Origin: Xanthomonas sacchari
GTDB lineage: Bacteria > Pseudomonadota > Gammaproteobacteria > Xanthomonadales > Xanthomonadaceae
Direction: 5' to 3'
Assembly: GCF_040529065.1 (NCBI RefSeq)
Contig: NZ_CP132343.1
Span: forward strand, 1,860,001 to 1,924,000
Length of the DNA stretch: 64,000 bases
Both the position numbers and the translations under genes were made by a program. Below are positions 1 through 64,000 of this stretch, in pieces. The notes under the pieces were generated by a model that had not been told where the DNA came from, ran no database searches, and saw only the letters and a list, made by a program, of their open reading frames with translations. The stretch's first letter is position 1. Each line of letters begins with the position of its first letter.

Positions 1-140
1 GCGACGGTGTCCAACTGGCTGCGCGCCTGCGACAGGGTGACCAGGCCGCCGACCACCAGCCCGCAGGACAGCAGGATGAGCAGGCCGAAGGCGAAGGAGA
101 GGCGCCGGGAAACGTTATAGCGATGCAGAAGAGCGGTCAT
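1..140 (-). CDS. methyl-accepting chemotaxis protein, N-terminal fragment
   Basis: The reading frame starts with ATG at 140 and runs off the left edge, so only about 46 residues are visible. They begin MTALLHRYNVSRRLSFAFG and continue into a single hydrophobic membrane segment (roughly residues 14-37) followed by SQARSQLDTV. A short basic cytoplasmic leader, one transmembrane helix and the start of a periplasmic helix is the usual beginning of a chemoreceptor. The sigma-28 type promoter 125 bases upstream supports a motility or chemotaxis role. The signalling domain itself lies outside the window, so the assignment rests on this short N-terminus and the promoter. Confidence 0.6.
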   Translation of the reverse strand, partial: MTALLHRYNVSRRLSFAFGLLILLSCGLVVGGLVTLSQARSQLDTV

Positions 141-263
141 GCTCTGGTCCTAGCAAGAGGGATGGGAGTACCAGGGATGGTCGCGGCACTTGTTTGGTAC
201 GAAATGCAACGAATATTTCACGCAATCGTGACGCAATTGCATATTCGTCTACCTCGTTTCCCG

Positions 264-290
264 TTAACGGCGAGGGCATCGGGATCTTTA
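264..290 (-). promoter_or_regulatory. sigma-28 (FliA) type promoter
   Basis: On the minus strand the site reads TAAA, 15 bases, then GCCGTTAA. This matches the flagellar sigma factor consensus TAAA-N15-GCCGATAA except for one base. It faces the chemoreceptor start at 140 and would leave a leader of about 120 bases. I see no gene elsewhere in the 141-488 gap. Confidence 0.6.
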
Positions 291-488
291 ATCGGATCGA
301 TCGAGATGGTCTTTCCATCCCAGTTGTAGATGTCCCACGCGTGCGCATGCACACAGCAGGTGCACGCGCCGTGAGGATGCGATTGGGATCAAGGCCGTGT
401 CGACGCGCGTTCAAGGCGCAGGAGCATGCTGCGTCACGCTATCGCCAGGGGCGCGGCAAAGTGCGTATTGCGGCGAAGTGGGGCGGCC

Positions 489-821
489 TCAGTCGCGGTC
501 GTCGCGGGTCCACAGCCCGCCGTGTTCGGACTTCACCGGAAACTTCGGCACCGGGCCATAGGCCGGTGCGCACAGGGCGCGGCCGTCGCGCACGTCGAAT
601 CGGGCGCCGTGCAGCACGCACTCGATGCTGCCGGCAGCAGGGTCGAAGGTGCCGGGGGACAGCTCGTAGTCCTCGTGGCTGCAGCGGTCTTCCAGCGCAT
701 AGAACTGGCCGTCGAAGTTGAACACCACGATCGGCGCATCGGTCACCTCGTCCCACACCGTCTTCATTTCGCCCGGCAGCAGTTCGCCATCGGCGCAGAC
801 GAAGGTCCAGGTCTCGCTCAT
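489..821 (-). CDS. Rieske-type [2Fe-2S] ferredoxin
   Basis: A 110-residue single-domain Rieske protein. The ligand pairs are visible as C47-S-H49 (RCSHED) and C68-V-L-H71 (ECVLHG), separated by 18 residues. It resembles the ferredoxin subunits of non-heme iron oxygenases, but no oxygenase is nearby. Its start codon overlaps the stop of the GNAT gene (ATGA at 818-821), so it is the last gene of the SUF operon. Inference: an electron carrier or a client tied to cluster assembly. The exact partner cannot be read from the sequence. Confidence 0.85.
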   Translation of the reverse strand: MSETWTFVCADGELLPGEMKTVWDEVTDAPIVVFNFDGQFYALEDRCSHEDYELSPGTFDPAAGSIECVLHGARFDVRDGRALCAPAYGPVPKFPVKSEHGGLWTRDDRD

Positions 822-1354
822 GCAGCACCGCCCAGCGGCTTTTCCAGCACCTCGAAGCGCAGGTCTTCGCGCTTGGGCAGGCCGAAGCGCGCATCGCCGT
901 ACGGAAACGGCTTCTTGATGCCGGTGCGGCGGTAGCCGCGGCGCTCGTAGAAGGCGATGAGTTCCTCGCGCAGGTCGATGACCGACATCCGCATCAGCGG
1001 CAACCGCCATTCCTGCCAGGCGATGCGCTCGGCCTCGGCCAGCACGGTCTTGCCCAGGCCGCCGCCCTGCGCCTGCGGCTGCACCGAGAACATGCCGAAA
1101 TAGCCGGCACCGTCCTCGTCGGCGACATGCGCGCAGGCGATCAATTCGCCATCGCGCTCGGCCAGCAACACCAGACTGCGCGGACGCAGGATGTCGGCGC
1201 GCAGCACCTCGCGGTCGATGCGGTTGCCGTCGAGCAGGTCGGCTTCGGTGGTCCAGCCGACGCGGCTGCTGTCGCCTCGATAGGCCGAGGTGACCAGCGC
1301 GGCGATGGCGTCGAGATCGTCGACGGTGGCGGTGCGGAAGGTGAGCGTGTGCAT
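818..1354 (-). CDS. GNAT family N-acetyltransferase
   Basis: A 178-residue protein with the GNAT fold pattern. The N-terminus FRTATVDDLDAIAALV is typical, followed by the acetyl-CoA binding stretch around residues 90-108 (VQPQAQGGGLGKTVLAEAE), which is a Q/R-x-x-G-x-G/A variant, and the late motif AFYERRGYRRTG. The substrate is unknown. It sits between sufS and the Rieske gene with a 4-base overlap downstream. About 100 bases of repeat DNA separate it from sufS, so it may be transcribed with the SUF genes. No function in cluster assembly is established for it. Confidence 0.85.
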   Translation of the reverse strand: MHTLTFRTATVDDLDAIAALVTSAYRGDSSRVGWTTEADLLDGNRIDREVLRADILRPRSLVLLAERDGELIACAHVADEDGAGYFGMFSVQPQAQGGGLGKTVLAEAERIAWQEWRLPLMRMSVIDLREELIAFYERRGYRRTGIKKPFPYGDARFGLPKREDLRFEVLEKPLGGAA

Positions 1355-1378
1355 GGGCCGATTTTAAGCCTGGCGGCC

Positions 1379-1453
1379 GGGATTCGGGAGTGGGGATTGG
1401 GGATTGGCGAAGGCGGCGCTTTACGAATCCCCAATCCCGAATGCCCAATCCCC
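1379..1453. repeat. dispersed GGGATTSGGGATT intergenic repeat, inverted pair
   Basis: First copy of a short repeat unit (GGGATTGGGGATTCGGG and its complement) that recurs at least ten times in the window. Here a forward block (1379-1408) and a reverse block (1426-1453) face each other around a 17-base centre, which would fold into a hairpin. It fills the gap between sufS and the GNAT gene. Confidence 0.85.
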
Positions 1454-1455
1454 GC

Positions 1456-2706
1456 TCAAACCAACAGCGCCCGCACCTTCCGCAACGCCGCCACGAAACG
1501 CTCGATCTCGGCATGCGTGTTGTAGAACGCCAGCGAGGCGCGGCAGGTGGCGGCGACGCCGTAGAACTGCAGCAGCGGATGCGCGCAGTGCTGGCCGGAA
1601 CGCACCGCCACGCCTTCCAGGTCGAGCAGGGTGGCCAGGTCGTGGGCATGCGCGCCCTCGATCAGGAACGAGACCACTGCGGCCTTGCCCGGTGCGGTGC
1701 CGAACAGACGCAGGCCGTCGATCCGCTGCAGTTCCTCGGTGAGGTGCGCGAGCAGTTCGGCCTCGCGCGCTTCCACGTGCTGCAGCCCGATCCCCTGCAG
1801 ATAGTCCACCGCCGCGCCGAGGCCGACGAAGCCGGCGATGTTCGGGGTGCCGGCCTCGAACTTGTGCGGCGGGTCGTTGAACGCGGTGCCGTCGAAGCTG
1901 ACTTCCTTGATCATCTCGCCGCCGCCCAGGAACGGCGGCATCGCCTGCAGGTGCTCGCGTCGCGCCCACAGCGCGCCGGTGCCGGTCGGGCCGCACATCT
2001 TGTGGCCGGTGATGGCGTAGAAGTCGCAGCCGATCGCGGCCACGTCCAGCGGCCGGTGCGGCGCAGCCTGCGAGCCGTCGATGACGCTGACGATGCCGCG
2101 CTTGCGCGCCTCGCGGCAGATCTCGCGGACCGGGTTGACCGTGCCCAGCACGTTGGAGACATGGGCCAGGGCCAGCAGCTTGACGTCGGCGGTCATCGCC
2201 GCGCGCAGCGCGTCCAGGTCCAGTGCGCCGTCGGCGGTGATTTCGGCGACCTTGACCGTGGCGCCGGTGCGTTGCGCGACCAGTTGCCAGGGCACGATGT
2301 TGGCGTGGTGCTCCATGCGCGACACCAGGATGGTGTCGCCGGCGCGCAGCCGCGGCAACGCCCACGAGTACGCCACCAGGTTCAGCGCGAACGTCGCGCC
2401 GCTGCACAGCACCAGCTCGTCGGCGCGTACGTTGAGGAAGCGCGCCAGCCGGGTCCGTGCGCCTTCGTAGGCCTCGGTCGCCTCGCTGCCGAGCGCGTGC
2501 ACGGCGCGGCTGACGTTGGCGTTGTGGCGGCGGTAGAACGCGTCGGTCGCCGCGATCACCTGCAGCGGCTTCTGCCCGGTATTGGCGTTGTCGAAGTACA
2601 CCAGCGGCTTGCCGTGCACTTCCCGCATCAGCAGCGGGAAGTCGCGGCGGACCGCGTCCCAGTCCGGCGCCTGCGGCGTGGCGGTGTGCGCGGCGGGCCC
2701 GTTCAT
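1456..2706 (-). CDS. sufS: cysteine desulfurase SufS
   Basis: A PLP enzyme of 416 residues that removes sulfur from cysteine as a persulfide for the SUF scaffold. The PLP lysine is K236 in AITGHKMCGPTG. The persulfide cysteine is C374 in RSGQHCAHP, a variant of the usual R-x-G-H-H-C-A. The N-terminal substrate loop reads YFDNANTGQKP instead of the common YLDNAATSQKP. The start at 2706 overlaps the sufD stop (ATGA), which fixes it. No sufE or sufU gene is present in the window, so the sulfur acceptor must be encoded elsewhere or SufBCD is used directly. Confidence 0.95.
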   Translation of the reverse strand: MNGPAAHTATPQAPDWDAVRRDFPLLMREVHGKPLVYFDNANTGQKPLQVIAATDAFYRRHNANVSRAVHALGSEATEAYEGARTRLARFLNVRADELVLCSGATFALNLVAYSWALPRLRAGDTILVSRMEHHANIVPWQLVAQRTGATVKVAEITADGALDLDALRAAMTADVKLLALAHVSNVLGTVNPVREICREARKRGIVSVIDGSQAAPHRPLDVAAIGCDFYAITGHKMCGPTGTGALWARREHLQAMPPFLGGGEMIKEVSFDGTAFNDPPHKFEAGTPNIAGFVGLGAAVDYLQGIGLQHVEAREAELLAHLTEELQRIDGLRLFGTAPGKAAVVSFLIEGAHAHDLATLLDLEGVAVRSGQHCAHPLLQFYGVAATCRASLAFYNTHAEIERFVAALRKVRALLV

Positions 2707-3961
2707 GCCACGCCTGCGGCGCTGAGCGCCCGCTCCAGCCGCGCCAGTAGGCCTTCGCCCAGCACTGGTTCCAGCGTGCCGACCGGCTCGCGGCAGAACG
2801 CGGCGGTCAGCAGCTGCTGCGCGCGTTCCTGCGGCAGCCCGCGCGAGCGCAGGTAGAACAGCGCATTGGCATCGAGCTGGCCGACGGTGGCGCCGTGCGC
2901 GGCCTTGACCTCGTCGGCATCGATCACCAGCACCGGCTGGGTGTCGATCTCGGCGTCGGCGGACAGCAGCAGGTTCTTGTTCGACAGCGCCGCGGCGGTG
3001 CCGTCGGCACCGTGGCGGATATGAATGCCGCCATGGAAGGCCACGCGGCTGCGGCCGGTGGCGACGCCGCGCCACAGCAGTTCGCAGGCGGTGTCGCGGG
3101 CGATGTGCTCGATGCCCAGGCGGGTATCGAACTGGCGCCGGCCGTTGCCGAGCAGCACGCCATTGGCGACCAGCCGGGCGTTGTCGCCCTCCAGGCGCAC
3201 ATTCAGTTCGTGCCGGACCAGCGCGCCGCCCAGTTCCAGGTCCACGCGCCGGTACTGCGCGTCGCGCGCAAGCACCGCGTCGGTACGCAGCAGTGCGGTG
3301 ACGCCCGCCGCTTCGTCCTGGACGCGGGCGTGGGTCAGTTGCGCGCCGGCGGCCAGGTGCACGTGCGCCAGGCTGTTGCTCAGGTGCGCCGCATCGCCGG
3401 CATGCAGGTGATGCTCGACCACGGCCAACGCTGCGTCCTGGCGCAGTTCGATCAGGTGGCGATGGTGCCAGGCCAGGTCGGCCTCGGCGGCGGTGGAGAC
3501 GAACACCAGGTGCAGCGGCAGTTCCACGCGCACACCGGCGTCCACCCGCAGCACGCTGCCTTCGTCGGCGAGGGCGGCGTTGAGCCGGGCGAACACCTCG
3601 TCGCTGCGTTCGAAGCGGCGGCCGAGGAAGCGCATGGCATCGTCGCCGCTGCGCAGGATGGTCGACAGGCGCTGCAGTTCCACCCCGGCTGGCAGGCCGG
3701 ACAGGTCCGACAGCGCATCGCTGGCACGGCCGTTGACGAACACCAGGCGCGGCGCCGGGATGCCGTCGAGCAGCGCGGCGTCCACCACTGGCGCGCTCTG
3801 CGGCGCCGCGGCAAAGCTGCGCCGCTCCAGCGCACGCAGCGAGGTGTATTTCCAGGTTTCGCTGCGCGTGCCGGGCAGGCCGTCGCGCAGCGCCTGCTCC
3901 AGCGGCGCGCGGCGGGCGGCGTCGCCGTGGAACGCGGCGGCCAGCGAGTCGAGCAGGGCGC

Positions 3962-3965
<4 letters not shown>
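2703..3965 (-). CDS. sufD: Fe-S cluster assembly scaffold protein SufD
   Basis: 420 residues, the usual SufD length. The N-terminal part carries the helical motif LPGTRSETWKYTSL seen in SufD proteins, and the C-terminal beta-helix half contains TVGQLDANALFYLRSRGL, close to the SufB/SufD core signature in which the conserved His (AAHGATVG) binds iron. SufD forms a heterodimer with SufB in the SufBC2D complex. Both ends overlap neighbours by four bases (sufC stop at 3962, sufS start at 2706), indicating translational coupling in the operon. Confidence 0.95.
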
Positions 3966-4729
<764 letters not shown>

Positions 4730-4754
4730 GGGGTAGTCCATCAGAATTCTTGAT

Positions 4755-4910
4755 TAGCCCCTCTCCCACCGGGAGAGGGGTTGGGGTGAGGGTGCGGTGC
4801 GAAGCATCTCGCGGGGTTTGGGTGCGCGAGGCTTCGCACGTACCCTCATCCGGCGCTTTGCGCCACCTTCCCCCGAAAAGGGGGCCGTGGTCCCGAAGGG
4901 AGAAGGAAGA
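4755..4910. repeat. dispersed CCTCTCCC/GGGAGAGG palindromic element inside the suf operon
   Basis: A 156-base copy of a second repeat family. It opens with CCCCTCTCCCACCGGGAGAG, passes a GGTTGGGGTGAGGGT segment, and ends with a matching CCCTCATCCGGC and a palindrome around CCCCGAAAAGGGGG. Related copies occur at 40192-40545 and 52698-53320. It lies between the sufB stop at 4915 and sufC, so any sufB-sufC transcript must read through it. Confidence 0.85.
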
Positions 4911-4914
4911 GGCG

Positions 4915-6357
<1,443 letters not shown>

Positions 6358-6372
6358 GGGGCTGCCTACAGG

Positions 6373-6831
6373 TCAGGTGGTCGCGAACCGCACGGCGATG
6401 GGACGCCGTTTCGGATCGCCGGAGGAGGGGAGGGGGTGAAGCATCTGCGCCAGGGTCACGCCGCGCAGCGCATCGGCGACCACGTCGTTGATCAGCCGCC
6501 AGTTGGAGCGCACGCCGCAGGTCTGGGCGATGCTGCACTGGCTGCCGTGGTGGCTGCATTCGGTGATCGCCAGCGGGCCTTCCATCGCCTCGACGATCTG
6601 GATCAGGGTGATGGCGTCGGCCGGCCGTGCCAGCCGATAGCCGCCGCGCACGCCGCGCAGGCCCTCGACCAGGCCGGCCTGGGCCAACGGCTTGAGCAGC
6701 TTGCTGACCGTGGGCGGCTCCAGCCCGGCCTGTTCGGCCAGTTCGGTCGCGCTCAACACTTCGTTCGGACGCGCGGCGAGCACGGTCAGCACGACGGTGG
6801 CGTAATCGGTGAGCTTGGTGACGCGGAGCAT
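6373..6831 (-). CDS. sufR: Rrf2-family SUF operon regulator
   Basis: 152 residues with an N-terminal winged helix (MLRVTKLTDYATVVLTVLAA, recognition helix EPPTVSKLLKPL, wing GVRGGYRL) and three cysteines, C92, C99 and C105 (ECSHHGSQC...QTC), spaced like the [2Fe-2S] ligands of IscR. It belongs to the proteobacterial SUF regulator group within Rrf2. By analogy it senses cluster status and represses the operon it heads. I chose ATG 6831 because the family begins MLRVTKLTDYA. An upstream ATG at 6891 would overlap the promoter. Confidence 0.9.
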   Translation of the reverse strand: MLRVTKLTDYATVVLTVLAARPNEVLSATELAEQAGLEPPTVSKLLKPLAQAGLVEGLRGVRGGYRLARPADAITLIQIVEAMEGPLAITECSHHGSQCSIAQTCGVRSNWRLINDVVADALRGVTLAQMLHPLPSSGDPKRRPIAVRFATT

Positions 6832-6862
6832 GGCGACGCGGTGGATTTCAATGCGGACCGAA

Positions 6863-6891
6863 ATTGTACTCTTTTGCGCCGCAGCGTCCAA
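6863..6891 (-). promoter_or_regulatory. candidate suf operon promoter
   Basis: On the minus strand TTGGAC (-35) is followed after 17 bases by TACAAT (-10, five of six consensus bases), about 32 bases before the sufR start. This is the only good promoter-like pair ahead of the operon. Binding by SufR over this region would give autoregulation, but I see no clear palindrome to call an operator. Confidence 0.5.
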
Positions 6892-7025
6892 GCAGGCTAT
6901 TCATCTCTTGTTTCGATCGGTGCGATCGGGCCGGAGCGGGGACGCGGTCGGCGGGCCGGCACGCGCAGACTTGGGATCGCGGGCGATGTGCGCCAGAATC
7001 TAGGCTTTCCTGTCCGGATCGCCGC

Positions 7026-7493
7026 ATGCCCCGCAAGATCGCCGCCCGCAAGTCCCGCATCCATGGCAACGGCGTGTTCGCCGTGCTGCCGCTCAAGAAA
7101 GGCGAGCGGGTCATCGAGTACAAGGGCCGCCGCCGCAGCCACGCCGAGGTCGACCGCGACGAAGCCGGCGACGTCGAGACCGGGCACACCTTCCTGTTCA
7201 CCCTCAGCGACGACTACGTGATCGACGCCAACTACGAGGGCAACGACGCGCGCTGGATCAACCACAGCTGCGCGCCGAACTGCGAAGCGGTGATCGTCGA
7301 GGCCGAGGGCGATGACCGGCGCAAGGACAAGGTGGTCATCGAGGCGCTGCGCGACATCAAGCCCGGCGAGGAACTCACCTACAACTACGGCATCACCCTG
7401 GCCGAGCGTCACACGCCGCGACTGAAGAAGATCTGGGAGTGCCGCTGCGGCGCCAAGAACTGCACCGGCACCATGCTGCAGCCCAAGCGCTGA
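7026..7493 (+). CDS. SET domain protein-lysine methyltransferase-like protein
   Basis: 155 residues that form a compact SET domain. The start ARKSRIHGNGVFAV and EYKGR correspond to SET motif I, RWINHSCAPNC (residues 76-86) is motif III, GEELTYNYG (114-122) is motif IV, and a post-SET zinc site follows with C139, C141 and C146 (ECRCGAKNC). All S-adenosylmethionine and substrate channel residues appear present, so it should be active on a protein lysine. The target is not known. ATG 7026 is chosen because the domain begins right after it. It is divergent from sufR and stands alone. Confidence 0.9.
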   Translation: MPRKIAARKSRIHGNGVFAVLPLKKGERVIEYKGRRRSHAEVDRDEAGDVETGHTFLFTLSDDYVIDANYEGNDARWINHSCAPNCEAVIVEAEGDDRRKDKVVIEALRDIKPGEELTYNYGITLAERHTPRLKKIWECRCGAKNCTGTMLQPKR

Positions 7494-7590
7494 CGTTGCG
7501 TCCAGCCGTGCACGCCGCGCCGACGCGCGGTTCACGGTACTGCCACCGGCGCGTTTCTACGGTGGGACTCCCCTACTCGAGGAGTGTCCC

Positions 7591-8136
7591 ATGAGCGCAA
7601 TGCCTTCCCTTGCCGGCAAGCAGGTGGCTGTCCTGGCCACCGACGGTTTCGAACAGTCGGAACTGCAGGAGCCCAAGCGCCTGCTCGAATCCTGGGGCGC
7701 TCAGGTCGACGTGATCGCGCCGGGCGACGCGAGCAGCATCCGCGGCTGGAACAAGAAGGACTGGGGCGACAGCGTGCCGGTGGACAAGCGCCTGCAACAG
7801 GCCCAGGCCGGCGACTACGACGCGCTGGTGCTGCCGGGCGGTGTCATCAACCCTGACAACCTGCGCACCGAGCCGACCGCGATCGCCTTCATCCAGTCGT
7901 TCGCCAGTGCCGGCAAGCCGGTGGCGGCGATCTGCCATGGCCCGTGGCTGCTGGCCGAGAGCGGGCTGGTGCGCGACCGCCAGGTGACCTCGTGGCCATC
8001 GCTGAAGACCGACCTGTCCAATGCCGGCGGGCGTTGGGAGGACCAGGAGGTGGTGGTGGACGGCAACCTGATCACCAGCCGCAAGCCGGACGACATCCCG
8101 GCCTTCGCGCAGGCGGTGGCCAAGGCGCTGGGCTGA
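7591..8136 (+). CDS. DJ-1/PfpI family protein (type 1 glutamine amidotransferase-like)
   Basis: 181 residues of the PfpI/YhbO group. The nucleophilic elbow is AAICHGPWLLAE with C115, the acidic partner lies in ATDGFEQSEL (E21), and LPGGVINPDNLR is the conserved loop before it. Proteins of this group act on glyoxal-type protein damage or as stress chaperones. The sequence cannot separate these. A ribosome site (GAGGAGTG) sits directly before ATG 7591. Confidence 0.9.
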   Translation: MSAMPSLAGKQVAVLATDGFEQSELQEPKRLLESWGAQVDVIAPGDASSIRGWNKKDWGDSVPVDKRLQQAQAGDYDALVLPGGVINPDNLRTEPTAIAFIQSFASAGKPVAAICHGPWLLAESGLVRDRQVTSWPSLKTDLSNAGGRWEDQEVVVDGNLITSRKPDDIPAFAQAVAKALG

Positions 8137-8197
8137 GTCCCCGGCGATTCGTCTGCGCCGCCGCGATGGTGGCGCAGGCGGGAAAACCTGGAACAGG

Positions 8198-8222
8198 AAC
8201 GGCGGCCGAGGCCGCCGTTTCT
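8198..8222 (+). terminator. hairpin after the DJ-1 gene
   Basis: AACGGCGGCC-GA-GGCCGCCGTT is a perfect 10-bp stem followed by a short T-containing run. It lies between the convergent DJ-1 gene (stop 8136) and the secreted protein gene (stop 8272) and could serve both. Confidence 0.6.
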
Positions 8223-8271
8223 ACGTGCGCTGCTGGTGGCGGCTACCGCCGCACCCTGGCCGTCGCGTGGG

Positions 8272-8868
8272 CTACTGCCCCGGAAGCATGCCCGCCGGCA
8301 CCAGCTTGCCGATGTCCTGGTTGAAGCGCACCACCAGCGCGCCGTTTTCCACGCCAGCCGACTGGATCTGCACATCGCCCAGCATCGCGGTCAGGCGCGG
8401 GTCGAGCTTGTAGATCGGCTCCTTGCGCGCGTAATCCTCAAGCCAGGCATTGAGCAACTCACGCGTGTTGGCGTCGAGCTTGCCGCCGTTGGCGGCCGGG
8501 CGGAAGTCGTCGATGGTCGGGGATTGCAGGTGGAAGCTCTGGCTTTGCTGGTCGTAGCGTAGCGCGCTGGTCAGCAGGACCTGGCCCAGCGGGGTCGGCG
8601 CGCCGCCGCCCGTGGCCATGCTCAGGTCGAACTGCATCTTCAGGCGGTCGCCCGGCGGCAGACTCAGCTTCGGATCGCGTACGGTCATCTTGATCAGCCC
8701 GCCCAGCGCCTTGTGCGTCTGCGGGAAGCTGCCGTCCAGGTAGTGCTGCACGTCGGCGGCGCCGACACTGACCTGGCGGCCCTGGATGGTCGGTTCGGCC
8801 TGGGCCTGGGTGGCGACGGCGAACGCCAGCAGCGCGGCCGCGCGCAGGGTGAACTTGCGGAAGATCAT
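8272..8868 (-). CDS. secreted DUF1439-like (YceB-type) protein
   Basis: 198 residues with a cleavable signal peptide (FRKFTLRAAALLAFAVATQAQA, cut after residue 24). The mature part has alternating strands with segments such as VGAADVQHYLDGSFPQTHK and the closing GVENGALVVRFNQDIG, which match the DUF1439/YceB layout of small periplasmic or outer-membrane lipid-binding-like domains. There is no lipobox cysteine, so it is probably soluble in the periplasm. Function unknown. Confidence 0.65.
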   Translation of the reverse strand: MIFRKFTLRAAALLAFAVATQAQAEPTIQGRQVSVGAADVQHYLDGSFPQTHKALGGLIKMTVRDPKLSLPPGDRLKMQFDLSMATGGGAPTPLGQVLLTSALRYDQQSQSFHLQSPTIDDFRPAANGGKLDANTRELLNAWLEDYARKEPIYKLDPRLTAMLGDVQIQSAGVENGALVVRFNQDIGKLVPAGMLPGQ

Positions 8869-8957
8869 CGGGAAGCCCTGGGCGAACGAGAGGAATTCAC
8901 CATAACGGTGGCCGGTGAATGCGCGATTAGCGGAACCGGCCGAGCGCCTGTCGCCGC

Positions 8958-9257
8958 TCAGGCGGCCGGCAGCGCCAGCCGTGCCAGCAGCGCGTCCAGC
9001 GCCGGCTGCAGCGGCGCCAGCAGTTCACGCGCCTCTCCCTCGCTGCGCTCGCCGAGGCCGCGCAGCAACTGCGTGCCGACGATCAGCGCGGCGCGCTCGT
9101 CGCCGCGCAGTCCGGGCTGGCGCTGTGCCGCCTCGAGCAGGCGCATCCAGTCCTGCCGGCAGCGCGCCTCCAGTTCGATGGTGCAGCGGCCCTGGCAGGG
9201 CAGGCCGTCGTCCTGGATCGGGGTGACGGTGACGCGGTAGCGTTGGGAGGCGGTCAT
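8958..9257 (-). CDS. small DUF3861-like protein
   Basis: 99 residues starting MTASQRYRVTVTPIQDDG. The pattern of a short beta hairpin, an acidic helix, and the C-terminal GTQLLRGLGE and LLAPLQPALDALLARL recalls DUF3861 proteins, small cytosolic proteins of unknown role. The match is from memory of the family shape only. ATG 9257 is chosen over 9287 because the conserved part begins there. It follows the M23 peptidase gene by about 95 bases on the same strand. Confidence 0.5.
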   Translation of the reverse strand: MTASQRYRVTVTPIQDDGLPCQGRCTIELEARCRQDWMRLLEAAQRQPGLRGDERAALIVGTQLLRGLGERSEGEARELLAPLQPALDALLARLALPAA

Positions 9258-9351
9258 GGCAGTGGCGCACGCGGTGTGTGCCTCCAAGATAGGCGCGACC
9301 GACCGGCGCCACGAGCCCGCCGCCCGCGACGCTCTGTTCCAGTGCGTCCGT

Positions 9352-9918
9352 TCAGCGTGCCGCGCGCAGCAGCGGCAGCGGATCGTAGGCGCCGCCTTCG
9401 GCGTAGACGCCGTAATGCAGGTGCGGTGGCGTGCCGCGCGCGTTGCCGCTGTCGCCCACCGCGCCGAGCGGGTCGCCCGGTTCCACCAGGTCGCCGACCT
9501 GCAGCCCGGGTGCCCATGTCTCCAGGTGCGCGTAGTAATGACGCTGCCGGGCCGGGCCGAGTACCCAGACCTGGCGGCCGCCGAGGCCGCGGTCGGCGAT
9601 GGCGACGACGATGCCGCGCGTCGCCGACACCACCGGCGTACCGCGTTTGGCGAAGATGTCCACGCCGGCGTGCTGGCGGTCGCGCCCGCGCGGCGCGCCT
9701 AAGGTGGCGGCCACGCGCCGCGGATCCACGCCTTTGACCGGCATGTGCAGGGCCGTCGGCGCCGGCGCGCGCGCCAACTCCCAGCCGACGCGCAGGCGCT
9801 GCGCCCAGGGATGTCGCCAGGCCCAGGCCGCGGCCACCGCCAGTGCGGCCAGCAAGGTCGCGCGCAGCAGTTCGCGGCGCAGGCGCTGCGCCGGCGAAAG
9901 CGTGGGCGCCGCGGCCAT
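9352..9918 (-). CDS. membrane-anchored M23 family metallopeptidase
   Basis: 188 residues. A basic N-terminus is followed by one membrane segment (roughly 20-34), then a LytM/M23 domain with all zinc and catalytic signatures: HAGVDIFAKRGTPV (first zinc His and Asp), HYYAHL, and HLHYGVY (last zinc His). These enzymes cut peptidoglycan cross-bridges. It starts only 4 bases after the stop of the DUF533 gene, so the two are co-transcribed. The protein is short and lacks coiled coils, so it is more likely an enzyme than an EnvC-type activator. Confidence 0.88.
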   Translation of the reverse strand: MAAAPTLSPAQRLRRELLRATLLAALAVAAAWAWRHPWAQRLRVGWELARAPAPTALHMPVKGVDPRRVAATLGAPRGRDRQHAGVDIFAKRGTPVVSATRGIVVAIADRGLGGRQVWVLGPARQRHYYAHLETWAPGLQVGDLVEPGDPLGAVGDSGNARGTPPHLHYGVYAEGGAYDPLPLLRAAR

Positions 9919-9922
9919 GCGC

Positions 9923-10618
9923 TCAGTCCGCGTGCAGGGCGGCTGCCTGTTCCTGCAGGCGCTGCTTCAATGCGTCGTCGATGCCGAGCTGTCGTGCCAG
10001 TTCGTCCAGGTAGCTGCGCTCCATGAAGCTCTGTTCGTCGGCGGCGAGCAGGCTGGCCAGATACATTTCCGCGGCCATCTCCGGGGTGGTCGATGCGCGC
10101 GCCACTTCGGCCGGATCCAGCGGCTTTTCCAGTTCCGCATGCAGCCACTGCTGCACGTCGGCGTCGTTGCCGTGGAGGCGGGCGAATTCGCCTTCGATCA
10201 GGTTGCGCTCGCGTTCGTCCAGGTGCCCGTCGGCCTTGGCCGCACCGACCAGTGCGCGCAATACCGCCTGGCTGTGCTGTTCGACTTCCAGCGGCGGCAG
10301 CCGGTCCAGCGTCTGCGGTTCGGGCGCGGCGGCGCCGAGTTGCTGGCGCCGGTAGTCGCCATAGGCGCGATAGGCCATCAGTCCCAATGCGGCCAGCCCG
10401 CCATAGGTCGCCAGCTTGCGCGTGGTGCGGTGCTTGCCGAGCAGCAGGCCGAGCGCGCCGCCGCTGAGGGCTCCCTTGCCGAAATCGGCGTTGAGCAGGC
10501 CGCCCAGGCCGCCGGTGCCGGCGGGTGCCGGAGCGGCAGCGCCGGTCTTGCCCGTGGCCTGGCCGGGAACGCCCTGCGCCGATTGCAGCAGTTGGTCGAG
10601 AAAGCCCTGTAGTTTCAT
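9923..10618 (-). CDS. DUF533 / TerB-like inner membrane protein (YebE type)
   Basis: 231 residues. A Gly/Ala-rich N-terminal half (GGLGGLLNADFGKGALSGGALGLLL) leads to a hydrophobic stretch ATYGGLAALGLMAYRAYGDYR, then a C-terminal all-helical TerB-like domain (AVLRALVGAAKADGHLDERE, which resembles an EF-hand-like acidic loop). This is the DUF533 arrangement of E. coli YebE, a membrane protein of unknown role linked to envelope stress. ATG 10618 starts the conserved MKLQGFLDQLLQS. Confidence 0.8.
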   Translation of the reverse strand: MKLQGFLDQLLQSAQGVPGQATGKTGAAAPAPAGTGGLGGLLNADFGKGALSGGALGLLLGKHRTTRKLATYGGLAALGLMAYRAYGDYRRQQLGAAAPEPQTLDRLPPLEVEQHSQAVLRALVGAAKADGHLDERERNLIEGEFARLHGNDADVQQWLHAELEKPLDPAEVARASTTPEMAAEMYLASLLAADEQSFMERSYLDELARQLGIDDALKQRLQEQAAALHAD

Positions 10619-10699
10619 GCAGGTGATCCGATCGAAGGGAAGCACCGGTATAGCGGTCGCGGCCTTAGCGGGCCGTCAATCCGGGCGCGCAGGCCGCGC

Positions 10700-10729
10700 A
10701 AAAAAAACGAGACGGCCGGGGCCGTCTCG
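10700..10729 (-). terminator. rho-independent terminator of the HU gene
   Basis: Read on the minus strand, CGAGACGGCC and GGCCGTCTCG form a GC-rich stem closed by a very short loop and followed by eight T residues. It lies 32 bases after the stop of the HU gene. Confidence 0.9.
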
Positions 10730-10761
10730 TCGGTGTGCTTGCCTGGATCAGGCGACGCTGC

Positions 10762-11160
10762 TCAGAGCGCGGCGTCCTTGAGCTTCTTCAGCGGGCGCAC
10801 CTTGAGCTTGGTGGTGGCCGGCTTGGCGGCGAACCACTGCTCTTCCTTGGTGAACGGGTTGATGCCCTTGCGCTTCGGCTTGGCCGGCACGCTGACGGCG
10901 GTGATCTTCAGCAGGCCCGGCAGGGTGAACGAGCCAGCGCCCTTCTTGCTGACCGAACCGGCCACGGCGTGCTCCAGCGAGGCCATCACGGCGCGCACGT
11001 CCTTGGCGATCACGCCGCTGGTTTCGGCGATGTGGGCGACGAGCGCGGACTTGCTCAGCACGTCCTTGATCGGCTTGGGAGCGGCCGGTTTGGCGGCGGC
11101 CTTGGTCGCTACCTTCTTCACTGCCTTCTTCGGGGCAGCCTTTTTTGCGGTCTTTGCCAT
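10762..11160 (-). CDS. HU-family DNA-binding protein with a Lys/Ala-rich N-terminal tail
   Basis: 132 residues. Residues 1-31 are almost only K, A, P and T (AKTAKKAAPKKAVKKVATKA), like a histone H1 tail. The rest is an HU/IHF fold: KSALVAHIAETSGV, ASLEHAVAGSVSKKGAGSFTLPGLLKI, and the DNA-binding arm KPKRKGINPFTKEEQWFAAKP. It should bind and compact DNA as a nucleoid protein. Tailed HU proteins are known from several beta- and gamma-proteobacteria. ATG 11160 starts the tail. Confidence 0.9.
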   Translation of the reverse strand: MAKTAKKAAPKKAVKKVATKAAAKPAAPKPIKDVLSKSALVAHIAETSGVIAKDVRAVMASLEHAVAGSVSKKGAGSFTLPGLLKITAVSVPAKPKRKGINPFTKEEQWFAAKPATTKLKVRPLKKLKDAAL

Positions 11161-11450
11161 GATGTCCTGATTCCGTATTTGGTGGTTTGGGTCGCGCCGA
11201 CCCCGTCGGCATGGCGAAATGTAGGGCATGTGCTACGCCGCGCCAATAGGCCGGAAGCAAAAAAACGCGAATATTCGCCGCGACTGGCGTCTTTTTCGCC
11301 GACGACGGCGCCGGCGCCGGCACTTCGCGTGGCGAGATGGCCAGGCATTTCCGCTGTCGCGCGTGCCCATCGCCGCTGCCAGGCAGAAGCACAAGCCCGT
11401 AACGCCGCCTCGCCTATGGTCCGCGCTCCACTCACCGACAGGAGCCTCGC

Positions 11451-11882
11451 ATGGGCATTTCGCGTCACGCCACCGCGCATTGGGAAGGCGATCTCAAGAC
11501 CGGCCAGGGCCGGTTGAACACGCCGCAGAGCGGCTTGCTGGAGAACACCCGCTACGCGTTCAACAGCCGTTTCGGCGAGGAGAAGGGCACCAATCCGGAG
11601 GAGCTGATCGCCGCCGCGCACGCCGGCTGCTTCACCATGGCGTTGTCTGCCAAGCTGACCGAAGCCGGCTTTCCGCCGACCGCGCTGGACACCCGCGCCG
11701 ACGTCGACCTGTCGATGGAGGGCGGGCCGCAGCTCTCGCAGATCCGCCTGAAGGTCAAGGCCGTGGTGCCGAACATCGAGGCCGCGCGCTTCCGCGAACT
11801 GGCCGACGACGCCAAGCAGAACTGCCCGGTGTCCAAGGCGCTGAGCGCGGTGCCGATCAGTCTGGAAGCGGAATTGGGCTGA
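11451..11882 (+). CDS. OsmC family peroxiredoxin
   Basis: 143 residues of the OsmC subgroup, thiol peroxidases that reduce organic hydroperoxides. The two redox cysteines are C60 (AAHAGCFTMALS) and C125 (KQNCPVSKAL), and TARG-like substrate residues lie near the N-terminus (RHATAHWEGDLKTGQG). A ribosome site (AGGAG) precedes ATG 11451. It is a single-gene unit divergent from HU. Confidence 0.93.
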   Translation: MGISRHATAHWEGDLKTGQGRLNTPQSGLLENTRYAFNSRFGEEKGTNPEELIAAAHAGCFTMALSAKLTEAGFPPTALDTRADVDLSMEGGPQLSQIRLKVKAVVPNIEAARFRELADDAKQNCPVSKALSAVPISLEAELG

Positions 11883-12109
11883 GCCCGGTGCGGCCCGGCG
11901 GCATGCCGGGCCGCGCGTGCTGCGGCGCACCGACATGGTGTCGCCGCGGGGCGGCCATGCACATCGCTGCGGTACCGACCTGCACGCATGGGCTGCCCGA
12001 TGCTGTCGCGCCACTAAATGTAAGCGGCGCAACCGTCCCTATTCAGTCTGGTTTCACCGCCTCGGATCGAGCATGCAGTCGCGCGATCCACGCGCTTGGA
12101 ACCATAGCC

Positions 12110-12715
12110 ATGAACAAGCTCTCGACCCGTCTGTTGACCGCTGCGCTCGCTGTCGGCGTCATCGGCTCCGCCGCCGCGCAGGATTACGGTTACACCCGCT
12201 ATGACGACTACCGCGACCGTGGGTATGCGTCCGGCACCTACGAATATGCGCGCGTGGTGCGCGCCGATCCGATCATGGTGCAGGTCAACGGCCCGCGCGA
12301 GACCACCGAGCGCTGCTACGACCGCCCGGCGTCCGGCAGCTACGCCAGCGATTACGGCTACCGCGGCACCGATGGCGGCCGCACCGCCTCGTCGGTGGTC
12401 GGCGGCATCGCCGGTGCGGTGCTCGGCAGCCGCGTCGGCGGCGGCAATGGCCGCTTCGTCGGCACTGCCGTCGGCACCATGCTCGGCAGCCTGGCCGGCC
12501 GCTCGATCTACGACACAAATGCCCGCGCCTATGGCGGCGGCTACGGTGGCGGCGTGGTCCGCGAATGCGAGCCGGTGTCCTATCGGACCGAACGCTACGA
12601 CCGTGTCGACGGCTACGACGTGACCTACGAATACGGCGGCCGCTACTACCACACCCGCACCGCCTCGCCTCCGGGCGACCGCATCCGCGTCCGCGTCGAC
12701 GTGCTGCCCGACTGA
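12110..12715 (+). CDS. secreted glycine-zipper 2TM domain protein
   Basis: 201 residues. A signal peptide (STRLLTAALAVGVIGSAAAQ) is followed by a Tyr/Arg/Asp-rich stretch, a single Cys (ERCYDRP), and a glycine-zipper hairpin (SSVVGGIAGAVLGSRVGGG ... GTAVGTMLGSLAG, about residues 85-125), then another Tyr-rich tail with one Cys (VRECEPVSY). This is the Rickettsia 17 kDa antigen-like or YMGG type of outer membrane/periplasmic protein. No enzymatic role can be read. ATG 12110 begins the signal peptide. Confidence 0.75.
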   Translation: MNKLSTRLLTAALAVGVIGSAAAQDYGYTRYDDYRDRGYASGTYEYARVVRADPIMVQVNGPRETTERCYDRPASGSYASDYGYRGTDGGRTASSVVGGIAGAVLGSRVGGGNGRFVGTAVGTMLGSLAGRSIYDTNARAYGGGYGGGVVRECEPVSYRTERYDRVDGYDVTYEYGGRYYHTRTASPPGDRIRVRVDVLPD

Positions 12716-12732
12716 CGTATTGCCCGACTAAA

Positions 12733-12765
12733 CCAAAGGGCGCCTCCTTGCGAGGCGCCCTTTGG
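12733..12765. terminator. bidirectional terminator
   Basis: CCAAAGGGCGCCTC and its exact complement form a 14-bp stem around the loop CTTGC, with T runs on the outer side in both directions. It separates the glycine-zipper gene (stop 12715) from the convergent PhzF gene (stop 12814). Confidence 0.88.
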
Positions 12766-12813
12766 TTTGCGCGTCCGTCGGCACCTGCGATGCGAGGTGC
12801 CGGCGACCTTCGA

Positions 12814-13692
12814 TCAGGGCCAGTCGATGTGGCCTTCGATCACCGTCTGCACCTGGCCGCCAGACCACACCTCCCCAGTCTCGTCCACGTGCAGCGTCAG
12901 CAGGGCGTCGTGGCCGACTTCGCGGCCCTGGCTGGCGACGTAGCGGCCGCCGTTGCCGGGCAGGGCCTTGCTGTGATCCAGCCACGCCGCCAGCACGGCG
13001 TTGGCCGCACCGGAGGCGGCGTCCTCGAAGCGCCGGCCGTTGCCGACGAAGGCGCGCACGGCCACTGCATAGGCCTGGCCGCTGGCGCGGGCGTAGGCGA
13101 ACACGCCCATGCTGGCGGTGCTTTCGGCCAGGGCGGCGATCGCGTTCCAGTCCGGTGCCAGCGCGCGCAATGCGGCTTCGTCGGCCACTTCGACCAGCCA
13201 CCAGCAGCGGCCACCGTCCATGCGCACTGGCGGCAGCGCGCCCAGCGGCCAGCCGCGCAGTGCCGCCTGCAGGCGCGCATCTGCGGCATCGGCGATCTCG
13301 GCCACCTGCGCGCGCGGGGTGCGGATGGCGATGCTGCGTACTCCAGCGTCCACATCGACGCGCAGCGGCAGCAGGCCGGCGATGCCGTCCTGCATCAGCA
13401 CGCCGTCCCGCGGCGTGGCGATGCCGGCTTGCAGCGCGACGTGCGCAGTGCCGACGCTGGGGTGGCCGGCGAACGGCACTTCTTTCTGCGGGCTGAACAT
13501 GCGCAGGCCGTAGCTGGCGTCCGGGCGCGTCGGCGCGAACACGAAGGTGGTTTCCGGCAGGCGCGTCCAGCGTGCGATGGCCTGCATCGTAGCGGCGTCC
13601 AATCCATCGGCATCGAGCACAACGGCCAGCGGATTGCCGTTGCCGGCGTGGGCGGAGAAGACATCGACCTGGAAGAAGCGGCGTGCGGCCAT
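12814..13692 (-). CDS. PhzF family isomerase/epimerase
   Basis: 292 residues with the PhzF two-domain fold. The N-terminus FFQVDVFSAHAGNGNPLAVV, the catalytic glutamate region WTRLPETTFVFAP, the signature FAGHPSVGTAHV, and the C-terminal GNGRRFEDAASGAANAVLAAWL are all present. Characterised relatives isomerise trans-2,3-dihydro-3-hydroxyanthranilate in phenazine synthesis, but most PhzF-like proteins have unknown substrates and no phenazine genes are near. A decayed second copy lies directly upstream. Confidence 0.9.
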   Translation of the reverse strand: MAARRFFQVDVFSAHAGNGNPLAVVLDADGLDAATMQAIARWTRLPETTFVFAPTRPDASYGLRMFSPQKEVPFAGHPSVGTAHVALQAGIATPRDGVLMQDGIAGLLPLRVDVDAGVRSIAIRTPRAQVAEIADAADARLQAALRGWPLGALPPVRMDGGRCWWLVEVADEAALRALAPDWNAIAALAESTASMGVFAYARASGQAYAVAVRAFVGNGRRFEDAASGAANAVLAAWLDHSKALPGNGGRYVASQGREVGHDALLTLHVDETGEVWSGGQVQTVIEGHIDWP

Positions 13693-13752
13693 GGCGGGAA
13701 ACTCCGGACGGCGGTGGGGGAGGCCGGAGCTACCAAGCGATCTTGTCGGCGA

Positions 13753-14191
13753 TCACCGCTTGCACCAGGTTGCCGGTTCATCCCTCGGCGGCGGCATGGT
13801 GTCGCGGCGCCTGCACGCGGACTGCGTCCCCAAGGCGTGGCTACCGTCTGCGTGGGTACCGATCCGCACCGGCAGCAGACCGGCATCGCACTGCTGGATC
13901 AGCACGCCGTCGCGGGGTGTGGCCAGGCCGAGTTCGACGACCGCCCAGGCCGCGCCGACGCTGGGGTGGCCTGCGAATGGCAGTTCGCCCTGGGATTGAA
14001 GAGGCGGATGCGGTCGTCCGCGCCCGCGCCCGGCGGCAGGAAGAACACCGTCTCTGACAGGTTCAGCCAGGCCGCCAGGCACTGCATGCGCAGTGCGTCC
14101 AGGTCGGCGGCATCGAGGACCGCGCACAGTGGAGTGCCCACCCCAGGCTGGCGGAAAAGACGCCCGGTTGCGGCTGGCGGCGCGCGCTCAT
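13753..14191 (-). pseudogene. PhzF family pseudogene (N-terminal remnant, frameshifted)
   Basis: The minus strand carries PhzF segments in different frames: CAVLDAADLDALRMQ and AWLNLSETVFFLPPGAGAD in one, then ELPFAGHPSVGAAWAVVELG and DGVLIQQCDAGLLPVRIGTH in another. They align in order with the intact neighbour at 12814-13692 (PLAVVLDADGLDAAT, FAGHPSVGTAHVALQAG, DGVLMQDGIAGLLPLRVD). At least two frameshifts are needed, and the C-terminal half is missing. It is a former tandem duplicate now dead. Confidence 0.85.
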
Positions 14192-14271
14192 CCGCGCTCC
14201 GTTGGCAGTAGAATCGGGGGTTCCGCTCGAGCATTCGGGCGTTTTCCCCACATCTCAGACACCCCCACTCC

Positions 14272-16881
14272 ATGTCAGCTTCCTCTCCTGTCGATCGCTG
14301 GATCGTCCTCAAGTTCGGCGGCACTTCGGTGTCGCGTCGTCATCGCTGGGACACGATTGGACGGCTGGCGAAAAAACGCGCGGAGGAGACCGGTGCGCGG
14401 GTGCTGGTGGTGGTGTCGGCCTTGTCCGGTGTCACCAACGAACTGACCGCGATCGCCGACGGCAGCGCCGACAGCGCGCAGCGCGTGGCCGCGCTGGAGC
14501 AGCGCCACCGCGACTTCCTGGCCGAACTGGAACTGGACGCCGAGGCGGTGTTGGGCGAACGCCTGGCGGCGCTGCGCGGCCTGCTCGACGATCCGCGCGC
14601 GGCCGAGCGCACGCTGGACTGGCAGGCCGAGGTGCTGGGGCAGGGCGAACTGCTGTCCTCCACCCTCGGCGCCGCCTACCTGCGCGCCAACGGCCTGGAC
14701 ATGGGCTGGATGGACGCGCGGCAATGGCTGGACGCGCTGCCGCCGCAGCCGAACCAGAGCGCCTGGTCGCGGCGCCTGTCGGTGTCGTGCCAGTGGCAGT
14801 CCGATCCGCAGTGGCGAGCGCGCTTCGTCGCCCAGCCCACGCGCATGCTGATCACCCAGGGCTTCATCGCCCGGCACGAGGACGGCGGCACCGCCATCCT
14901 CGGCCGCGGTGGCTCGGATACCTCGGCGGCGTATTTCGGCGCGCTGCTCGGCGCCAGCCGGGTCGAGATCTGGACCGACGTGCCCGGCATGTTCAGCGCC
15001 AATCCGCGCGAGGTGCCGGATGCGCGCCTTTTGACCCGCCTGGACTATTACGAAGCGCAGGAAATCGCCACCACCGGCGCCAAGGTGCTGCACCCGCGCT
15101 CGATCAAGCCGTGCCGCGATGGCGGCGTGCCGATGGCGATCCTGGACACCGAGCGCCCGGAGCTGCCCGGCACCAGCATCGACGGCAACGCCCGCACCGT
15201 GCCCGGGGTCAAGGCGATCAGCCGCCGCAACGGCATCGTGCTGGTGTCGATGGAAGGCATCGGCATGTGGCAGCAGGTCGGCTTCCTGGCCGACGTGTTC
15301 GCGCTGTTCAAGAAGCACGGGCTGTCGGTGGACCTGATCGGCTCGGCCGAGACCAACGTCACCGTGTCGCTGGACCCGAGCGAGAACCTGGTCAACACCG
15401 ACGTGCTGGCGGCGCTGTCGGCCGACCTGGCGGAGATCTGCCGGGTCAAGATCATCGTGCCGTGCGCCGCGATCACCCTGGTCGGGCGCGGCATGCGCTC
15501 GCTGCTGCACAAGCTCTCGGACGTGTGGGCCACGTTCGGCAAGGAGCGCGTGCACATGATCTCGCAGTCGTCCAACGACCTGAACCTGACCTTCGTCATC
15601 GACGAGACCGACGCCGACGGACTGCTGCCGATCCTGCACGCCGAGCTGATCGACAGCGGCGCGATGCCGGTGGAGGAGACCGAGGTGTTCGGCCCGCGCT
15701 GGCGCGAGATCGCCGGCACGGTGCGGCCGCGGCTGGTGCCGTGGTGGCAGGGCGAGCGCGCGCATCTGCTGCGCCTGGCCGAGGCCGGCACGCCGCGCTA
15801 CGTCTACCACTTGCCGACCCTGCGCGAACGCGCGCGTGCGCTGAAGGCGATCGCCGCGGTGGACCAGCGCTACTACGCGATCAAGGCCAACGCGCATCCG
15901 GCGATCCTGCAGACCCTGGTAGAAGAAGGCTTCGGCCTGGAGTGCGTCTCGCACGGCGAACTGCGCCGGGTGTTCGAGATCGTGCCGGAACTGTCGCCGC
16001 GGCGGGTGCTGTTCACCCCCAGCTTCGCGCCCCGCGCCGAGTACGAAGCCGCGTTCGCGCTGGGCGTGACCGTGACCGTGGACAACGTCGAGGCGCTGCA
16101 GCGCTGGCCGGAGCTGTTCCGCGGCCGCAGCCTGTGGCTGCGCATCGACCTGGGCCATGGCGACGGCCACCACGAGAAGGTCAACACCGGCGGCAAGGCT
16201 TCCAAGTTCGGCCTGTCGGCGACCCGCGTCGACGAGTTCGTCGAGGCCGCGCGCGCGCTGGACATCCGCATCGTCGGCCTGCACGCGCACCTGGGCAGCG
16301 GCGTGGAGACGGCGCAGCACTGGCGGCGCATGTGCGACGAGTTGGCCGGCTTCGCCCGGCGCATCGGCAGCGTGGAGATCATCGACATCGGCGGCGGCCT
16401 GCCGATCCCGTACAGCGCCGACGACGAACCGTTCGACCTGGACACCTTCGCCCAGGGCCTAGCCGAGGCCAAGGCGGTGCACCCGGCGTTCCGCCTGGCG
16501 ATCGAACCGGGCCGCTATCTGGTCGCCGAATGCGGTGTGCTGCTGGCCCGCGCCACCCAGGTGATCGAGAAGGACGGTATCCGCCGGGTCGGCCTGGACG
16601 CCGGCATGAACACCTTGATCCGCCCGGCGCTGTACGACGCCTGGCACGACGTGGCGAACCTGAGCCGCCTGGAACAGCCGGCCGAGACCGTGTTCGACGT
16701 GGTCGGGCCGATCTGCGAATCCAGCGACGTGTTCGGCAAGCGCCGGCGCCTGCCGGCGGGCACCGCGCCCGACGACGTGATGCTGATCGCCGACACCGGT
16801 GCCTACGGCTACAGCATGGCCAGCACCTACAACCAGCGCGAATTGCCCCGCGAGGAGGCGATCGATGCGCGCACGGACTGA
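14272..16881 (+). CDS. lysA: bifunctional aspartate kinase / diaminopimelate decarboxylase
   Basis: An 869-residue fusion that carries the first and last steps of lysine synthesis. Residues 1 to about 460 are an aspartokinase with KFGGTSVSRR at the start, the RGGSDTSAAYFGALLGA substrate loop and C-terminal ACT regulatory repeats (GIVLVSMEGIGMWQ, HMISQSSNDLNLTFVID). Residues from about 490 are a PLP decarboxylase: YYAIKANAHP holds the PLP lysine, then GLHAHLGSGVET, IDIGGGLPIPY and AIEPGRYLVAECG. This fusion is characteristic of Xanthomonadales. The ACT repeats imply feedback control by an end product. Confidence 0.95.
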   Translation: MSASSPVDRWIVLKFGGTSVSRRHRWDTIGRLAKKRAEETGARVLVVVSALSGVTNELTAIADGSADSAQRVAALEQRHRDFLAELELDAEAVLGERLAALRGLLDDPRAAERTLDWQAEVLGQGELLSSTLGAAYLRANGLDMGWMDARQWLDALPPQPNQSAWSRRLSVSCQWQSDPQWRARFVAQPTRMLITQGFIARHEDGGTAILGRGGSDTSAAYFGALLGASRVEIWTDVPGMFSANPREVPDARLLTRLDYYEAQEIATTGAKVLHPRSIKPCRDGGVPMAILDTERPELPGTSIDGNARTVPGVKAISRRNGIVLVSMEGIGMWQQVGFLADVFALFKKHGLSVDLIGSAETNVTVSLDPSENLVNTDVLAALSADLAEICRVKIIVPCAAITLVGRGMRSLLHKLSDVWATFGKERVHMISQSSNDLNLTFVIDETDADGLLPILHAELIDSGAMPVEETEVFGPRWREIAGTVRPRLVPWWQGERAHLLRLAEAGTPRYVYHLPTLRERARALKAIAAVDQRYYAIKANAHPAILQTLVEEGFGLECVSHGELRRVFEIVPELSPRRVLFTPSFAPRAEYEAAFALGVTVTVDNVEALQRWPELFRGRSLWLRIDLGHGDGHHEKVNTGGKASKFGLSATRVDEFVEAARALDIRIVGLHAHLGSGVETAQHWRRMCDELAGFARRIGSVEIIDIGGGLPIPYSADDEPFDLDTFAQGLAEAKAVHPAFRLAIEPGRYLVAECGVLLARATQVIEKDGIRRVGLDAGMNTLIRPALYDAWHDVANLSRLEQPAETVFDVVGPICESSDVFGKRRRLPAGTAPDDVMLIADTGAYGYSMASTYNQRELPREEAIDARTD

Positions 16882-17317
16882 GTTCGTCGCGGGCAGCGCC
16901 GCGGCCGGCGCGCTTGCGATGGTGGCTGCCACCGCGGTGGATCAGTCGGGTACATCGCTGCCGTGGACCGACAGCCTGAAGTGGGCGTTGCCGGCGTTGG
17001 CCGCCGCTGCCATCGGCGCATGGCTGGCGGTGCGCTGGCAGCGCCGCGGGCCCGCGGCGAGCACCGGCGCGCTGGCCCTGCGCACCTCGCTCCTGGCCGC
17101 GTTGGCCTACCTGCCGGCGCTGGCGCTGTATGTGCTGGTGGCCGTGCTGGCCTCCGCCGCGTCGGTGCCGGCCGGACAGCACTGGCAACTGCTGCTGATG
17201 GCCTTCGTGTTCGGCTGCCTGCCGCTGCTGTGGGCCGCCTTGCCGTTTTCGATGCTCGAATTTCTTCTGTGCCGCCGCTATCTGCGGCACACCCGTGTGC
17301 TTGCAGGACGTCCATGA
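16865..17317 (+). CDS. small hydrophobic membrane protein of unknown function
   Basis: 150 residues with about four predicted membrane helices (residues near 5-25, 38-55, 76-100 and 108-130). It starts inside the 3' end of the kinase/decarboxylase gene (17-base overlap) and ends with an ATGA overlap on murL, so it is translationally coupled between a diaminopimelate enzyme and the MurL/MurD2 pair. I do not recognise the family. The position suggests a role linked to cell wall precursor supply, which is inference only. Confidence 0.7.
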   Translation: MRARTEFVAGSAAAGALAMVAATAVDQSGTSLPWTDSLKWALPALAAAAIGAWLAVRWQRRGPAASTGALALRTSLLAALAYLPALALYVLVAVLASAASVPAGQHWQLLLMAFVFGCLPLLWAALPFSMLEFLLCRRYLRHTRVLAGRP

Positions 17318-18669
17318 CCGCTTTCGACAAACAGCAGATCGCCACCTTCCGCTTCGTGCGCTGCGGCTTCGACGCCGACAGCGGCGTGGCGCGCCTGGTC
17401 TATGCGTTCGACGACGGCCCGGAGCTGGTGGAGACCATCACCGTGCCCGGCGCGCCGTTCGCGCTCGACCCGGCGCGCGCGCAGGCGGCGCAGCGCGCCC
17501 TGCGCCTGCTGCACCTGATCGCCGGCGTCAGCTACTACAAGGCGGCGGTGCCGCCGCGCATCGTCATCGATGATTACGCCATCGATGCGGAGACCGCTGC
17601 GCTGCTGGACAGCGTCTACCTGCATGGCCTGGGCGAGTTCGCCTATCGCAACGGCCTGGACCTGCGTGGGCGCATCCGTTTCCCGGCCGCGGAGGCCGAC
17701 GCGGCCGATGCCGCGGCGCTCGGGCTGCGCGACCAGGCGCTGGTGGCGATCGGCGGCGGCAAGGATTCGCTGGTCAGCATCGAGGCCTTGCGCGCGGCCG
17801 GCGTGGCGCAGACGGTGACCTGGATCGGCGGCTCGCAGCTGATCCGCGCCTGCGCCGAGCGCACCGGCCTGCCGACCTTGAACATTGGCCGCACGCTGGC
17901 GCCGGAACTGTTCGAGCTGAACCGGCAGGGTGCGTGGAATGGGCATATCCCGGTGACGGCGGTGAACTCGGCGATCCTGGTGTTCGCCGCGGTGCTGCAC
18001 GACGCCGGCCAGGTGGTGTTCTCCAACGAGCACTCGGCCAGCTATGGCAGCCAGATCGCCGGCACCGGCGAGGTCAACCACCAGTGGTCCAAGGGCTGGG
18101 CCTTCGAGCAGGCGTTCGGTGAGCAGGTGCAGCGCTACGTGGCCGCGGACCTGCGCTACTACTCGTTGCTGCGCCCGCTGTCGGAACTGGCGGTGGCGCG
18201 GCAGTTCGCCAAGACCGATCACTACGACGCGCATTTCTCCAGTTGCAACCGTAATTTCCACATCCTCGGCGAGCGCCCGGCGCACCGCTGGTGCGGGGTC
18301 TGCCCGAAGTGCCACTTCGTGTTCCTGGCGCTGGCGCCGTTCATGCCCAAGACGCGGCTGGTGCGCATCTTCGGCCGCAACCTGCTCGACGACGCCGGCC
18401 AGGCCGGCGGCTTCGATGCGCTGCTGGAGTTCCAGGACCACAAGCCGTTCGAGTGCGTCGGCGAAGGCCGCGAGTCGCGCGCGGCGATGGCGGCGCTGGC
18501 GGCGCGCGCGGAATGGAAGGAGGACGCGCTGGTGGCGCGCTTCATCCGCGAGATCCAGCCGCAGCTCGACCCCGCCGACCTGCGCGTGGAGCCGTTGCTG
18601 GAACTGGACGCGCAGCACCGCATCCCGGCCGACCTGTGGGAACGCGTGCGTGCGAATTTCGCAGCTTGA
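17314..18669 (+). CDS. murL: UDP-MurNAc-L-Ala-L-Glu epimerase MurL
   Basis: 451 residues. MurL converts the terminal L-glutamate of UDP-MurNAc-L-Ala-L-Glu to D-glutamate, in place of free glutamate racemisation by MurI, as described for Xanthomonas. Visible features are the glycine-rich ATP-binding-like loop [20 protein letters not shown] (about residues 144-163), the [22 protein letters not shown] region, and a cysteine-rich stretch [16 protein letters not shown]. The partner ligase murD2 overlaps its 3' end, which makes the assignment firm. Confidence 0.93.
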
Positions 18670-20086
18670 GTCGCAGCGCGTCGCGCTGTGGGGCTGGGGG
18701 CGTGAGGGCCGTGCGGCGTATGCAGCGGTGCGTGGCTGGGAATCGGAAATCGGGAACGGGGAATCGCCACGCGCGCTGCCGCTGACGGTGTTCTGTTCGG
18801 CTGAGGAGGCCGCGGAGATCGCCGCGCTGCACGATCCTGCGTTGCGTGTCGAGACCGAGGCCACTGCCGAGCGCCTGGCCGCGTTCGATGTGGTGATCAA
18901 GTCGCCGGGGATCAGTCCATACCGGCCCGAGGCGCAGGCCGCCGCGGCGCGCGGCACGCGCTTCATCGGCGGTACCGCGCTGTGGTTCGCCGAACACGCC
19001 GGTGCCGACGGGGTGGTGCCCGGCAGCGTCTGCGTCACCGGTACCAAGGGCAAGAGCACCACCACCGCGCTGCTGGCGCACCTGCTGCGCGCCGGCGGCC
19101 ACCGCACCGGCCTGGTCGGCAACATCGGCGTGCCGCTGCTGGAAGTGCTGGCGCCGATGCCGCCGCCGCAGTACTGGGCGATCGAACTGTCCAGCTACCA
19201 GACCGGCGACGTCGCCCGCAGCGGCGCACGGCCGCAACTGGCGCTGGTGCTGAACCTGTTTCCCGAGCATCTGGACTGGCACGGCAGCCAGGCGCGCTAC
19301 ATCGCCGACAAGCTCGAGCTGGTCACCCATGCGCGGCCGCGCATCGCCCTGCTCAACGCCGCCGATCCGCAACTGGCCGCCCTGCAGCTGCCCGATAGCG
19401 AGGTGCGCTGGTTCAACCGCGAGGACGGCTGGCACATGCGCGGCGAGGTGGTCTATCGCGGCGACGCCGCGGTGTACGACAGCGCGCAGGCGCCGCTGCC
19501 GGGCCGGCACAACCGCGGCAACCTGTGCGCGGTGCTGGCCGCGATCGAGGCGCTGGGTCTGGATGCGGCGGCGCTGGCGCTGGCGGCCGATCGTTTCCGG
19601 CCGTTGCCGAACCGGCTGCAGACCCTCGGCACGCGCGATGGCGTGACCTATGTGAACGACTCGATCAGCACCACCCCGCATGCCAGCCTCGCGGCGCTGG
19701 AGTGCTTCCGCGGGCGGCGCATCGCGCTGCTGGTGGGCGGTCACGACCGCGGCCTGGACTGGCAGGACTTCGCCGACCACATGCGCGATGGCGGGGCACC
19801 GCTGGAGATCGTCACCCTGGGCGCCAACGGCCCGCGCATCCATGCGCTGCTGGCGCCGCTGGCCGCCGCCGCCGGCTTCGGCCTGCATGCCGCGGCCGAC
19901 CTGGCGGAGGCGGTGGCGCTGGCGCGCACGGCGCTGGGCGAGCAGGGCGGCGTGGTGCTGCTGTCGCCCGGCGCGCCCAGCTTCGGCGCCTACCGCGACT
20001 ACGTGGCGCGCGGCCGCCATTTCGCCGCGCTGGCCGGGTTCGACCCGGACGCGATCAGCGCCATTCCGGGGCTGGGCATCGCCTGA
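18650..20086 (+). CDS. murD2: UDP-MurNAc-L-Ala--L-Glu ligase MurD2
   Basis: 478 residues of the Mur ligase family, adding L-glutamate to UDP-MurNAc-L-Ala to make the MurL substrate. It shows the N-terminal nucleotide-like fold [15 protein letters not shown]-loop [28 protein letters not shown], and the C-terminal [30 protein letters not shown]. The start is probably GTG 18650 ([15 protein letters not shown]), overlapping murL by 20 bases. No ATG fits. Odd point: residues 30-39 ([10 protein letters not shown]) are encoded by a copy of the dispersed GGGAATCGGG repeat, in frame. Confidence 0.92.
18738..18766. repeat. dispersed repeat embedded in the murD2 coding sequence
   Basis: A 29-base copy of the GGGATTSGGG family (GGGAATCGGAAATCGGGAAC and on) inside an open reading frame. 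All other copies in the window are intergenic. It encodes a short Glu/Ser/Gly stretch after the first beta-alpha unit of MurD2. Confidence 0.8.
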
Positions 20087-20165
20087 GCCGCGTCGCCTCG
20101 GCGCACACATCGCGCTGGCGGCGCCTTGCGTACACTCCCGCGCGGGTTCCCACGGGAGAAGGGCG

Positions 20166-20969
20166 ATGCGCACATGTTCGATGATGCGGTGGACCGGGTT
20201 GCTCGGGCTGGCCTTGGCGCTGCCGCTGCCGGCCTGGGCCGCGATGCAGGCCAAGCCGGTGGAATGGCAGGTCGGCAAGGACAGTTTCAGCGGCGTGCTG
20301 GTCTACGATGATGCCGACCACGACAAGCGCCCGGGCCTGGTGATGGTGCCGAACTGGCGCGGCGTCAACGATTCCGCGGTGGAGAAGGCCAAGCGCCTGG
20401 CCGGCGACGACTACGTGGTGTTGGTGGCCGACGTCTACGGCAAGGGCAAGCGGCCGGCCAACGATGCCGAGGCCGGGCAGTTCGCCGGTGCGCTGAAGAA
20501 GGACCCGGCCACGCTGCGCGCACGCGCGTTGGCGGCGGTGGCGGCGCTGAAAGCGCAGGCCGGCAAGGCGCCGCTGGACCCGGCCAAGATCGGCGCGGTC
20601 GGTTTCTGCTTCGGTGGCACCACGGTGCTGGAACTGGTCCGTGCCGGTGCGCCACTGGCCGGTGTGGTCAGCCTGCATGGCGGCCTGGCCACCGCGGCCC
20701 CGGCGGCCGCGGGCAGCGCCAAGGCGCCGGTGCTGGTGCTCAACGGCGCCGACGACAAGAGCGTGAGCCGCGACGACATCGTCGCCTTCGAGCAGGAGAT
20801 GAACCGCGCCGGCGCCGACTGGCAGTTCGTCAACTTCAGCGGTGCCGTGCACTGCTTCGCCGAAGCTGACGCCAACAGCCCGCCGGGCTGCCAGTACAAC
20901 CCCCGCGCCGCCAAGCGCGCCTACCGGATGCTCGAGGACTTCTTCGAGGAGCGGTTCGGGCGGGAGTAG
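20166..20969 (+). CDS. periplasmic dienelactone hydrolase family protein
   Basis: 267 residues. A signal peptide (LGLALALPLPAWAA) precedes an alpha/beta hydrolase of the dienelactone hydrolase type. The nucleophile is cysteine C148 in GAVGFCFGGTT, the acid lies in LNGADDKSVS and the histidine in SGAVHCFAEAD. Known relatives hydrolyse dienelactones, but the secreted xanthomonad members have no defined substrate. ATG 20166 has a purine-rich ribosome site (GGGAGAAGGG). Confidence 0.9.
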   Translation: MRTCSMMRWTGLLGLALALPLPAWAAMQAKPVEWQVGKDSFSGVLVYDDADHDKRPGLVMVPNWRGVNDSAVEKAKRLAGDDYVVLVADVYGKGKRPANDAEAGQFAGALKKDPATLRARALAAVAALKAQAGKAPLDPAKIGAVGFCFGGTTVLELVRAGAPLAGVVSLHGGLATAAPAAAGSAKAPVLVLNGADDKSVSRDDIVAFEQEMNRAGADWQFVNFSGAVHCFAEADANSPPGCQYNPRAAKRAYRMLEDFFEERFGRE

Positions 20970-20980
20970 GGCGTGCCTCC

Positions 20981-21212
20981 GGGATTCGGGAGGTGCCTCG
21001 CGCTGCGTGCTTGGCGGGATTGGGGATTGGCAAAAGCGGTACATCGCGCTTTGCCAATTCCGCTGCGTAATCAGACCTAAGGCGTGTGCGCCGTTGACCT
21101 CAGCGGGGTGAGGCAGTAACGCGTCAGGCGTCAGCCAAGTCGCTCACGAATCCCGATTCCCGATTCCCCAATCCCTGTTTCAACGAATCCCGAATCCCGA
21201 CTCCCCAATCCC
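20981..21212. repeat. cluster of dispersed GGGATTSGGG repeats
   Basis: Forward copies at 20981-20991 and 21016-21030 face reverse copies at 21147-21175 and 21184-21212. The arrangement is an interrupted inverted repeat in the gap between the convergent hydrolase and ispB genes. I see no gene in the spacer. Confidence 0.8.
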
Positions 21213-21213
21213 C

Positions 21214-21234
21214 CCGGCGCGCAAAGCGCGCCGG
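21214..21234 (-). terminator. hairpin after ispB
   Basis: CCGGCGCGC-AAA-GCGCGCCGG, a perfect 9-bp stem immediately after the ispB stop codon. No T run follows, so it may act only weakly or protect the 3' end. Confidence 0.5.
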
Positions 21235-21235
21235 A

Positions 21236-22234
21236 TCAATGCTTCCGCGACACCGCGTACCGCGCCAGCCCGCGCAGGGCGGCCACGGCCTCGTTCTCGG
21301 GCAGGCCGTCCAGGGTGCGCTCGGCGGCGGCGGCGTAGTCGGCCGCGCGGCGGCGGCTGTAGTCGATGCCGCCGCTGGCTTCGATCGCCGCCAGCACCTC
21401 CGGCATCGCGCTGGCGTCGCCCTGTTCGACGATCTGGCGCAGGCGCGCGCGGGTGGCGTCGTCGGCATGCGCCATGGCGTGGATCAGCGGCAGCGTGGCC
21501 TTGCCCTCGGCCAGGTCGTCGCCCAGGTTCTTGCCGAGGTCGGCGGCGTCGGCGGTGTAGTCGAGCACGTCGTCGGCGATCTGGAACGCGTAACCCAACT
21601 GCATGCCGTAGTCGTACAGCCGCTGCTGCACGTCCTCGCTGGCGCCGGAGGCCAGCGCGCCAAGCCGGGTGCCGGCGGCGAACAGCACCGCGGTCTTGCG
21701 CTCGATCACGCGCAGGTAGGCGGCTTCGTCGGTGTCCGGGTTGTGCACGTGCAGCAGTTGCAGCACCTCGCCCTCGGCGATGCGGTTGGTGGTGTCGGCG
21801 AGCAGGCGCATCACCGCCATGCTGTCCAGTTCCACCATCAGCTGGAAGCTGCGCGAGTACAGGAAGTCGCCGACCAGCACGCTGGGCGCATTGCCCCACA
21901 GCGCGTTGGCGGTGCTGCGGCCGCGGCGCAGGTCCGATTCGTCGACCACGTCGTCGTGCAGCAGGGTCGAGGTGTGGATGAATTCGATGATCGCCGCCAA
22001 CTGGTGCTGCATCGGCCCGCCGGCGCCGCAGGCGCGGCCGGCCAGCACCACCAGCATCGGCCGCAGGCGCTTGCCGCCGGCGGAGACGATGTGGTCGGCG
22101 ATCTGGTTGATCAGCACGACGTCCGAAGCCAGGCGGCGGCGGATCAGGGCGTCCACCTCGGCCATGTCCGGCGCGGCGAGCATCTGGATCTGGGGCAGGC
22201 CCAGGGCGGAGCTGGGGGATTCGGCGATGCTCAT
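21236..22234 (-). CDS. ispB: octaprenyl diphosphate synthase-type polyprenyl synthetase
   Basis: 332 residues. Trans-polyprenyl diphosphate synthase that makes the long side chain of ubiquinone. Both aspartate-rich motifs are present: LLHDDVVDESDLRRG (first, DDxxD) and FQIADDVLDYTAD (second), with the GGKRLRPMLV substrate motif near residue 53. The small residues before the first motif (FIHTSTLLHDD) fit a long-chain enzyme. ATG 22234 is chosen because the family-like part begins soon after. A 16-codon upstream extension would be non-conserved. Confidence 0.93.
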   Translation of the reverse strand: MSIAESPSSALGLPQIQMLAAPDMAEVDALIRRRLASDVVLINQIADHIVSAGGKRLRPMLVVLAGRACGAGGPMQHQLAAIIEFIHTSTLLHDDVVDESDLRRGRSTANALWGNAPSVLVGDFLYSRSFQLMVELDSMAVMRLLADTTNRIAEGEVLQLLHVHNPDTDEAAYLRVIERKTAVLFAAGTRLGALASGASEDVQQRLYDYGMQLGYAFQIADDVLDYTADAADLGKNLGDDLAEGKATLPLIHAMAHADDATRARLRQIVEQGDASAMPEVLAAIEASGGIDYSRRRAADYAAAAERTLDGLPENEAVAALRGLARYAVSRKH

Positions 22235-22515
22235 GCGGACAGGACTGGAAACGTGCGCAAAGTATAGGGTGCGCGGCCACATCCGTCCCGCGGTTGGCCG
22301 CCGCCGGGGCCCGAAGGCTTGCCCCAGCTGGCTTTGCAGCGCCCTGCAGGGCGCGCGCGGGCAGGATTCCGACAGGCCGATGCGGCGTTTTCCGGGGCAC
22401 CGGCGGGCGCCTGGCGCAGGCCGGCCCAGCCCGGCGATGTTAGGATTGCTTCCCGAAATCTTCTTTACCGCTCTGCGCGCCCCCGGCCCGCGGAGACCCC
22501 AGACGGAAGCAGCTC

Positions 22516-23040
22516 ATGGCCCGCGGCATCAACAAAGTCATCCTCGTCGGCAACCTCGGCAACGATCCCGACACCAAGTACACCCAGGCCGGCATGGCCA
22601 TCACCCGGATCAGCCTGGCCACCACCAGCGTGCGCAAGGACCGCGACGGCAACCAGCAGGAACGCACCGAGTGGCATCGCGTGGTGTTTTTCGGAAAGCT
22701 CGGTGAGATCGCCGGCGAGTACCTGCGCAAGGGCAGCTCGGTCTATGTCGAAGGCTCGATCCGCTACGACAAGTACACCGGGCAGGACGGCGTGGAGAAG
22801 TACTCCACCGACATCGTCGCCGACGAGATGCAGATGCTCGGCGGCCGCGGCGAGGGCGGTGGTGGCGGCATGGGCGGCGGCGACCGTCCGCAGCGCTCGG
22901 CACCGCCGCGCCAGGAACGCTCCGGCATGGGCGGTGGCGGCGGTGGCGGCGGGCAGGATTACGCCCCGCGCCGGCAGCAGCCGGCCCCGCAGCAGTCCGC
23001 GCCGATGGACGACTTTGCGGACGACGACATCCCGTTCTGA
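22516..23040 (+). CDS. ssb: single-stranded DNA-binding protein
   Basis: 174 residues. The OB fold covers residues 1-110 (MARGINKVILVGNLGNDPDT, WHRVVFFGKLGEIA, GQDGVEKYSTDIVADEMQML). A Gly/Gln/Pro-rich linker follows, ending in the acidic tip DDDIPF that recruits repair and replication partners. The length is usual for gamma-proteobacterial SSB. It is divergent from ispB. The 280-base gap between them contains only a GCGCCCTGCAGGGCGC palindrome at 22339-22354, no SOS box. Confidence 0.96.
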   Translation: MARGINKVILVGNLGNDPDTKYTQAGMAITRISLATTSVRKDRDGNQQERTEWHRVVFFGKLGEIAGEYLRKGSSVYVEGSIRYDKYTGQDGVEKYSTDIVADEMQMLGGRGEGGGGGMGGGDRPQRSAPPRQERSGMGGGGGGGGQDYAPRRQQPAPQQSAPMDDFADDDIPF

Positions 23041-23066
23041 TTCCTGGTGGTTCTGCGATGCAGACA

Positions 23067-23106
23067 AACCCCGGCAAGCCAGTGTGCTTGCCGGGGTTTT
23101 CTTTTT
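23067..23106 (+). terminator. rho-independent terminator of ssb
   Basis: AACCCCGGCAAGC and GCTTGCCGGGGTT form a 13-bp stem around a 6-base loop, followed by TTCTTTTT. It is 27 bases after the ssb stop. Confidence 0.93.
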
Positions 23107-23368
23107 GCACGAGATGGTTTCCTTTCTGCCGGCCTGGGCCCTGTGTTCTTCGCGGAGAGGGTGTAAACGAAGGGCGATGGGCATCGGGGTGGGCCCAAGC
23201 GTGCGTGCACGCGGCGAGTGTCCCGCTGTTCTCGCCTTCGCTGAACCGGATTGATCGCCGAGCGCGGCTTCGCTTGCCGTCGCCTCGCGCAACACCTTGG
23301 CGCGGTGTCTCGTGCCGAATGCATGCTGTCGCTCGTGCAGGCCGGCGTGGCCGGACGGACCAGGCGTC

Positions 23369-23433
23369 GTAGGAGCGGCTTTCAGCCGCGACGGCTTTCC
23401 GGGAAAGTCTGTTGCGGCTAAAGCCGCTCCTAC
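23369..23433. repeat. REP-type palindrome (GTAGGAGCGGCTTTCAGCCGC)
   Basis: Third dispersed family: outer arms GTAGGAGCGGCTTT and AAAGCCGCTCCTAC enclose an inner TTTCCGGGAAA palindrome. Other copies lie at 45301-45364, 50094-50155, 53553-53619 and 58629-58708. It is the only recognisable element in the long gene-free stretch 23107-23759. Confidence 0.85.
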
Positions 23434-23759
23434 GGAAAAGCACATTGGCGGCGCTTGCCGCTACGCCACGATCCGCGCTCAATGAATGCGCGTGGCGGCG
23501 TGGTAGGGATGCCTGAGACGCCCAGTCGGTCGAATCCGCCATCCCAGCCACCTTGCAGGCAGTCGAACGCCATGGGAGTGCGGTTTCACCGGCTGTCACC
23601 ATGCTTCACCACGTGACGATGTCACGCGCGTGTCAGCCAGCTCTTCGCTGCATATCCGCTCGGCTACCTCCTCGTGCAACGCCGGGCTCCATCTTCGTCA
23701 CGCGGCGATCGACGCGACAGTTGTTGTGCTCTGCAGCATGGGTTTTCGTGCACCGCGTC

Positions 23760-23789
23760 TTGCAAAAAACGCATTTCCTCCCGTATGGT
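23760..23789 (+). promoter_or_regulatory. candidate promoter of the sugar-oxidation operon
   Basis: TTGCAA (23760-23765) and TATGGT (23784-23789) are spaced by 18 bases, a plausible -35/-10 pair. The LacI-type palindrome begins at the last base of the -10 box, so a bound repressor would cover the transcription start. Confidence 0.45.
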
Positions 23790-23802
23790 TCAATCGATTG
23801 AA
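23789..23802. promoter_or_regulatory. LacI-type operator upstream of the plus-strand operon
   Basis: TTCAATCGATTGAA is a perfect 14-bp palindrome with the central CG typical of LacI-family operators. The same core, CAATCGATTG, recurs only at 32490-32499, beside the lacI-type gene. Two sites in one locus, each ahead of a catabolic arm, strongly suggests a shared repressor. Confidence 0.7.
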
Positions 23803-23850
23803 TCGCGGCGATTCGTCAGCGTTTGAACCGGTTGGGAGGCCGGAAGGTGG

Positions 23851-24747
23851 ATGTCTATCCATTCGATCGGACCGGCGCCGGCCTCGGGGTTCACGCGGCG
23901 CGAGGCGCTGCGCATGGCGGTTGCCGGGAGCCTTGGCCTGGGGGCAGCGGGCGTGTTGCCGGCACTCGCTGCCGACACGCCGCTCAAGGGCAACCTGAAG
24001 CAGTCCGTCGCCCGCTGGACGTTTCCGCAGCTGTCGGTCGCCCAGCTTTGCCAGGTGGTGAAGGGCCTCGGGTTTGCCGCCATCGATCTGGTAGGGCCGG
24101 CGGATTGGCCCACCCTGAAGGCGCATGGCGTGCACAGCGCGATGTGCAACGGCGCGGAACTCGGCCTGGACAAGGGCTTCGCCGGCAGCCAGTTCCACGA
24201 CGAGTTGGTCGCGCGCTACACGCGGCACATCGACCTGGTGGCCGATGCCGGCTATCGCAACCTCATCTGTTTTTCCGGAAATCGGAATGGCATGGATCCG
24301 CAGGAAGGCATGGCCCACGCCGAAGCCGGGCTCAAGCGCATTCTCGGCCATGCCGAGAAGCGCGATGTCGTGCTGGTGATGGAGCTGCTGAACTCCAAGG
24401 TCGATCATCACGACTATCTGTGCGATCACTCGGCCTGGGGCATGGAGCTGTGCCAGCGGATCGGCTCGGACCATTTCGGCCTGCTGTACGACATCTACCA
24501 CATGCAGATCATGGAGGGCGACATCATCGCCACCATCGGCAAGCATCACGCGTGCTTCAAGCATTACCACACCGCCGGCGTTCCGGGCCGGCACGAGATC
24601 GGGGACGCTCAGGAGCTCCACTATCCCGCCATCTGTCGCGCGATCCGCGACACCGGTTTCGATGGTTATCTGGCCCAGGAATTCGTTCCCACGGCGCCGG
24701 ATCCCGTCGGCTCGCTGCGCGAGGCGATCCGCCTCTGCGACGTCTGA
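23851..24747 (+). CDS. Tat-exported TIM-barrel sugar isomerase/epimerase-like protein
   Basis: 298 residues. The N-terminus TRREALRMAVAGSLGLGAAG is a twin-arginine signal, so the enzyme acts in the periplasm. The rest is an AP-endonuclease-2 / xylose-isomerase-like TIM barrel with metal-site residues in VVLVMELLNSK (Glu), LLYDIYHMQIMEGD (Asp/His) and HYHTAGVPGRHEIG, ending AQEFVP (Glu). It is similar to hydroxypyruvate isomerase-type proteins. First gene after the operator. In this context it may isomerise an oxidised sugar. Confidence 0.85.
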   Translation: MSIHSIGPAPASGFTRREALRMAVAGSLGLGAAGVLPALAADTPLKGNLKQSVARWTFPQLSVAQLCQVVKGLGFAAIDLVGPADWPTLKAHGVHSAMCNGAELGLDKGFAGSQFHDELVARYTRHIDLVADAGYRNLICFSGNRNGMDPQEGMAHAEAGLKRILGHAEKRDVVLVMELLNSKVDHHDYLCDHSAWGMELCQRIGSDHFGLLYDIYHMQIMEGDIIATIGKHHACFKHYHTAGVPGRHEIGDAQELHYPAICRAIRDTGFDGYLAQEFVPTAPDPVGSLREAIRLCDV

Positions 24748-24777
24748 AACGCTATCCACCCAGGTGAAGTAGAACCC

Positions 24778-26463
24778 ATGGCAGACAATCATTACGACGC
24801 CATCGTCGTTGGCTCGGGAATCAGTGGCGGTTGGGCGGCGAAGGAGCTGACCGAGAAGGGACTCAAGGTCCTGATGCTGGAACGCGGACGCAACATCGAG
24901 CACGTCAAGGACTACGTCAACGCGATGAAGGAGGCGTGGGACTTCCCGCACCGCAACCGACCCACCCAGGCGATGAAGGCCGCTCATCCGGTGCTGATGC
25001 GCGACTACGGCCTGGTCGAGAACCTGCAGGGGATGTGGGCCGACGAACAGGAATCGCCCTATACCGAGATCAAGCGATTCGACTGGTTCCGCGGCTACCA
25101 CGTCGGCGGCCGCTCGCTGATGTGGGGACGGCAGAGCTATCGCCTGTCGGACCTGGATTTCGAGGCGAACCTCAAGGACGGCATCGCCACCGATTGGCCG
25201 ATCCGCTACGCCGACATCGCGCCCTGGTACGACCACGTGGAGAAGTTCGCCGGCATCGCCGGCACGCGCGAGGGACTGGACGTGTTGCCGGACGGCGAGT
25301 TCCTGCCGCCGATCCCGCTGAACATCGTCGAGAAGGACGTCGCTGCGCGGATCCAGAAGGCCTTCGGCGGCACCCGGCACCTGATCCACTCGCGCACCGC
25401 CAACATCACCCAGCCCAAGGTCGAGCAGGGCCGCGTCAACTGCCAGTACCGCAACAAGTGCATCCTGGGCTGTCCCTTCGGCGCCTATTTCTCGACCCAG
25501 TCGGCCACGCTGCCGGCGGCGATGAAGACGGGCAACCTGACCCTGCGGCCGTTCTCGATCGTCAAGGAAGTGCTCTACGACAAGGACCGCAAGCGCGCGC
25601 GCGGCGTGGAGATCATCGACGCCGAGAGCGGACAGACCTACCAGTACACGGCCAAGGTCGTCTTCCTCAACGCGTCCTCGTTCAACTCGACCTGGCTGCT
25701 GATGAACTCGGCCACCGACGTGTGGGACGGCGGACTGGGGTCGTCGTCCGGCGAGCTCGGGCACAACGTGATGGACCATCATTTCGGCGCCGGTGCTTCC
25801 GGCCGGGTCGAGGGCTACGAGGACAAGTACTACTTCGGCCGTCGTCCCTGCGGCTTCTACATTCCGCGGTTCCGCAACATCGCCGCGGACAAGCGCGGCT
25901 ACCTGCGCGGCTTCGGCTACCAGGGTGGCGCCAGCCGCACCGGCTGGTCGCGCGAGATCGCCGAACTGAACATCGGCGCCGACCTGAAGGAGGCGCTGAC
26001 CCTGCCGGGCGACTGGCGCATCGGCATGACCGGCTTCGGCGAAATGCTGCCCCACCACGACAACGCGATTCGCCTGGATCCGCAGCGCAAGGACAAATGG
26101 GGGCTGCCGGTGCTGGCGATGGACGTGGCCATGCGCGAGAACGAAAAGGCCATGCGCAAGGACATGGCTGCCGACGCCGCCGAGATGCTGGAGGCGGCCG
26201 GCGTCAAGGACGTGAAGATGCACGATTCCGACTACGCGCCTGGCAAGGGCATCCACGAGATGGGCACCGCGCGCATGGGCCGGGACCGCAAGAACTCCGT
26301 GCTGAACCAGTACAACCAGGTGTGGGACGCGCCGAACGTCTACGTGACCGACGGCGCCTGCATGACCTCCAGCGCCTGCGTGAACCCTTCGCTGACCTAC
26401 ATGGCGCTGACCGCCCGTGCCGCCGATCATGCGGTGCGCGAATTGAAAGCGGGGAACCTGTGA
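24778..26463 (+). CDS. GMC family FAD-dependent sugar dehydrogenase, catalytic subunit
   Basis: 561 residues. The FAD-binding loop VVGSGISGGWAAKELTEKG is at the N-terminus and the C-terminal GMC block has HEMGTARMG and ACVNPSLTYMALTARAADH. Cysteines C222, C228 and C232 (NCQYRNKCILGCPFG) match in spacing the [3Fe-4S] site of the Burkholderia FAD glucose dehydrogenase catalytic subunit. The next gene encodes the small subunit and a cytochrome c gene lies nearby. Together this fits a periplasmic glucoside 3-dehydrogenase-type complex that oxidises the sugar ring and feeds the respiratory chain. Confidence 0.88.
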   Translation: MADNHYDAIVVGSGISGGWAAKELTEKGLKVLMLERGRNIEHVKDYVNAMKEAWDFPHRNRPTQAMKAAHPVLMRDYGLVENLQGMWADEQESPYTEIKRFDWFRGYHVGGRSLMWGRQSYRLSDLDFEANLKDGIATDWPIRYADIAPWYDHVEKFAGIAGTREGLDVLPDGEFLPPIPLNIVEKDVAARIQKAFGGTRHLIHSRTANITQPKVEQGRVNCQYRNKCILGCPFGAYFSTQSATLPAAMKTGNLTLRPFSIVKEVLYDKDRKRARGVEIIDAESGQTYQYTAKVVFLNASSFNSTWLLMNSATDVWDGGLGSSSGELGHNVMDHHFGAGASGRVEGYEDKYYFGRRPCGFYIPRFRNIAADKRGYLRGFGYQGGASRTGWSREIAELNIGADLKEALTLPGDWRIGMTGFGEMLPHHDNAIRLDPQRKDKWGLPVLAMDVAMRENEKAMRKDMAADAAEMLEAAGVKDVKMHDSDYAPGKGIHEMGTARMGRDRKNSVLNQYNQVWDAPNVYVTDGACMTSSACVNPSLTYMALTARAADHAVRELKAGNL

Positions 26464-27035
26464 TGGAACGTCGCGAACTGCTGAAGATGATCTTCGCCGC
26501 CACGGGCGCGGCCATGGTCGGCCTGCCCGCGCTCGTCCATGGCCAGGCACCGGCCGCGGGGGCGAAGGCGCTGTTCACCGCCGCGGATATCGGCACCCTG
26601 GACGAGATCGCCGAGACCATCCTGCCGCGGACCAAGACGCCGGGGGCGAAGGACGCCGCTGCGGGCGCGTTCATGGCGAAATTCGTCACCGACTGCTACA
26701 CCGCCCGGCAGCAGGCGACGTTCCGCGCCGGTCTGGCCGAGATCGACAAACGTGCCGGCGGCCGCTTCGTCTCGCTCACGCCGCAGGCGCGCACCGAGTT
26801 GCTGCGCGCCCTGGATGCGGAAGCCAGGACGCACGCCGTCGACGTGACCGATACCGGTACCGCCGAAGCGGCGGACGCGATGCCGCATCCCTTCACGATG
26901 CTCAAGCAGCTGACCATCTTCGGTTTCTTCACTTCCGAGATCGGTGCGACCGACGTGCTGCGCTACGTTGCCGTGCCGGGCCGCTACGAGGACATCACCT
27001 ATGTCCCCGGCACGCCTGCCTGGGCAACCAGTTGA
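26463..27035 (+). CDS. gluconate 2-dehydrogenase subunit 3 family protein
   Basis: 190 residues. The N-terminus MERRELLKMIFAATGAAMVG has a twin-arginine-like export signal, which also carries the partner catalytic subunit, as in FAD-dependent glucose and gluconate dehydrogenases. The mature part contains DIGTLDEIAETILPRTKTPGAKDA and the family-typical HPFTMLKQLTIFGFFTSEIGA. The start overlaps the dehydrogenase stop (TGATG), indicating coupled synthesis of a complex. Confidence 0.88.
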   Translation: MERRELLKMIFAATGAAMVGLPALVHGQAPAAGAKALFTAADIGTLDEIAETILPRTKTPGAKDAAAGAFMAKFVTDCYTARQQATFRAGLAEIDKRAGGRFVSLTPQARTELLRALDAEARTHAVDVTDTGTAEAADAMPHPFTMLKQLTIFGFFTSEIGATDVLRYVAVPGRYEDITYVPGTPAWATS

Positions 27036-27078
27036 TGCACCGCCACGCTTCGCCATCCCCTCCTTGCCTGGAAACACG

Positions 27079-27822
27079 ATGACCAGATCCCTGCTGATGG
27101 CGGCCTGCCTGCTGGCCACCGCGCCTGCGTTCGCGCAGGCCGACGCCGACCCCGCGCGCGATCCGACCAAGACCGAAGTGTGGAAGCCCGTGCCCGCGAT
27201 GGTGGCCACGCCTGCGGGCCGCGCGCCCTCCGACGCGATCGTGCTGTTCGATGGCAAGGATCTGTCGGCCTGGGAGTCGGAGCAGGGCGGACGCGTGCCC
27301 TGGAGCGTCGCCGACGGCGCAATGACCGTGGTGCCGGGCAGCAACGGCATCCGCACCAAGCAAGGCTTCTGCGACATCCAGTTGCACGTGGAATGGCGTA
27401 CGCCCACCGCGACGCGCGGATTCGACGGCCAGCAGCGCGGGAACAGCGGCATCTTCCTGCAGGAACGCTATGAGTTGCAGGTGCTCGACAGCTACGACAA
27501 CCCCACCTATGCCAATGGCCAGGCCGGTGCCATCTACAAGCAGGCCATTCCGCTGGTGAATGCCTCGCGTGCGCCGGGCCAGTGGCAGGCGTACGACATC
27601 ATCTGGAAGGCGCCGCGCTTCTCGCAGGGCGGCGGACTCACGTCGCCCGCCCGCATCACCGTCCTGCACAACGGCGTGCTGGTGCAGAACGACACCGTGC
27701 TGTCGGGCAAGACCGAGTACATCGGCGCGCCGTCGTATGCGCCGCATGCCTGCGCACCGATCCTGCTGCAGGAGCACGACTCCAAGGTCAGCTACCGCAA
27801 TATCTGGGTGCGCGAACTGTAG
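27079..27822 (+). CDS. secreted DUF1080 (3-keto-disaccharide hydrolase-like) protein
   Basis: 247 residues with a signal peptide (TRSLLMAACLLATAPAFAQ). The DUF1080 concanavalin-like fold shows AIVLFDGKDLSAWE, FCDIQLHVEWRTP, GNSGIFLQERYELQVLDSYD and GQWQAYDIIWKAPRF, all standard for the family. Some DUF1080 proteins cleave 3-keto-glycosides, and co-location with a glycoside dehydrogenase supports that role here. Last gene of the plus-strand arm; it converges on the cytochrome gene. Confidence 0.88.
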   Translation: MTRSLLMAACLLATAPAFAQADADPARDPTKTEVWKPVPAMVATPAGRAPSDAIVLFDGKDLSAWESEQGGRVPWSVADGAMTVVPGSNGIRTKQGFCDIQLHVEWRTPTATRGFDGQQRGNSGIFLQERYELQVLDSYDNPTYANGQAGAIYKQAIPLVNASRAPGQWQAYDIIWKAPRFSQGGGLTSPARITVLHNGVLVQNDTVLSGKTEYIGAPSYAPHACAPILLQEHDSKVSYRNIWVREL

Positions 27823-27849
27823 GGCCCGCGCCCAGTCGGCACGGGTCGC

Positions 27850-28146
27850 CTACTGCGCCAGGAAGCTGGCAAGGTCGTCCACGTCCTGCTGCGACAGCTG
27901 CGAGAACGGCGGCATCAATCCGCCGCCGTTGCGGATCTTCTCCTTGATCTGCGCGGGCTGCAGTCGCTTGCCCACGTCGGTCAGCGCAGGGAAGGTGGGC
28001 GGGACGCCGCCGCGATTCGCACCGTGGCAGGCCGTGCAGTGGTTCGCGTAGAGCTGCGCGCCGGCCGTCGGGTCGCCCTTGGCCCACGCCGTGCTCGCCA
28101 GCGTCGTCCCCATCAGCACCACGGCCATCGTCAGGATCCTGTTCAA
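27850..28146 (-). CDS. periplasmic c-type cytochrome
   Basis: 98 residues. A signal peptide (LTMAVVLMGTTLASTAWA) precedes one haem c site, C37-T-A-C40-H41, and the axial methionine is likely M78 in GGGLMPPFSQL. It is a class I monohaem cytochrome and the probable electron acceptor of the GMC dehydrogenase encoded on the other strand. It is the last gene of the minus-strand arm that starts near 32472. Confidence 0.92.
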   Translation of the reverse strand: MNRILTMAVVLMGTTLASTAWAKGDPTAGAQLYANHCTACHGANRGGVPPTFPALTDVGKRLQPAQIKEKIRNGGGLMPPFSQLSQQDVDDLASFLAQ

Positions 28147-28164
28147 GCGGGACTCCTCTGCTGA

Positions 28165-29019
28165 CTAACGCGGCTTGGCGGCGGGCAGGTGTTCACGCAG
28201 GTACTCGGCCCCGGTCTTGATGACGGTGGCCGGGTCGCGTGGCTGGTCGTGCTCGATGATGTACCACTGCACGCCGCTCCCCGCCGCGGCAGGCAGGATC
28301 GCGCTCCAGTTCAGGACGCCCTTGCCGACCGCGGCGAAGCCGCCTTCGTCTGCGGCCTGGCCTTTAGGTGCGTTGTCCTTGGCATGGACCGCGAACATGC
28401 GGCCCTTGAACTTGCCCAGCATCGCCGCCGGGTCGTAGCCCGCACGCGCGACCCAGGCCAGGTCCAGCTCGCTCTGGAGGTCGGGGCCCGCCGCGGCGAA
28501 CAGCAGTTCCAGGCCGGTCTTGCCATTGAAGTCGACCAGCTCGAAATCGTGGTTGTGATAGGCCAGGCGCATGCCCTTGGCGCGCACCTGTTTCGCGAGC
28601 TGGCCCAGTTCCTTGCCCAGTGCGGTCCAGCCTGCGGCATCGGTGGGGCGCTCCTTCTGGTCCAGGTAAGGCACCACCAGCGTCGTGTTGCCGATCGAGC
28701 GGTTGAAAGCCACCGCCCCGTCGAGGTCCTTGCGCAGGTCGGCCAGCTGGACGTGCGAGGAGATCGCCTTGATCGCATACTTGTCCAGCAATTGCTTGAG
28801 TTCCACCGCGCTCACGTTCTGCGTGCCGACCGTTTCCACCGCGCCCACACCCGCGTCGTGGACGATCTTCAACTGCTGGTCGAGCGAGCCGGCGTTGCGC
28901 AGCGTGTACATCTGCACCGCGATGGGGGCCTGCGGACCGGCGACGTCGTGTGCGAAGGCGGGCAGGGCCACGAGGAGCAGCAGTGCGAGGGTTGCGGTTC
29001 TGCGTGTCGGTGTGTTCAT
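28165..29019 (-). CDS. secreted TIM-barrel sugar isomerase/epimerase-like protein
   Basis: 284 residues with a signal peptide (TATLALLLLVALPAFA). The barrel carries MYTLRNAGSLDQQLKIVHDAG, GMRLAYHNHDFELVDFNGKTG (metal/sugar site, His and Glu), ELDLAWVARAGYDP and MFAVHAKDN, ending IIEHDQPRDP. This is the pattern of periplasmic sugar phosphate isomerase/epimerase family members in Bacteroidetes and xanthomonads. The substrate is unknown. It lies between the cytochrome and the Gfo/Idh/MocA gene on one strand. Confidence 0.87.
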   Translation of the reverse strand: MNTPTRRTATLALLLLVALPAFAHDVAGPQAPIAVQMYTLRNAGSLDQQLKIVHDAGVGAVETVGTQNVSAVELKQLLDKYAIKAISSHVQLADLRKDLDGAVAFNRSIGNTTLVVPYLDQKERPTDAAGWTALGKELGQLAKQVRAKGMRLAYHNHDFELVDFNGKTGLELLFAAAGPDLQSELDLAWVARAGYDPAAMLGKFKGRMFAVHAKDNAPKGQAADEGGFAAVGKGVLNWSAILPAAAGSGVQWYIIEHDQPRDPATVIKTGAEYLREHLPAAKPR

Positions 29020-29038
29020 CAGGAAGTCCTCCCGGGAG

Positions 29039-30163
29039 TCAGTCGATGGATGTCCAGCCGCGTGTCCTGGCCGATGCGATGACGCGATCGACGATCAGCG
29101 CCGAGCGCAGCCCGTCCTCGAAGGTGGGCAGGCCGTCCGGCCGCTCGCCTGCGATGGCGCGGTAGGTGTCGGCGACGAACGCCTCGAAGCAATCGCCGTA
29201 GCCCTGCGCGTGCCCGGCCGGCAGCGTCGCCAGCCGGCGTTGTTCGGTACTGCCGGCACCCGGCCCGCGCACGAAGATCTCCTCGCGCTGGTCCGGCCGG
29301 CCGATCCAAAGACGCTCTGCGTCCTCCTGGTCGAACGCCACGCTGGCGCTGGCGCCATCGATCTCGAACCAGAGGCGATTGCGGCGCCCTGCCGAGACCT
29401 GGCTGACCGTCAACGAGGCCAGCGTGCCCGCACCGGTTCTGAGCATCGCCATGGCCACGTCTTCGCTCGCGACCGCCTGCATCGCGCCGCCCGCGGCCGG
29501 CGTGGTGAAGCTCTGTCCGGTGTTGGTGCCGCGCTCGGCGATCACCGTCGCGAATGCCGCACTGACCTCGGAGAAGCGCTCGCCGCTCACCCATTCCACC
29601 AGGTCGCACCAGTGCGAGCCGATGTCGGCGAACACGCGCGACGTGCCGCCCAGGGCCGGGTCCACGCGCCAGTTGTTGCTGGCCGGGTCCAGCAGCCAGT
29701 CCTGCAGGTAGCTGCCGTGGATCAGGCGCAGCGGCCCCAGTTCGCCCTGGGCGATGCGGGCGCGTGCCTCGCGGACCACCGGGTGGTAGCGGTAGACGAA
29801 GGGCACCGTGGCGACCAGCCCGGTCGCGCGGGCCAAGGCCGCCAGCGCCCGCGCATCCTCCAGCGTCGTGGCCAGCGGCTTCTCGCAGATCACGTGCTTG
29901 CCGGCGTCCAGCGCCGCCTGCGCCATGGCGCGATGCAGATGGTTGGGTGTGCAGACGTGCACGACCTGCACCTGCGGATCGGCGACCACCTCCTCGATAT
30001 CGCGATAGGCATGCGGGACATCCCACGATTGCACCACCTCGCGTGCGCGCTGCGGGGACGAGGCGGCGACGCCGCGGACCGAGGCGCCGGCTAGCAGTGC
30101 CGCGCGACGGTGCACGGCGCCGATCATGCCGGTGCCGACGATGGCGATTCCAAGCTTGGGCAT
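29039..30163 (-). CDS. Gfo/Idh/MocA family NAD(P)-dependent oxidoreductase
   Basis: 374 residues. The N-terminal Rossmann loop is GIAIVGTGMIGAVH and the family catalytic motif is CEKPLATT near residue 97. The C-terminal domain has FADIGSHWCDLVEWV with the conserved Asp/His pair. Family members oxidise or reduce sugar hydroxyls, including 3-keto-sugars. There is no signal peptide, so it is cytosolic and would act after import by the adjacent MFS protein. Confidence 0.9.
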   Translation of the reverse strand: MPKLGIAIVGTGMIGAVHRRAALLAGASVRGVAASSPQRAREVVQSWDVPHAYRDIEEVVADPQVQVVHVCTPNHLHRAMAQAALDAGKHVICEKPLATTLEDARALAALARATGLVATVPFVYRYHPVVREARARIAQGELGPLRLIHGSYLQDWLLDPASNNWRVDPALGGTSRVFADIGSHWCDLVEWVSGERFSEVSAAFATVIAERGTNTGQSFTTPAAGGAMQAVASEDVAMAMLRTGAGTLASLTVSQVSAGRRNRLWFEIDGASASVAFDQEDAERLWIGRPDQREEIFVRGPGAGSTEQRRLATLPAGHAQGYGDCFEAFVADTYRAIAGERPDGLPTFEDGLRSALIVDRVIASARTRGWTSID

Positions 30164-30174
30164 CGGTGGGATCC

Positions 30175-31392
30175 TCAAGACGCGGAAGGGGCAGCCGCGA
30201 CGGCGGGCCGGTCGCGGAACAGCAGCAGGAAGGCGACCAGCACCACCAGCGCTACGCCGGCCGGGAACAGCCAGATCTGCCGCCAGTCCGGGCCCGCCGC
30301 GGTGGTGTAGTGCTCCACCACGGCGCCGGACAGGAAGGTGCCGATCAGCATGCCCACGCCGTACGTGGCGAGGGTGATGAAGCCCTGCGCGCTGCTGCGC
30401 GCAGCGGGGCCGGCATGCGCATCGGTGTAGATCTGGCCGGTGACGAAGAAGAAGTCGTAGCAGATGCCGTGCAGCACGATGCCGATCACCAGCAGCGAGA
30501 AGCCGCCGCCCGCATCGCCGAAGGCGAACATCGCATAGCGCACCACCCACGCCGCCATGCCCACCGCCAGCATCGTCTTGACCCCCAGCCGCACGAACAG
30601 GAACGGCATGGCCAGCATCAGCAGCACTTCGGACACCTGGCCCAGCGACTGCAGGCCGGCCGCGCCGCGCACGCCGAGATCGTTGAGGTAGGGGTTGGTG
30701 AAGTTGTAGTAGAACGCCAGCGGGATGCAGATGGCGATGGAGGCCAGGAAGAACACCAGATAGGAGCGCGACTTGAGCAGCCGCAGCGAATCCAACCCCA
30801 GGATCTGCCCCAGCCCGGCGTCGCGCTGTCGCGCCAGCGGCGGCGTGTGCGGCAGGGTGAAGGCATACAGGCCAAGGGCCAGCGAGGCCATCGCCGCCAT
30901 CCGGAAGGTCAGCTCGAGCCGATGCGCCTGCTCCCAGCCCAGCCAGCCGATCAGCACGCCGGCCACGATCCAGCCGACGCTGCCGGCGACCCGTACTGGC
31001 GGAAATTGCTTCTCAGGCGACTGCATGTGCCGCATCGCCACGCTGTTGGCCAGTGCCAGCGTCGGCATGAACAGCAGCATGTAGCCCATGACGCAGGCGA
31101 AGAACACGCTGAAGTCGGTCGCCGTGGATGCCAGCCACATCAGCACCGCACCGGCGAGATGCAGCACCCCCAGGATGCGCTGCGCCGCGAAGTAGCGATC
31201 GGCGATCAGGCCGACCAGGAACGGCGCGACGATGGCGCCGATGGACTGGCTGAGGAACGCCGTCGCCACTTGGCTTGCGCTGGCGTGCAGCGGCCCCTGC
31301 ACCAGGTAGGTTCCCAGGGTCACGAACCAGGCTCCCCAGATGAAGAACTGCAGAAACATCATCGCGCCCAAGCGCGACATGGTGTGCGTCAT
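30175..31392 (-). CDS. MFS importer of the nucleoside:H+ symporter type
   Basis: 405 residues with about 12 membrane helices. The start MSRLGAMMFLQFFIWGAWFVTLGTYL and the motif FVTGQIYTDAHAGPAARSSAQGFITLATYGVGM are typical of the NupG/XapB-like MFS group often found beside sugar epimerase and Gfo/Idh/MocA genes. A sugar or oxidised sugar substrate is more likely here than a nucleoside. It is 11 bases downstream of ... the TIM-barrel gene side and 11 bases before the oxidoreductase start, so it belongs to the operon. Confidence 0.85.
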   Translation of the reverse strand: MTHTMSRLGAMMFLQFFIWGAWFVTLGTYLVQGPLHASASQVATAFLSQSIGAIVAPFLVGLIADRYFAAQRILGVLHLAGAVLMWLASTATDFSVFFACVMGYMLLFMPTLALANSVAMRHMQSPEKQFPPVRVAGSVGWIVAGVLIGWLGWEQAHRLELTFRMAAMASLALGLYAFTLPHTPPLARQRDAGLGQILGLDSLRLLKSRSYLVFFLASIAICIPLAFYYNFTNPYLNDLGVRGAAGLQSLGQVSEVLLMLAMPFLFVRLGVKTMLAVGMAAWVVRYAMFAFGDAGGGFSLLVIGIVLHGICYDFFFVTGQIYTDAHAGPAARSSAQGFITLATYGVGMLIGTFLSGAVVEHYTTAAGPDWRQIWLFPAGVALVVLVAFLLLFRDRPAVAAAPSAS

Positions 31393-31419
31393 GGCGTCCC
31401 CTCCCAGGGCGGCAATGGC

Positions 31420-32472
31420 TCAGGTCCCCAACATGCGGCGCAGCGATTCCCGGTCGGCGCCGCTGCCGGCGAAGTCGTCGAAGGCGCGTTCGGTCACGCG
31501 GATGATGTGGTCGCGAATGAACGCGGCGCCCTCCCGCGCCCCGTCTTCCGGATGCTTCAGGCAGCACTCCCACTCCAGCACCGCCCAGCCCGGGAAATCG
31601 TACTGCGCGAACTTCGAGAAGATCGCCTTGAAATCGACCTGGCCATCGCCGAGCGAGCGGAACCGCCCCGGACGATCGATCCAGTCCTGGTAACCGCCGT
31701 AGACGCCACTGCGCGCACTGGCCCGGTACTCCGCGTCCTTGACGTGGAAGATGCCGATGCGCGCGTGGTAGCGATCGATGAAGCCCAGGTAGTCCATCTG
31801 CTGCAGCAGCAGGTGGCTGGGGTCGTACAGGATCTTGGCGCGTGGGTGCTGGTCGACCACGTCGAGGAAGCGCTCGAAGGTGGCGCCGTCGTGCAGGTCC
31901 TCGCCCGGGTGGATCTCGAAGCACAGGTCCACGCCGCAGGCGTCGAAGGCATCCAGGATGGGGCGCCAGCGCCGGCCGAGTTCGGCGAAGGCTTCTTCCA
32001 CCAGCCCGGGCGGGCGTTGCGGCCAGGGATAGAAATAAGGCCAGGCCAGCGCGCCGGAAAACGTGGCATGCGCCGTCAGCCCCAGGCGCTGGCTGACCTT
32101 GGCGGCCAACTGCAGCTGCTCCACGGCCCAGGCCTGGCGGGCGGCGGGGTTGCCGCGCTTGTCCGGCGGTGCGAATCCGTCGAACAGGCCGTCGTAGGCG
32201 GGGTGCACCGCGACCAGTTGTCCCTGCAGGTGGGTGGACAGCTCGGTGATCTGCAGGCCGTGCCCGGCCAGCATGCCGATCAGGTCGTCGCAATACGCCT
32301 GGCTGTGCGCGGCCTGGGCCAGATCGAACAGGTGGGGCGCGCTGGTCGGGACTTGTAGGCCAGAATAGCCCAGGCCCGCGGCCCATTCGGCCAGCGTGTC
32401 CAAGCGATTGAAGGGAGGTGTGTCGGCGATGAACTGTGCCAGGAACAGCGCCGGACCCTTGAGCGTCTTCAA
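31420..32472 (-). CDS. TIM-barrel sugar isomerase/epimerase-like protein
   Basis: 350 residues, without a signal peptide. The barrel motifs are PPFNRLDTLAEWAAGLGYSG, CFEIHPGEDLHDGAT (metal Glu/His), KILYDPSHLLLQQMDYLGFI (Asp/His), RIGIFHVKDAEY and AVLEWECCLK (Glu). It is a cytosolic xylose-isomerase-like enzyme and the first gene of the minus-strand arm. The start is probably TTG 32472, preceded by a GAGG ribosome site on the strand. No ATG fits the frame upstream. The operator lies 16 bases before it. Confidence 0.85.
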   Translation of the reverse strand: MKTLKGPALFLAQFIADTPPFNRLDTLAEWAAGLGYSGLQVPTSAPHLFDLAQAAHSQAYCDDLIGMLAGHGLQITELSTHLQGQLVAVHPAYDGLFDGFAPPDKRGNPAARQAWAVEQLQLAAKVSQRLGLTAHATFSGALAWPYFYPWPQRPPGLVEEAFAELGRRWRPILDAFDACGVDLCFEIHPGEDLHDGATFERFLDVVDQHPRAKILYDPSHLLLQQMDYLGFIDRYHARIGIFHVKDAEYRASARSGVYGGYQDWIDRPGRFRSLGDGQVDFKAIFSKFAQYDFPGWAVLEWECCLKHPEDGAREGAAFIRDHIIRVTERAFDDFAGSGADRESLRRMLGT

Positions 32473-32487
32473 CGTGATTCGCCCTCA

Positions 32488-32501
32488 TGCAATCGATTGA
32501 A
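32488..32501. promoter_or_regulatory. LacI-type operator between the divergent arms
   Basis: TGCAATCGATTGAA keeps the palindromic core CAATCGATTG of the site at 23789-23802. It lies between the start of the minus-strand operon (32472) and the lacI-type gene (32572), so one bound repressor could control both the operon and its own gene. Confidence 0.7.
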
Positions 32502-32571
32502 TCATCCTAGCATGGGCCCCCCGCAAGACCCGTTGTGCACTGCACAGCAGAAAGAAGAAGAGCTCAGATTC

Positions 32572-33579
32572 ATGGCCACAACCATCTACGACATCGCAAA
32601 GCACGTCGGCGTCACTGCGGGCACGGTGTCGCGGGCGCTGTCCCGGCCGGAAAAGGTCCTGCCCGCCACGCGCGCGCGCATCGAGCAGGCCGCCGCCGCG
32701 CTGGGCTATGTGCCCAACACGGTGGCCAGGACGCTCAAGACCCAGCGCAGCGGCAAGCTCCTGGTCACCGTCCCGGACATCGCCAATCCTTTCTTTGCGC
32801 AGATCCTGCAGGGCGCGGAGGACGCCGCGCAGGCGGTCGGCTACGCCGTGCTGCTGGGCGATACCCAGCACCAGCCCGACCGCGAGGAGCGCTACGCGCA
32901 GATGCTCCGGCGCAACGAGGCCGACGGCCTGATCGTGCTCGGCCACCGCCTGCCGCCGACGGCGCGTGCCATCGTCAAGCAGCAGGGCGCCGCTGCGCCG
33001 GTGGTCAACGGCTGCGAGTTCGACCCGGCGCTGGGCATTCCCAGCGTGCACATCGACAACGCGGCCGCCGCGCGCGCCGTGATGGACCACCTGTATGGGC
33101 TGGGGCACGCGCGGATCGCCGTGGTCGGCGGCCCGCCCGACAATCCCCTGCATCAGCAGCGACTGGAAGGGGTCCGGGCCTGCGCCAAGGCGCACCGCCG
33201 CCTGCGCAGCCTGACCGTCGTGCCGGGCGATTTCTCCGTCGAATCCGGCCATGCGGCGGCGCTGGCGCTGCTGGGCCGTACGCCTGCGCCGACCGCGATC
33301 TTCTGCTTCAGCGACCAGATGGCGCTGGGGGCCCTGGCGGCCTGCCGGGACCTGGGCATCCGCGTGCCGGACGACCTGTCCATCGTCGGCTTCGACGACT
33401 TGGCGTCGTCCAGTTACCTCACTCCCCCGTTGACGACGATCAGGCAGCCCATGCGCGAGATCGGCGTGCGCGCGGTCAACCTGCTGCTCGCCATCATCGA
33501 GCGGGGGGACGTGCCGCTGCAGCAGACGCTGGATTTCAGCTTGATGGTGCGCGGGTCGACAGGCGCGCCGAGGAGGTAG
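32572..33579 (+). CDS. LacI family transcriptional repressor
   Basis: 335 residues. The DNA-binding helix-turn-helix and hinge are TIYDIAKHVGVTAGTVSRAL and ALGYVPNTVARTLKTQRSG; the periplasmic-binding-like core follows (VTVPDIANPFFAQILQGAED, SVHIDNAAAARAVMDHL, DDLSIVGFDDLASSSYLTPPLTTI). I chose ATG 32572 (MATTIYDIAKH) because the upstream in-frame ATG at 32497 falls inside the operator. It probably represses both sugar-oxidation arms through the two CAATCGATTG sites, with a pathway sugar as inducer. Confidence 0.92.
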   Translation: MATTIYDIAKHVGVTAGTVSRALSRPEKVLPATRARIEQAAAALGYVPNTVARTLKTQRSGKLLVTVPDIANPFFAQILQGAEDAAQAVGYAVLLGDTQHQPDREERYAQMLRRNEADGLIVLGHRLPPTARAIVKQQGAAAPVVNGCEFDPALGIPSVHIDNAAAARAVMDHLYGLGHARIAVVGGPPDNPLHQQRLEGVRACAKAHRRLRSLTVVPGDFSVESGHAAALALLGRTPAPTAIFCFSDQMALGALAACRDLGIRVPDDLSIVGFDDLASSSYLTPPLTTIRQPMREIGVRAVNLLLAIIERGDVPLQQTLDFSLMVRGSTGAPRR

Positions 33580-33676
33580 GTCGCCCGGGGCCACGCCACC
33601 TTCCGGTACGCCATCGACAAGCGTCTGGATTAGACTTCACGCGAACGTCACGCCAACAGGAACAGGGGAACAGGGA

Positions 33677-35659
33677 ATGAAGAGGGGACTGCGCGCAGTC
33701 GCGTTGTTGTGTCTGCTGGGAGCGGGGAATGCATGGGCGCAGGTGGATCTGGCGCCTTATCTGGTCAAGGAGCAGGTCGAGACACTGAAGCTGTCGCCCA
33801 CCGGCGAGTATTACGCGGCGACAGTGCCGCTGGAGGATCGGACCGCGCTGGCGATCATGCGCCGCTCCGACAATAAGATCGTCGGCAGCTTCTCGATGGA
33901 GAAGAACACGCACGTCTTCGATTTCGTGTGGGTCAACGACACACGCGTGCTGTTCAACATGGTCCAGAAGATCGGGCAGCGGGATCAGCCGTGGGGGACC
34001 GGAGAACTGTTCGCGATCAACGCCGACGGCGGCGCGGCGGAACTGTTGGTGGGCCAGCGCGTAACCGGTAACGGGCCGGGCACGCTGATCCAGACCAAGA
34101 AGGTGGAGAAGGTCATCGCCCACTGGGTGGGGCCGCTACCCGGCGACGATCGCAACTACATCATCCAGGCGGAGCCGTTCAGTACCAGTCAGGACCCTTA
34201 CAGCCGCACCGAAGTGATGGACGTCTACAGCGGCCGCCGGCGTTTGTTGACCGGTTCGCCCAAGGTGCGAGGTGCCCATTTCTACAGCGATGAGCAAGGC
34301 AAGGTGCGCTTCGCCTTGGGCGCGGATGCCGACAATGCCGCGAAGTTGTTCTATCGGGATGCGCAGGGCAGCGACTGGAAGCTGATCAATGACGAAAACG
34401 TCAGTCATCATGTGGAAACGCCAATCGGTTTCTCCGAAGACGGGCATGTCGCGTACCTGCAGGTACAGCAGGCGAAGGGAAGTGACGTCATCGAGTCGTG
34501 GAATACCGACAGCGGCGAGCGCAAGGTAGTCGCGCGCGATTTGCTGGCCGATCCCCACCAGATCATGTATCGCCATGGCACCCGCGTCCCCGTCGGGATC
34601 GAGGTACTTGGCGACACGCCACGCAGCGTGTTCTTCGATGCGAATTCTCCCGAAGCCAAGACCCAGCGTTCGCTCGAAGCAGCCTTTCCGGGACAGGCGG
34701 TCTACGTCACTTCCAGCACTCGCGACGGCCGGCTCAACCTGGTCAACGTGCAGTCCGGTCGCAATCCGGGCGAGTTCTATTTGTTCGATACCGTCGCCAA
34801 GAAGGCCGACTTCGTGTTCGCGCGCCGTGCCGCACTGCAGGTGCCGAAGCTGGCGGAGGTGCGGCCGATTGCGTTGCAGGCGCGAGATGGCCTGCCGCTG
34901 CATGGGTTCGTGACGCTGCCGGCGGCGGCCAAGTCCGGCAAGGTGCCGATGGTGGTGATGCCGCATGGCGGCCCGGTCTTGGTCTTCGACAACGGTATGT
35001 TCGATGAGGATGCGCAGATCCTGGCCAGCGCCGGTTACGCGGTGCTGCAGGTCAATTATCGCGGCTCCAGCAACTACGGGCGTGCGTTCCAGTTGGCGGG
35101 CGCCGGCCAGTGGGGCGGCAAGATGCAGGACGATCTCACCGACGCCACGCGCTGGGCGATCGATCAAGGCATCGCCGACCCGCAGCGCATCTGCATGTAC
35201 GGTGCCAGCTATGGCGCCTATGCGTCGTTGATGGGTGTGGCCAAGGAGCCGACGCTGTATCGCTGCGCTGCAGGCTATGTCGGTGTCTACGACCTGCCGA
35301 TGATGTACGCAAGAGGCGATGTCCAGCAACGCGATGGGGGTCAGACCTATCTGCGCGAGTGGCTGGGGTCGACCAGCGAACTGGCTGCGGTGTCGCCGGT
35401 CAATCTGGCCGACAAGATCAAGGTACCCGTGTTCCTGGCCGCTGGCGGCGAGGACGAGCGCGCGCCCATCCAGCACTCCAAGAAGATGGAAGCCGCCCTG
35501 AAGAAGGCGGGCGTGCCGGTGGAGACGCTGTACGTCCCGACCGAGGGCCATGGCTTCTACACCGAAGCGCATCGTCGCGAGTTCTACACCCGGCTGCTGG
35601 CGTTCCTGAGCAGGTCGCTGGGCGGTGCGCAGGCGGCGCCGGCGGCAGCGAAGCAGTAA
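33677..35659 (+). CDS. secreted S9 family serine peptidase (prolyl oligopeptidase-like)
   Basis: 660 residues. A signal peptide (AVALLCLLGAGNAWAQ) leads to a beta-propeller and a C-terminal hydrolase domain. The likely triad is S511 (YGASYGAYAS), D593 (GGEDERAP) and H625 (TEGHGFYTEAHR). It converges on a lasso-type peptide/cyclase unit. Lasso peptide isopeptidases (AtxE2 type) belong to this S9 group and often flank such clusters, so it is a candidate, but general dipeptide-processing is equally possible. A decayed copy of its 3' end lies at 37950-38155. Confidence 0.88.
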   Translation: MKRGLRAVALLCLLGAGNAWAQVDLAPYLVKEQVETLKLSPTGEYYAATVPLEDRTALAIMRRSDNKIVGSFSMEKNTHVFDFVWVNDTRVLFNMVQKIGQRDQPWGTGELFAINADGGAAELLVGQRVTGNGPGTLIQTKKVEKVIAHWVGPLPGDDRNYIIQAEPFSTSQDPYSRTEVMDVYSGRRRLLTGSPKVRGAHFYSDEQGKVRFALGADADNAAKLFYRDAQGSDWKLINDENVSHHVETPIGFSEDGHVAYLQVQQAKGSDVIESWNTDSGERKVVARDLLADPHQIMYRHGTRVPVGIEVLGDTPRSVFFDANSPEAKTQRSLEAAFPGQAVYVTSSTRDGRLNLVNVQSGRNPGEFYLFDTVAKKADFVFARRAALQVPKLAEVRPIALQARDGLPLHGFVTLPAAAKSGKVPMVVMPHGGPVLVFDNGMFDEDAQILASAGYAVLQVNYRGSSNYGRAFQLAGAGQWGGKMQDDLTDATRWAIDQGIADPQRICMYGASYGAYASLMGVAKEPTLYRCAAGYVGVYDLPMMYARGDVQQRDGGQTYLREWLGSTSELAAVSPVNLADKIKVPVFLAAGGEDERAPIQHSKKMEAALKKAGVPVETLYVPTEGHGFYTEAHRREFYTRLLAFLSRSLGGAQAAPAAAKQ

Positions 35660-35711
35660 GTGGCCGGCGCCTGATCAGGCGCGCCGAGGTTCCATGCGCC
35701 GCAGCTGTGCG

Positions 35712-35750
35712 GCATCAGTGCGGTCCGGTGCTTTCGGATCGCACTGATGC
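35712..35750 (+). terminator. long hairpin after the S9 peptidase
   Basis: GCATCAGTGCGGTCCG and CGGATCGCACTGATGC form a 16-bp stem with one G-T pair and a 7-base loop. There is no T run. It sits 52 bases after the peptidase stop. Confidence 0.55.
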
Positions 35751-35979
35751 GGGGTGAATTCCCTCGCTCAGTGTGAGCAAGGGGCGCTTGGAGGTCTTGT
35801 CGCCGTCATCGTCGTGGATGGCGCGAGGCTGAGTCTGCCCCTGCTCAGCGTGTACCGCGGGGTTATCTGCGAGGTGAAAACTGGCGCTGCATCAAGTGCC
35901 GACCACCACTTCGACACCGTCGTGCAGCCACTTCCGGGTCTGCCGGGACGGCGGCTTCGAGACCTGTTGAATGCGACTG
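35751..35979. other. gap downstream of the cyclase, no recognisable gene
   Basis: This is where a lasso B gene would be expected (3' of the C gene on the minus strand). All three minus-strand frames contain stops or no conserved Cys-His-Asp protease motif, and no PqqD-like leader-binding domain can be seen. A fragment in one minus-strand frame (FHLADNPAVHAEQGQ) is not attributable to any family I know. Confidence 0.5.
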
Positions 35980-37545
35980 TCAGGCAAACTGCCGAACGAA
36001 GCGCTCCAGCCAAAGGAACGAGATCAACGGTGCCGTCAGCGGACGCGCGCGCGTCGCCACCAACTCGTCCAGCAATTGCAATGCGGCGTCTCGGTCGACC
36101 AGGCCCAAGTCGGCGAGGGCGCATTCGCGCAGCTGCATGGCGATCGTCTTGGCGTGACGTGCGATCAACTCGGGGAGAACATGCGCGAATGTTTCCTTGC
36201 AATAATTCCGCGGAAATATGTCGTCTACGTTGGCCCGTAAATAGCGCCACATCGTTTCTCGATCTTTACGGCACTCGAGGGGGAGGCCCCGACAGAAAGC
36301 CACCAGATGTGGATCGCTTAAGGGATTGACCGGCCAGAGGCCTCGCCGAAGCAGATGGGGAGCCTGGCACGCGTTCGACGCCAATACGGATGCAGACAAC
36401 AGACCGGTGGGGGCATCAAATCCACTGATTGAACGCGATGCAGTGAGCGCTCGGGGCGTCAACAACAGGTTCGCGCGGCGCTTGGCTTCTGCAGCCACCC
36501 CGCTGCCGGGGCCTGCGGTGGGATGTTCCTCGTTCCGGTACATTGGGAACAGCTGGTCTCCGCCAATACCGGTGAAAAGCCATTCGCTTTCCTGTGCTTG
36601 AGCGCAGTCCCACAAATGTTCAAATGCTTCGAGATAGAACTCGACAAGGGGATAGTCCGGTCGAGCCGCACTCGGTTGCAGATCGAGCGTTGGTGGAAAT
36701 GAAACGATGGGGACGCTCGTGTCGCGAAGGCCGAGCTTTTCAACAAGCATGCGGCGGCGTTGTGCCTGGTTTTGACTGTCTGCCTCGTCGAGCAAGATTC
36801 CAAAGCTCAGGATGTTTTCATGCGATCGCGTCAGAGCGCATGCAACGGTCGCCGAATCCATGCCCCCACTCAATTCCGTGGCCACCCCCCGCGAAGTCGG
36901 TCGAATCGAAATGGCACGATGCAACAGCTGCTCGAATCGCTCTACGCCGTAGTCGATCAGTGCTTCTTCGGAAGGCGATCCGATTTCAGCAGGCGAAGGA
37001 TAGACGTAACGTGTCTTGCCCGGCTCGGCGTAAAGCGTGGCGCGTTCTGTCAGCATTACGACACCCGAACACAACTGTCTGGCGGAGTAGTCCGCGTTAA
37101 GTGCGAGACGCCGACTGGCCATCTCCAGGTCGATGGTGGTGGGTCGGGAAAAAAAGTCGGCCAGATCGTAGGAGAGTTCTACTGCGTCATCGGTGACCCG
37201 GCAATAGACCGGCACCGATGCGAGAAGGCCTGCGCGCAATTTCAGTCGGGATCCGGCCTGGGCCACTTCGATCATGAGATAATCAAGCGGCCATAGCAGA
37301 GCCTCTTTGTATAGCCGGTTGAATTGATCGGCATCGACCAGCACGCCCGCATCGTCTTTTTTCCATTCGACATCGGTGCAGCGCTCGCGTACCGCCGCGA
37401 ACCACTGTCCCTGCGTGCGAACCACGACGGTTTCCAGCGCAGGGTGGCGGTAGGGCGCGATCTGGCTGTTCCCGAGGCACAGGATATTGTCCTGCCACAC
37501 CGGGGAATGTTCGAGGTCGGAAAAAGCGACGTTGGCTTTGATCAT
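35980..37545 (-). CDS. lasso peptide-type asparagine synthetase-like cyclase (C protein)
   Basis: 521 residues from ATG 37545. The synthetase domain has the ATP pyrophosphatase loop ELSGGMDSATVA (residues 224-235) and the later GIGGDQLF (326-333). The N-terminal half resembles a glutamine amidotransferase domain but does not start with Cys, so it cannot use glutamine. Both traits fit lasso macrolactam synthetases, which adenylate an Asp/Glu side chain for attack by the core N-terminus. The only upstream gene is the 54-residue precursor. No B gene follows. Base composition is visibly poorer in GC than neighbouring genes. An upstream in-frame ATG at 37662 would overlap the precursor and cross the hairpin. 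Confidence 0.82.
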   Translation of the reverse strand: MIKANVAFSDLEHSPVWQDNILCLGNSQIAPYRHPALETVVVRTQGQWFAAVRERCTDVEWKKDDAGVLVDADQFNRLYKEALLWPLDYLMIEVAQAGSRLKLRAGLLASVPVYCRVTDDAVELSYDLADFFSRPTTIDLEMASRRLALNADYSARQLCSGVVMLTERATLYAEPGKTRYVYPSPAEIGSPSEEALIDYGVERFEQLLHRAISIRPTSRGVATELSGGMDSATVACALTRSHENILSFGILLDEADSQNQAQRRRMLVEKLGLRDTSVPIVSFPPTLDLQPSAARPDYPLVEFYLEAFEHLWDCAQAQESEWLFTGIGGDQLFPMYRNEEHPTAGPGSGVAAEAKRRANLLLTPRALTASRSISGFDAPTGLLSASVLASNACQAPHLLRRGLWPVNPLSDPHLVAFCRGLPLECRKDRETMWRYLRANVDDIFPRNYCKETFAHVLPELIARHAKTIAMQLRECALADLGLVDRDAALQLLDELVATRARPLTAPLISFLWLERFVRQFA

Positions 37546-37598
37546 GGCGACTCGGCTGCCTGCGATCGGCGTCGTGTGGTTATCGCGCTTTCGAACAG

Positions 37599-37626
37599 AA
37601 GAACGCCGCCTGATGGCGGCGTTCTT
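37599..37626 (-). terminator. hairpin between lasso precursor and cyclase
   Basis: AAGAACGCCGCC-ATCA-GGCGGCGTTCTT on the minus strand, a perfect 12-bp stem with a 4-base loop. It lies 33 bases after the precursor stop and 54 before the cyclase start. The lack of a clean T run suggests partial termination or 3'-end stabilisation, giving more precursor than enzyme. Confidence 0.75.
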
Positions 37627-37658
37627 TATCGCGATATCTTGATGGAATTGCCGTCGTT

Positions 37659-37823
37659 TCAACCACCCGGTTGCGTGGAGTACCCGCGAGAATCCTCGCC
37701 AAGATAAGGCTTCATCTCGCAGACGCCAGGCGCCGCGATAGTTTGCATGGGCTCGTCGAGCTGGATAGCAAAAGGATTGGATAGAGAATCTTGTTTCTCA
37801 AGCTTGCCATCTTGGATTTTCAT
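37659..37823 (-). CDS. candidate lasso peptide precursor (54 residues)
   Basis: ATG 37823 follows a strong AAGGAG ribosome site at 7 bases. The leader (residues 1-29) ends MQTI, with Thr at the penultimate position required by lasso leaders. The proposed core is residues 30-54: AAPGVCEMKPYLGED then SRGYSTQPGG. Ala1 would close on Glu7, a seven-residue ring as in xanthomonins (GGPLAGEE), and the A-x-P-G start recalls paeninodin (AGPGTS). The core has one Cys, at position 6, inside the ring. The gene is directly upstream of the cyclase and too short for most gene callers. The cleavage site is inferred. Confidence 0.7.
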   Translation of the reverse strand: MKIQDGKLEKQDSLSNPFAIQLDEPMQTIAAPGVCEMKPYLGEDSRGYSTQPGG

Positions 37824-37883
37824 CACAAAGCTCCTTTTCTAGATGTCGTCATGCGGCGACGAGCAGAACCTAGCACCGCGCCT

Positions 37884-37912
37884 GTAGCAAGACAAGATCT
37901 TTAAGATTTCAA
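37884..37912 (-). promoter_or_regulatory. candidate promoter of the lasso unit
   Basis: Minus-strand TTGAAA (37907-37912) and TGCTAC (37884-37889) with a 17-base spacer, about 60 bases before the precursor start. The surrounding 60 bases (37861-37920) hold only 26 G/C, far below the rest of the window. Confidence 0.4.
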
Positions 37913-37949
37913 TAGTTTCATATGAAATGTATTGGGTTGAGAGGTTCAA

Positions 37950-38155
37950 ATGCCGATCTGCGTTGTCCATGCACAACTAATCCGCATTGAGGCGACGCTG
38001 GGGGGCTGTGTGCCGGTGGGGAGGATGTACGCCCCGGCGGGGGGCATGGATTCCATGCCGAAGCGCATCGCTGCGAGTTCTACACTCGCGCGCTGGAATT
38101 GCTGAGTGCTCGCTGTGCAGCTACGTAGGCGGTGCCGGCGTCGGCCAAACCGTGA
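37950..38155 (+). pseudogene. 3' remnant of a second S9 peptidase gene
   Basis: Plus-strand translation gives VHAQLIRIEATLGGCVPVG then, after restoring one base, HGFHAEAHRCEFYTRALELL and a tail ending AVPASAKP-stop. It aligns with the C-terminus of the peptidase at 33677-35659 (QHSKKMEAALKKAGVPVE, HGFYTEAHRREFYTRLLAFL, AAPAAAKQ-stop). There is a 1-base deletion and an in-frame TAG. The 5' nine tenths of the gene are missing; the low-GC lasso unit starts where the similarity stops. Confidence 0.8.
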
Positions 38156-38299
38156 GCGCTTGCGCCTGACCATGTGCGCTCCAGGCGGCCGCATCGCTGT
38201 TGCACTGGCTCTGGTTGGATCTGTGGCGCAGCACGACTATCAGGACTTATCGCCTAGGTCGTCCTTGACCATGCGAAATGCGCTGTGTCGATGTGAAAC

Positions 38300-38328
38300 G
38301 GTTGCGTCGCCGCTCGGGCGACGCAACC
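38300..38328 (-). terminator. terminator of the POT transporter gene
   Basis: GGTTGCGTCGCC and GGCGACGCAACC form a perfect 12-bp stem with a 5-base loop, 3 bases after the transporter stop codon on the minus strand. Confidence 0.75.
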
Positions 38329-38330
38329 CC

Positions 38331-40097
38331 TCAACGCACCCCATGCATCATCCGCCGCAGCAGCGGCGCGGCGAGGAAGGCCAATACCGCGCAACCCACG
38401 CCGATCCACAGCAGCAGCCAGAACAGGTGCGCGTACTTGGCCGCGGCGTCGGCGACGTTGAGGGTCTGGCCATCCGGCACCTCGATCGCGGCGAGCTTGC
38501 CGAACAGCGCCGCCAGCGCCTCGGAGAACGCCGTGGCCAGGAACCATGTGCCCATCATCAGGCTGACCACGCGCGGCACCGCGAGTTGGGTCACCGCCGA
38601 CAGGCCGACCGGCGACAGGCACATTTCGCCGGCCTCCAGCACGAAGTAGGCCAGCACCAACCACCATACGCTGGCCATCTGTCCGCTGGCGCCCACCTGT
38701 TGCGCGGCCAGCGCCAGCGGCACGAAGGACAGCCCGGCCAGCAGCAATCCCAGCGCGGACTTGGTCGGCTTGGACGGCTCGCGTCCGCGTTGCGCCAGCC
38801 ATGCCCACAGCGCGGCGAACAGCGGCGCCAGCAGCACCAGGAACAGCGCGCCCAGGTAGGTCAGCGAGCCGGCGGTCTGCGGCAGCACCAGGCAGTCGCG
38901 GATCAGGAACAGCAGCATCAGCGCGCTGACCGCGACGAACAGCCGCCGCGGCGCCGACGAGCCAGGACGGCGGTCGGACAGCGAGGCCGCCAGTACGAAG
39001 CCCAGCGGCGCCAGCAGCAGCGAGGCGATCGACCAGGGCAGGGGCGTACCGCCTCGGATCACCAGCGACGGCACGATGTCCTTGGTCATCAGCCGGTCGG
39101 TGAAGGTGACCCACGAGCCGTAGGTCTGCTCGTACAGGGTGAAATACACCAGCGCCATCGCGATCAGCACCATCAGCGCGATCATCTGCTGGCGCTGCAC
39201 CGGCGTGCACTGGGTGCCGGTGAACCAGGCGAACCACAGCAGCACCGCGCCGAGCACCAGCAGCATCAGCAGTAGGGCCAGGGAAATTTCCCCGCCCAGG
39301 CTGAAGGCGCCGTTGGCCGCGGCCCACATCAAAGCGGCCACCGGCAGCACGCCCAGCACGGCGCACAGGTAGATCGCCCATTCGCGCGGCACGCCGAGCA
39401 CGCGCTCGCGCAGCAGCGCCGGCTGCGCCGGTTCGGCGTGGCCGTGCAGGTATTTCTGGCCCCACAGGAACATGCCCAGGCCGAGCAGCATGCCGATGCC
39501 GGCCGCGCCGAAGCCGTAGCGCCAGCCGTAGGCCTCGCCGAGGAAGCCGCAGACCAGCGAGGCGAACAGGGCGCCGAGGTTGATGCCGGCATAGAACAGC
39601 GAGAAGCCGGCATCGCGGCGCGGGTCGTCGGCCGGGTACAGCTTGCCGACGATGGTGGAAATGTTGGGCTTGAGGAAGCCCACGCCCATGATGATCAGCG
39701 CCAGCGACAGGTAGGTCACGCCCAGGGATGCGGTATCGCGCACCACCTCGCCGTTGATCCGGGTGGCGGCGTGGCCTTCGAAGGCCATGCCGATGTGGCC
39801 GAGCACCAGCAGCAGGCCGCCGAACACCACCGCCTTGCGCATGCCCAGCCAGCGGTCGGCGAGCAGCCCGCCGAGCACCGGCACGCAGTACACCAGGCCG
39901 CCGTAGGCGCCGAGCAGGTCGAGCCCGGCGTCGTCGCCGAACAGGTGGTACTTGGTGAGATACAGCAACAGCAGCGCCTTCATGCCGTAGAAGGAGAAGC
40001 GTTCCCACATCTCGGTGAAGAAGCAGACGTAAACGCCCTTGGGATGGCCGAGGAAATCGTCGTGCGCGTCGCGCAGCGGCAGGGAGGACACGGACAC
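38331..40097 (-). CDS. POT/PTR family proton-dependent di/tripeptide transporter
   Basis: About 588 residues and some 12-14 membrane helices. The family signature is at the N-terminus: FFTEMWERFSFYGMKALLLL, followed by YCVPVLGGLLADRWLGMRK and GVGFLKPNISTIVGKLYPAD (PTR2 motif). It imports small peptides with protons. No ATG fits the conserved start. GTG 40097 (VSVSSLPLRDAHDDFLGH) is the best choice, though an ATG at 40172 is in frame. Three peptide-handling genes (this, OPT at 40690, S9 at 43120) lie in a row. Confidence 0.92.
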   Translation of the reverse strand: MSVSSLPLRDAHDDFLGHPKGVYVCFFTEMWERFSFYGMKALLLLYLTKYHLFGDDAGLDLLGAYGGLVYCVPVLGGLLADRWLGMRKAVVFGGLLLVLGHIGMAFEGHAATRINGEVVRDTASLGVTYLSLALIIMGVGFLKPNISTIVGKLYPADDPRRDAGFSLFYAGINLGALFASLVCGFLGEAYGWRYGFGAAGIGMLLGLGMFLWGQKYLHGHAEPAQPALLRERVLGVPREWAIYLCAVLGVLPVAALMWAAANGAFSLGGEISLALLLMLLVLGAVLLWFAWFTGTQCTPVQRQQMIALMVLIAMALVYFTLYEQTYGSWVTFTDRLMTKDIVPSLVIRGGTPLPWSIASLLLAPLGFVLAASLSDRRPGSSAPRRLFVAVSALMLLFLIRDCLVLPQTAGSLTYLGALFLVLLAPLFAALWAWLAQRGREPSKPTKSALGLLLAGLSFVPLALAAQQVGASGQMASVWWLVLAYFVLEAGEMCLSPVGLSAVTQLAVPRVVSLMMGTWFLATAFSEALAALFGKLAAIEVPDGQTLNVADAAAKYAHLFWLLLWIGVGCAVLAFLAAPLLRRMMHGVR

Positions 40098-40191
40098 GGC
40101 GACTCTCGGCGCAGGAAGCCAGCGGCGGAGTATAGGCGCGCCTGCGCCCGCGCGAGTGGCGGCGCGCGGCATGGGCGGTTCGGCGGCGGGC

Positions 40192-40545
40192 GTACCCTCA
40201 CCCCAACCCCTCTCCCGGTGGGAGAGGGGCTAGCGCCGTTCCTTCTCCCCTCGGGACCACGGCCCCCTTTTCGGGGGGAAGATGCCCCGAAGGGGCGGAT
40301 GAGGGTCGGGCAGGGCCTGCATGCCTGGGGCGAGCTGCGTGCCGCCGTACCCTCACCCCAACCCCTCTCCCGGTGGGAGAGGGGCTCTTGCTGTTCCTTC
40401 TCCCGTCGGGACCACGGCCCCCTTTTCGGGGGGAAGGTGCCCCGCAGGGGCGGATGAGGGGCGGGCAGCGCCTGCACGGCTGGGGCGCGGTGCGTAACGC
40501 CGTACCCTCACCCCAACCCCTCTCCCGGCGGGAGAGGGGCTACTT
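40192..40545. repeat. tandem array of the CCTCTCCC/GGGAGAGG element, 155-bp period
   Basis: The unit starts GTACCCTCACCCCAACCCC at 40192, 40347 and 40502, an exact 155-base period. Two full units and part of a third are present, with a few substitutions between units. The units contain GTGGGAGAGGGG and a CCCCTTTTCGGGGG palindrome, as in the copy at 4755-4910. It fills the gap between the divergent peptide transporters. Confidence 0.9.
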
Positions 40546-40563
40546 GCTGCCTCAGCTTCTGCA

Positions 40564-40590
40564 AATCCCCAATCCCGAATCCCCAATCCC
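40564..40590. repeat. dispersed GGGATTSGGG repeat (reverse orientation)
   Basis: AATCCCCAATCCCGAATCCC and on, next to the 155-bp array and upstream of the OPT gene. Confidence 0.8.
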
Positions 40591-40689
40591 GGCCCCCAGG
40601 CATGTGCCACAAGCTGGGCGCCGCGAGGCTGGACTTGCCCGGCCCCAGACGCTAGCGTGCAAAGCGTTTTTGTCGTTTCAGGGGTAACC

Positions 40690-42648
40690 ATGAACAACGC
40701 TGCCGCGCCGCGCCAGCTCACGTTCCGTGCCGTGGTGCTGGCGATCGTGCTGGCCGTGGTGCTGTCCGCCGCCAATGCCTACCTCGGTCTGTTCGCCGGC
40801 CTGACCATCGCCACCGCGATTCCGGCGGCGGTGGTGTCGATGGGCGTGCTGCGCCTGCTCGGTGGCGGCTCCATCCTCGAGAACAACATCGTGCAGACCG
40901 GCGCGTCGGCCGGTTCCTCGATCGCGGCGGGGGTGATCTTCACCATCCCGGCGCTGGTGATCATGGGCTACTGGCCGGACTTCAAGTACTGGTGGGTGCT
41001 CGGCATCGCCGGCATGGGCGGCCTGCTCGGGGTGCTGTTCTCGGTGCCGCTGCGGCGCTCGATGATCGTCGAGGATCCGCTGCCGTTCCCGGAAGGCAAG
41101 GCCGCCGCGGAAGTGCTCAAGGCCGGCGAGAACCCCGGGCCGGGGCTGAAGATCCTCGGCCTGTCGGCGGCGATCGGCGGGCTGGTCAAGCTCGGTGCGG
41201 CCAGCGGCCTGAAGGTGATTCCGGATACCTGGGCGCAGGCCGCGTACATCGGCAGCAGCAAGATGGTCGGCTACGTCGGCACCAATCTGTCGCCGGCGCT
41301 GCTGGGCGTGGGCTACATCGTCGGACTCAACGTCGGCATCGTGGTGCTGTCCGGCTCGATCCTGTCGTGGCACATCGCCATTCCGCTGTACCAGCAGTTC
41401 TTCATGGGCTCCGATCCGGCGCTGGCGCAGAGCCTGGCCAATGCGCCGGCGGCCGAGGCCGCGTTCGGCATCTGGTCGGCCAAGGTGCGCTACCTGGGCG
41501 TGGGGGCGATGCTGATCGGTGGCGTGTGGACGTTGTTCTCGCTGCGCAAGTCGCTGCTGTCGGGCGTCAAGAGCGGCTTCGCCGCGGCGCGCAAGAGCAC
41601 CGGCGGCGCCGCGGTGGCCGAGACCGATCGCGACCTGCCGATGAAGTGGATGCTGGTGGCGCTGCTGCTGTGCACGCTGCCGCTGCTGGGCCTGTACCAG
41701 GCCATCGTCGGCCAGTGGCATGTCAGCGTGCCGATGACCATCATCATGATCGTCGCCGGCTTCCTGTTCGTGTCGGTGTCCGGCTACCTGGCCGGCCTGA
41801 TCGGCTCGTCGAACAATCCGGTCTCCGGCATCACCATCTCCACCATCCTGTTCGCCTCGGCGGTGCTGGTGCTGCTGCTCGGGCGCGATTCGCCGATCGG
41901 CGCGGTCGCCGCGATCATGATCGGCGCTGTGGTGTGCTGCGCCGCCGCGGTCGGCGGCGACAACCTGCAGGATCTGAAGGCCGGCTACCTGGTCGGCGCC
42001 ACGCCGTGGAAGCAGCAGCTGATGCTGGCGATCGGTGCGTTCTCGTGCGCGCTGATCATGGCGCCGGTGCTGAATCTGCTGGCCCAGGCCTACGGCATCG
42101 GCGCGGCCACGCCACAGCATCCCAATGCGCTGGCGGCGCCGCAGGCCACGCTGATGGCCTCGGTGGCCAAGGGCCTGTTCGGCGGCGAACTGCCGTGGAC
42201 CATGATCGGCATCGGTGCCGGCGTCGGCGCGGCGATCATCGCGCTGGACGAGTGGCTGAAGAAGACCGGCAAGCGCTTCCGCGTGCCGGTGCTGGCCGCG
42301 GCGATCGGCATCTACTTGCCGCTCGAACTGATGGTGCCGATCTTCCTCGGCGGCCTGCTGACCCATCTGGTCGAGCGCTTCCACAAGATCCGCGCCGACG
42401 ACGAAGAGGGCCGCGATCGCGTGCACCGTCCGGGCACGCTGTTCGCCGCGGGCCTGATCACCGGCGAGGCGCTGATGGGCATCGCCATCGCGGTGCCGAT
42501 CGTGGCCTCGGGCCGCGCCGATGTGCTGGCACTGCCGGAGGCGTTCCACCTCAACCAGTGGGCCGGCCTGTCCCTGCTGGCCTTCGTCGGCTGGCTGCTG
42601 TACCGCACCGGCCGCAAGGGCGAAGCCGCGGCCGCGCCGCGCGCGTAA
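40690..42648 (+). CDS. OPT family oligopeptide transporter
   Basis: 652 residues and about 16 membrane segments. The N-terminus QLTFRAVVLAIVLAVVLSAANAYLGLFAGLTIATAIPAAV and the stretch NNIVQTGASAGSSIAAGVIF are OPT hallmarks; IGSSNNPVSGITISTIL is the family motif near the middle. Bacterial members move oligopeptides or metal chelates. ATG 40690 is chosen as start because the upstream ATG at 40657 adds a non-conserved stretch. Confidence 0.93.
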   Translation: MNNAAAPRQLTFRAVVLAIVLAVVLSAANAYLGLFAGLTIATAIPAAVVSMGVLRLLGGGSILENNIVQTGASAGSSIAAGVIFTIPALVIMGYWPDFKYWWVLGIAGMGGLLGVLFSVPLRRSMIVEDPLPFPEGKAAAEVLKAGENPGPGLKILGLSAAIGGLVKLGAASGLKVIPDTWAQAAYIGSSKMVGYVGTNLSPALLGVGYIVGLNVGIVVLSGSILSWHIAIPLYQQFFMGSDPALAQSLANAPAAEAAFGIWSAKVRYLGVGAMLIGGVWTLFSLRKSLLSGVKSGFAAARKSTGGAAVAETDRDLPMKWMLVALLLCTLPLLGLYQAIVGQWHVSVPMTIIMIVAGFLFVSVSGYLAGLIGSSNNPVSGITISTILFASAVLVLLLGRDSPIGAVAAIMIGAVVCCAAAVGGDNLQDLKAGYLVGATPWKQQLMLAIGAFSCALIMAPVLNLLAQAYGIGAATPQHPNALAAPQATLMASVAKGLFGGELPWTMIGIGAGVGAAIIALDEWLKKTGKRFRVPVLAAAIGIYLPLELMVPIFLGGLLTHLVERFHKIRADDEEGRDRVHRPGTLFAAGLITGEALMGIAIAVPIVASGRADVLALPEAFHLNQWAGLSLLAFVGWLLYRTGRKGEAAAAPRA

Positions 42649-42680
42649 CCGGCGCAACCGCCTCCCGCAACGCAACATCC

Positions 42681-42712
42681 GAAGCCCGGCCCCGCGCCGG
42701 GCTTCGCTTTTT
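42681..42712 (+). terminator. rho-independent terminator of the OPT gene
   Basis: GAAGCCCGGC-CCCGC-GCCGGGCTTC followed by GCTTTTTCC, 33 bases after the stop. The following 42713-43119 gap holds no gene, only the repeat at 43007-43036. Confidence 0.92.
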
Positions 42713-43006
42713 CCGGCCGGGCCCGCGCGCCGCACGTGCCGATCCCATCAGCTTCTCGATGGCTGCTCCGCGCCGCGTGTGTCGTAAAGACCGAATCTTG
42801 CCGCGGCCGCGTGCGCCTCCCGCGGTCCGCCTCACCACCAAGGCCAGCTTCGGCACCGGCCTGCTGCACTTCGCCGTATCAGTGCCTCGCGGCCACTCCC
42901 GATCCACCACGCTCATCCGGCCGCGGTATGGCCACGGTCCACTTGCTATCCGAAACCGGGTCAGTGCGGGTCTTCGTAATCACAGCCGAGCCAGCGCCTC
43001 GCTTTT

Positions 43007-43036
43007 CCCAATCCCCAATCCCGATTCCCCAATCCC
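43007..43036. repeat. dispersed GGGATTSGGG repeat (reverse orientation)
   Basis: CCCAATCCCCAATCCCGATT and on, about 85 bases before the S9 peptidase start. Confidence 0.8.
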
Positions 43037-43119
43037 AGCCCCTCCATGACTTCAGTCCTTTGCGCCACGCCCACCGCGACCCCTACCATCGACGTTTTGC
43101 CGTGCTCCGGAGACACTCG

Positions 43120-45189
43120 ATGACCCTGCGCTACGCCTTGTTGCCCCTGGCCCTGCTGACTGCGCTGCCCGCGCTGGCCGCCACCCGCGGTTTCGAAGTT
43201 CGCGACATGGTCGCGCTGGACCGGGTGTCCTCGCCGCTGCTGACGCCCGACGGCGGCACGGTGATCTTCGCCAAGCGGCAGATGGACAAGGCGCTGGAGA
43301 AGTCCAGCACCAGCCTGTGGCTGCGCGACCTGCGCACCCGCGATGCGGCGCCGCCGAAGCGGCTGACCCCGGAAGGCTGGAACGTCAACTCGCCGCAACT
43401 GTCGGCCGACGGCAAGACCGTGTACTTCCTCAGCGCCAAGTCCGGCCGCCAGCAGCTGTACGCGCTGCCGCTGGCCGGTGGCGCGCCGCGCCAGCTCACC
43501 GATTTCGCGCTGGACGTGGACAGCTACCGCATCGCCCCGCAGGGCGACCGCGTGGCCTTCAGCGCCGGCGTGTTCCAGGACTGCGGCTCGGACCTGGCCT
43601 GCACGCAGAAGCGCCTGGACGCCAAGAAGCAGTCCAAGGCCACCGGCGTGGTGTTCGACCAGTTGTTCGTGCGCCACTGGGATACTTGGAACGACGGCCG
43701 TCGCAACAGCCTGTTCGTCGCGCCGCTGCCGGCCGGCGCCAAGGCCAAGCCGGTGGCCGGCGCCTCGGCGGTCAGTGTGACCCTGGCCGGCGACATCCCC
43801 TCCAAGCCGTTCGGCGGCAGCGAGGACTACACCTGGGCGCCGGACGGGCAGTCGCTGGTCGCCAGCGTGCGCGTGGCCGGCCGCGAGGAACCGTGGTCGA
43901 CCAACTTCGACCTGTACCGGCTGGACGCCGCCGGCAAGGCCGCGCCGGTCAACCTGACCGCGGCCAACCCCGCGTGGGACGCCGGCCCGGTGTTCTCCGC
44001 CGACGGCAAGACGCTGTTCTATCGCGCGATGAAGCGCCCCGGCTTCGAAGCCGACCGCTTCGGCCTGATGGCGATGGACGTGGCCAGCGGCAAGACCCGC
44101 GAGATCGCCCCGCAGTGGGATCGTTCGGCCGGCGAGATCGTGCTGTCGGCCGACGGCAAGACCGTCTACACCACCGCCGACGACATGGGCCAGCACCCGC
44201 TGTTCGCGGTGGACGTGGCCGATGGCAAGGTGCGCACCGTGGCGGCCGACGGCAGTGTCGGCGCGCCGGTGCTGGCCGGCAATACGCTGGCCTTCACCCG
44301 CAACAGCCTCAAGAGCGGCGACCAGATCGTGGTCGCCGATGCCGACGGCCAGCAGCCGCGCGCCATCACCCCCAGCGCCGGCAAGATGCTGCCGGACGTG
44401 AAGTTCGGCGACTACGAGCAGTTCTCGTTCAAGGGCTGGAACAACGACACCGTGCACGGCTACGTGGTCAAGCCGTACAACTACCAGGAAGGCAAGAACT
44501 ATCCGGTCGCGTTCCTGATCCACGGCGGCCCGCAGGGCAGCTTCGGCAACGGCTGGAGCTATCGCTGGAACCCGCAGACCTATGCGGGGCAGGGCTACGC
44601 GGTAGTGATGATCGACTTCCACGGTTCCACCGGCTACGGCCAGGCCTTCACCGATGCGATCAGCCAGCACTGGGGCGACCGCCCGCTGGAAGACCTGCAG
44701 AAGGGCTGGGACGCGGCGCAGAAGCAGTACGGCTTCCTCAACGGCGACAAGGCCTGCGCGCTCGGCGCCAGCTACGGCGGTTACATGGTCTACTGGATGG
44801 CCGGCAACTGGAACAAGCCGTGGAAGTGCCTGGTCGACCACGACGGCGTGTTCGACAACCGCATGATGGGCTACGCCACCGAGGAACTGTGGTTCAGCGA
44901 GTGGGAGAACGGCGGTACGCCGTGGCAGAACCCGGCCGGCTACGAGAAGTTCAACCCGATCCTGCACGTGGACAAGTGGAAGGTGCCGATGCTGGTGATC
45001 CACGGCCAGCAGGATTTCCGCATCCCGATGGAGCAGGGCCTGGCCGCGTTCGGCGCGCTGCAGCGCAAGGGCATCGAGTCCAAGTTCCTGTACTTCCCGG
45101 ACGAGAACCACTGGGTGCTGAAGCCGCAGAACAGCATCCTCTGGCACGACACGGTCAACGGCTGGCTGAAGCAGCATATCGGGGAGTGA
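43120..45189 (+). CDS. secreted S9C-type dipeptidyl/acylaminoacyl peptidase
   Basis: 689 residues. A signal peptide (TLRYALLPLALLTALPALAA) precedes a beta-propeller with WD40-like TolB repeats (SPQLSADGKTVYFLSAKSGR, GPVFSADGKTLFYRAMKRPG) and a hydrolase domain with S551 (GASYGGYMVYW), an Asp in VIHGQQDFRIP and H664 (DENHWVLK). It should release dipeptides or clip peptides in the periplasm. It follows the peptide transporter genes and differs clearly in sequence from the S9 enzyme at 33677. Confidence 0.92.
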   Translation: MTLRYALLPLALLTALPALAATRGFEVRDMVALDRVSSPLLTPDGGTVIFAKRQMDKALEKSSTSLWLRDLRTRDAAPPKRLTPEGWNVNSPQLSADGKTVYFLSAKSGRQQLYALPLAGGAPRQLTDFALDVDSYRIAPQGDRVAFSAGVFQDCGSDLACTQKRLDAKKQSKATGVVFDQLFVRHWDTWNDGRRNSLFVAPLPAGAKAKPVAGASAVSVTLAGDIPSKPFGGSEDYTWAPDGQSLVASVRVAGREEPWSTNFDLYRLDAAGKAAPVNLTAANPAWDAGPVFSADGKTLFYRAMKRPGFEADRFGLMAMDVASGKTREIAPQWDRSAGEIVLSADGKTVYTTADDMGQHPLFAVDVADGKVRTVAADGSVGAPVLAGNTLAFTRNSLKSGDQIVVADADGQQPRAITPSAGKMLPDVKFGDYEQFSFKGWNNDTVHGYVVKPYNYQEGKNYPVAFLIHGGPQGSFGNGWSYRWNPQTYAGQGYAVVMIDFHGSTGYGQAFTDAISQHWGDRPLEDLQKGWDAAQKQYGFLNGDKACALGASYGGYMVYWMAGNWNKPWKCLVDHDGVFDNRMMGYATEELWFSEWENGGTPWQNPAGYEKFNPILHVDKWKVPMLVIHGQQDFRIPMEQGLAAFGALQRKGIESKFLYFPDENHWVLKPQNSILWHDTVNGWLKQHIGE

Positions 45190-45243
45190 GGGGACCTGGG
45201 GCTCGGGTTTTCCGGGCCCCGTCCTGGGTCATGGCCCAGGTCC

Positions 45244-45268
45244 GGGGATTCGGGATTCGGGATTCGGA
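45244..45268. repeat. dispersed GGGATTSGGG repeat (forward orientation)
   Basis: GGGGATTCGGGATTCGGGAT and on, upstream of the 26-bp palindrome. Paired with the reverse copy at 45468-45497, so the two repeats bracket the palindrome. Confidence 0.8.
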
Positions 45269-45300
45269 TTTTTCCGCGACCCCAGTAATCCGGTAGCCCT

Positions 45301-45364
45301 TGTGGGAGGGGCTTCAGCCCCGACGCCTTACCGCTAAAGCGTCGGGGCTGAAGCCCCTCCCACA
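45301..45364. repeat. REP-type element forming a perfect 26-bp hairpin
   Basis: TGTGGGAGGGGCTTCAGCCC and its exact complement (arms 45301-45326 and 45339-45364) enclose a 12-base loop. It is a variant of the GTAGGAGCGGC family with GGGAGGGG in place of AGGAGCGG. The perfect pairing suggests either recent arrival or strong selection on the structure. Confidence 0.85.
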
Positions 45365-45467
45365 AAAACAACAGGACGCTTGCAGCGCGTCGCTCCTGCG
45401 AATTCACCCGCCCTCCAGTGCTTCTTTCGATCTTTGTTTACACCTCCAAACCTACAGCCGCGGCGCA

Positions 45468-45497
45468 CGAATCCCGAATCCCCACTCCCGAATCCCC
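45468..45497. repeat. dispersed GGGATTSGGG repeat (reverse orientation)
   Basis: CGAATCCCGAATCCCCACTC and on, ending 13 bases before the DUF819 start, so it overlaps the expected leader of that gene. Confidence 0.8.
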
Positions 45498-45510
45498 GCC
45501 CCACCGCCCG

Positions 45511-46755
45511 ATGCCCTCGACGCCCCTGATCACCAACGACATCGTCATCTTCGGCCTGATCGCCGCCACCCTGGGGGCGGTGTTCTGGACCGCGGCGCGG
45601 CCGTCGGGATTCTGGAAGCGCTTCTACGGCTTCGTGCCGGCGCTGTTGCTGTGCTATCTGATTCCGGGCATCTACAACACCGTCGGCCTGATCGACGGAC
45701 AACACAATTCGCTCTACAACCCGGTCGCGCGCGACGTGCTGCTGCCGGCGGCGCTCGTCCTGCTTACCCTCACCGTCGATCTCAAGGGCATCCTGCGGCT
45801 GGGGCCCAAATTGGTGGCGATGTACCTGGGCGCGTCCTTCAGCATCATGCTGGGCGCGGTGGTGGCGTTCCAGATCATGAAGTGGCTGCACCCGGTCACC
45901 GTGGCCGGCGACACCTGGGCCGGCATGGCGGCGCTGGCCGGCAGTTGGATCGGCGGTGGCGCCAACATGCTGGCGATGCGCGAGGTGTTTCAGGTCGATG
46001 CCACCACCTTCGGCCAGTTCGCAGTGGTCGACGTCGGCGTCGGCTACGTGTGGATGGCGCTACTGATCTTCCTGGCACAGCGTGCGCCGGCCATCGACGC
46101 GCGCACGGGCGCCGATACCCGCGGCATCGACGACCTCAAGCAGCGTATCGCCCACTTCCAGGCCCAGCACGAACGCGTGGCCAGCCTCACCGACCTGATG
46201 CTGATCGTCGGCGTGGCCTTCGGCGCGGTCGGCCTGGCGCATGCGATCGCCACCCCCACGGCGGCGTGGTTCGACGCGAACGTCAGCTGGGCCAAGCAGT
46301 TCAGCCTCGGCTCGCCATTCGTGTGGGTGGTGGTGCTGGCCACCACCTTCGGCCTGCTGCTCAGCTTCACCCGCGCGCGCACCCTCGAGGGCGCCGGCGC
46401 CTCGCGCATCGGCACGCTGCTGCTGTACTTCCTGATCGCCTGCATCGGCATGCAGATGGACCTGCTGGCGCTGTTCGACCGCCCCTGGATCTTCGCGCTC
46501 GGCCTGATCTGGCTCATCGTGCACGTCCTGCTGTTGCTGGCGCTGGGCAAGCTGCTGCGGGTGCCGTTCTTCTATTTCGCGATCGGCTCGCAGAGCAACG
46601 TCGGCGGCCCGGCCTCGGCGCCGGTGGTGGCGGCCGCGTTCCATCCGGCGCTGGCCCCGGTCGGCGTGCTGCTGGGCACGATGGGCTATGCCACCGGCAC
46701 CTATCTGGCCTACGTGGTCGGCATCGTGCTGCGCGCGATGGCCGGCGCCGGCTGA
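45511..46755 (+). CDS. DUF819 family integral membrane protein
   Basis: 414 residues with about 10-12 membrane helices. Family motifs include LCYLIPGIYNTVGLI, VLLTLTVDLKGILRLGPK, ALAGSWIGGGANMLAMREVF and the C-terminal FAIGSQSNVGGPASAPVVAAA, which mirrors the first half as an inverted repeat and looks like a transport path. The substrate is not known. ATG 45511 begins directly after repeat DNA and has no strong ribosome site. Confidence 0.88.
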   Translation: MPSTPLITNDIVIFGLIAATLGAVFWTAARPSGFWKRFYGFVPALLLCYLIPGIYNTVGLIDGQHNSLYNPVARDVLLPAALVLLTLTVDLKGILRLGPKLVAMYLGASFSIMLGAVVAFQIMKWLHPVTVAGDTWAGMAALAGSWIGGGANMLAMREVFQVDATTFGQFAVVDVGVGYVWMALLIFLAQRAPAIDARTGADTRGIDDLKQRIAHFQAQHERVASLTDLMLIVGVAFGAVGLAHAIATPTAAWFDANVSWAKQFSLGSPFVWVVVLATTFGLLLSFTRARTLEGAGASRIGTLLLYFLIACIGMQMDLLALFDRPWIFALGLIWLIVHVLLLLALGKLLRVPFFYFAIGSQSNVGGPASAPVVAAAFHPALAPVGVLLGTMGYATGTYLAYVVGIVLRAMAGAG

Positions 46756-46917
46756 GTCACGCGGGCGCGCCACCGCAGGAGGTAAGCGTTCGCGCCGACC
46801 GCTTCAGGCAAGCGTTGCGCTGGGGTTCCGCGTGCTGCGCCTCGCACCTCCAAGGCTTCCTGTCGGATGACCTTGGCTCGCAGCACGCCTGTCGCTTTCG
46901 CCGTCCTGGTCTGATTC

Positions 46918-46943
46918 GGCAGGCGCCCTCGCGGACGCCTGCC
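46918..46943. terminator. hairpin between convergent genes
   Basis: GGCAGGCG and CGCCTGCC pair around a 10-base loop, between the DUF819 stop (46755) and the effector stop (46966). It could end either transcript. Confidence 0.5.
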
Positions 46944-46965
46944 ATGACCGAGCCCGTGGCGGCGA

Positions 46966-48159
46966 CTACTGCATCGCCACGCTGCGCTGCCGTTCTTCCT
47001 GCTGTTGCGGCGGCGCCTGCAGGTTCTGCTGCTGCAACTGGCCGACGTTGGCCTGCGACGGCTCGTGGGCCGCGGCGGCGGTCTGCACCTGGCTGCGCAG
47101 GTGCGCCGGGTTTTCCGGCTGCCCCTGGACCGCGAACAGGCGGTCGCCATCGCGGCTCGGCAGCACCTGGTCGATGCGTTGCAGGCCGTCCTGGCCGGCA
47201 CGCGCGGCCACGCTGGCAGCGGTGTTGAGGAAGGCCGCATCGTCGTGCAGGCCGAGCCGGTCGCGCTGCCCGTCCAGTTGCACCACTGCGTCGTTGAACA
47301 GGCGGCTGCCGGTCGACAGGCCGGCCGATTGCGCTTGCCCCTGGCTTTGCGCCTGCAGGTCCTCGGCCTTCATCACCGAGTCGATGCCGTGCAGGTCCAG
47401 GCGATGCTTGAGCATCATGCCGGGGACCAGGCGCTGGCCGAACGACAGCGGGTCCGGTTCCGGCAACTGGATCTGGTGGCCGGCGGCGTCGGGCATCAGG
47501 CCGCGGGTGAGCAGGTTGTCCTCCTGCAGATAGGTCAGCAGTTCGTTCTTGACGTGATAGCCGCGGATCAGGCCGTCGGCGGCATAGGCCTTGGCGGCGT
47601 CTGCGTCCAGGCCTTCGCGCTCCAGGGTCTTGTTGTTGACCCCGGCGGCATTGAAGGTCACCGCGGGCACGTCGTTGACCATCGACGAGGCCGCGGCCAG
47701 GCCGCCGCCCAGCGAGTGCCCGGAGATCAGCAGATTGTCGCCGAAGGCCTGTTTGGCCTGGCTGCCGAGCTGGATCGCCGAGGCGTACTGCGCGTCGGAG
47801 AAGCCCAGGCCCTGGCCGATGTTGTGCTTCCAATCCTTCAGTTCGTCGGTGCCGCAGAACCCCAGCACCACGTTGCCCTGTGGGTTGCGGTAGAACGCGG
47901 CGTCGAAGCCGCTCTTGGCGTCGTGCTGCAGGCTGGGGTCGATGCCGGCGCGCTGCAGCGCGGCGTCGTCCATCCGCGTCCAGCCATCGGGCAAGGCGGC
48001 GAAGGTCTCGGCGCCGCCGGCGCGGCGCTCGGCGGCGGTGTGGTAGAGGTCCTGCAGCAGTGGCGGCAGCTGCCGGTCCACGGCCTGCGGCTGCTGGCCG
48101 CGGACGGCGTCGGAGAAGGAGGTGGACGGATCGGACGGGGAAAGCTCGTTCTGGTTCAT
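46966..48159 (-). CDS. X-T4SS effector with lipase domain and XVIPCD
   Basis: 397 residues in two parts. The N-terminal alpha/beta lipase domain has the nucleophile elbow LLISGHSLGGGLAAA near residue 145 and GFCGTDELKDWKHNIGQG, like class 3 lipases. The C-terminal part (from about 290) matches the Xanthomonas VirD4-interacting conserved domain: DDAAFLNTAASVAARAG, GLQRIDQVLPSRDGDRLFAV, QG, then a Gln-rich tail. That domain targets toxins to the bacteria-killing type IV secretion system. Predicted role: phospholipase delivered into rival bacteria. The ankyrin gene just upstream is the likely immunity gene. Confidence 0.85.
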   Translation of the reverse strand: MNQNELSPSDPSTSFSDAVRGQQPQAVDRQLPPLLQDLYHTAAERRAGGAETFAALPDGWTRMDDAALQRAGIDPSLQHDAKSGFDAAFYRNPQGNVVLGFCGTDELKDWKHNIGQGLGFSDAQYASAIQLGSQAKQAFGDNLLISGHSLGGGLAAASSMVNDVPAVTFNAAGVNNKTLEREGLDADAAKAYAADGLIRGYHVKNELLTYLQEDNLLTRGLMPDAAGHQIQLPEPDPLSFGQRLVPGMMLKHRLDLHGIDSVMKAEDLQAQSQGQAQSAGLSTGSRLFNDAVVQLDGQRDRLGLHDDAAFLNTAASVAARAGQDGLQRIDQVLPSRDGDRLFAVQGQPENPAHLRSQVQTAAAAHEPSQANVGQLQQQNLQAPPQQQEERQRSVAMQ

Positions 48160-48193
48160 GCGCGGCTCCGTGCGAATGTGGCGACCGACCGCG

Positions 48194-48961
48194 TCAGCGG
48201 CTCGCTTCCAACGGGATGGCGTGGGCGCTCAGCCAGGCGCGCACGTCGTTGCGGACCTGCTGCGCGTTGGCGTTGAGCAGGCGCTCTGGCGTGTTGAAGA
48301 AATACGCCTGGAAGGTCTTGCCCTGGGCGTTGCGCAGGCTCGGATCGACCCCGGCCTGCAGCAGCTTGGGCACCCACGGGTTGCCGGCGCTGCTCTGCGC
48401 GGCCAGATGCAGCAACGAGTTGCCGGTGGCGTCGACCCGTTTCGGATCGGCGCCGGCCTTGAGCAGCATTTCGATCTGCGCGTCGCGCTTGCTCTGCACG
48501 GCGCGGAACAGCGGCGTCCAGTTCGCGCGCGCACTCACCGGGTCGACCGGGGCGCCATGCTGCAGCAGGATCTGCAGGTATTGCGGATCCTTGGCCATGG
48601 CCGCCATGTGCACCACGGTTTCCTGGTCCATGCCCGGCAGCGACGGGTCGGCACCGGCGTCGAGCAGCGCCGCCAGCGCGCGCGGTTGCTCGTTCCAGAT
48701 CGCCCATTCGAGCAGGGTGACGTTCTGGTCGCCGTGCGCGGACAGGTCCGTGCTCGGCGCCAGGGCGGCGATGCGGGCGGCGTCGCCGCGCGCGATGGCA
48801 GCGGCGATGTCGGCGAGTGCGGGGTCGCGGAACGCGACGGAATGATCCTGCAGCGAGGCTGACATGGCGGAATGCTCCTTGGCGCCGGACTGTGCGGCGC
48901 AACTGACCGAGAAGAACAGCGAGGTCGCGAGTGCGATCAGGGCGGGGACGGGCGTACGCAT
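48194..48961 (-). CDS. periplasmic ankyrin-repeat protein, candidate immunity protein
   Basis: 255 residues. A signal peptide (PALIALATSLFFSVSCAAQ) is followed by about five ankyrin repeats (VTLLEWAIWNEQPRALAALL, TVVHMAAMAKDPQYLQILL, TPLFRAVQSKRDAQIEMLL, SLLHLAAQSS). It is 34 bases upstream of the lipase effector on one strand. Immunity proteins against periplasm-acting lipases are exported, so the signal peptide fits. Ankyrin proteins serve as immunity factors in other secretion-toxin pairs. ATG 48961 has a clear AAAGGAG ribosome site. Confidence 0.8.
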   Translation of the reverse strand: MRTPVPALIALATSLFFSVSCAAQSGAKEHSAMSASLQDHSVAFRDPALADIAAAIARGDAARIAALAPSTDLSAHGDQNVTLLEWAIWNEQPRALAALLDAGADPSLPGMDQETVVHMAAMAKDPQYLQILLQHGAPVDPVSARANWTPLFRAVQSKRDAQIEMLLKAGADPKRVDATGNSLLHLAAQSSAGNPWVPKLLQAGVDPSLRNAQGKTFQAYFFNTPERLLNANAQQVRNDVRAWLSAHAIPLEASR

Positions 48962-49332
48962 GCAAGGCTCCTTTCCTGTTCGCGGTCCTGGGATGACGGC
49001 GCACGTCCTGGCGCCGCTGTCGATCCTAGCAGTGGTTTGCCGGAGTTTCGCGGCAGTTTTGTGACGTTGTCTGCGGATCTTGGGCGGTGTTCCGTTCGGT
49101 GCCGGGTGGTTTAACCGGAAACAAACGCTTGCCAGTCCGAATGTCGCCACGGCAGCGTTGCCGTCGCGAACGGGCAGGGCGTACAGGCGCCGCCAATGCG
49201 CACACGCGCGTGCGCCTGCGTCCCCGCGTCGCGCGCGTACGTGGTCGGCCTGTGTGCCGCCGCTGTCGACGCCGCACAGGCGAGGGACATGCGCACGGCG
49301 GCATAATGGCGGTTTTCCCCAAGGAGCGCGCG

Positions 49333-50019
49333 ATGACGGCGACCCCCTTCGACCTGTTGATCAGCGATTGCGACGGCGTGCTCGTCGACAGCGAAGTGCT
49401 GGCCGACCGGGTGATGCTCGATGCGCTGGGCGCCTATGTGCCGCGGGTCGAACTGGAACAGTTTCTCGCCGGCAGCTTCGGCCTCACCGCGCAGGAGATC
49501 GTGCAACGCGTGCAACGGCAGTACGCGCTGGACCTGCCGCCTGGGTTGTGCCAGGAGATCCGCACGCGCTCCGAAGCGCTGATCGCGGCCGAAGTGCAGC
49601 CGATCGACGGCGTGCGCGAGGCCTTGCTGGCGTTGCCACTGCCGCTGGCCGTCGCCTCCAACAGCATGTGCGAGAGCGTGGTCGCCTCGGTGGCGCGCGC
49701 CGGCCTGGCCGATCACGTGGGCGAGCGCATCTTCAGCGCGGACATGGTGGCGCGGCCCAAGCCCGCGCCGGACGTGTATCTGCTGGCGGCGAATACGCTG
49801 GGCGTTGCGCCGGAACGCTGCCTGGTGATCGAGGACAGCGCCACCGGCGCGAGCGCCGCGCTGGCCGCGGGCATGACCGTGATCGGCTTTACCGGCGCCG
49901 CGCACATTCCCGCCGGGCACGCCGCGACCCTGCGCCAGCTCGGCGTGGCCGCGGTGATGGAACACATGCGCGAGTTGCCGCAGACCTATGCGGCATTGGC
50001 GCGTGACGCGGCGGCTTGA
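49333..50019 (+). CDS. HAD family phosphatase
   Basis: 228 residues, beta-phosphoglucomutase/YcjU-like subgroup. Motif I is LLISDCDGVLVDSE, motif II AVASNSM, motif III lysine in ARPKPAPDVYLLA, and motif IV CLVIEDSATGASAALAAGM. The helical cap follows motif I. It probably dephosphorylates a small sugar phosphate or related metabolite. ATG 49333 has AAGGAG at 6 bases. The 370-base divergent gap towards the ankyrin gene shows no other gene. Confidence 0.92.
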   Translation: MTATPFDLLISDCDGVLVDSEVLADRVMLDALGAYVPRVELEQFLAGSFGLTAQEIVQRVQRQYALDLPPGLCQEIRTRSEALIAAEVQPIDGVREALLALPLPLAVASNSMCESVVASVARAGLADHVGERIFSADMVARPKPAPDVYLLAANTLGVAPERCLVIEDSATGASAALAAGMTVIGFTGAAHIPAGHAATLRQLGVAAVMEHMRELPQTYAALARDAAA

Positions 50020-50025
50020 AGAGCT

Positions 50026-50056
50026 GGGATTGGGGAATCGGGATTGGGGATTGGGA
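50026..50056. repeat. dispersed GGGATTSGGG repeat (forward orientation)
   Basis: GGGATTGGGGAATCGGGATT and on; with the reverse copy at 50258-50285 it brackets the REP at 50094. Confidence 0.8.
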
Positions 50057-50093
50057 GCAGCCTCGCGAGTGCATGGCATCCGCGTGCTTTTCC

Positions 50094-50155
50094 GTAGGAG
50101 CGGCTTCAGCCGCGACGCGCTATCGGTAAGGCCTCGCGGCTGAAGCCGCTCCTAC
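50094..50155. repeat. REP-type palindrome
   Basis: GTAGGAGCGGCTTCAGCCGC and its complement (AGCCGCTCCTAC end) with a short centre. It is near identical to the other copies in arms but differs in the loop. Confidence 0.85.
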
Positions 50156-50257
50156 AACAGCAACGCGGCGATGCCATTGCCGGGCATCGCCGCGTTCAGA
50201 ACGAGAGCCGCCGTGTGATCCGGTCGAATGGTCAGGCGCCCTCAGGCGCCCCGCCAC

Positions 50258-50285
50258 CAATCCCCAATCCCGACTCCCCAATCCC
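50258..50285. repeat. dispersed GGGATTSGGG repeat (reverse orientation)
   Basis: CAATCCCCAATCCCGACTCC and on, 6 bases after the ybdD stop on the minus strand. Confidence 0.8.
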
Positions 50286-50291
50286 AGCCTT

Positions 50292-50516
50292 TCAACAACA
50301 GCGAAACCCGCTCTTGCCGCCATACCGCGCTTCCTGGCGCTCGCGGAAGAAGGTCTTGTAGTCCATCGGCTCGCGGTCCGGGTGCTTTTCCAGCATGTGC
50401 CGCACGTAGTTGTCGTAGTCGGGGATGCCGCAGCACAGCCGCGCGGTCTGCACCAGGCGCCGCCACAGCCGGCGGTGCGCCTGGTACTGGCCGACCGGAA
50501 CCAGTGCGCCACCCAT
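50292..50516 (-). CDS. YbdD/YjiX family small protein
   Basis: 74 residues. The conserved family block is [11 protein letters not shown]-like: [20 protein letters not shown] then [20 protein letters not shown], ending in FRCC. YbdD/YjiX proteins are encoded directly after cstA-type pyruvate importers and are needed for their full activity. The ATG shares a base with the cstA stop (TAATG), so the pair is translationally coupled. Confidence 0.92.
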
Positions 50517-52597
50517 TACAGGTCCGCCATCTGGTGCGGCTGCAGGGCCACGTACGCGGTCTCGCGGTCGCTGCGCTGCGGAGTGCGGCGGGCGACGAGG
50601 ATGGTCTTGATCGCGTACACCAGCACCGCGAACACCACGCACAGGAACAGCACGGTCAGCCCGGTGTTGACGTAGGCGTTGGTGACGATCTGCTGCATCT
50701 GCGCCACCGACTTGGCCGGTGCGGTGACGGTGCCGCTGGCGATGGCGTCCTGGAACTTGTGCGCCTGCGCCAGGAAGCCCTGCGAGGGGTTGGCGTCGAA
50801 GATCTTGATCAGGCCGGCATAGGTGGTGCAGATCAGCAGCCACACCGCCGGCACCGCGGTCACCCACGCGTAGCGGTCGCGCTTCATCTTGAACAGCACC
50901 ACCGTGCCCAGCATCAGCGCGATGCCGGCCAGCATCTGGTTGGAGATGCCGAACAGCGGCCACAGCGTCTGGATGCCGCCGAACGGATCGACCACGCCGG
51001 TGTACAGCAGGTAGCCCCACAGCGCCACGCAGCCGGCGGTGCCGATGATGTTGGCGGTCCACGACTCGGTCTTCTTCAACGCGGGGATGAAGTTGCCGAG
51101 CAGGTCCTGCAGCATGAAGCGGCCGGCGCGGGTGCCGGCATCCACCGCGGTGAGGATGAACAGCGCCTCGAACAGGATTGCGAAGTGGTACCAGAAGGCC
51201 ATCATCGCGTCGCTGCTGTTGGGGATGGCCTGGTGCAGGATCTGCGCGATGCCCACCGCCAGCGTCGGCGCGCCGCCGGCGCGATGCAGGATGGTCGGTT
51301 CGCCGATCGCCGCGGCGGTGGCGGTCAGTTGCTCCGGCGTGATGGCGAAGCCCCAGGTGGTGCTGATGTGGTGCGCGGCGGCGGCGACGTCGGCGCCGAT
51401 CACCGCGGCCGGGCTGTTCATCGCGAAGTACACGCCCGGGTCGATGATCGAGGCCGCCACCAGCGCCATCACCGCCACGAACGATTCCATCAGCATGCCG
51501 CCGTAGCCGATGTAGCGCATGTGCGACTCGTTGGCGAGCAGCTTGGGCGTGGTGCCCGAGGAGATCAGCGCGTGGAAGCCGGACACCGCGCCGCAGGCGA
51601 TGGTGATGAACAGGAACGGGAACAGGCCGCCCTTCCACACCGGGCCGTCGCCGCTGGCGGCGAACTGGGTCAGCGCCGGCATCTTCAGTTCCGGCATCAC
51701 CACCAAGATGCCGATCGCCAGGGCGATGATGGTGCCGATCTTGAGGAAGGTGGACAGGTAGTCGCGCGGCGCCAGCAGCAGCCACACCGGCAGCACCGAG
51801 GCGACGAAGCCGTAGCCGATCAGCATCCAGGTGATCTGCGTGCCGGTGAAGGTGAAGGCCGGGCCCCAGGTGGGATCGGCGGCGACCTTGCCGCCGAACC
51901 AGATCGCCGCCAGCAGCAGGATCAGCCCGACCACCGAGATCTCGCCGATCTTGCCGGGGCGGATGTAGCGCATGTACACGCCCATCAGGATCGCGATGGG
52001 CATGGTCGCGATCACCGTGAACATGCCCCAGGGGCTTTCCGCCAGCGCCTTGACCACCACCATCGCCAGCACCGCCAGGATGATGATCATGATCAGGAAC
52101 GCGCCGAACAGCGCGATGGTGCCGGGCACCTGGCCCATTTCCTCGCGCACCAGGTCGCCGAGCGAGCGGCCGTTGCGGCGGCTGGACAGGAACAGCACCA
52201 TGAAGTCCTGCACCGCACCGGCGACCACCACGCCGACCACCAGCCACAGCAGGCCGGGCAGGTAGCCCATCTGCGCGGCCAGCACCGGCCCGACCAGCGG
52301 CCCGGCGCCGGCGATGGCGGCGAAGTGGTGGCCGAACAGCACGTGCTTGTTGGTCGGCACGTAGTCCAGGCCGTCGTTGTTGAGCACGGCCGGCGTGGCC
52401 CGGGTGGGGTCGAGCTGCATCACCTTGTCGGCGATGAACAGGCTGTAGAAGCGATAGGCGATCAGGTAGATCGACACCGCGGCCACCACGATCCACAGCG
52501 CATTGATGTGTTCGCCGCGGCGCAGGGCGATGGTGCCGAGGCAGAACGCCGCCAGGATGGCGAGTGCGGCCCAGGCCAGCTTGGAAAACCCTTTCAT
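50516..52597 (-). CDS. cstA: CstA-type carbon starvation protein (pyruvate transporter)
   Basis: 693 residues with about 16-18 membrane helices. The N-terminal [38 protein letters not shown] is the CstA signature, followed by [18 protein letters not shown] and [30 protein letters not shown]. Homologues in E. coli import pyruvate (CstA, BtsT) or peptides under starvation. It heads a two-gene operon with ybdD. ATG 52597 is chosen because the frame upstream crosses repeat DNA. Confidence 0.94.
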
Positions 52598-52697
52598 GCA
52601 GAACGCTCCCCCAAAGATTGCCGCAAGGGTCGCCCCGATGGCCTGGAGGGTCAATGGCGGGGGCGGCCAGGGGCCTAGTACTTTGGTCGTAGAAGAA

Positions 52698-53320
52698 GCC
52701 CCTCTCCCTCGGGGAGAGGGGTTGGGGTGAGGGTACGGGGCGAAGCCCTCGCGAATCCAGCCTGGGCTTTCGGACGCTGCACGAGGCTGCATCCGTACCC
52801 TCATCCGCCCCTTCGGGGCACCTTCTCCCGGGGGGAGAAGGGATGTCATGGCTTCGAATAGATAAGGAGCCGTCGAAGCGCGCTTTAGCCCCTCTCCCTC
52901 CGGGAGAGGGGTTGCGGTGAGGGTCCGGGGCGAAGCCCTCGCGAATCCAGCCTGGGCTTTCGGACGCTGCATGAGGCTGCGCCCGTACCCTCATCCGCCC
53001 CTTCGGGGCACCTTCTCCCGAGGGGAGAAGGGCAGTCATGGCTTCGAATAGATAAGGAGCCGTCGCATCGCGCTTTAGCCCCTCTCCCTCCGGGAGAGGG
53101 GTTGGGGTGAGGGTCCGGAGCGAAGCCCTCGCGAATCCAGCCTGGGCTTTCGGACGCTGCACGAGGCTGCGCCCGTACCCTCATCCGCCCCTTCGGGGCA
53201 CCTTCTCCCGAGGGGAGAAGGGAGGGCATGGCTTCGAATAGATAATGAGCCGTCGAAGCGCGCTTTAGCCCTCTCCCTCCGGGAGAGGGGTTGGGGTGAG
53301 GGTCCGGAGCGAAGCCCTCG
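52698..53320. repeat. tandem array of the CCTCTCCC/GGGAGAGG element, 190-bp period
   Basis: GCCCCTCTCCCTCC-type starts occur at 52698, 52888, 53078 and 53268, an exact 190-base period. Three full units and part of a fourth differ at only a few positions. Each unit also contains CCAGCCTGGGCTTTCGGACG, absent from the 155-bp array. No intervening unique spacers, so it is not a CRISPR. It fills the space between cstA and the pirin fragment. Confidence 0.93.
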
Positions 53321-53343
53321 CAAAGTCACCCCGTGCTGTCGGA

Positions 53344-53520
53344 ATGTGCGGCTTCCAACCGTGGGTGAACCTGCCGGCGCGCGACAAGATGACCGCGACG
53401 CGCTACCAGGAGTTCGCGCCCGAACGCATCCGGTGGCGCAGCCAGCGCCGGTTGCCGGCGCAGACGCTGGCGGTGCTCGGCGGCGGCGACCTGCTGCAAC
53501 TGCAGGCCGGTGCGCAGGGC
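53344..53520 (+). pseudogene. pirin-family fragment
   Basis: The frame from 53344 reads CGFQPWVNLPARDKMTATRY then QEFAPERI, which matches the middle of a typical pirin (QLWVNLPAKDKM...RYQEI). After ERI the matching frame moves (HPVAQPAPVAG) and soon decays. No start region or cupin metal histidines remain. It is unrelated in this part to the intact pirin at 54475-55344, so it derives from another paralogue. Confidence 0.65.
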
Positions 53521-53552
53521 GCGCGCCTTCTCTGCGGCGTCGTGCCGTCCGT

Positions 53553-53619
53553 CGCAGGAGCGGCTTCAGCCGCAACGGGCGTTCCCGGAAACATCTGTCG
53601 CGGCTGAAACCGCTCCTAC
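53553..53619. repeat. REP-type palindrome
   Basis: CAGGAGCGGCTTCAGCCGCA ... CGGCTGAAACCGCTCCTAC with inner TTCCCGGAA. It ends 24 bases after the stop of the minus-strand secreted protein. Confidence 0.8.
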
Positions 53620-53642
53620 GTCATGTCTCGAACCTGCGGGCT

Positions 53643-54110
53643 TCAGCGCTCCAACGCCAGGCTCGACTGGCGCATGTCCAGGCCCTGCACCAGCGACTGC
53701 AGGGTCTGCAGTTCCTGGGCGTCGGCGGCATCGATCCACACCTGTGCGTACTGGTCCTTCTTCAGTTCCGCAACCGTGATGCGGCGTGTGGCCTGGTTCG
53801 GCAACTCGACGCCGCCCACATCCGGCCGGTACCAATACACCGCTTCGCCGGCGATGGCGCCCTTTTCCTCGCGCAGCGTGCGCTGCAGCGGAATGTTCGG
53901 GTCGCGCGCGGTGAGCATCATGCCCAGCACCTGACGTCCGTCGGCATCGCTGGCGCGGCAGACGATGAAGCCCTTGTCGCTGCGCTCGCTCCATTGCAGC
54001 TTGCTCTGCGGCGGCAGCGGTGGGCAGTTCTGTGCCTGCTGCGCGGTGGCGGCAGCGGCGGGCAACGCCGCCGCAGCGGTCAGCAGCGCCTTGCGCAAGA
54101 GTGTCTTCAT
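53643..54110 (-). CDS. secreted protein of unknown function
   Basis: 155 residues. A signal peptide (LLRKALLTAAAALPAAAATA) is followed by a mature domain with two cysteines (QNCPPLPPQ and FIVCRASD), which could form one disulfide, and the stretches GRQVLGMMLTARDPNIPL and AVYWYRPDVGGVELPNQATRR. I do not recognise a family. It stands alone after the pirin gene on the same strand, separated by about 360 bases with a terminator. Confidence 0.7.
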   Translation of the reverse strand: MKTLLRKALLTAAAALPAAAATAQQAQNCPPLPPQSKLQWSERSDKGFIVCRASDADGRQVLGMMLTARDPNIPLQRTLREEKGAIAGEAVYWYRPDVGGVELPNQATRRITVAELKKDQYAQVWIDAADAQELQTLQSLVQGLDMRQSSLALER

Positions 54111-54415
54111 TCGCGATGTTCCCCATACGCCGCGATGCGACGCGTTCGTTCCATACGCACGCCTGCGGCGTCGTCTGCGGGAGCGCCCATCCTGTGCGGG
54201 ATCCCGGCAGTGCATCCCCCGACGCAGTGCGTGTCCCGTGTGCGGCCACGCGCACGCGGCCGCGCCTGCACCATAGCCCAGCGTGGCCGCGCTGACAATT
54301 GGGATGCGGATTCCGGAATATCCGTACGCGTGGTATGGCATGGCAGCACCCGCCCGGCTGCGCCGCCACGCAGGTCGTTACGGGGCGGCGGCGACGGTGA
54401 CAGGGGCGCAAGAGG

Positions 54416-54444
54416 GGGCGAGCGGCCGCTCAGACCGCTCGCCC
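54416..54444 (-). terminator. hairpin after the pirin gene
   Basis: GGGCGAGCGG and CCGCTCGCCC form a 10-bp stem around a 9-base loop, 30 bases after the pirin stop on the minus strand. No T run. Confidence 0.55.
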
Positions 54445-54474
54445 TGTCCGCCCGATGTGGCGGCGACCGGTGTG

Positions 54475-55344
54475 TCAGCGGCCCGGTTCGGGCAACGGGA
54501 TGAATTCCTGGTCGTCGCCCGGGATCGTCCCGAAGCGGCCCTCGCGCCAGTCCTGCTTGGCCTGCTCGATGCGTTCCACCGAACTGGAGACGAAGTTCCA
54601 CCACAGGTGGCGCGGGCCATCCAGCGGTTCGCCGCCCATCAGCATCGCCTTGAGCGGGGTCTTGGCGCGCAGCCGCCCGCGCGCGCCCGGCTCGGGCAGG
54701 ACCAGGTGCCGCGCCGGGATGTCCACGCCGTCCAGCTGCGCATCGCCCTCCAGGATGTACAGCGAGCGCTCGGCGTGCCGGGCATCCAGGTCGAGTTCCG
54801 CGTCCGCCTCCAGGTCCAGGGCCACGTTGAGGGTGTCGGCGAACACCGTCACCGGCGATTCCTCGCCGTAGGCGCGGCCGGCGATCACCCGCAGCCACAC
54901 GCCGTCGAGGCGCTGCTGCGGCAGGCTGGCGGCGGCATGGTGGTAGAACGCGGGTGCGGTCTCTTCCGCCGATTTCGGCAGCGCCACCCAGGTCTGCATG
55001 CCGTGCAGCGGGTGCGCGTGCTCGCGCAACGCGGTCGGCGTACGTTCGGAGTGGGAGATGCCGCGGCCGGCGGTCATCCAGTTGACGTCGCCGGCGCGGA
55101 TCACCTGGTCCGAGCCGAGCGAATCGCGGTGGCCGATCTCGCCGGACCACAGGAAGGTGACCGTGGCCAGGCCGATGTGCGGATGCGGGCGCACGTCCAC
55201 GCCATGGCCCGGCTCGAACACCGCCGGCCCCATGTGGTCGATGAAGACGAACGGGCCGACGCTGCGCGCCTGCACGCTGGGAACGGCGCGACGCACTTCG
55301 AAGCCGCCGATATCGTGGACGCGGGGGGCGATGAGGGTGGGCAT
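54475..55344 (-). CDS. pirin family bicupin protein
   Basis: 289 residues with two cupin domains. The metal site of the first is RPHPHIGLATVTFLWSGE and GISHSERTP, giving His, His, His and Glu as in pirins with quercetinase activity. The C-terminal cupin contains MGGEPLDGPRHLWWNFVSSS. Pirins act as quercetin dioxygenases or redox-sensing cofactors; the sequence does not decide. ATG 55344 begins the conserved MPTLIAPRVHDIGGFEVRRA. The 320-base gap to endonuclease V (55345-55665) holds no gene I can support. Confidence 0.92.
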   Translation of the reverse strand: MPTLIAPRVHDIGGFEVRRAVPSVQARSVGPFVFIDHMGPAVFEPGHGVDVRPHPHIGLATVTFLWSGEIGHRDSLGSDQVIRAGDVNWMTAGRGISHSERTPTALREHAHPLHGMQTWVALPKSAEETAPAFYHHAAASLPQQRLDGVWLRVIAGRAYGEESPVTVFADTLNVALDLEADAELDLDARHAERSLYILEGDAQLDGVDIPARHLVLPEPGARGRLRAKTPLKAMLMGGEPLDGPRHLWWNFVSSSVERIEQAKQDWREGRFGTIPGDDQEFIPLPEPGR

Positions 55345-55665
55345 GCGGACGCTCGCAGTCGAAAAACGGAAGCGAAGCTTCGCATGCGCGGACGGTCGCG
55401 GTGCGGCGCCATGGCAAGACGGACTGTCCCGCATGCGGTCATGCGCGGCGGGCCGAGCCGCGACGCGTTCGCGCCATGTCGCGCGGTGATGCCGGCGTGC
55501 CGGAATCGCATAGTGCGAAGTGCGTGCGCTTCTTGTCTGCGACGTGGCGGCGGGCCTGTGCATCATCGGCGCCGCATCGCGGCCGGTCGCACGCGCGAGC
55601 GCATGGCGGGTGGCGCAGCATCGATCCTTCGATGATCTGCGCAGCCGCCGGCCACCGCGTCTGGT

Positions 55666-56382
55666 TCAGAACAGCGACGGGGTTTCCACGGCCGGCGCCG
55701 GCATCTCGCCGCGGCGCGAGGCCAGCCGGTCGGCCAGCCGGGTCGGTTCCGGCAGGCGATAGCCGCGCAGGTAGCGCTGGGTCCAGTGCAGCGCGCTGTC
55801 CACCGCCACGCGGTGCCCGGGCGAGACGATCAGCGGATTGCAACGCAGCTTGCTGCGCAGCGCCCAGCCGACCACCTCGCCGCGATGCACGATGGGGCTG
55901 TGGTCGCCGGCTTGCGGACCGGGTTCGTCGAAGCGGCCGGCCAGCAGGGTCTTGGCCACGCCGATGCTGGGCAGCCCGGTCACCACGCCGAAGTGCGCGG
56001 CGATGCCGAGCCGGCGCGGATGCGCGATGCCCTGGCCATCGACGAACACCAGGTCCGGGCGCTGCCGCAGCAGGTCCAATGCGGCCAGCAGCGCCGGCAG
56101 TTCGCGGAAGCTGAGCAGGCCGGGCACGTAGGCCATCGAGGTAGGCACGCGGGCGATCTCGGCCTGCTGCAACTGCAGGGTCTGCGCATCGAGCAGCACC
56201 GCCGCGGCGCGGGTGACCTGGCCATCGTCCTCGAAGCCGACATCGAAGCCGGCCAGCCAGCGCGGCGGGTCGGGCACCTCGTCCTGCAGGCTGACCTGGT
56301 GCGCCAGCGTCGCCTGCAGCGCGCGCGCCTGCACGATGCTGCCGTCCCAGTCGCCGAACACGGGGTGCGAGGAAGGTTCCAT
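55666..56382 (-). CDS. nfi: endonuclease V
   Basis: 238 residues. The enzyme cuts DNA one base 3' of deaminated adenine (inosine). All motifs are present: [13 protein letters not shown] (first Asp), the wedge region [36 protein letters not shown] (second Asp), and [12 protein letters not shown] 56382 begins a short N-terminal extension. It is divergent from gpmA across a pair of dispersed repeats. Confidence 0.94.
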
Positions 56383-56425
56383 GCGCTGATGATCGCGCCG
56401 TGTTCGTGGTTGGCGTGTGGAGGGG

Positions 56426-56546
56426 CGGGAATCGGGAATCGCGACGGCTTGGTTCTCCAGCAAGCCGAACGGCCAAGCGCCGCCTGCTGGTCAGAGCCGC
56501 ACGGAAGTCCGCTTCAACGATTCCCCATTCCCGATTCCCCATTCCC
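56426..56546. repeat. inverted pair of dispersed GGGATTSGGG repeats
   Basis: A forward copy (56426-56441, CGGGAATCGGGAATCG) and a reverse copy (56518-56546) lie 76 bases apart between the divergent nfi and gpmA genes. The reverse copy ends 60 bases before the gpmA start. Confidence 0.8.
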
Positions 56547-56606
56547 AGCCAAGAGCTACAATCCAGGGCTGCACCATCCACGCATCCCCCAACGGAGACC
56601 GTCGCA

Positions 56607-57356
56607 GTGACCCGCAAACTCGTACTGTTGCGCCATGGCCAGAGCCAGTGGAACCTGGATAACCGCTTCACCGGCTGGGTCGATGTCGACCTGACCGAGC
56701 AGGGCCGCCAGGAAGCCGTGGCTGCCGGCCGGCTGATGCGCGAGGAGGGCCTGCAGTTCGACGTCGCCCATACCTCGGTGCTCAAGCGCGCCATCCACAC
56801 CCTGCAGGGCGCGCTGAAGGAACTGGACCAGGATTGGCTGCCGGTGCACAAGAGCTGGCGTCTCAACGAGCGCCACTACGGCGGCCTGCAGGGCCTGGAC
56901 AAGGCCGAGACCGCGGCCAAGCACGGCGAGGACCAGGTCAAGATCTGGCGCCGCTCCTACGACATCCCGCCGCCGCCGATGGATGCCGAGGATCCGGGCC
57001 ATCCGCTGCACGACCGCCGCTACGCCACCCTGGACCGCAATGCGCTGCCTGCCACCGAGTCGCTGGCGACCACGCTCGAGCGCGTGCTGCCGTACTGGCA
57101 CGACGCCATCGCGCCGCAGCTCAAGGCCGGGCAGACCGTGCTGGTCACCGCCCACGGCAATTCGCTGCGCGCGCTGTACAAATATTTGAACGACGTGTCG
57201 CGCGAAGAGATCCTCGAACTCAACATCCCCACCGGCATCCCGCTGCTGTTCGAACTGGACGACAGCCTGCAGGTGCAGTCCTACCGCTACCTGGGCGATC
57301 CGGAAGCGGCGAAGAAGGCCGCCGAGGCGGTGGCCAACCAGGGCAAGGCGAAGTAA
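56607..57356 (+). CDS. gpmA: 2,3-bisphosphoglycerate-dependent phosphoglycerate mutase
   Basis: 249 residues, the usual dPGM length. The phosphohistidine is H11 in [10 protein letters not shown], with [32 protein letters not shown] and [18 protein letters not shown] supplying the remaining active-site residues. It interconverts 3- and 2-phosphoglycerate in glycolysis. The start is GTG 56607 with GGAG 9 bases upstream; no ATG fits. Confidence 0.96.
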
Positions 57357-57392
57357 GCGCCAGGAGCGGCGCGCAACCGGCAGGAGGACGCG

Positions 57393-57644
57393 ATGGGTGG
57401 ATTCAGCATCTGGCACTGGTTGGTGCTGATGGTCATGCTCGGCATTCCGCTGCTGATCGGCGTGGTGGTGTGGATGGCGATCCGCGCGCAGCGGCGCCGG
57501 CCGGCGGCCGTGGCGGCGCCGCCGTTGCCGCCTGCCGCCTCGGTGGAGCAGCGCCTGCGCGCGCTGGAACAGTTGAAAGCGCAGGGACTGATCGACGCGG
57601 CCGAGTACGCACGCCGGCGCGAGCAGATCCTGGCCGCGCTGTGA
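57393..57644 (+). CDS. SHOCT domain small membrane protein
   Basis: 83 residues. One membrane helix (WLVLMVMLGIPLLIGVVVWM) and a basic linker lead to a C-terminal SHOCT domain (QRLRALEQLKAQGLIDAAEYARRREQILAAL), an oligomerisation motif common at protein ends. It starts 36 bases after gpmA with a strong AGGAGG site, so it is probably co-transcribed. Function unknown. Confidence 0.88.
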   Translation: MGGFSIWHWLVLMVMLGIPLLIGVVVWMAIRAQRRRPAAVAAPPLPPAASVEQRLRALEQLKAQGLIDAAEYARRREQILAAL

Positions 57645-57790
57645 GGGCATGACCCAGCGGCAGGCGGCGCATCGCCGCGCCTGCCGATACATCGCGCAGT
57701 GCGGTGACGTGCATTGCGCGGCGCGGCGCACCTGGCGCGTCTTGCCGCGTCTCGCCGCATCCGCGCGGCGATGCGATCGCGCCGGACGCG

Positions 57791-58513
57791 CTACCAGACG
57801 CAACTGCTGAGCAGCAGGCCCGGCTGCACGTCCACCCAGCGCAGGCGATGCCGCTGTCCCACCGTCAACGCCGGCGCCAGCGGCGTGGCGATGCGCGTGT
57901 CCACGTGGCCACTGTCCGGGTCGCAGCCTTCGATGCGCAAGGCGTCGAAATCGAAGAAGCGGCCGACGGTCGCCGCCGCGGCCTTGTAGAAACTCTCTTT
58001 CGCAGAAAAGCCCAGGGTCAGCGCGTACGGCCAGCCGCGGACGCGGGCGAGCGCGGCCAGCGCGTCGCAGTCGCTGGTGTCCAGGGCCACGTTGCGGATC
58101 GCCTCGAGCTGGTCTTCTGCCACCACACGTTCGACATCCAGGCCGATGCCGTTGGCGCCGGCGGATGTCGGCAGGGCGATGGCCACCGCCAGGCCATCGG
58201 TATGCGAGAGGCTGCCGAGGAAGCCGGCGGGCCAGAGCGGCGCGCGGTCGGCGCCGATCGGCAGGTCTGTTGCGGTACTGCCTGCGGCGCGCAGTGCAGC
58301 AAGCGCCGCGCGCCGTCCGGCCAGGTACTCGGCCTGGCGCTTGCGCACGCTGCGCGCGATCGACGGCGGCCGCTGCAGGCCATGGCGCTGGAAATCGTCG
58401 TTGTCGAAGGCATCGACCTCGAACGCCAGCAGCCAGGCATCCGGCACGGCGATGCGATGCGCGCCGAGGGCGAGGCGGGCGAACGGCGGGGCGGCGAGGG
58501 CCAGGGCATCCAT
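57791..58513 (-). CDS. 4'-phosphopantetheinyl transferase (Sfp-type)
   Basis: 240 residues. Motifs of the Sfp/EntD group: GSLSHTDGLAVAIA, GIGLDVERVV (magnesium Asp/Glu) and LGFSAKESFYKAAAA (catalytic Glu/Lys). It moves phosphopantetheine from coenzyme A to carrier proteins of fatty acid, polyketide or peptide synthesis. No synthase genes are in the window, so the target is elsewhere; related enzymes in sugarcane-infecting Xanthomonas serve antibiotic synthesis. Confidence 0.92.
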   Translation of the reverse strand: MDALALAAPPFARLALGAHRIAVPDAWLLAFEVDAFDNDDFQRHGLQRPPSIARSVRKRQAEYLAGRRAALAALRAAGSTATDLPIGADRAPLWPAGFLGSLSHTDGLAVAIALPTSAGANGIGLDVERVVAEDQLEAIRNVALDTSDCDALAALARVRGWPYALTLGFSAKESFYKAAAATVGRFFDFDALRIEGCDPDSGHVDTRIATPLAPALTVGQRHRLRWVDVQPGLLLSSCVW

Positions 58514-58628
58514 GGCCCTAGCTTAGAGCCTGCGTTGGCCGTTGCGACGTGGCTCGTGGGGCGCCGCAGTGCAGGCATCGCTTCGTTGACCTGTTTCCGC
58601 AACGATCAACCCGGATGCAGCTTGCCTG

Positions 58629-58708
58629 GTAGGAGCGGCTCTTGTCCCCTTTTTGCGGGATCGGCCGCGACGTGCGCGATAACGCCCGTCGCGGCTAAAG
58701 CCGCTCCT
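58629..58708. repeat. REP-type palindrome split by IS110 and carrying a 23-base insert
   Basis: Arms GTAGGAGCGGCT and GCGGCTAAAGCCGCTCCT are recognisable. Two changes are seen. A 23-base segment CTTGTCCCCTTTTTGCGGGA and on (58641-58663) interrupts the left arm. The right end stops at CT (58707-58708), and the expected next bases ACAGG occur at 59942, on the far side of the IS element. Confidence 0.8.
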
Positions 58709-58712
58709 TGTA

Positions 58713-58952
58713 TCTGGACATGTCGCCCCTAAACAGGCGTCATGTCTTCCGACTGATCATCGGAGGAGGTGTGGGAGGCCCAGTCGCTCCTAAAGCTTCG
58801 AGCTTGCATCGTAGATCGGCTCCGCCCTCCACATGCTGGCCCTTGTGTGTCCGAACGGTATCCAGAGTCCGCTCCCGGGCGTGAACTCGCATCGACAAGG
58901 CAGGACCGGGCCCAGCGCCGATCATGACCCTGACACGATGGAGGAATCGCGT
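58713..58952 (+). ncRNA. candidate IS110 bridge RNA region
   Basis: In the IS110 group the stretch between the left end and the transposase start encodes the bridge RNA that pairs with target and donor DNA. Here this stretch is about 240 bases, has no reading frame, and contains short stem candidates such as TCCGA-N6-TCGGA near 58760. Boundaries and loops cannot be fixed by eye. The call rests on position and family. Confidence 0.4.
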
Positions 58953-59924
58953 ATGTCTCCCGTCATCGGCATCGACGTCGCCAAACGCAGTTTCGATGCG
59001 GCCATCGATCTGACCAATGGCAAGCACCGTACCAAGGCCAAGTTGTCCAACGATGCCAAGGGCTTCCAGGCCCTGCAGGCATGGCTGCAGACGCATGCGC
59101 AGCCCGATAGCTGGATCGCCATGGAGGCCACCGGCACCTATCACCAGGCGCTGGCCGAGTTCCTCCACGCACGAGGCTATCAGGTGTGCGTGCTCAACCC
59201 TGCGCAGACGGCCGCGTACGCACGCAGCCAGCTCAGCCGGGTCAAGACCGATCGCAGCGATGCCAAGCTGATCGCCAGTTATGCCCTGCGTCACCGCGAG
59301 CAGTTACGCCGTTGGCACCCTGATCCGCCGGCGCTCAAGCAGCTCAAAGCGCTGGTGCGCCGGCGCCAGGATCTGCAACAGATGCTGCAGATGGAGCGCA
59401 ACCGGCTGGACGTCGCTCCGGCCCAGGTGAAGGACTCGATCCAGGTCCATTTGGCCGATCTGCAACACCACATCGCCCAGATCGAGCAGGCCATCGATGA
59501 CCACATCGACCAGGATCCGACCTTGCGTGGGCAGCGCGAGCTGCTGGTGAGCATCCAGGGGATTGCCGACACCAGCGCGGCCTTGATGCTGGCCGAGCTT
59601 GGCGATGTGAGGCGCTTCGCCGATGCCGCGGCGGTGACCGCCTTCGCGGGCCTGAATCCGTGCCTGCAGCAGTCGGGCGACCGCAAAGGCCACGTCTGCA
59701 TCTCGCGCACCGGCTCGCCCCGCCTGCGTGCGGGCCTGTTCATGCCGGCCCTGGTGGCCATGACCCACAACCCGATCATCCGGACGCTGAAACAGCGGCT
59801 GAGCGAACGCGGCAAAGCCGGCAAGCAGATCGTGTGCGCCGCCATGCGCAAGCTCCTGCACCTGGCCTACGGGGTTCTCAAATCGGGTACGGCGTTCGAT
59901 CCGAAAAGGGGACTTGCCTGCTAG
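58953..59924 (+). CDS. IS110-family transposase
   Basis: 323 residues. The N-terminal RuvC-like DEDD domain starts VIGIDVAKRSFDAAIDLTNG, with IAMEATGTYH and KTDRSDAKLIASYAL. The C-terminal Tnp domain has SIQGIADTSAALMLAELGDV, AFAGLNPCLQQSGDRKG and ISRTGSPRLRAGLFMPAL with the catalytic Ser. Full length and uninterrupted, so it could be active. ATG 58953 has GGAGGA at 8 bases; an ATG at 58938 lacks this. Confidence 0.94.
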   Translation: MSPVIGIDVAKRSFDAAIDLTNGKHRTKAKLSNDAKGFQALQAWLQTHAQPDSWIAMEATGTYHQALAEFLHARGYQVCVLNPAQTAAYARSQLSRVKTDRSDAKLIASYALRHREQLRRWHPDPPALKQLKALVRRRQDLQQMLQMERNRLDVAPAQVKDSIQVHLADLQHHIAQIEQAIDDHIDQDPTLRGQRELLVSIQGIADTSAALMLAELGDVRRFADAAAVTAFAGLNPCLQQSGDRKGHVCISRTGSPRLRAGLFMPALVAMTHNPIIRTLKQRLSERGKAGKQIVCAAMRKLLHLAYGVLKSGTAFDPKRGLAC

Positions 59925-59967
59925 GGGGTAAGACGGTATCTACAGGATGTGTGCCGCAGCATTGCCT

Positions 59968-61950
59968 TCAACCGTCGCTGGCGTCCACCCACACCCGCAT
60001 CTCGCCCTCGCCGCGGTTGGCCCAGGCGAAGTAGGGCACGAAGGTCAGGGTCTGCGGCTGCCGCGCCGGCGGCGGCGCGTCGTAGCGGTACAGCGGCGCG
60101 GCTGCGTCGACATCGCCATGCAGGCGTTCGCCGGTGGCCTGCAGCAGCACCTGGCCGTCCAGCGCGCCGCTGCCGGGCACGGCCTGCAGCGCCGCGCTGG
60201 CGGGCAGGCGCAGCTGATGCAGGTCGGCGCCGTTGTCGGCCTGCTCCAGGCAGTACACCAGCGGCCCGCGCTGCACCGCGACCTTGCCGGCCAGGTGACG
60301 CACTCGCGGATGCCCGCTGACCCGCATCGGTGGCATCGGCAGGCGCAGTTGCAGGGTGTCGCCGGACTGCCAGCGCCGGCGCAGCACGCAGTAGCCATGC
60401 TGGCGGTGCGCCTCGATCGCAACCGGCTCGCCGTTGAGCAGCAACTGCGGCGCCTGGCACCAGTCCGGCAGGCGCAGCGCCAGCGCCGCGTCCATCGGGG
60501 CGCTGCACGCCACGTCGAAGTCGATCGTGTCCTGCCACGGGTACTCGCCGCGCTGGCGCAGGGTCAGGATCTGCCCGCCGACCTCGAACCGCGCGTCGCT
60601 GCCGACGTAGAGGTTCACGTACAGGGTGTCGTCGTGGCGGGTGTAGAGGTAGTGGCCCAGCGAGGTCAGCACGCGGGCGATGTTGGGCGGGCAGCAGGCG
60701 CAGCCGAACCAGCGTTGGCGCACGGGCTTCACATGATCGAAAGTGTGGTTGCCGTGCAAGGTGGGCGGGTGCACTTCCAGCGGATTGACGTAGAAGAAGT
60801 GCCGTCCGTCCAGGGCCATGCCGCCCAGCACGGTGTTGTACAGCGCGCGTTCCATCACGTCGGCGTAGCGGCCGTCCGGTGCCAACTGCAGCATGCGGTT
60901 GGCGAACATCATCAGCCCGATCGAGGCGCAGCTCTCGTTGTAGGCGGTGTCGTTGGGCAGGTCGTAGTCGACGCTGAAGGCCTCGCCGTAGCTCTGTGCG
61001 CCGATCGCGCCGGTCAGATACATCTGCCGCTGCGTGGCGTTGTCCCACAGCCGCGCGCAGGCCGCACGCAGGGTGGCGTCGCCGCTGTGCCGGGCCAGGT
61101 GCGCCACGCCGGCGTACAGGTAGACGAAGCGCACGGCATGGCCGACGGCGGTGTCCTGCAGTGCCACCGGCAGGTGCGCCTGGCTGTAGGCCTTGTCCTG
61201 GATCATCCAGGCCGGGCCATGCCCGCCCCAGAAAAAGGTGTGGCCGCGCCTGGCGTACTCCTCGTCGTAGTAGTGCGGCGTGGTGCCGCGCTGTTCGACG
61301 AAGTAGCGCGCCAGCGCCAGGTAGCGCGCCTCGCCGGTGGCCTCGTACAGGCGCATCAGCGCCAGTTCGATCTCCGGATGTCCCGGGTAGCCGTGCAACT
61401 GCGTCGGGCCGGGGCCGAAGGTGGCGTCGATGTGGTCGGCGAGCCGGCACACGATGTCGAGCAGGGCGCGCTTGCCGGTGGCCTGGTAGTAGGCCACGCC
61501 GGCCTCGATCATGTGCCCGGCGCAGTACAGCTCGTGGCACTCGGCCAGGTTGGTCCAGCGCTCCTGCGGCGCCTTCACCGTGAAATAGGTGTTGAGATAG
61601 CCGTCGGCCTGCTGCGCGGCGCCGATCAGTTCGATGGTGGCGTCGGCATCGCGCTCCAGCGCCGGGTCGGGATGCTGCGCCAGCAGGTAGGCCACCGCTT
61701 CCAGCCACTTGGCCACGTCGCTGTCCTGGAACACCATGCCGTAGAACGTGCCGTCGCTGCGGCCGGCGGCGATGCGGAAGTTCTCGATGGCGTGGCTGGG
61801 TTCGGCATCGGCGACGTTGTCGTTGAGCGCATCCCACTGGTAGGGCAGCACCACCTCCTGCACCAGGCGCTGGTAGCGCTGCCAGAACGGATCGGCGATG
61901 CGCAGGTGGGCGAGCGGCAGTTCCGGGGACGGCACGGGCGAATGCGGCAT
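59968..61950 (-). CDS. GH127 beta-L-arabinofuranosidase
   Basis: 660 residues, the standard GH127 size. The catalytic zinc-thiolate site is visible as FGCACCPPNIARVL (Cys417, 419, 420) with the partner glutamate in AYNESCASIGLMMFANRML. The start region LRIADPFWQRYQRLVQEVVLPYQ and AHMIEAG-like CAGHMIEAGVAYYQATG are family features. It should release L-arabinofuranose from plant cell wall glycoproteins. No signal peptide, so it acts in the cytosol after import by the adjacent transporter. ATG 61950. Confidence 0.93.
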   Translation of the reverse strand: MPHSPVPSPELPLAHLRIADPFWQRYQRLVQEVVLPYQWDALNDNVADAEPSHAIENFRIAAGRSDGTFYGMVFQDSDVAKWLEAVAYLLAQHPDPALERDADATIELIGAAQQADGYLNTYFTVKAPQERWTNLAECHELYCAGHMIEAGVAYYQATGKRALLDIVCRLADHIDATFGPGPTQLHGYPGHPEIELALMRLYEATGEARYLALARYFVEQRGTTPHYYDEEYARRGHTFFWGGHGPAWMIQDKAYSQAHLPVALQDTAVGHAVRFVYLYAGVAHLARHSGDATLRAACARLWDNATQRQMYLTGAIGAQSYGEAFSVDYDLPNDTAYNESCASIGLMMFANRMLQLAPDGRYADVMERALYNTVLGGMALDGRHFFYVNPLEVHPPTLHGNHTFDHVKPVRQRWFGCACCPPNIARVLTSLGHYLYTRHDDTLYVNLYVGSDARFEVGGQILTLRQRGEYPWQDTIDFDVACSAPMDAALALRLPDWCQAPQLLLNGEPVAIEAHRQHGYCVLRRRWQSGDTLQLRLPMPPMRVSGHPRVRHLAGKVAVQRGPLVYCLEQADNGADLHQLRLPASAALQAVPGSGALDGQVLLQATGERLHGDVDAAAPLYRYDAPPPARQPQTLTFVPYFAWANRGEGEMRVWVDASDG

Positions 61951-61979
61951 GGAGCGGAGATCCTGAAGAGTGGGGAAGG

Positions 61980-63383
61980 TCAGTGCACCGGGCGTGCGGC
62001 CAGGTCGTCGGCGATGCTCGCCAGCAGCGGCCGGCGCAGCCGGCAGCGCAGGATCACCGCCGCCAGCAGCAGGTGCAGGCCGGCGGGGATCAGGGTTTCC
62101 AGCAGGGTGATGGCCTGCAGCGAGGCGGGGCTCTGCTGCGCGGCGCCGGCGCGGTAGCCGGCGTAGACGAACAGAGCGCTGATCACCACCGCGCTCGAGG
62201 CCCAGGCCAGCTTGATGCAGAACAGGTTGAAGGCGAAGTTGATGCCGGAGGAGCGCACCCGGTTCTTCCAGGCGCCGTAGTCGTCGGCGAAGGCCATCAG
62301 CGAGAAGTGCAGCGGCAGCGCGAAGCCCAGCACCAGGCAATGCACGAAGATCACGCCCAGCCACAGGGTCTGCTGCGCCGGCCCGGTGGGCAGCCACCAT
62401 TGCGCCACGCCGAACGCGGCCAGCGCCAGGTTGGTGTGCAGGTACAGCGCCAGCGGGTCGAAGCGGCGGCACAGCGCGTTGACCACGATCGCGCCGAGCA
62501 CCGTGGCCAGCGCCACCATCGCGAAGAACAGCGAGGCGTAGCCGCTGCTGCCGCCGAGCACGTAGGTGATGAAGTACAGATAGGCGCCGCCGCGGATGTT
62601 GTAGACGTTGATCAGCAGGAACGACATCAGCAGCACCAGCCGCAGCTGGTCGTTGCGCAGCAGGCCGCGCAGGTGTTCGGCGATGCCGGCGCCGCCGAGC
62701 AGGCTGACCGGCACGCGCTCGCGCACGGCGAAGAAACAGCACAGGAACATCGCCACCGCCAGCGCCGCCAGCACGCACACGCCGAGCTGGTAGCCGCGCG
62801 CGGCGTCGCCGTTGCCCAGTTCCCGCACCAGCCACGGCAGCCCGACCGACACCAGGAAGCCGGCGATGCCGCACAGCACGAAGCGCCAGGATTGCGCCGA
62901 GACCACGTCGCGGTGGTCGCCGGTCATGCTGTTGATCAGCGCGCAGTAGGGCACGTTGATCGCGGTGTAGCACAGCGACAGCAGGAAATAGCTGGCGAAG
63001 GCGTAGGCGATCTTGGCACCGGCGCTCAGTTGCGGCGCGCTGAAGGTCAGCACGCAGGCGATGCCGATCGGCAGGGCGACCCACAGTTGCCAGGCACGGA
63101 AGCGGCCCCAGCGGCTGCGGGTGCGGTCGGCGATCAGGCCCATCACCGGGTCGGACACCGCGTCGGCCACGCGCAGCACGGTGAACAGGGTGCCGACCAC
63201 CGCCGGAGTCAGGCCGAACACGTCGGTGTAGAAGAAGGTGAGGAAATTGGCGATCAGGCAGGTGACCACCGTGCCGCCGGCATCGCCGAGGCCGTAGCCG
63301 AACTTTTCCAGGCGCGACAGCCGCGGCGTGGTCGCGGCCGGCGCGGCGTCTGCGGCGGCATGGCCGATGGCGGTCGCAGTCAA
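61980..63383 (-). CDS. GPH family sugar:cation symporter (MFS)
   Basis: 467 residues with 12 membrane helices. [20 protein letters not shown] is the glycoside-pentoside-hexuronide family start, followed by [20 protein letters not shown] and [11 protein letters not shown]. It lies 29 bases upstream of the GH127 gene on the same strand and likely imports arabinosides. The start is probably TTG 63383, 8 bases after a clear AGGAG. The ATG at 63488 would add a non-conserved 35 residues. Confidence 0.9.
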
Positions 63384-63481
63384 CGGGGCGGCTCCTGGCG
63401 CGCGCGGTCCGGCGCCAGCGCAAAGTCGCACGGCCGCGTAACCGCGACAAGAGTCTGTGCGGTATAAAACCGGTACGATTC

Positions 63482-63493
63482 CGACCATGGTCG
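63482..63493. promoter_or_regulatory. 12-bp palindrome in the divergent promoter region
   Basis: CGACCATGGTCG is a perfect palindrome midway between the GPH gene start (63383) and the AraC-type gene start (63572). A TATAAA sequence lies at 63461-63466. AraC proteins usually bind direct repeats, so its role is uncertain. Confidence 0.35.
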
Positions 63494-63571
63494 CCGGGCT
63501 GCGCGCGCGTGGTGACGTTCATTGGATTGCTGCAGTGCAGCGTGCTGCGCGCACGGGGAGACGTTTCCGAC

Positions 63572-64000
63572 ATGCTTGAATTGACCGTCGCCTACCCGAT
63601 CCGGGTCCAGAACGGGGGCCTGTTCATTTCCCGCGGGGTGGGCGCGCACCCGGCGCGGGTGATCCAGTCCTACGAGTTGATCTTCGTCGAGCGCGGCATG
63701 CTGTCGATTCGCGAACAGGACAGCGACTTCCACGTCGGCCCCGGCGAGACGCTGCTGCTGTGGCCTGGCCGTGCGCATGCCGGCCTGGGCCAGTTCCCGG
63801 ACGACCTGCGCTTCTATTGGGTGCATTTCGAACTGGAACCGGGCGCGGCGCAGGCGGACAACGCGGTGGCGCTGTCGATGCCGCAGCGCACCGCGATCCG
63901 CGATCCGGAGCGTTTCGTCGGCCTGTTCCGCTGGTTCCTGGCCGAGCAGGAGGAACGGCGCACGCTGCCGATGCTGGAGCCGATCGTGCTGTCGATGCTG
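63572..64000 (+). CDS. AraC family transcriptional regulator, N-terminal part
   Basis: 143 residues are visible before the right edge. They form the cupin sensor domain: GGLFISRGVGAHPARVIQSY, ELIFVERGMLSIREQDSDFH, VGPGETLLLWPGRAHAGLG and RFYWVHFELEPG. The DNA-binding domain lies outside. Divergent from the arabinoside transporter and GH127 genes, so it very likely controls them in response to arabinose-containing sugars. ATG 63572 follows GGGGAG. Confidence 0.88.
   Translation, partial: MLELTVAYPIRVQNGGLFISRGVGAHPARVIQSYELIFVERGMLSIREQDSDFHVGPGETLLLWPGRAHAGLGQFPDDLRFYWVHFELEPGAAQADNAVALSMPQRTAIRDPERFVGLFRWFLAEQEERRTLPMLEPIVLSML

Follow-up and report, generated by a model that had tools for sequence, protein, structure and literature searches.

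An invariant lysine and aspartate in a two-gene peptide unit of Xanthomonas sacchari point to a probable side-chain macrolactam made by a lone asparagine-synthetase-type enzyme

Xanthomonas sacchari carries a two-gene unit, made of a short precursor peptide and an asparagine-synthetase-type enzyme, whose predicted product is a peptide closed by a bond between the side chains of an invariant lysine and an invariant aspartate. It lies in a 64,000-nucleotide stretch (the window), positions 1860001-1924000 of a genome assembled as a single contig of 4.957 Mb. We judge the chances about even that the unit represents an undescribed class of RiPPs, in which a leader-binding enzyme of this type, without a separate recognition element or dedicated protease, would make a Lys-Asp macrolactam; the unit would be a mobile two-gene cassette, found in Xanthomonas and its order and on rhizobial and Streptomyces plasmids. 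Several of its hosts live in soil or in association with plants. No published description of this Lys-Asp family was recognised in PMC full text, with bioRxiv covered only as PMC copies. A preliminary description of the locus had proposed an orphan lasso peptide unit: its view of a modified-peptide precursor beside an asparagine-synthetase-type cyclase without a B gene holds, while the lasso reading itself is mostly unsupported.

Both genes are on the minus strand. The precursor gene (37659..37823, stop included) encodes 54 residues from ATG 37823 to the stop codon at 37661-37659, behind an AGGAG ribosome-binding site at 37831..37835. As initially described, it contains the letters MQTI-AAPGVCEMKPYLGED...TQPGG. 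The peptide consists of a leader block, NPFAIQLDEPMQ, a linker, and a core with the invariant Lys38 and Asp44; the codons from Lys38 to Asp44 (KPYLGED, 37692..37712) span the predicted seven-residue side-chain ring, the bond itself being inferred from the invariance of its two ends. After a gap of 113 bases follows the gene of the predicted peptide cyclase (35980..37545, stop included), 521 residues long. Its start is most likely ATG 37545, which is conserved in relatives, rather than an upstream TTG, and we have corrected it accordingly. The gap holds a hairpin with a 12-bp stem (37599..37626), a possible attenuator. Among the 35 loci scored, 25 have a perfect-stem hairpin between precursor and enzyme and 10 have none; if leaky, such a hairpin would favour abundant precursor and scarce enzyme.

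Among 297 genomes of the family the enzyme turned up in 9, with 8 carriers among the 18 listed for the genus itself; at the order level it occurs in 29 genomes out of 397, spread over 12 of 98 genera. No further carrier appeared among 398 genomes of the phylum and 369 of the class, which are thin samples of large groups. A tblastn search over 72,556 plasmids gave enzyme matches in 47 records, from Rhizobium (27), Bradyrhizobium (13), Streptomyces (3), Mesorhizobium (2), Xanthomonas (1) and Aminobacter (1). Phages gave no match, nor did viral contigs in one pattern-based scan.

At the order level we examined 36 loci, from 34 genomes (one with two loci) and Dyella silvatica; a further 13 plasmid loci were opened, from X. 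sacchari, Mesorhizobium, Bradyrhizobium, Rhizobium and Streptomyces. A short peptide ORF adjoins the enzyme gene in all 36 and all 13, so that precursor and modifying enzyme are conserved together, as membership among RiPPs requires, and none of the carrier loci examined is without a conserved precursor, whose absence from relatives had been named beforehand as an argument against the unit. The ORF lies upstream of the enzyme in 35 of the 36 and in all 13; the sole exception, L042, lacks it there and has it downstream (L064:7711-7872). Three loci (L004, L009 and L029) have two precursor copies. At six plasmid loci (L113, L115, L116, L118, L120 and L124) the short ORF is outside the gene table and was chosen by a possible ribosome site just upstream; at L118 it was preferred over another, annotated short ORF.

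Nine close copies, from eight Xanthomonas-genus genomes and one Rhodanobacter, were compared in 36 pairs per gene, with dN/dS at 0.079 in the precursor and 0.196 in the enzyme. Such purifying selection indicates that the pairing is more than chance, and it contradicts the earlier suggestion that the unit is decaying. In an all-against-all comparison of flanks, the enzyme alone is common to all 31 stretches (L012 and L048 counting as one locus). A third conserved gene was sought and rejected: the other large flank clusters are, in our reading, shadow frames either of the enzyme or of neighbouring Xanthomonas genes. Outside Xanthomonas the flanking genes vary from locus to locus. In Streptomyces an ABC transporter gene comes next at L117 and L121 and a methyltransferase gene at L118, and in Mesorhizobium APH-type and GNAT genes come after the unit at L114; these neighbours possibly serve export, tailoring or immunity.

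An alignment of 38 precursors has just four columns without variation, which hold Met1, a leader proline, a lysine and an aspartate. The leader block follows N-P-F-x-I-Q-x3-P-M/L-Q, not strictly, and is succeeded by a variable linker. Across 39 precursors the lysine and aspartate are spaced as K-x5-D in 33 and as K-x6-D in 6, and the residues preceding the lysine vary. K-x5-D occurs at 12 of 12 distant plasmid loci, whose peptides otherwise differ: KVRLPGD and KRRLPGD in Mesorhizobium, KGPFPSD and KAPFPND in Bradyrhizobium, KPAGTED, KMPGGGD and KAAETSD in Streptomyces, and KGGKPGD in Rhizobium. Any single case is weak, since nine peptides, when shuffled, show the motif 17-49% of the time. The joint chance for L113, L115, L117, L118 and L119 is a product of about 4e-4, to be read with the knowledge that the Mesorhizobium enzyme nests among those of the order in the tree, that the two Streptomyces are kin and that some ORFs were picked by eye. 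In the Bradyrhizobium precursors L115 and L116 the motif occurs once more, starting at residue 10 close to the N-terminus; it may mark another ring site or be a coincidence.

The family alignment contradicts the lasso ring initially proposed between Ala1 and Glu7. The glutamate column holds Ala in 19 precursors, Glu in 18 and another residue in 2. Position -2, a threonine in the window copy, is occupied by Asn in 8 out of 10 Xanthomonas-type precursors; no precursor beyond these 10 has the cysteine placed inside the ring, and L003 has Ala in place of Pro3. The proposed ring, its cysteine and Thr(-2) are not conserved; the residues that are conserved point to Lys38 and Asp44.

The window enzyme has SGGMDS and GIGGDQLF, and the glutaminase cysteine is missing, all as first noted; the enzymes of the family begin M-I/L-K, unlike AsnB, in which Cys1 is the nucleophile of glutamine hydrolysis. 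A Pfam scan finds only PF00733 (E 2.1e-11), NAD_synthase and QueC. The best NCBIfam match is NF033561, the albusnodin/ikarugamycin family macrolactam cyclase (1e-7), which is also the best for L114 (2.5e-10) and L115 (4e-9), yet these scores of 31-40 bits are far below the cut-off of 300. Asparagine synthase outscores NF033561 at L118 and L119, and the L117 and L121 enzymes have no match to it. The match to lass_lactam_cya is weak (1.6e-4, 20 bits against a cut-off of 525). A 12-row profile found no match among PDB chains at 0.01.

The AlphaFold model of the enzyme is a complete asparagine-synthetase/beta-lactam-synthetase fold, and the ATP motif is present. Because matches of the asparagine-synthetase class span residues 1-521, no added recognition domain is evident, an absence that is not in itself probative. 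AlphaFold left the core unplaced in a model that treats enzyme and peptide as one artificial chain, with 9 fused rows of 28. The lysine of KETF in the aligned enzymes is Arg in L117, L119, L121 and L122 and Pro in L118. In the tree, 21 unit enzymes group together (97/98); the only two lasso cyclases included, both from this order, fall outside the group, and the deep forks are weak. Nor does the enzyme group with the true asparagine synthetases tested, a placement that the preliminary description had said would count against it. Elsewhere in the same genome, further PF00733 matches lie at 3379074-3379991, within a 612-residue frame whose 563-residue protein starts MCSIFG. On Rhizobium plasmids the gene looks broken in several cases: seven records (H85-H91) match enzyme residues 1-181 only, and the match in strain 3841 is split in two.

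In the asparagine-synthetase superfamily a carboxylate is adenylated and then attacked by an amine; in beta-lactam and carbapenam synthetases, the attacking amine belongs to the same, small molecule. Given an invariant aspartate and an invariant lysine at near-fixed spacing, the economical reading is that the aspartate is activated and the lysine attacks. We therefore favour, as the probable mechanism, an enzyme that would bind the leader block directly, with no partner protein, and would spend ATP on adenylating the invariant aspartate at its side-chain carboxylate. The side-chain amine of the lysine would then attack, giving a macrolactam of seven or eight residues, here Lys38-Asp44, with a loss of 18 Da. 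Trimming and export would fall to unlinked host proteins, and any bioactivity of the product is likewise presumed. Since a side chain, rather than a newly exposed N-terminus, would act as nucleophile, a dedicated leader peptidase would be unnecessary; attack by the lysine side chain would thus explain both the absent protease gene and the variable residue before the lysine. The two invariant residues could instead serve recognition rather than bonding. Also counting against this mechanism are the unplaced core of the AlphaFold model, the short ORFs chosen outside the gene table and the replacements of the KETF lysine, and the arguments that set a side-chain ring apart from a lasso beginning at the lysine are all indirect.

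No B-like gene was seen among the ORFs at 30-44 kb of the window, in agreement with the initial reading of the locus. That reading had left room for a B protein elsewhere, but PF13471, the lasso-B model, finds no match in the complete 4.957-Mb genome at 0.001 or at 0.1, for B proteins within reach of the model; the search for a B gene elsewhere did turn up one PqqD-like match, at position 3687001, far from the unit. Among 34 carrier genomes, 28 have some PF13471 match at 0.1, 19 have one above the Pfam cut-off, and four have strong ones (4e-18 or better, in frames of 240-274 residues). In two of these four, G495 and G406, the strong match sits between a cyclase and a short precursor in a separate lasso cluster (L078 and L081), which shows that the search is able to see real B genes. 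The precursors there, VETQ-GGPLTNEVIGGFAPMGISQE (VETQ-GGPL...) and VETK-GMAGITENFGLVPIDGISEA (VETK-GMAG...), presumably resemble xanthomonins. The other two strong matches are in G134 and G226. Two weaker ones, L072 and L074, are proteins of about 500 residues with a signal-peptide-like start and a transglutaminase-like region, and by eye they look like secreted transglutaminase-like proteins rather than lasso B. With only four strong matches in 34 and two weaker ones read in this way, most carriers show no good B candidate.

This weighs on a true, if unusual, lasso peptide with its core starting at the invariant lysine, to which we leave a small but real chance. A host protease would cut before the lysine, the alpha-amine would be joined to Asp7 or Asp8, and the tail (SRGYSTQPGG here) would thread the ring. 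The enzyme does belong to the lasso-cyclase superfamily, the rings closed by K-x5-D and K-x6-D would fall, at 7 and 8 residues, among lasso ring sizes, and the window core would be 17 residues long. Apart from the rarity of B, it is countered by the residues before the lysine, which are not fixed, by an alpha-amine that would need no lysine at all, and by the enzyme clade, from which the two lasso cyclases compared, both of this order, are separated across weak deep forks.

If, on the other hand, the aspartate were activated for an acceptor other than the lysine, be it ammonia (giving Asn), a backbone amide (giving an aspartimide) or another molecule, the lysine would be kept for recognition. 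We consider this unlikely: there is no glutaminase cysteine to supply ammonia, and the fixed Lys-Asp spacing would go unexplained. It is improbable that the short ORF is a regulatory or structural partner and that the enzyme, in the manner of beta-lactam synthetase, has a small molecule for its substrate. The nearest relatives of known structure do act on small molecules, but the double precursors at three loci and the single downstream placement are substrate-like, and a conserved leader and core around a variable linker look like a substrate peptide. Least probable is the ordinary lasso peptide first proposed, with an Ala1-Glu7 ring and B acting in trans, which fits the window peptide taken alone and the separate clusters with a strong B match in G495 and G406, but not the lack of conservation of Glu, Thr(-2) and Pro3 or the absence of B from its own genome.

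The predicted Lys-Asp macrolactam can be set against known systems. Like lasso clusters, the unit pairs an asparagine-synthetase-like enzyme (PF00733, E 2.1e-11, and the fold) with a short precursor and has a predicted lactam ring of 7-8 residues; it differs from them in having an invariant lysine and in lacking a B protein, a conserved Thr(-2) and a conserved N-terminal ring residue. According to PMC10368454, lasso leaders have Thr at -2, rarely Ile or Val. As for the Asp or Glu expected at core positions 7-9 of a lasso peptide, Glu7 is not conserved, and the invariant aspartate fits only with a core starting at or near the lysine. Xanthomonins are xanthomonad peptides too, but differ in precursor, cyclase clade and a B match of their own. 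Beta-lactam and carbapenam synthetases differ in their substrates. Lys-Asp side-chain macrolactam chemistry is otherwise associated with ATP-grasp enzymes, the ligases that make graspetides. Graspetides have side-chain linkages, including Lys lactams, on a leader-bearing peptide (see PMC13097080). The predicted logic of the product is shared, whereas the unit enzyme is a PF00733 protein with an asparagine-synthetase-class fold and not an ATP-grasp.

The unit also appears to be mobile. In the non-carrier Xanthomonas L125, an S9 peptidase gene and a peptide transporter gene are adjacent; in the window the same genes are about 2.26 kb apart. The segment missing in L125 (35746..38008) contains just the precursor and the enzyme. 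On either side stands a copy of the last 140 bases or so of the S9 gene: one at 35513..35652 on the plus strand, the 3' end of the S9 gene itself, and the other on the opposite side of the insert at 38010..38148, also plus (76.6% over 141 columns). An insert holding only two genes between S9 repeats suggests that the pair moves alone; duplicated S9 ends may have been its point of entry, by recombination. The non-carrier G271 has tandem S9 genes (L128 and L131). One Rhodanobacter enzyme (L022, twin of L011) is 81% identical to that of the window, while the other aligned enzymes of its family (f12) are at 48-55%; judged from these identities, the L022 unit is a probable transfer between families.

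On Rhizobium plasmids the unit is near an acyl-homoserine-lactone synthase gene at all three of L119, L122 and L123, and near rhiA at L119 and L123; in strain 3841 (L123) it comes just before nifHDK and nifE. This hints at population-dependent control of the Rhizobium unit.

Genome miners should not assume a lasso cluster wherever an asparagine-synthetase-like gene adjoins a short ORF. Were the Lys-Asp bond true, an asparagine-synthetase fold would have reached the product of the ATP-grasp graspetides, and few peptide macrolactamases would be simpler than this lone enzyme, which would need neither partner protein nor protease and could be put to use in producing cyclic peptides. In well-studied pea symbionts, the unit also gives a defined peptide locus next to genes for quorum sensing and nitrogen fixation.
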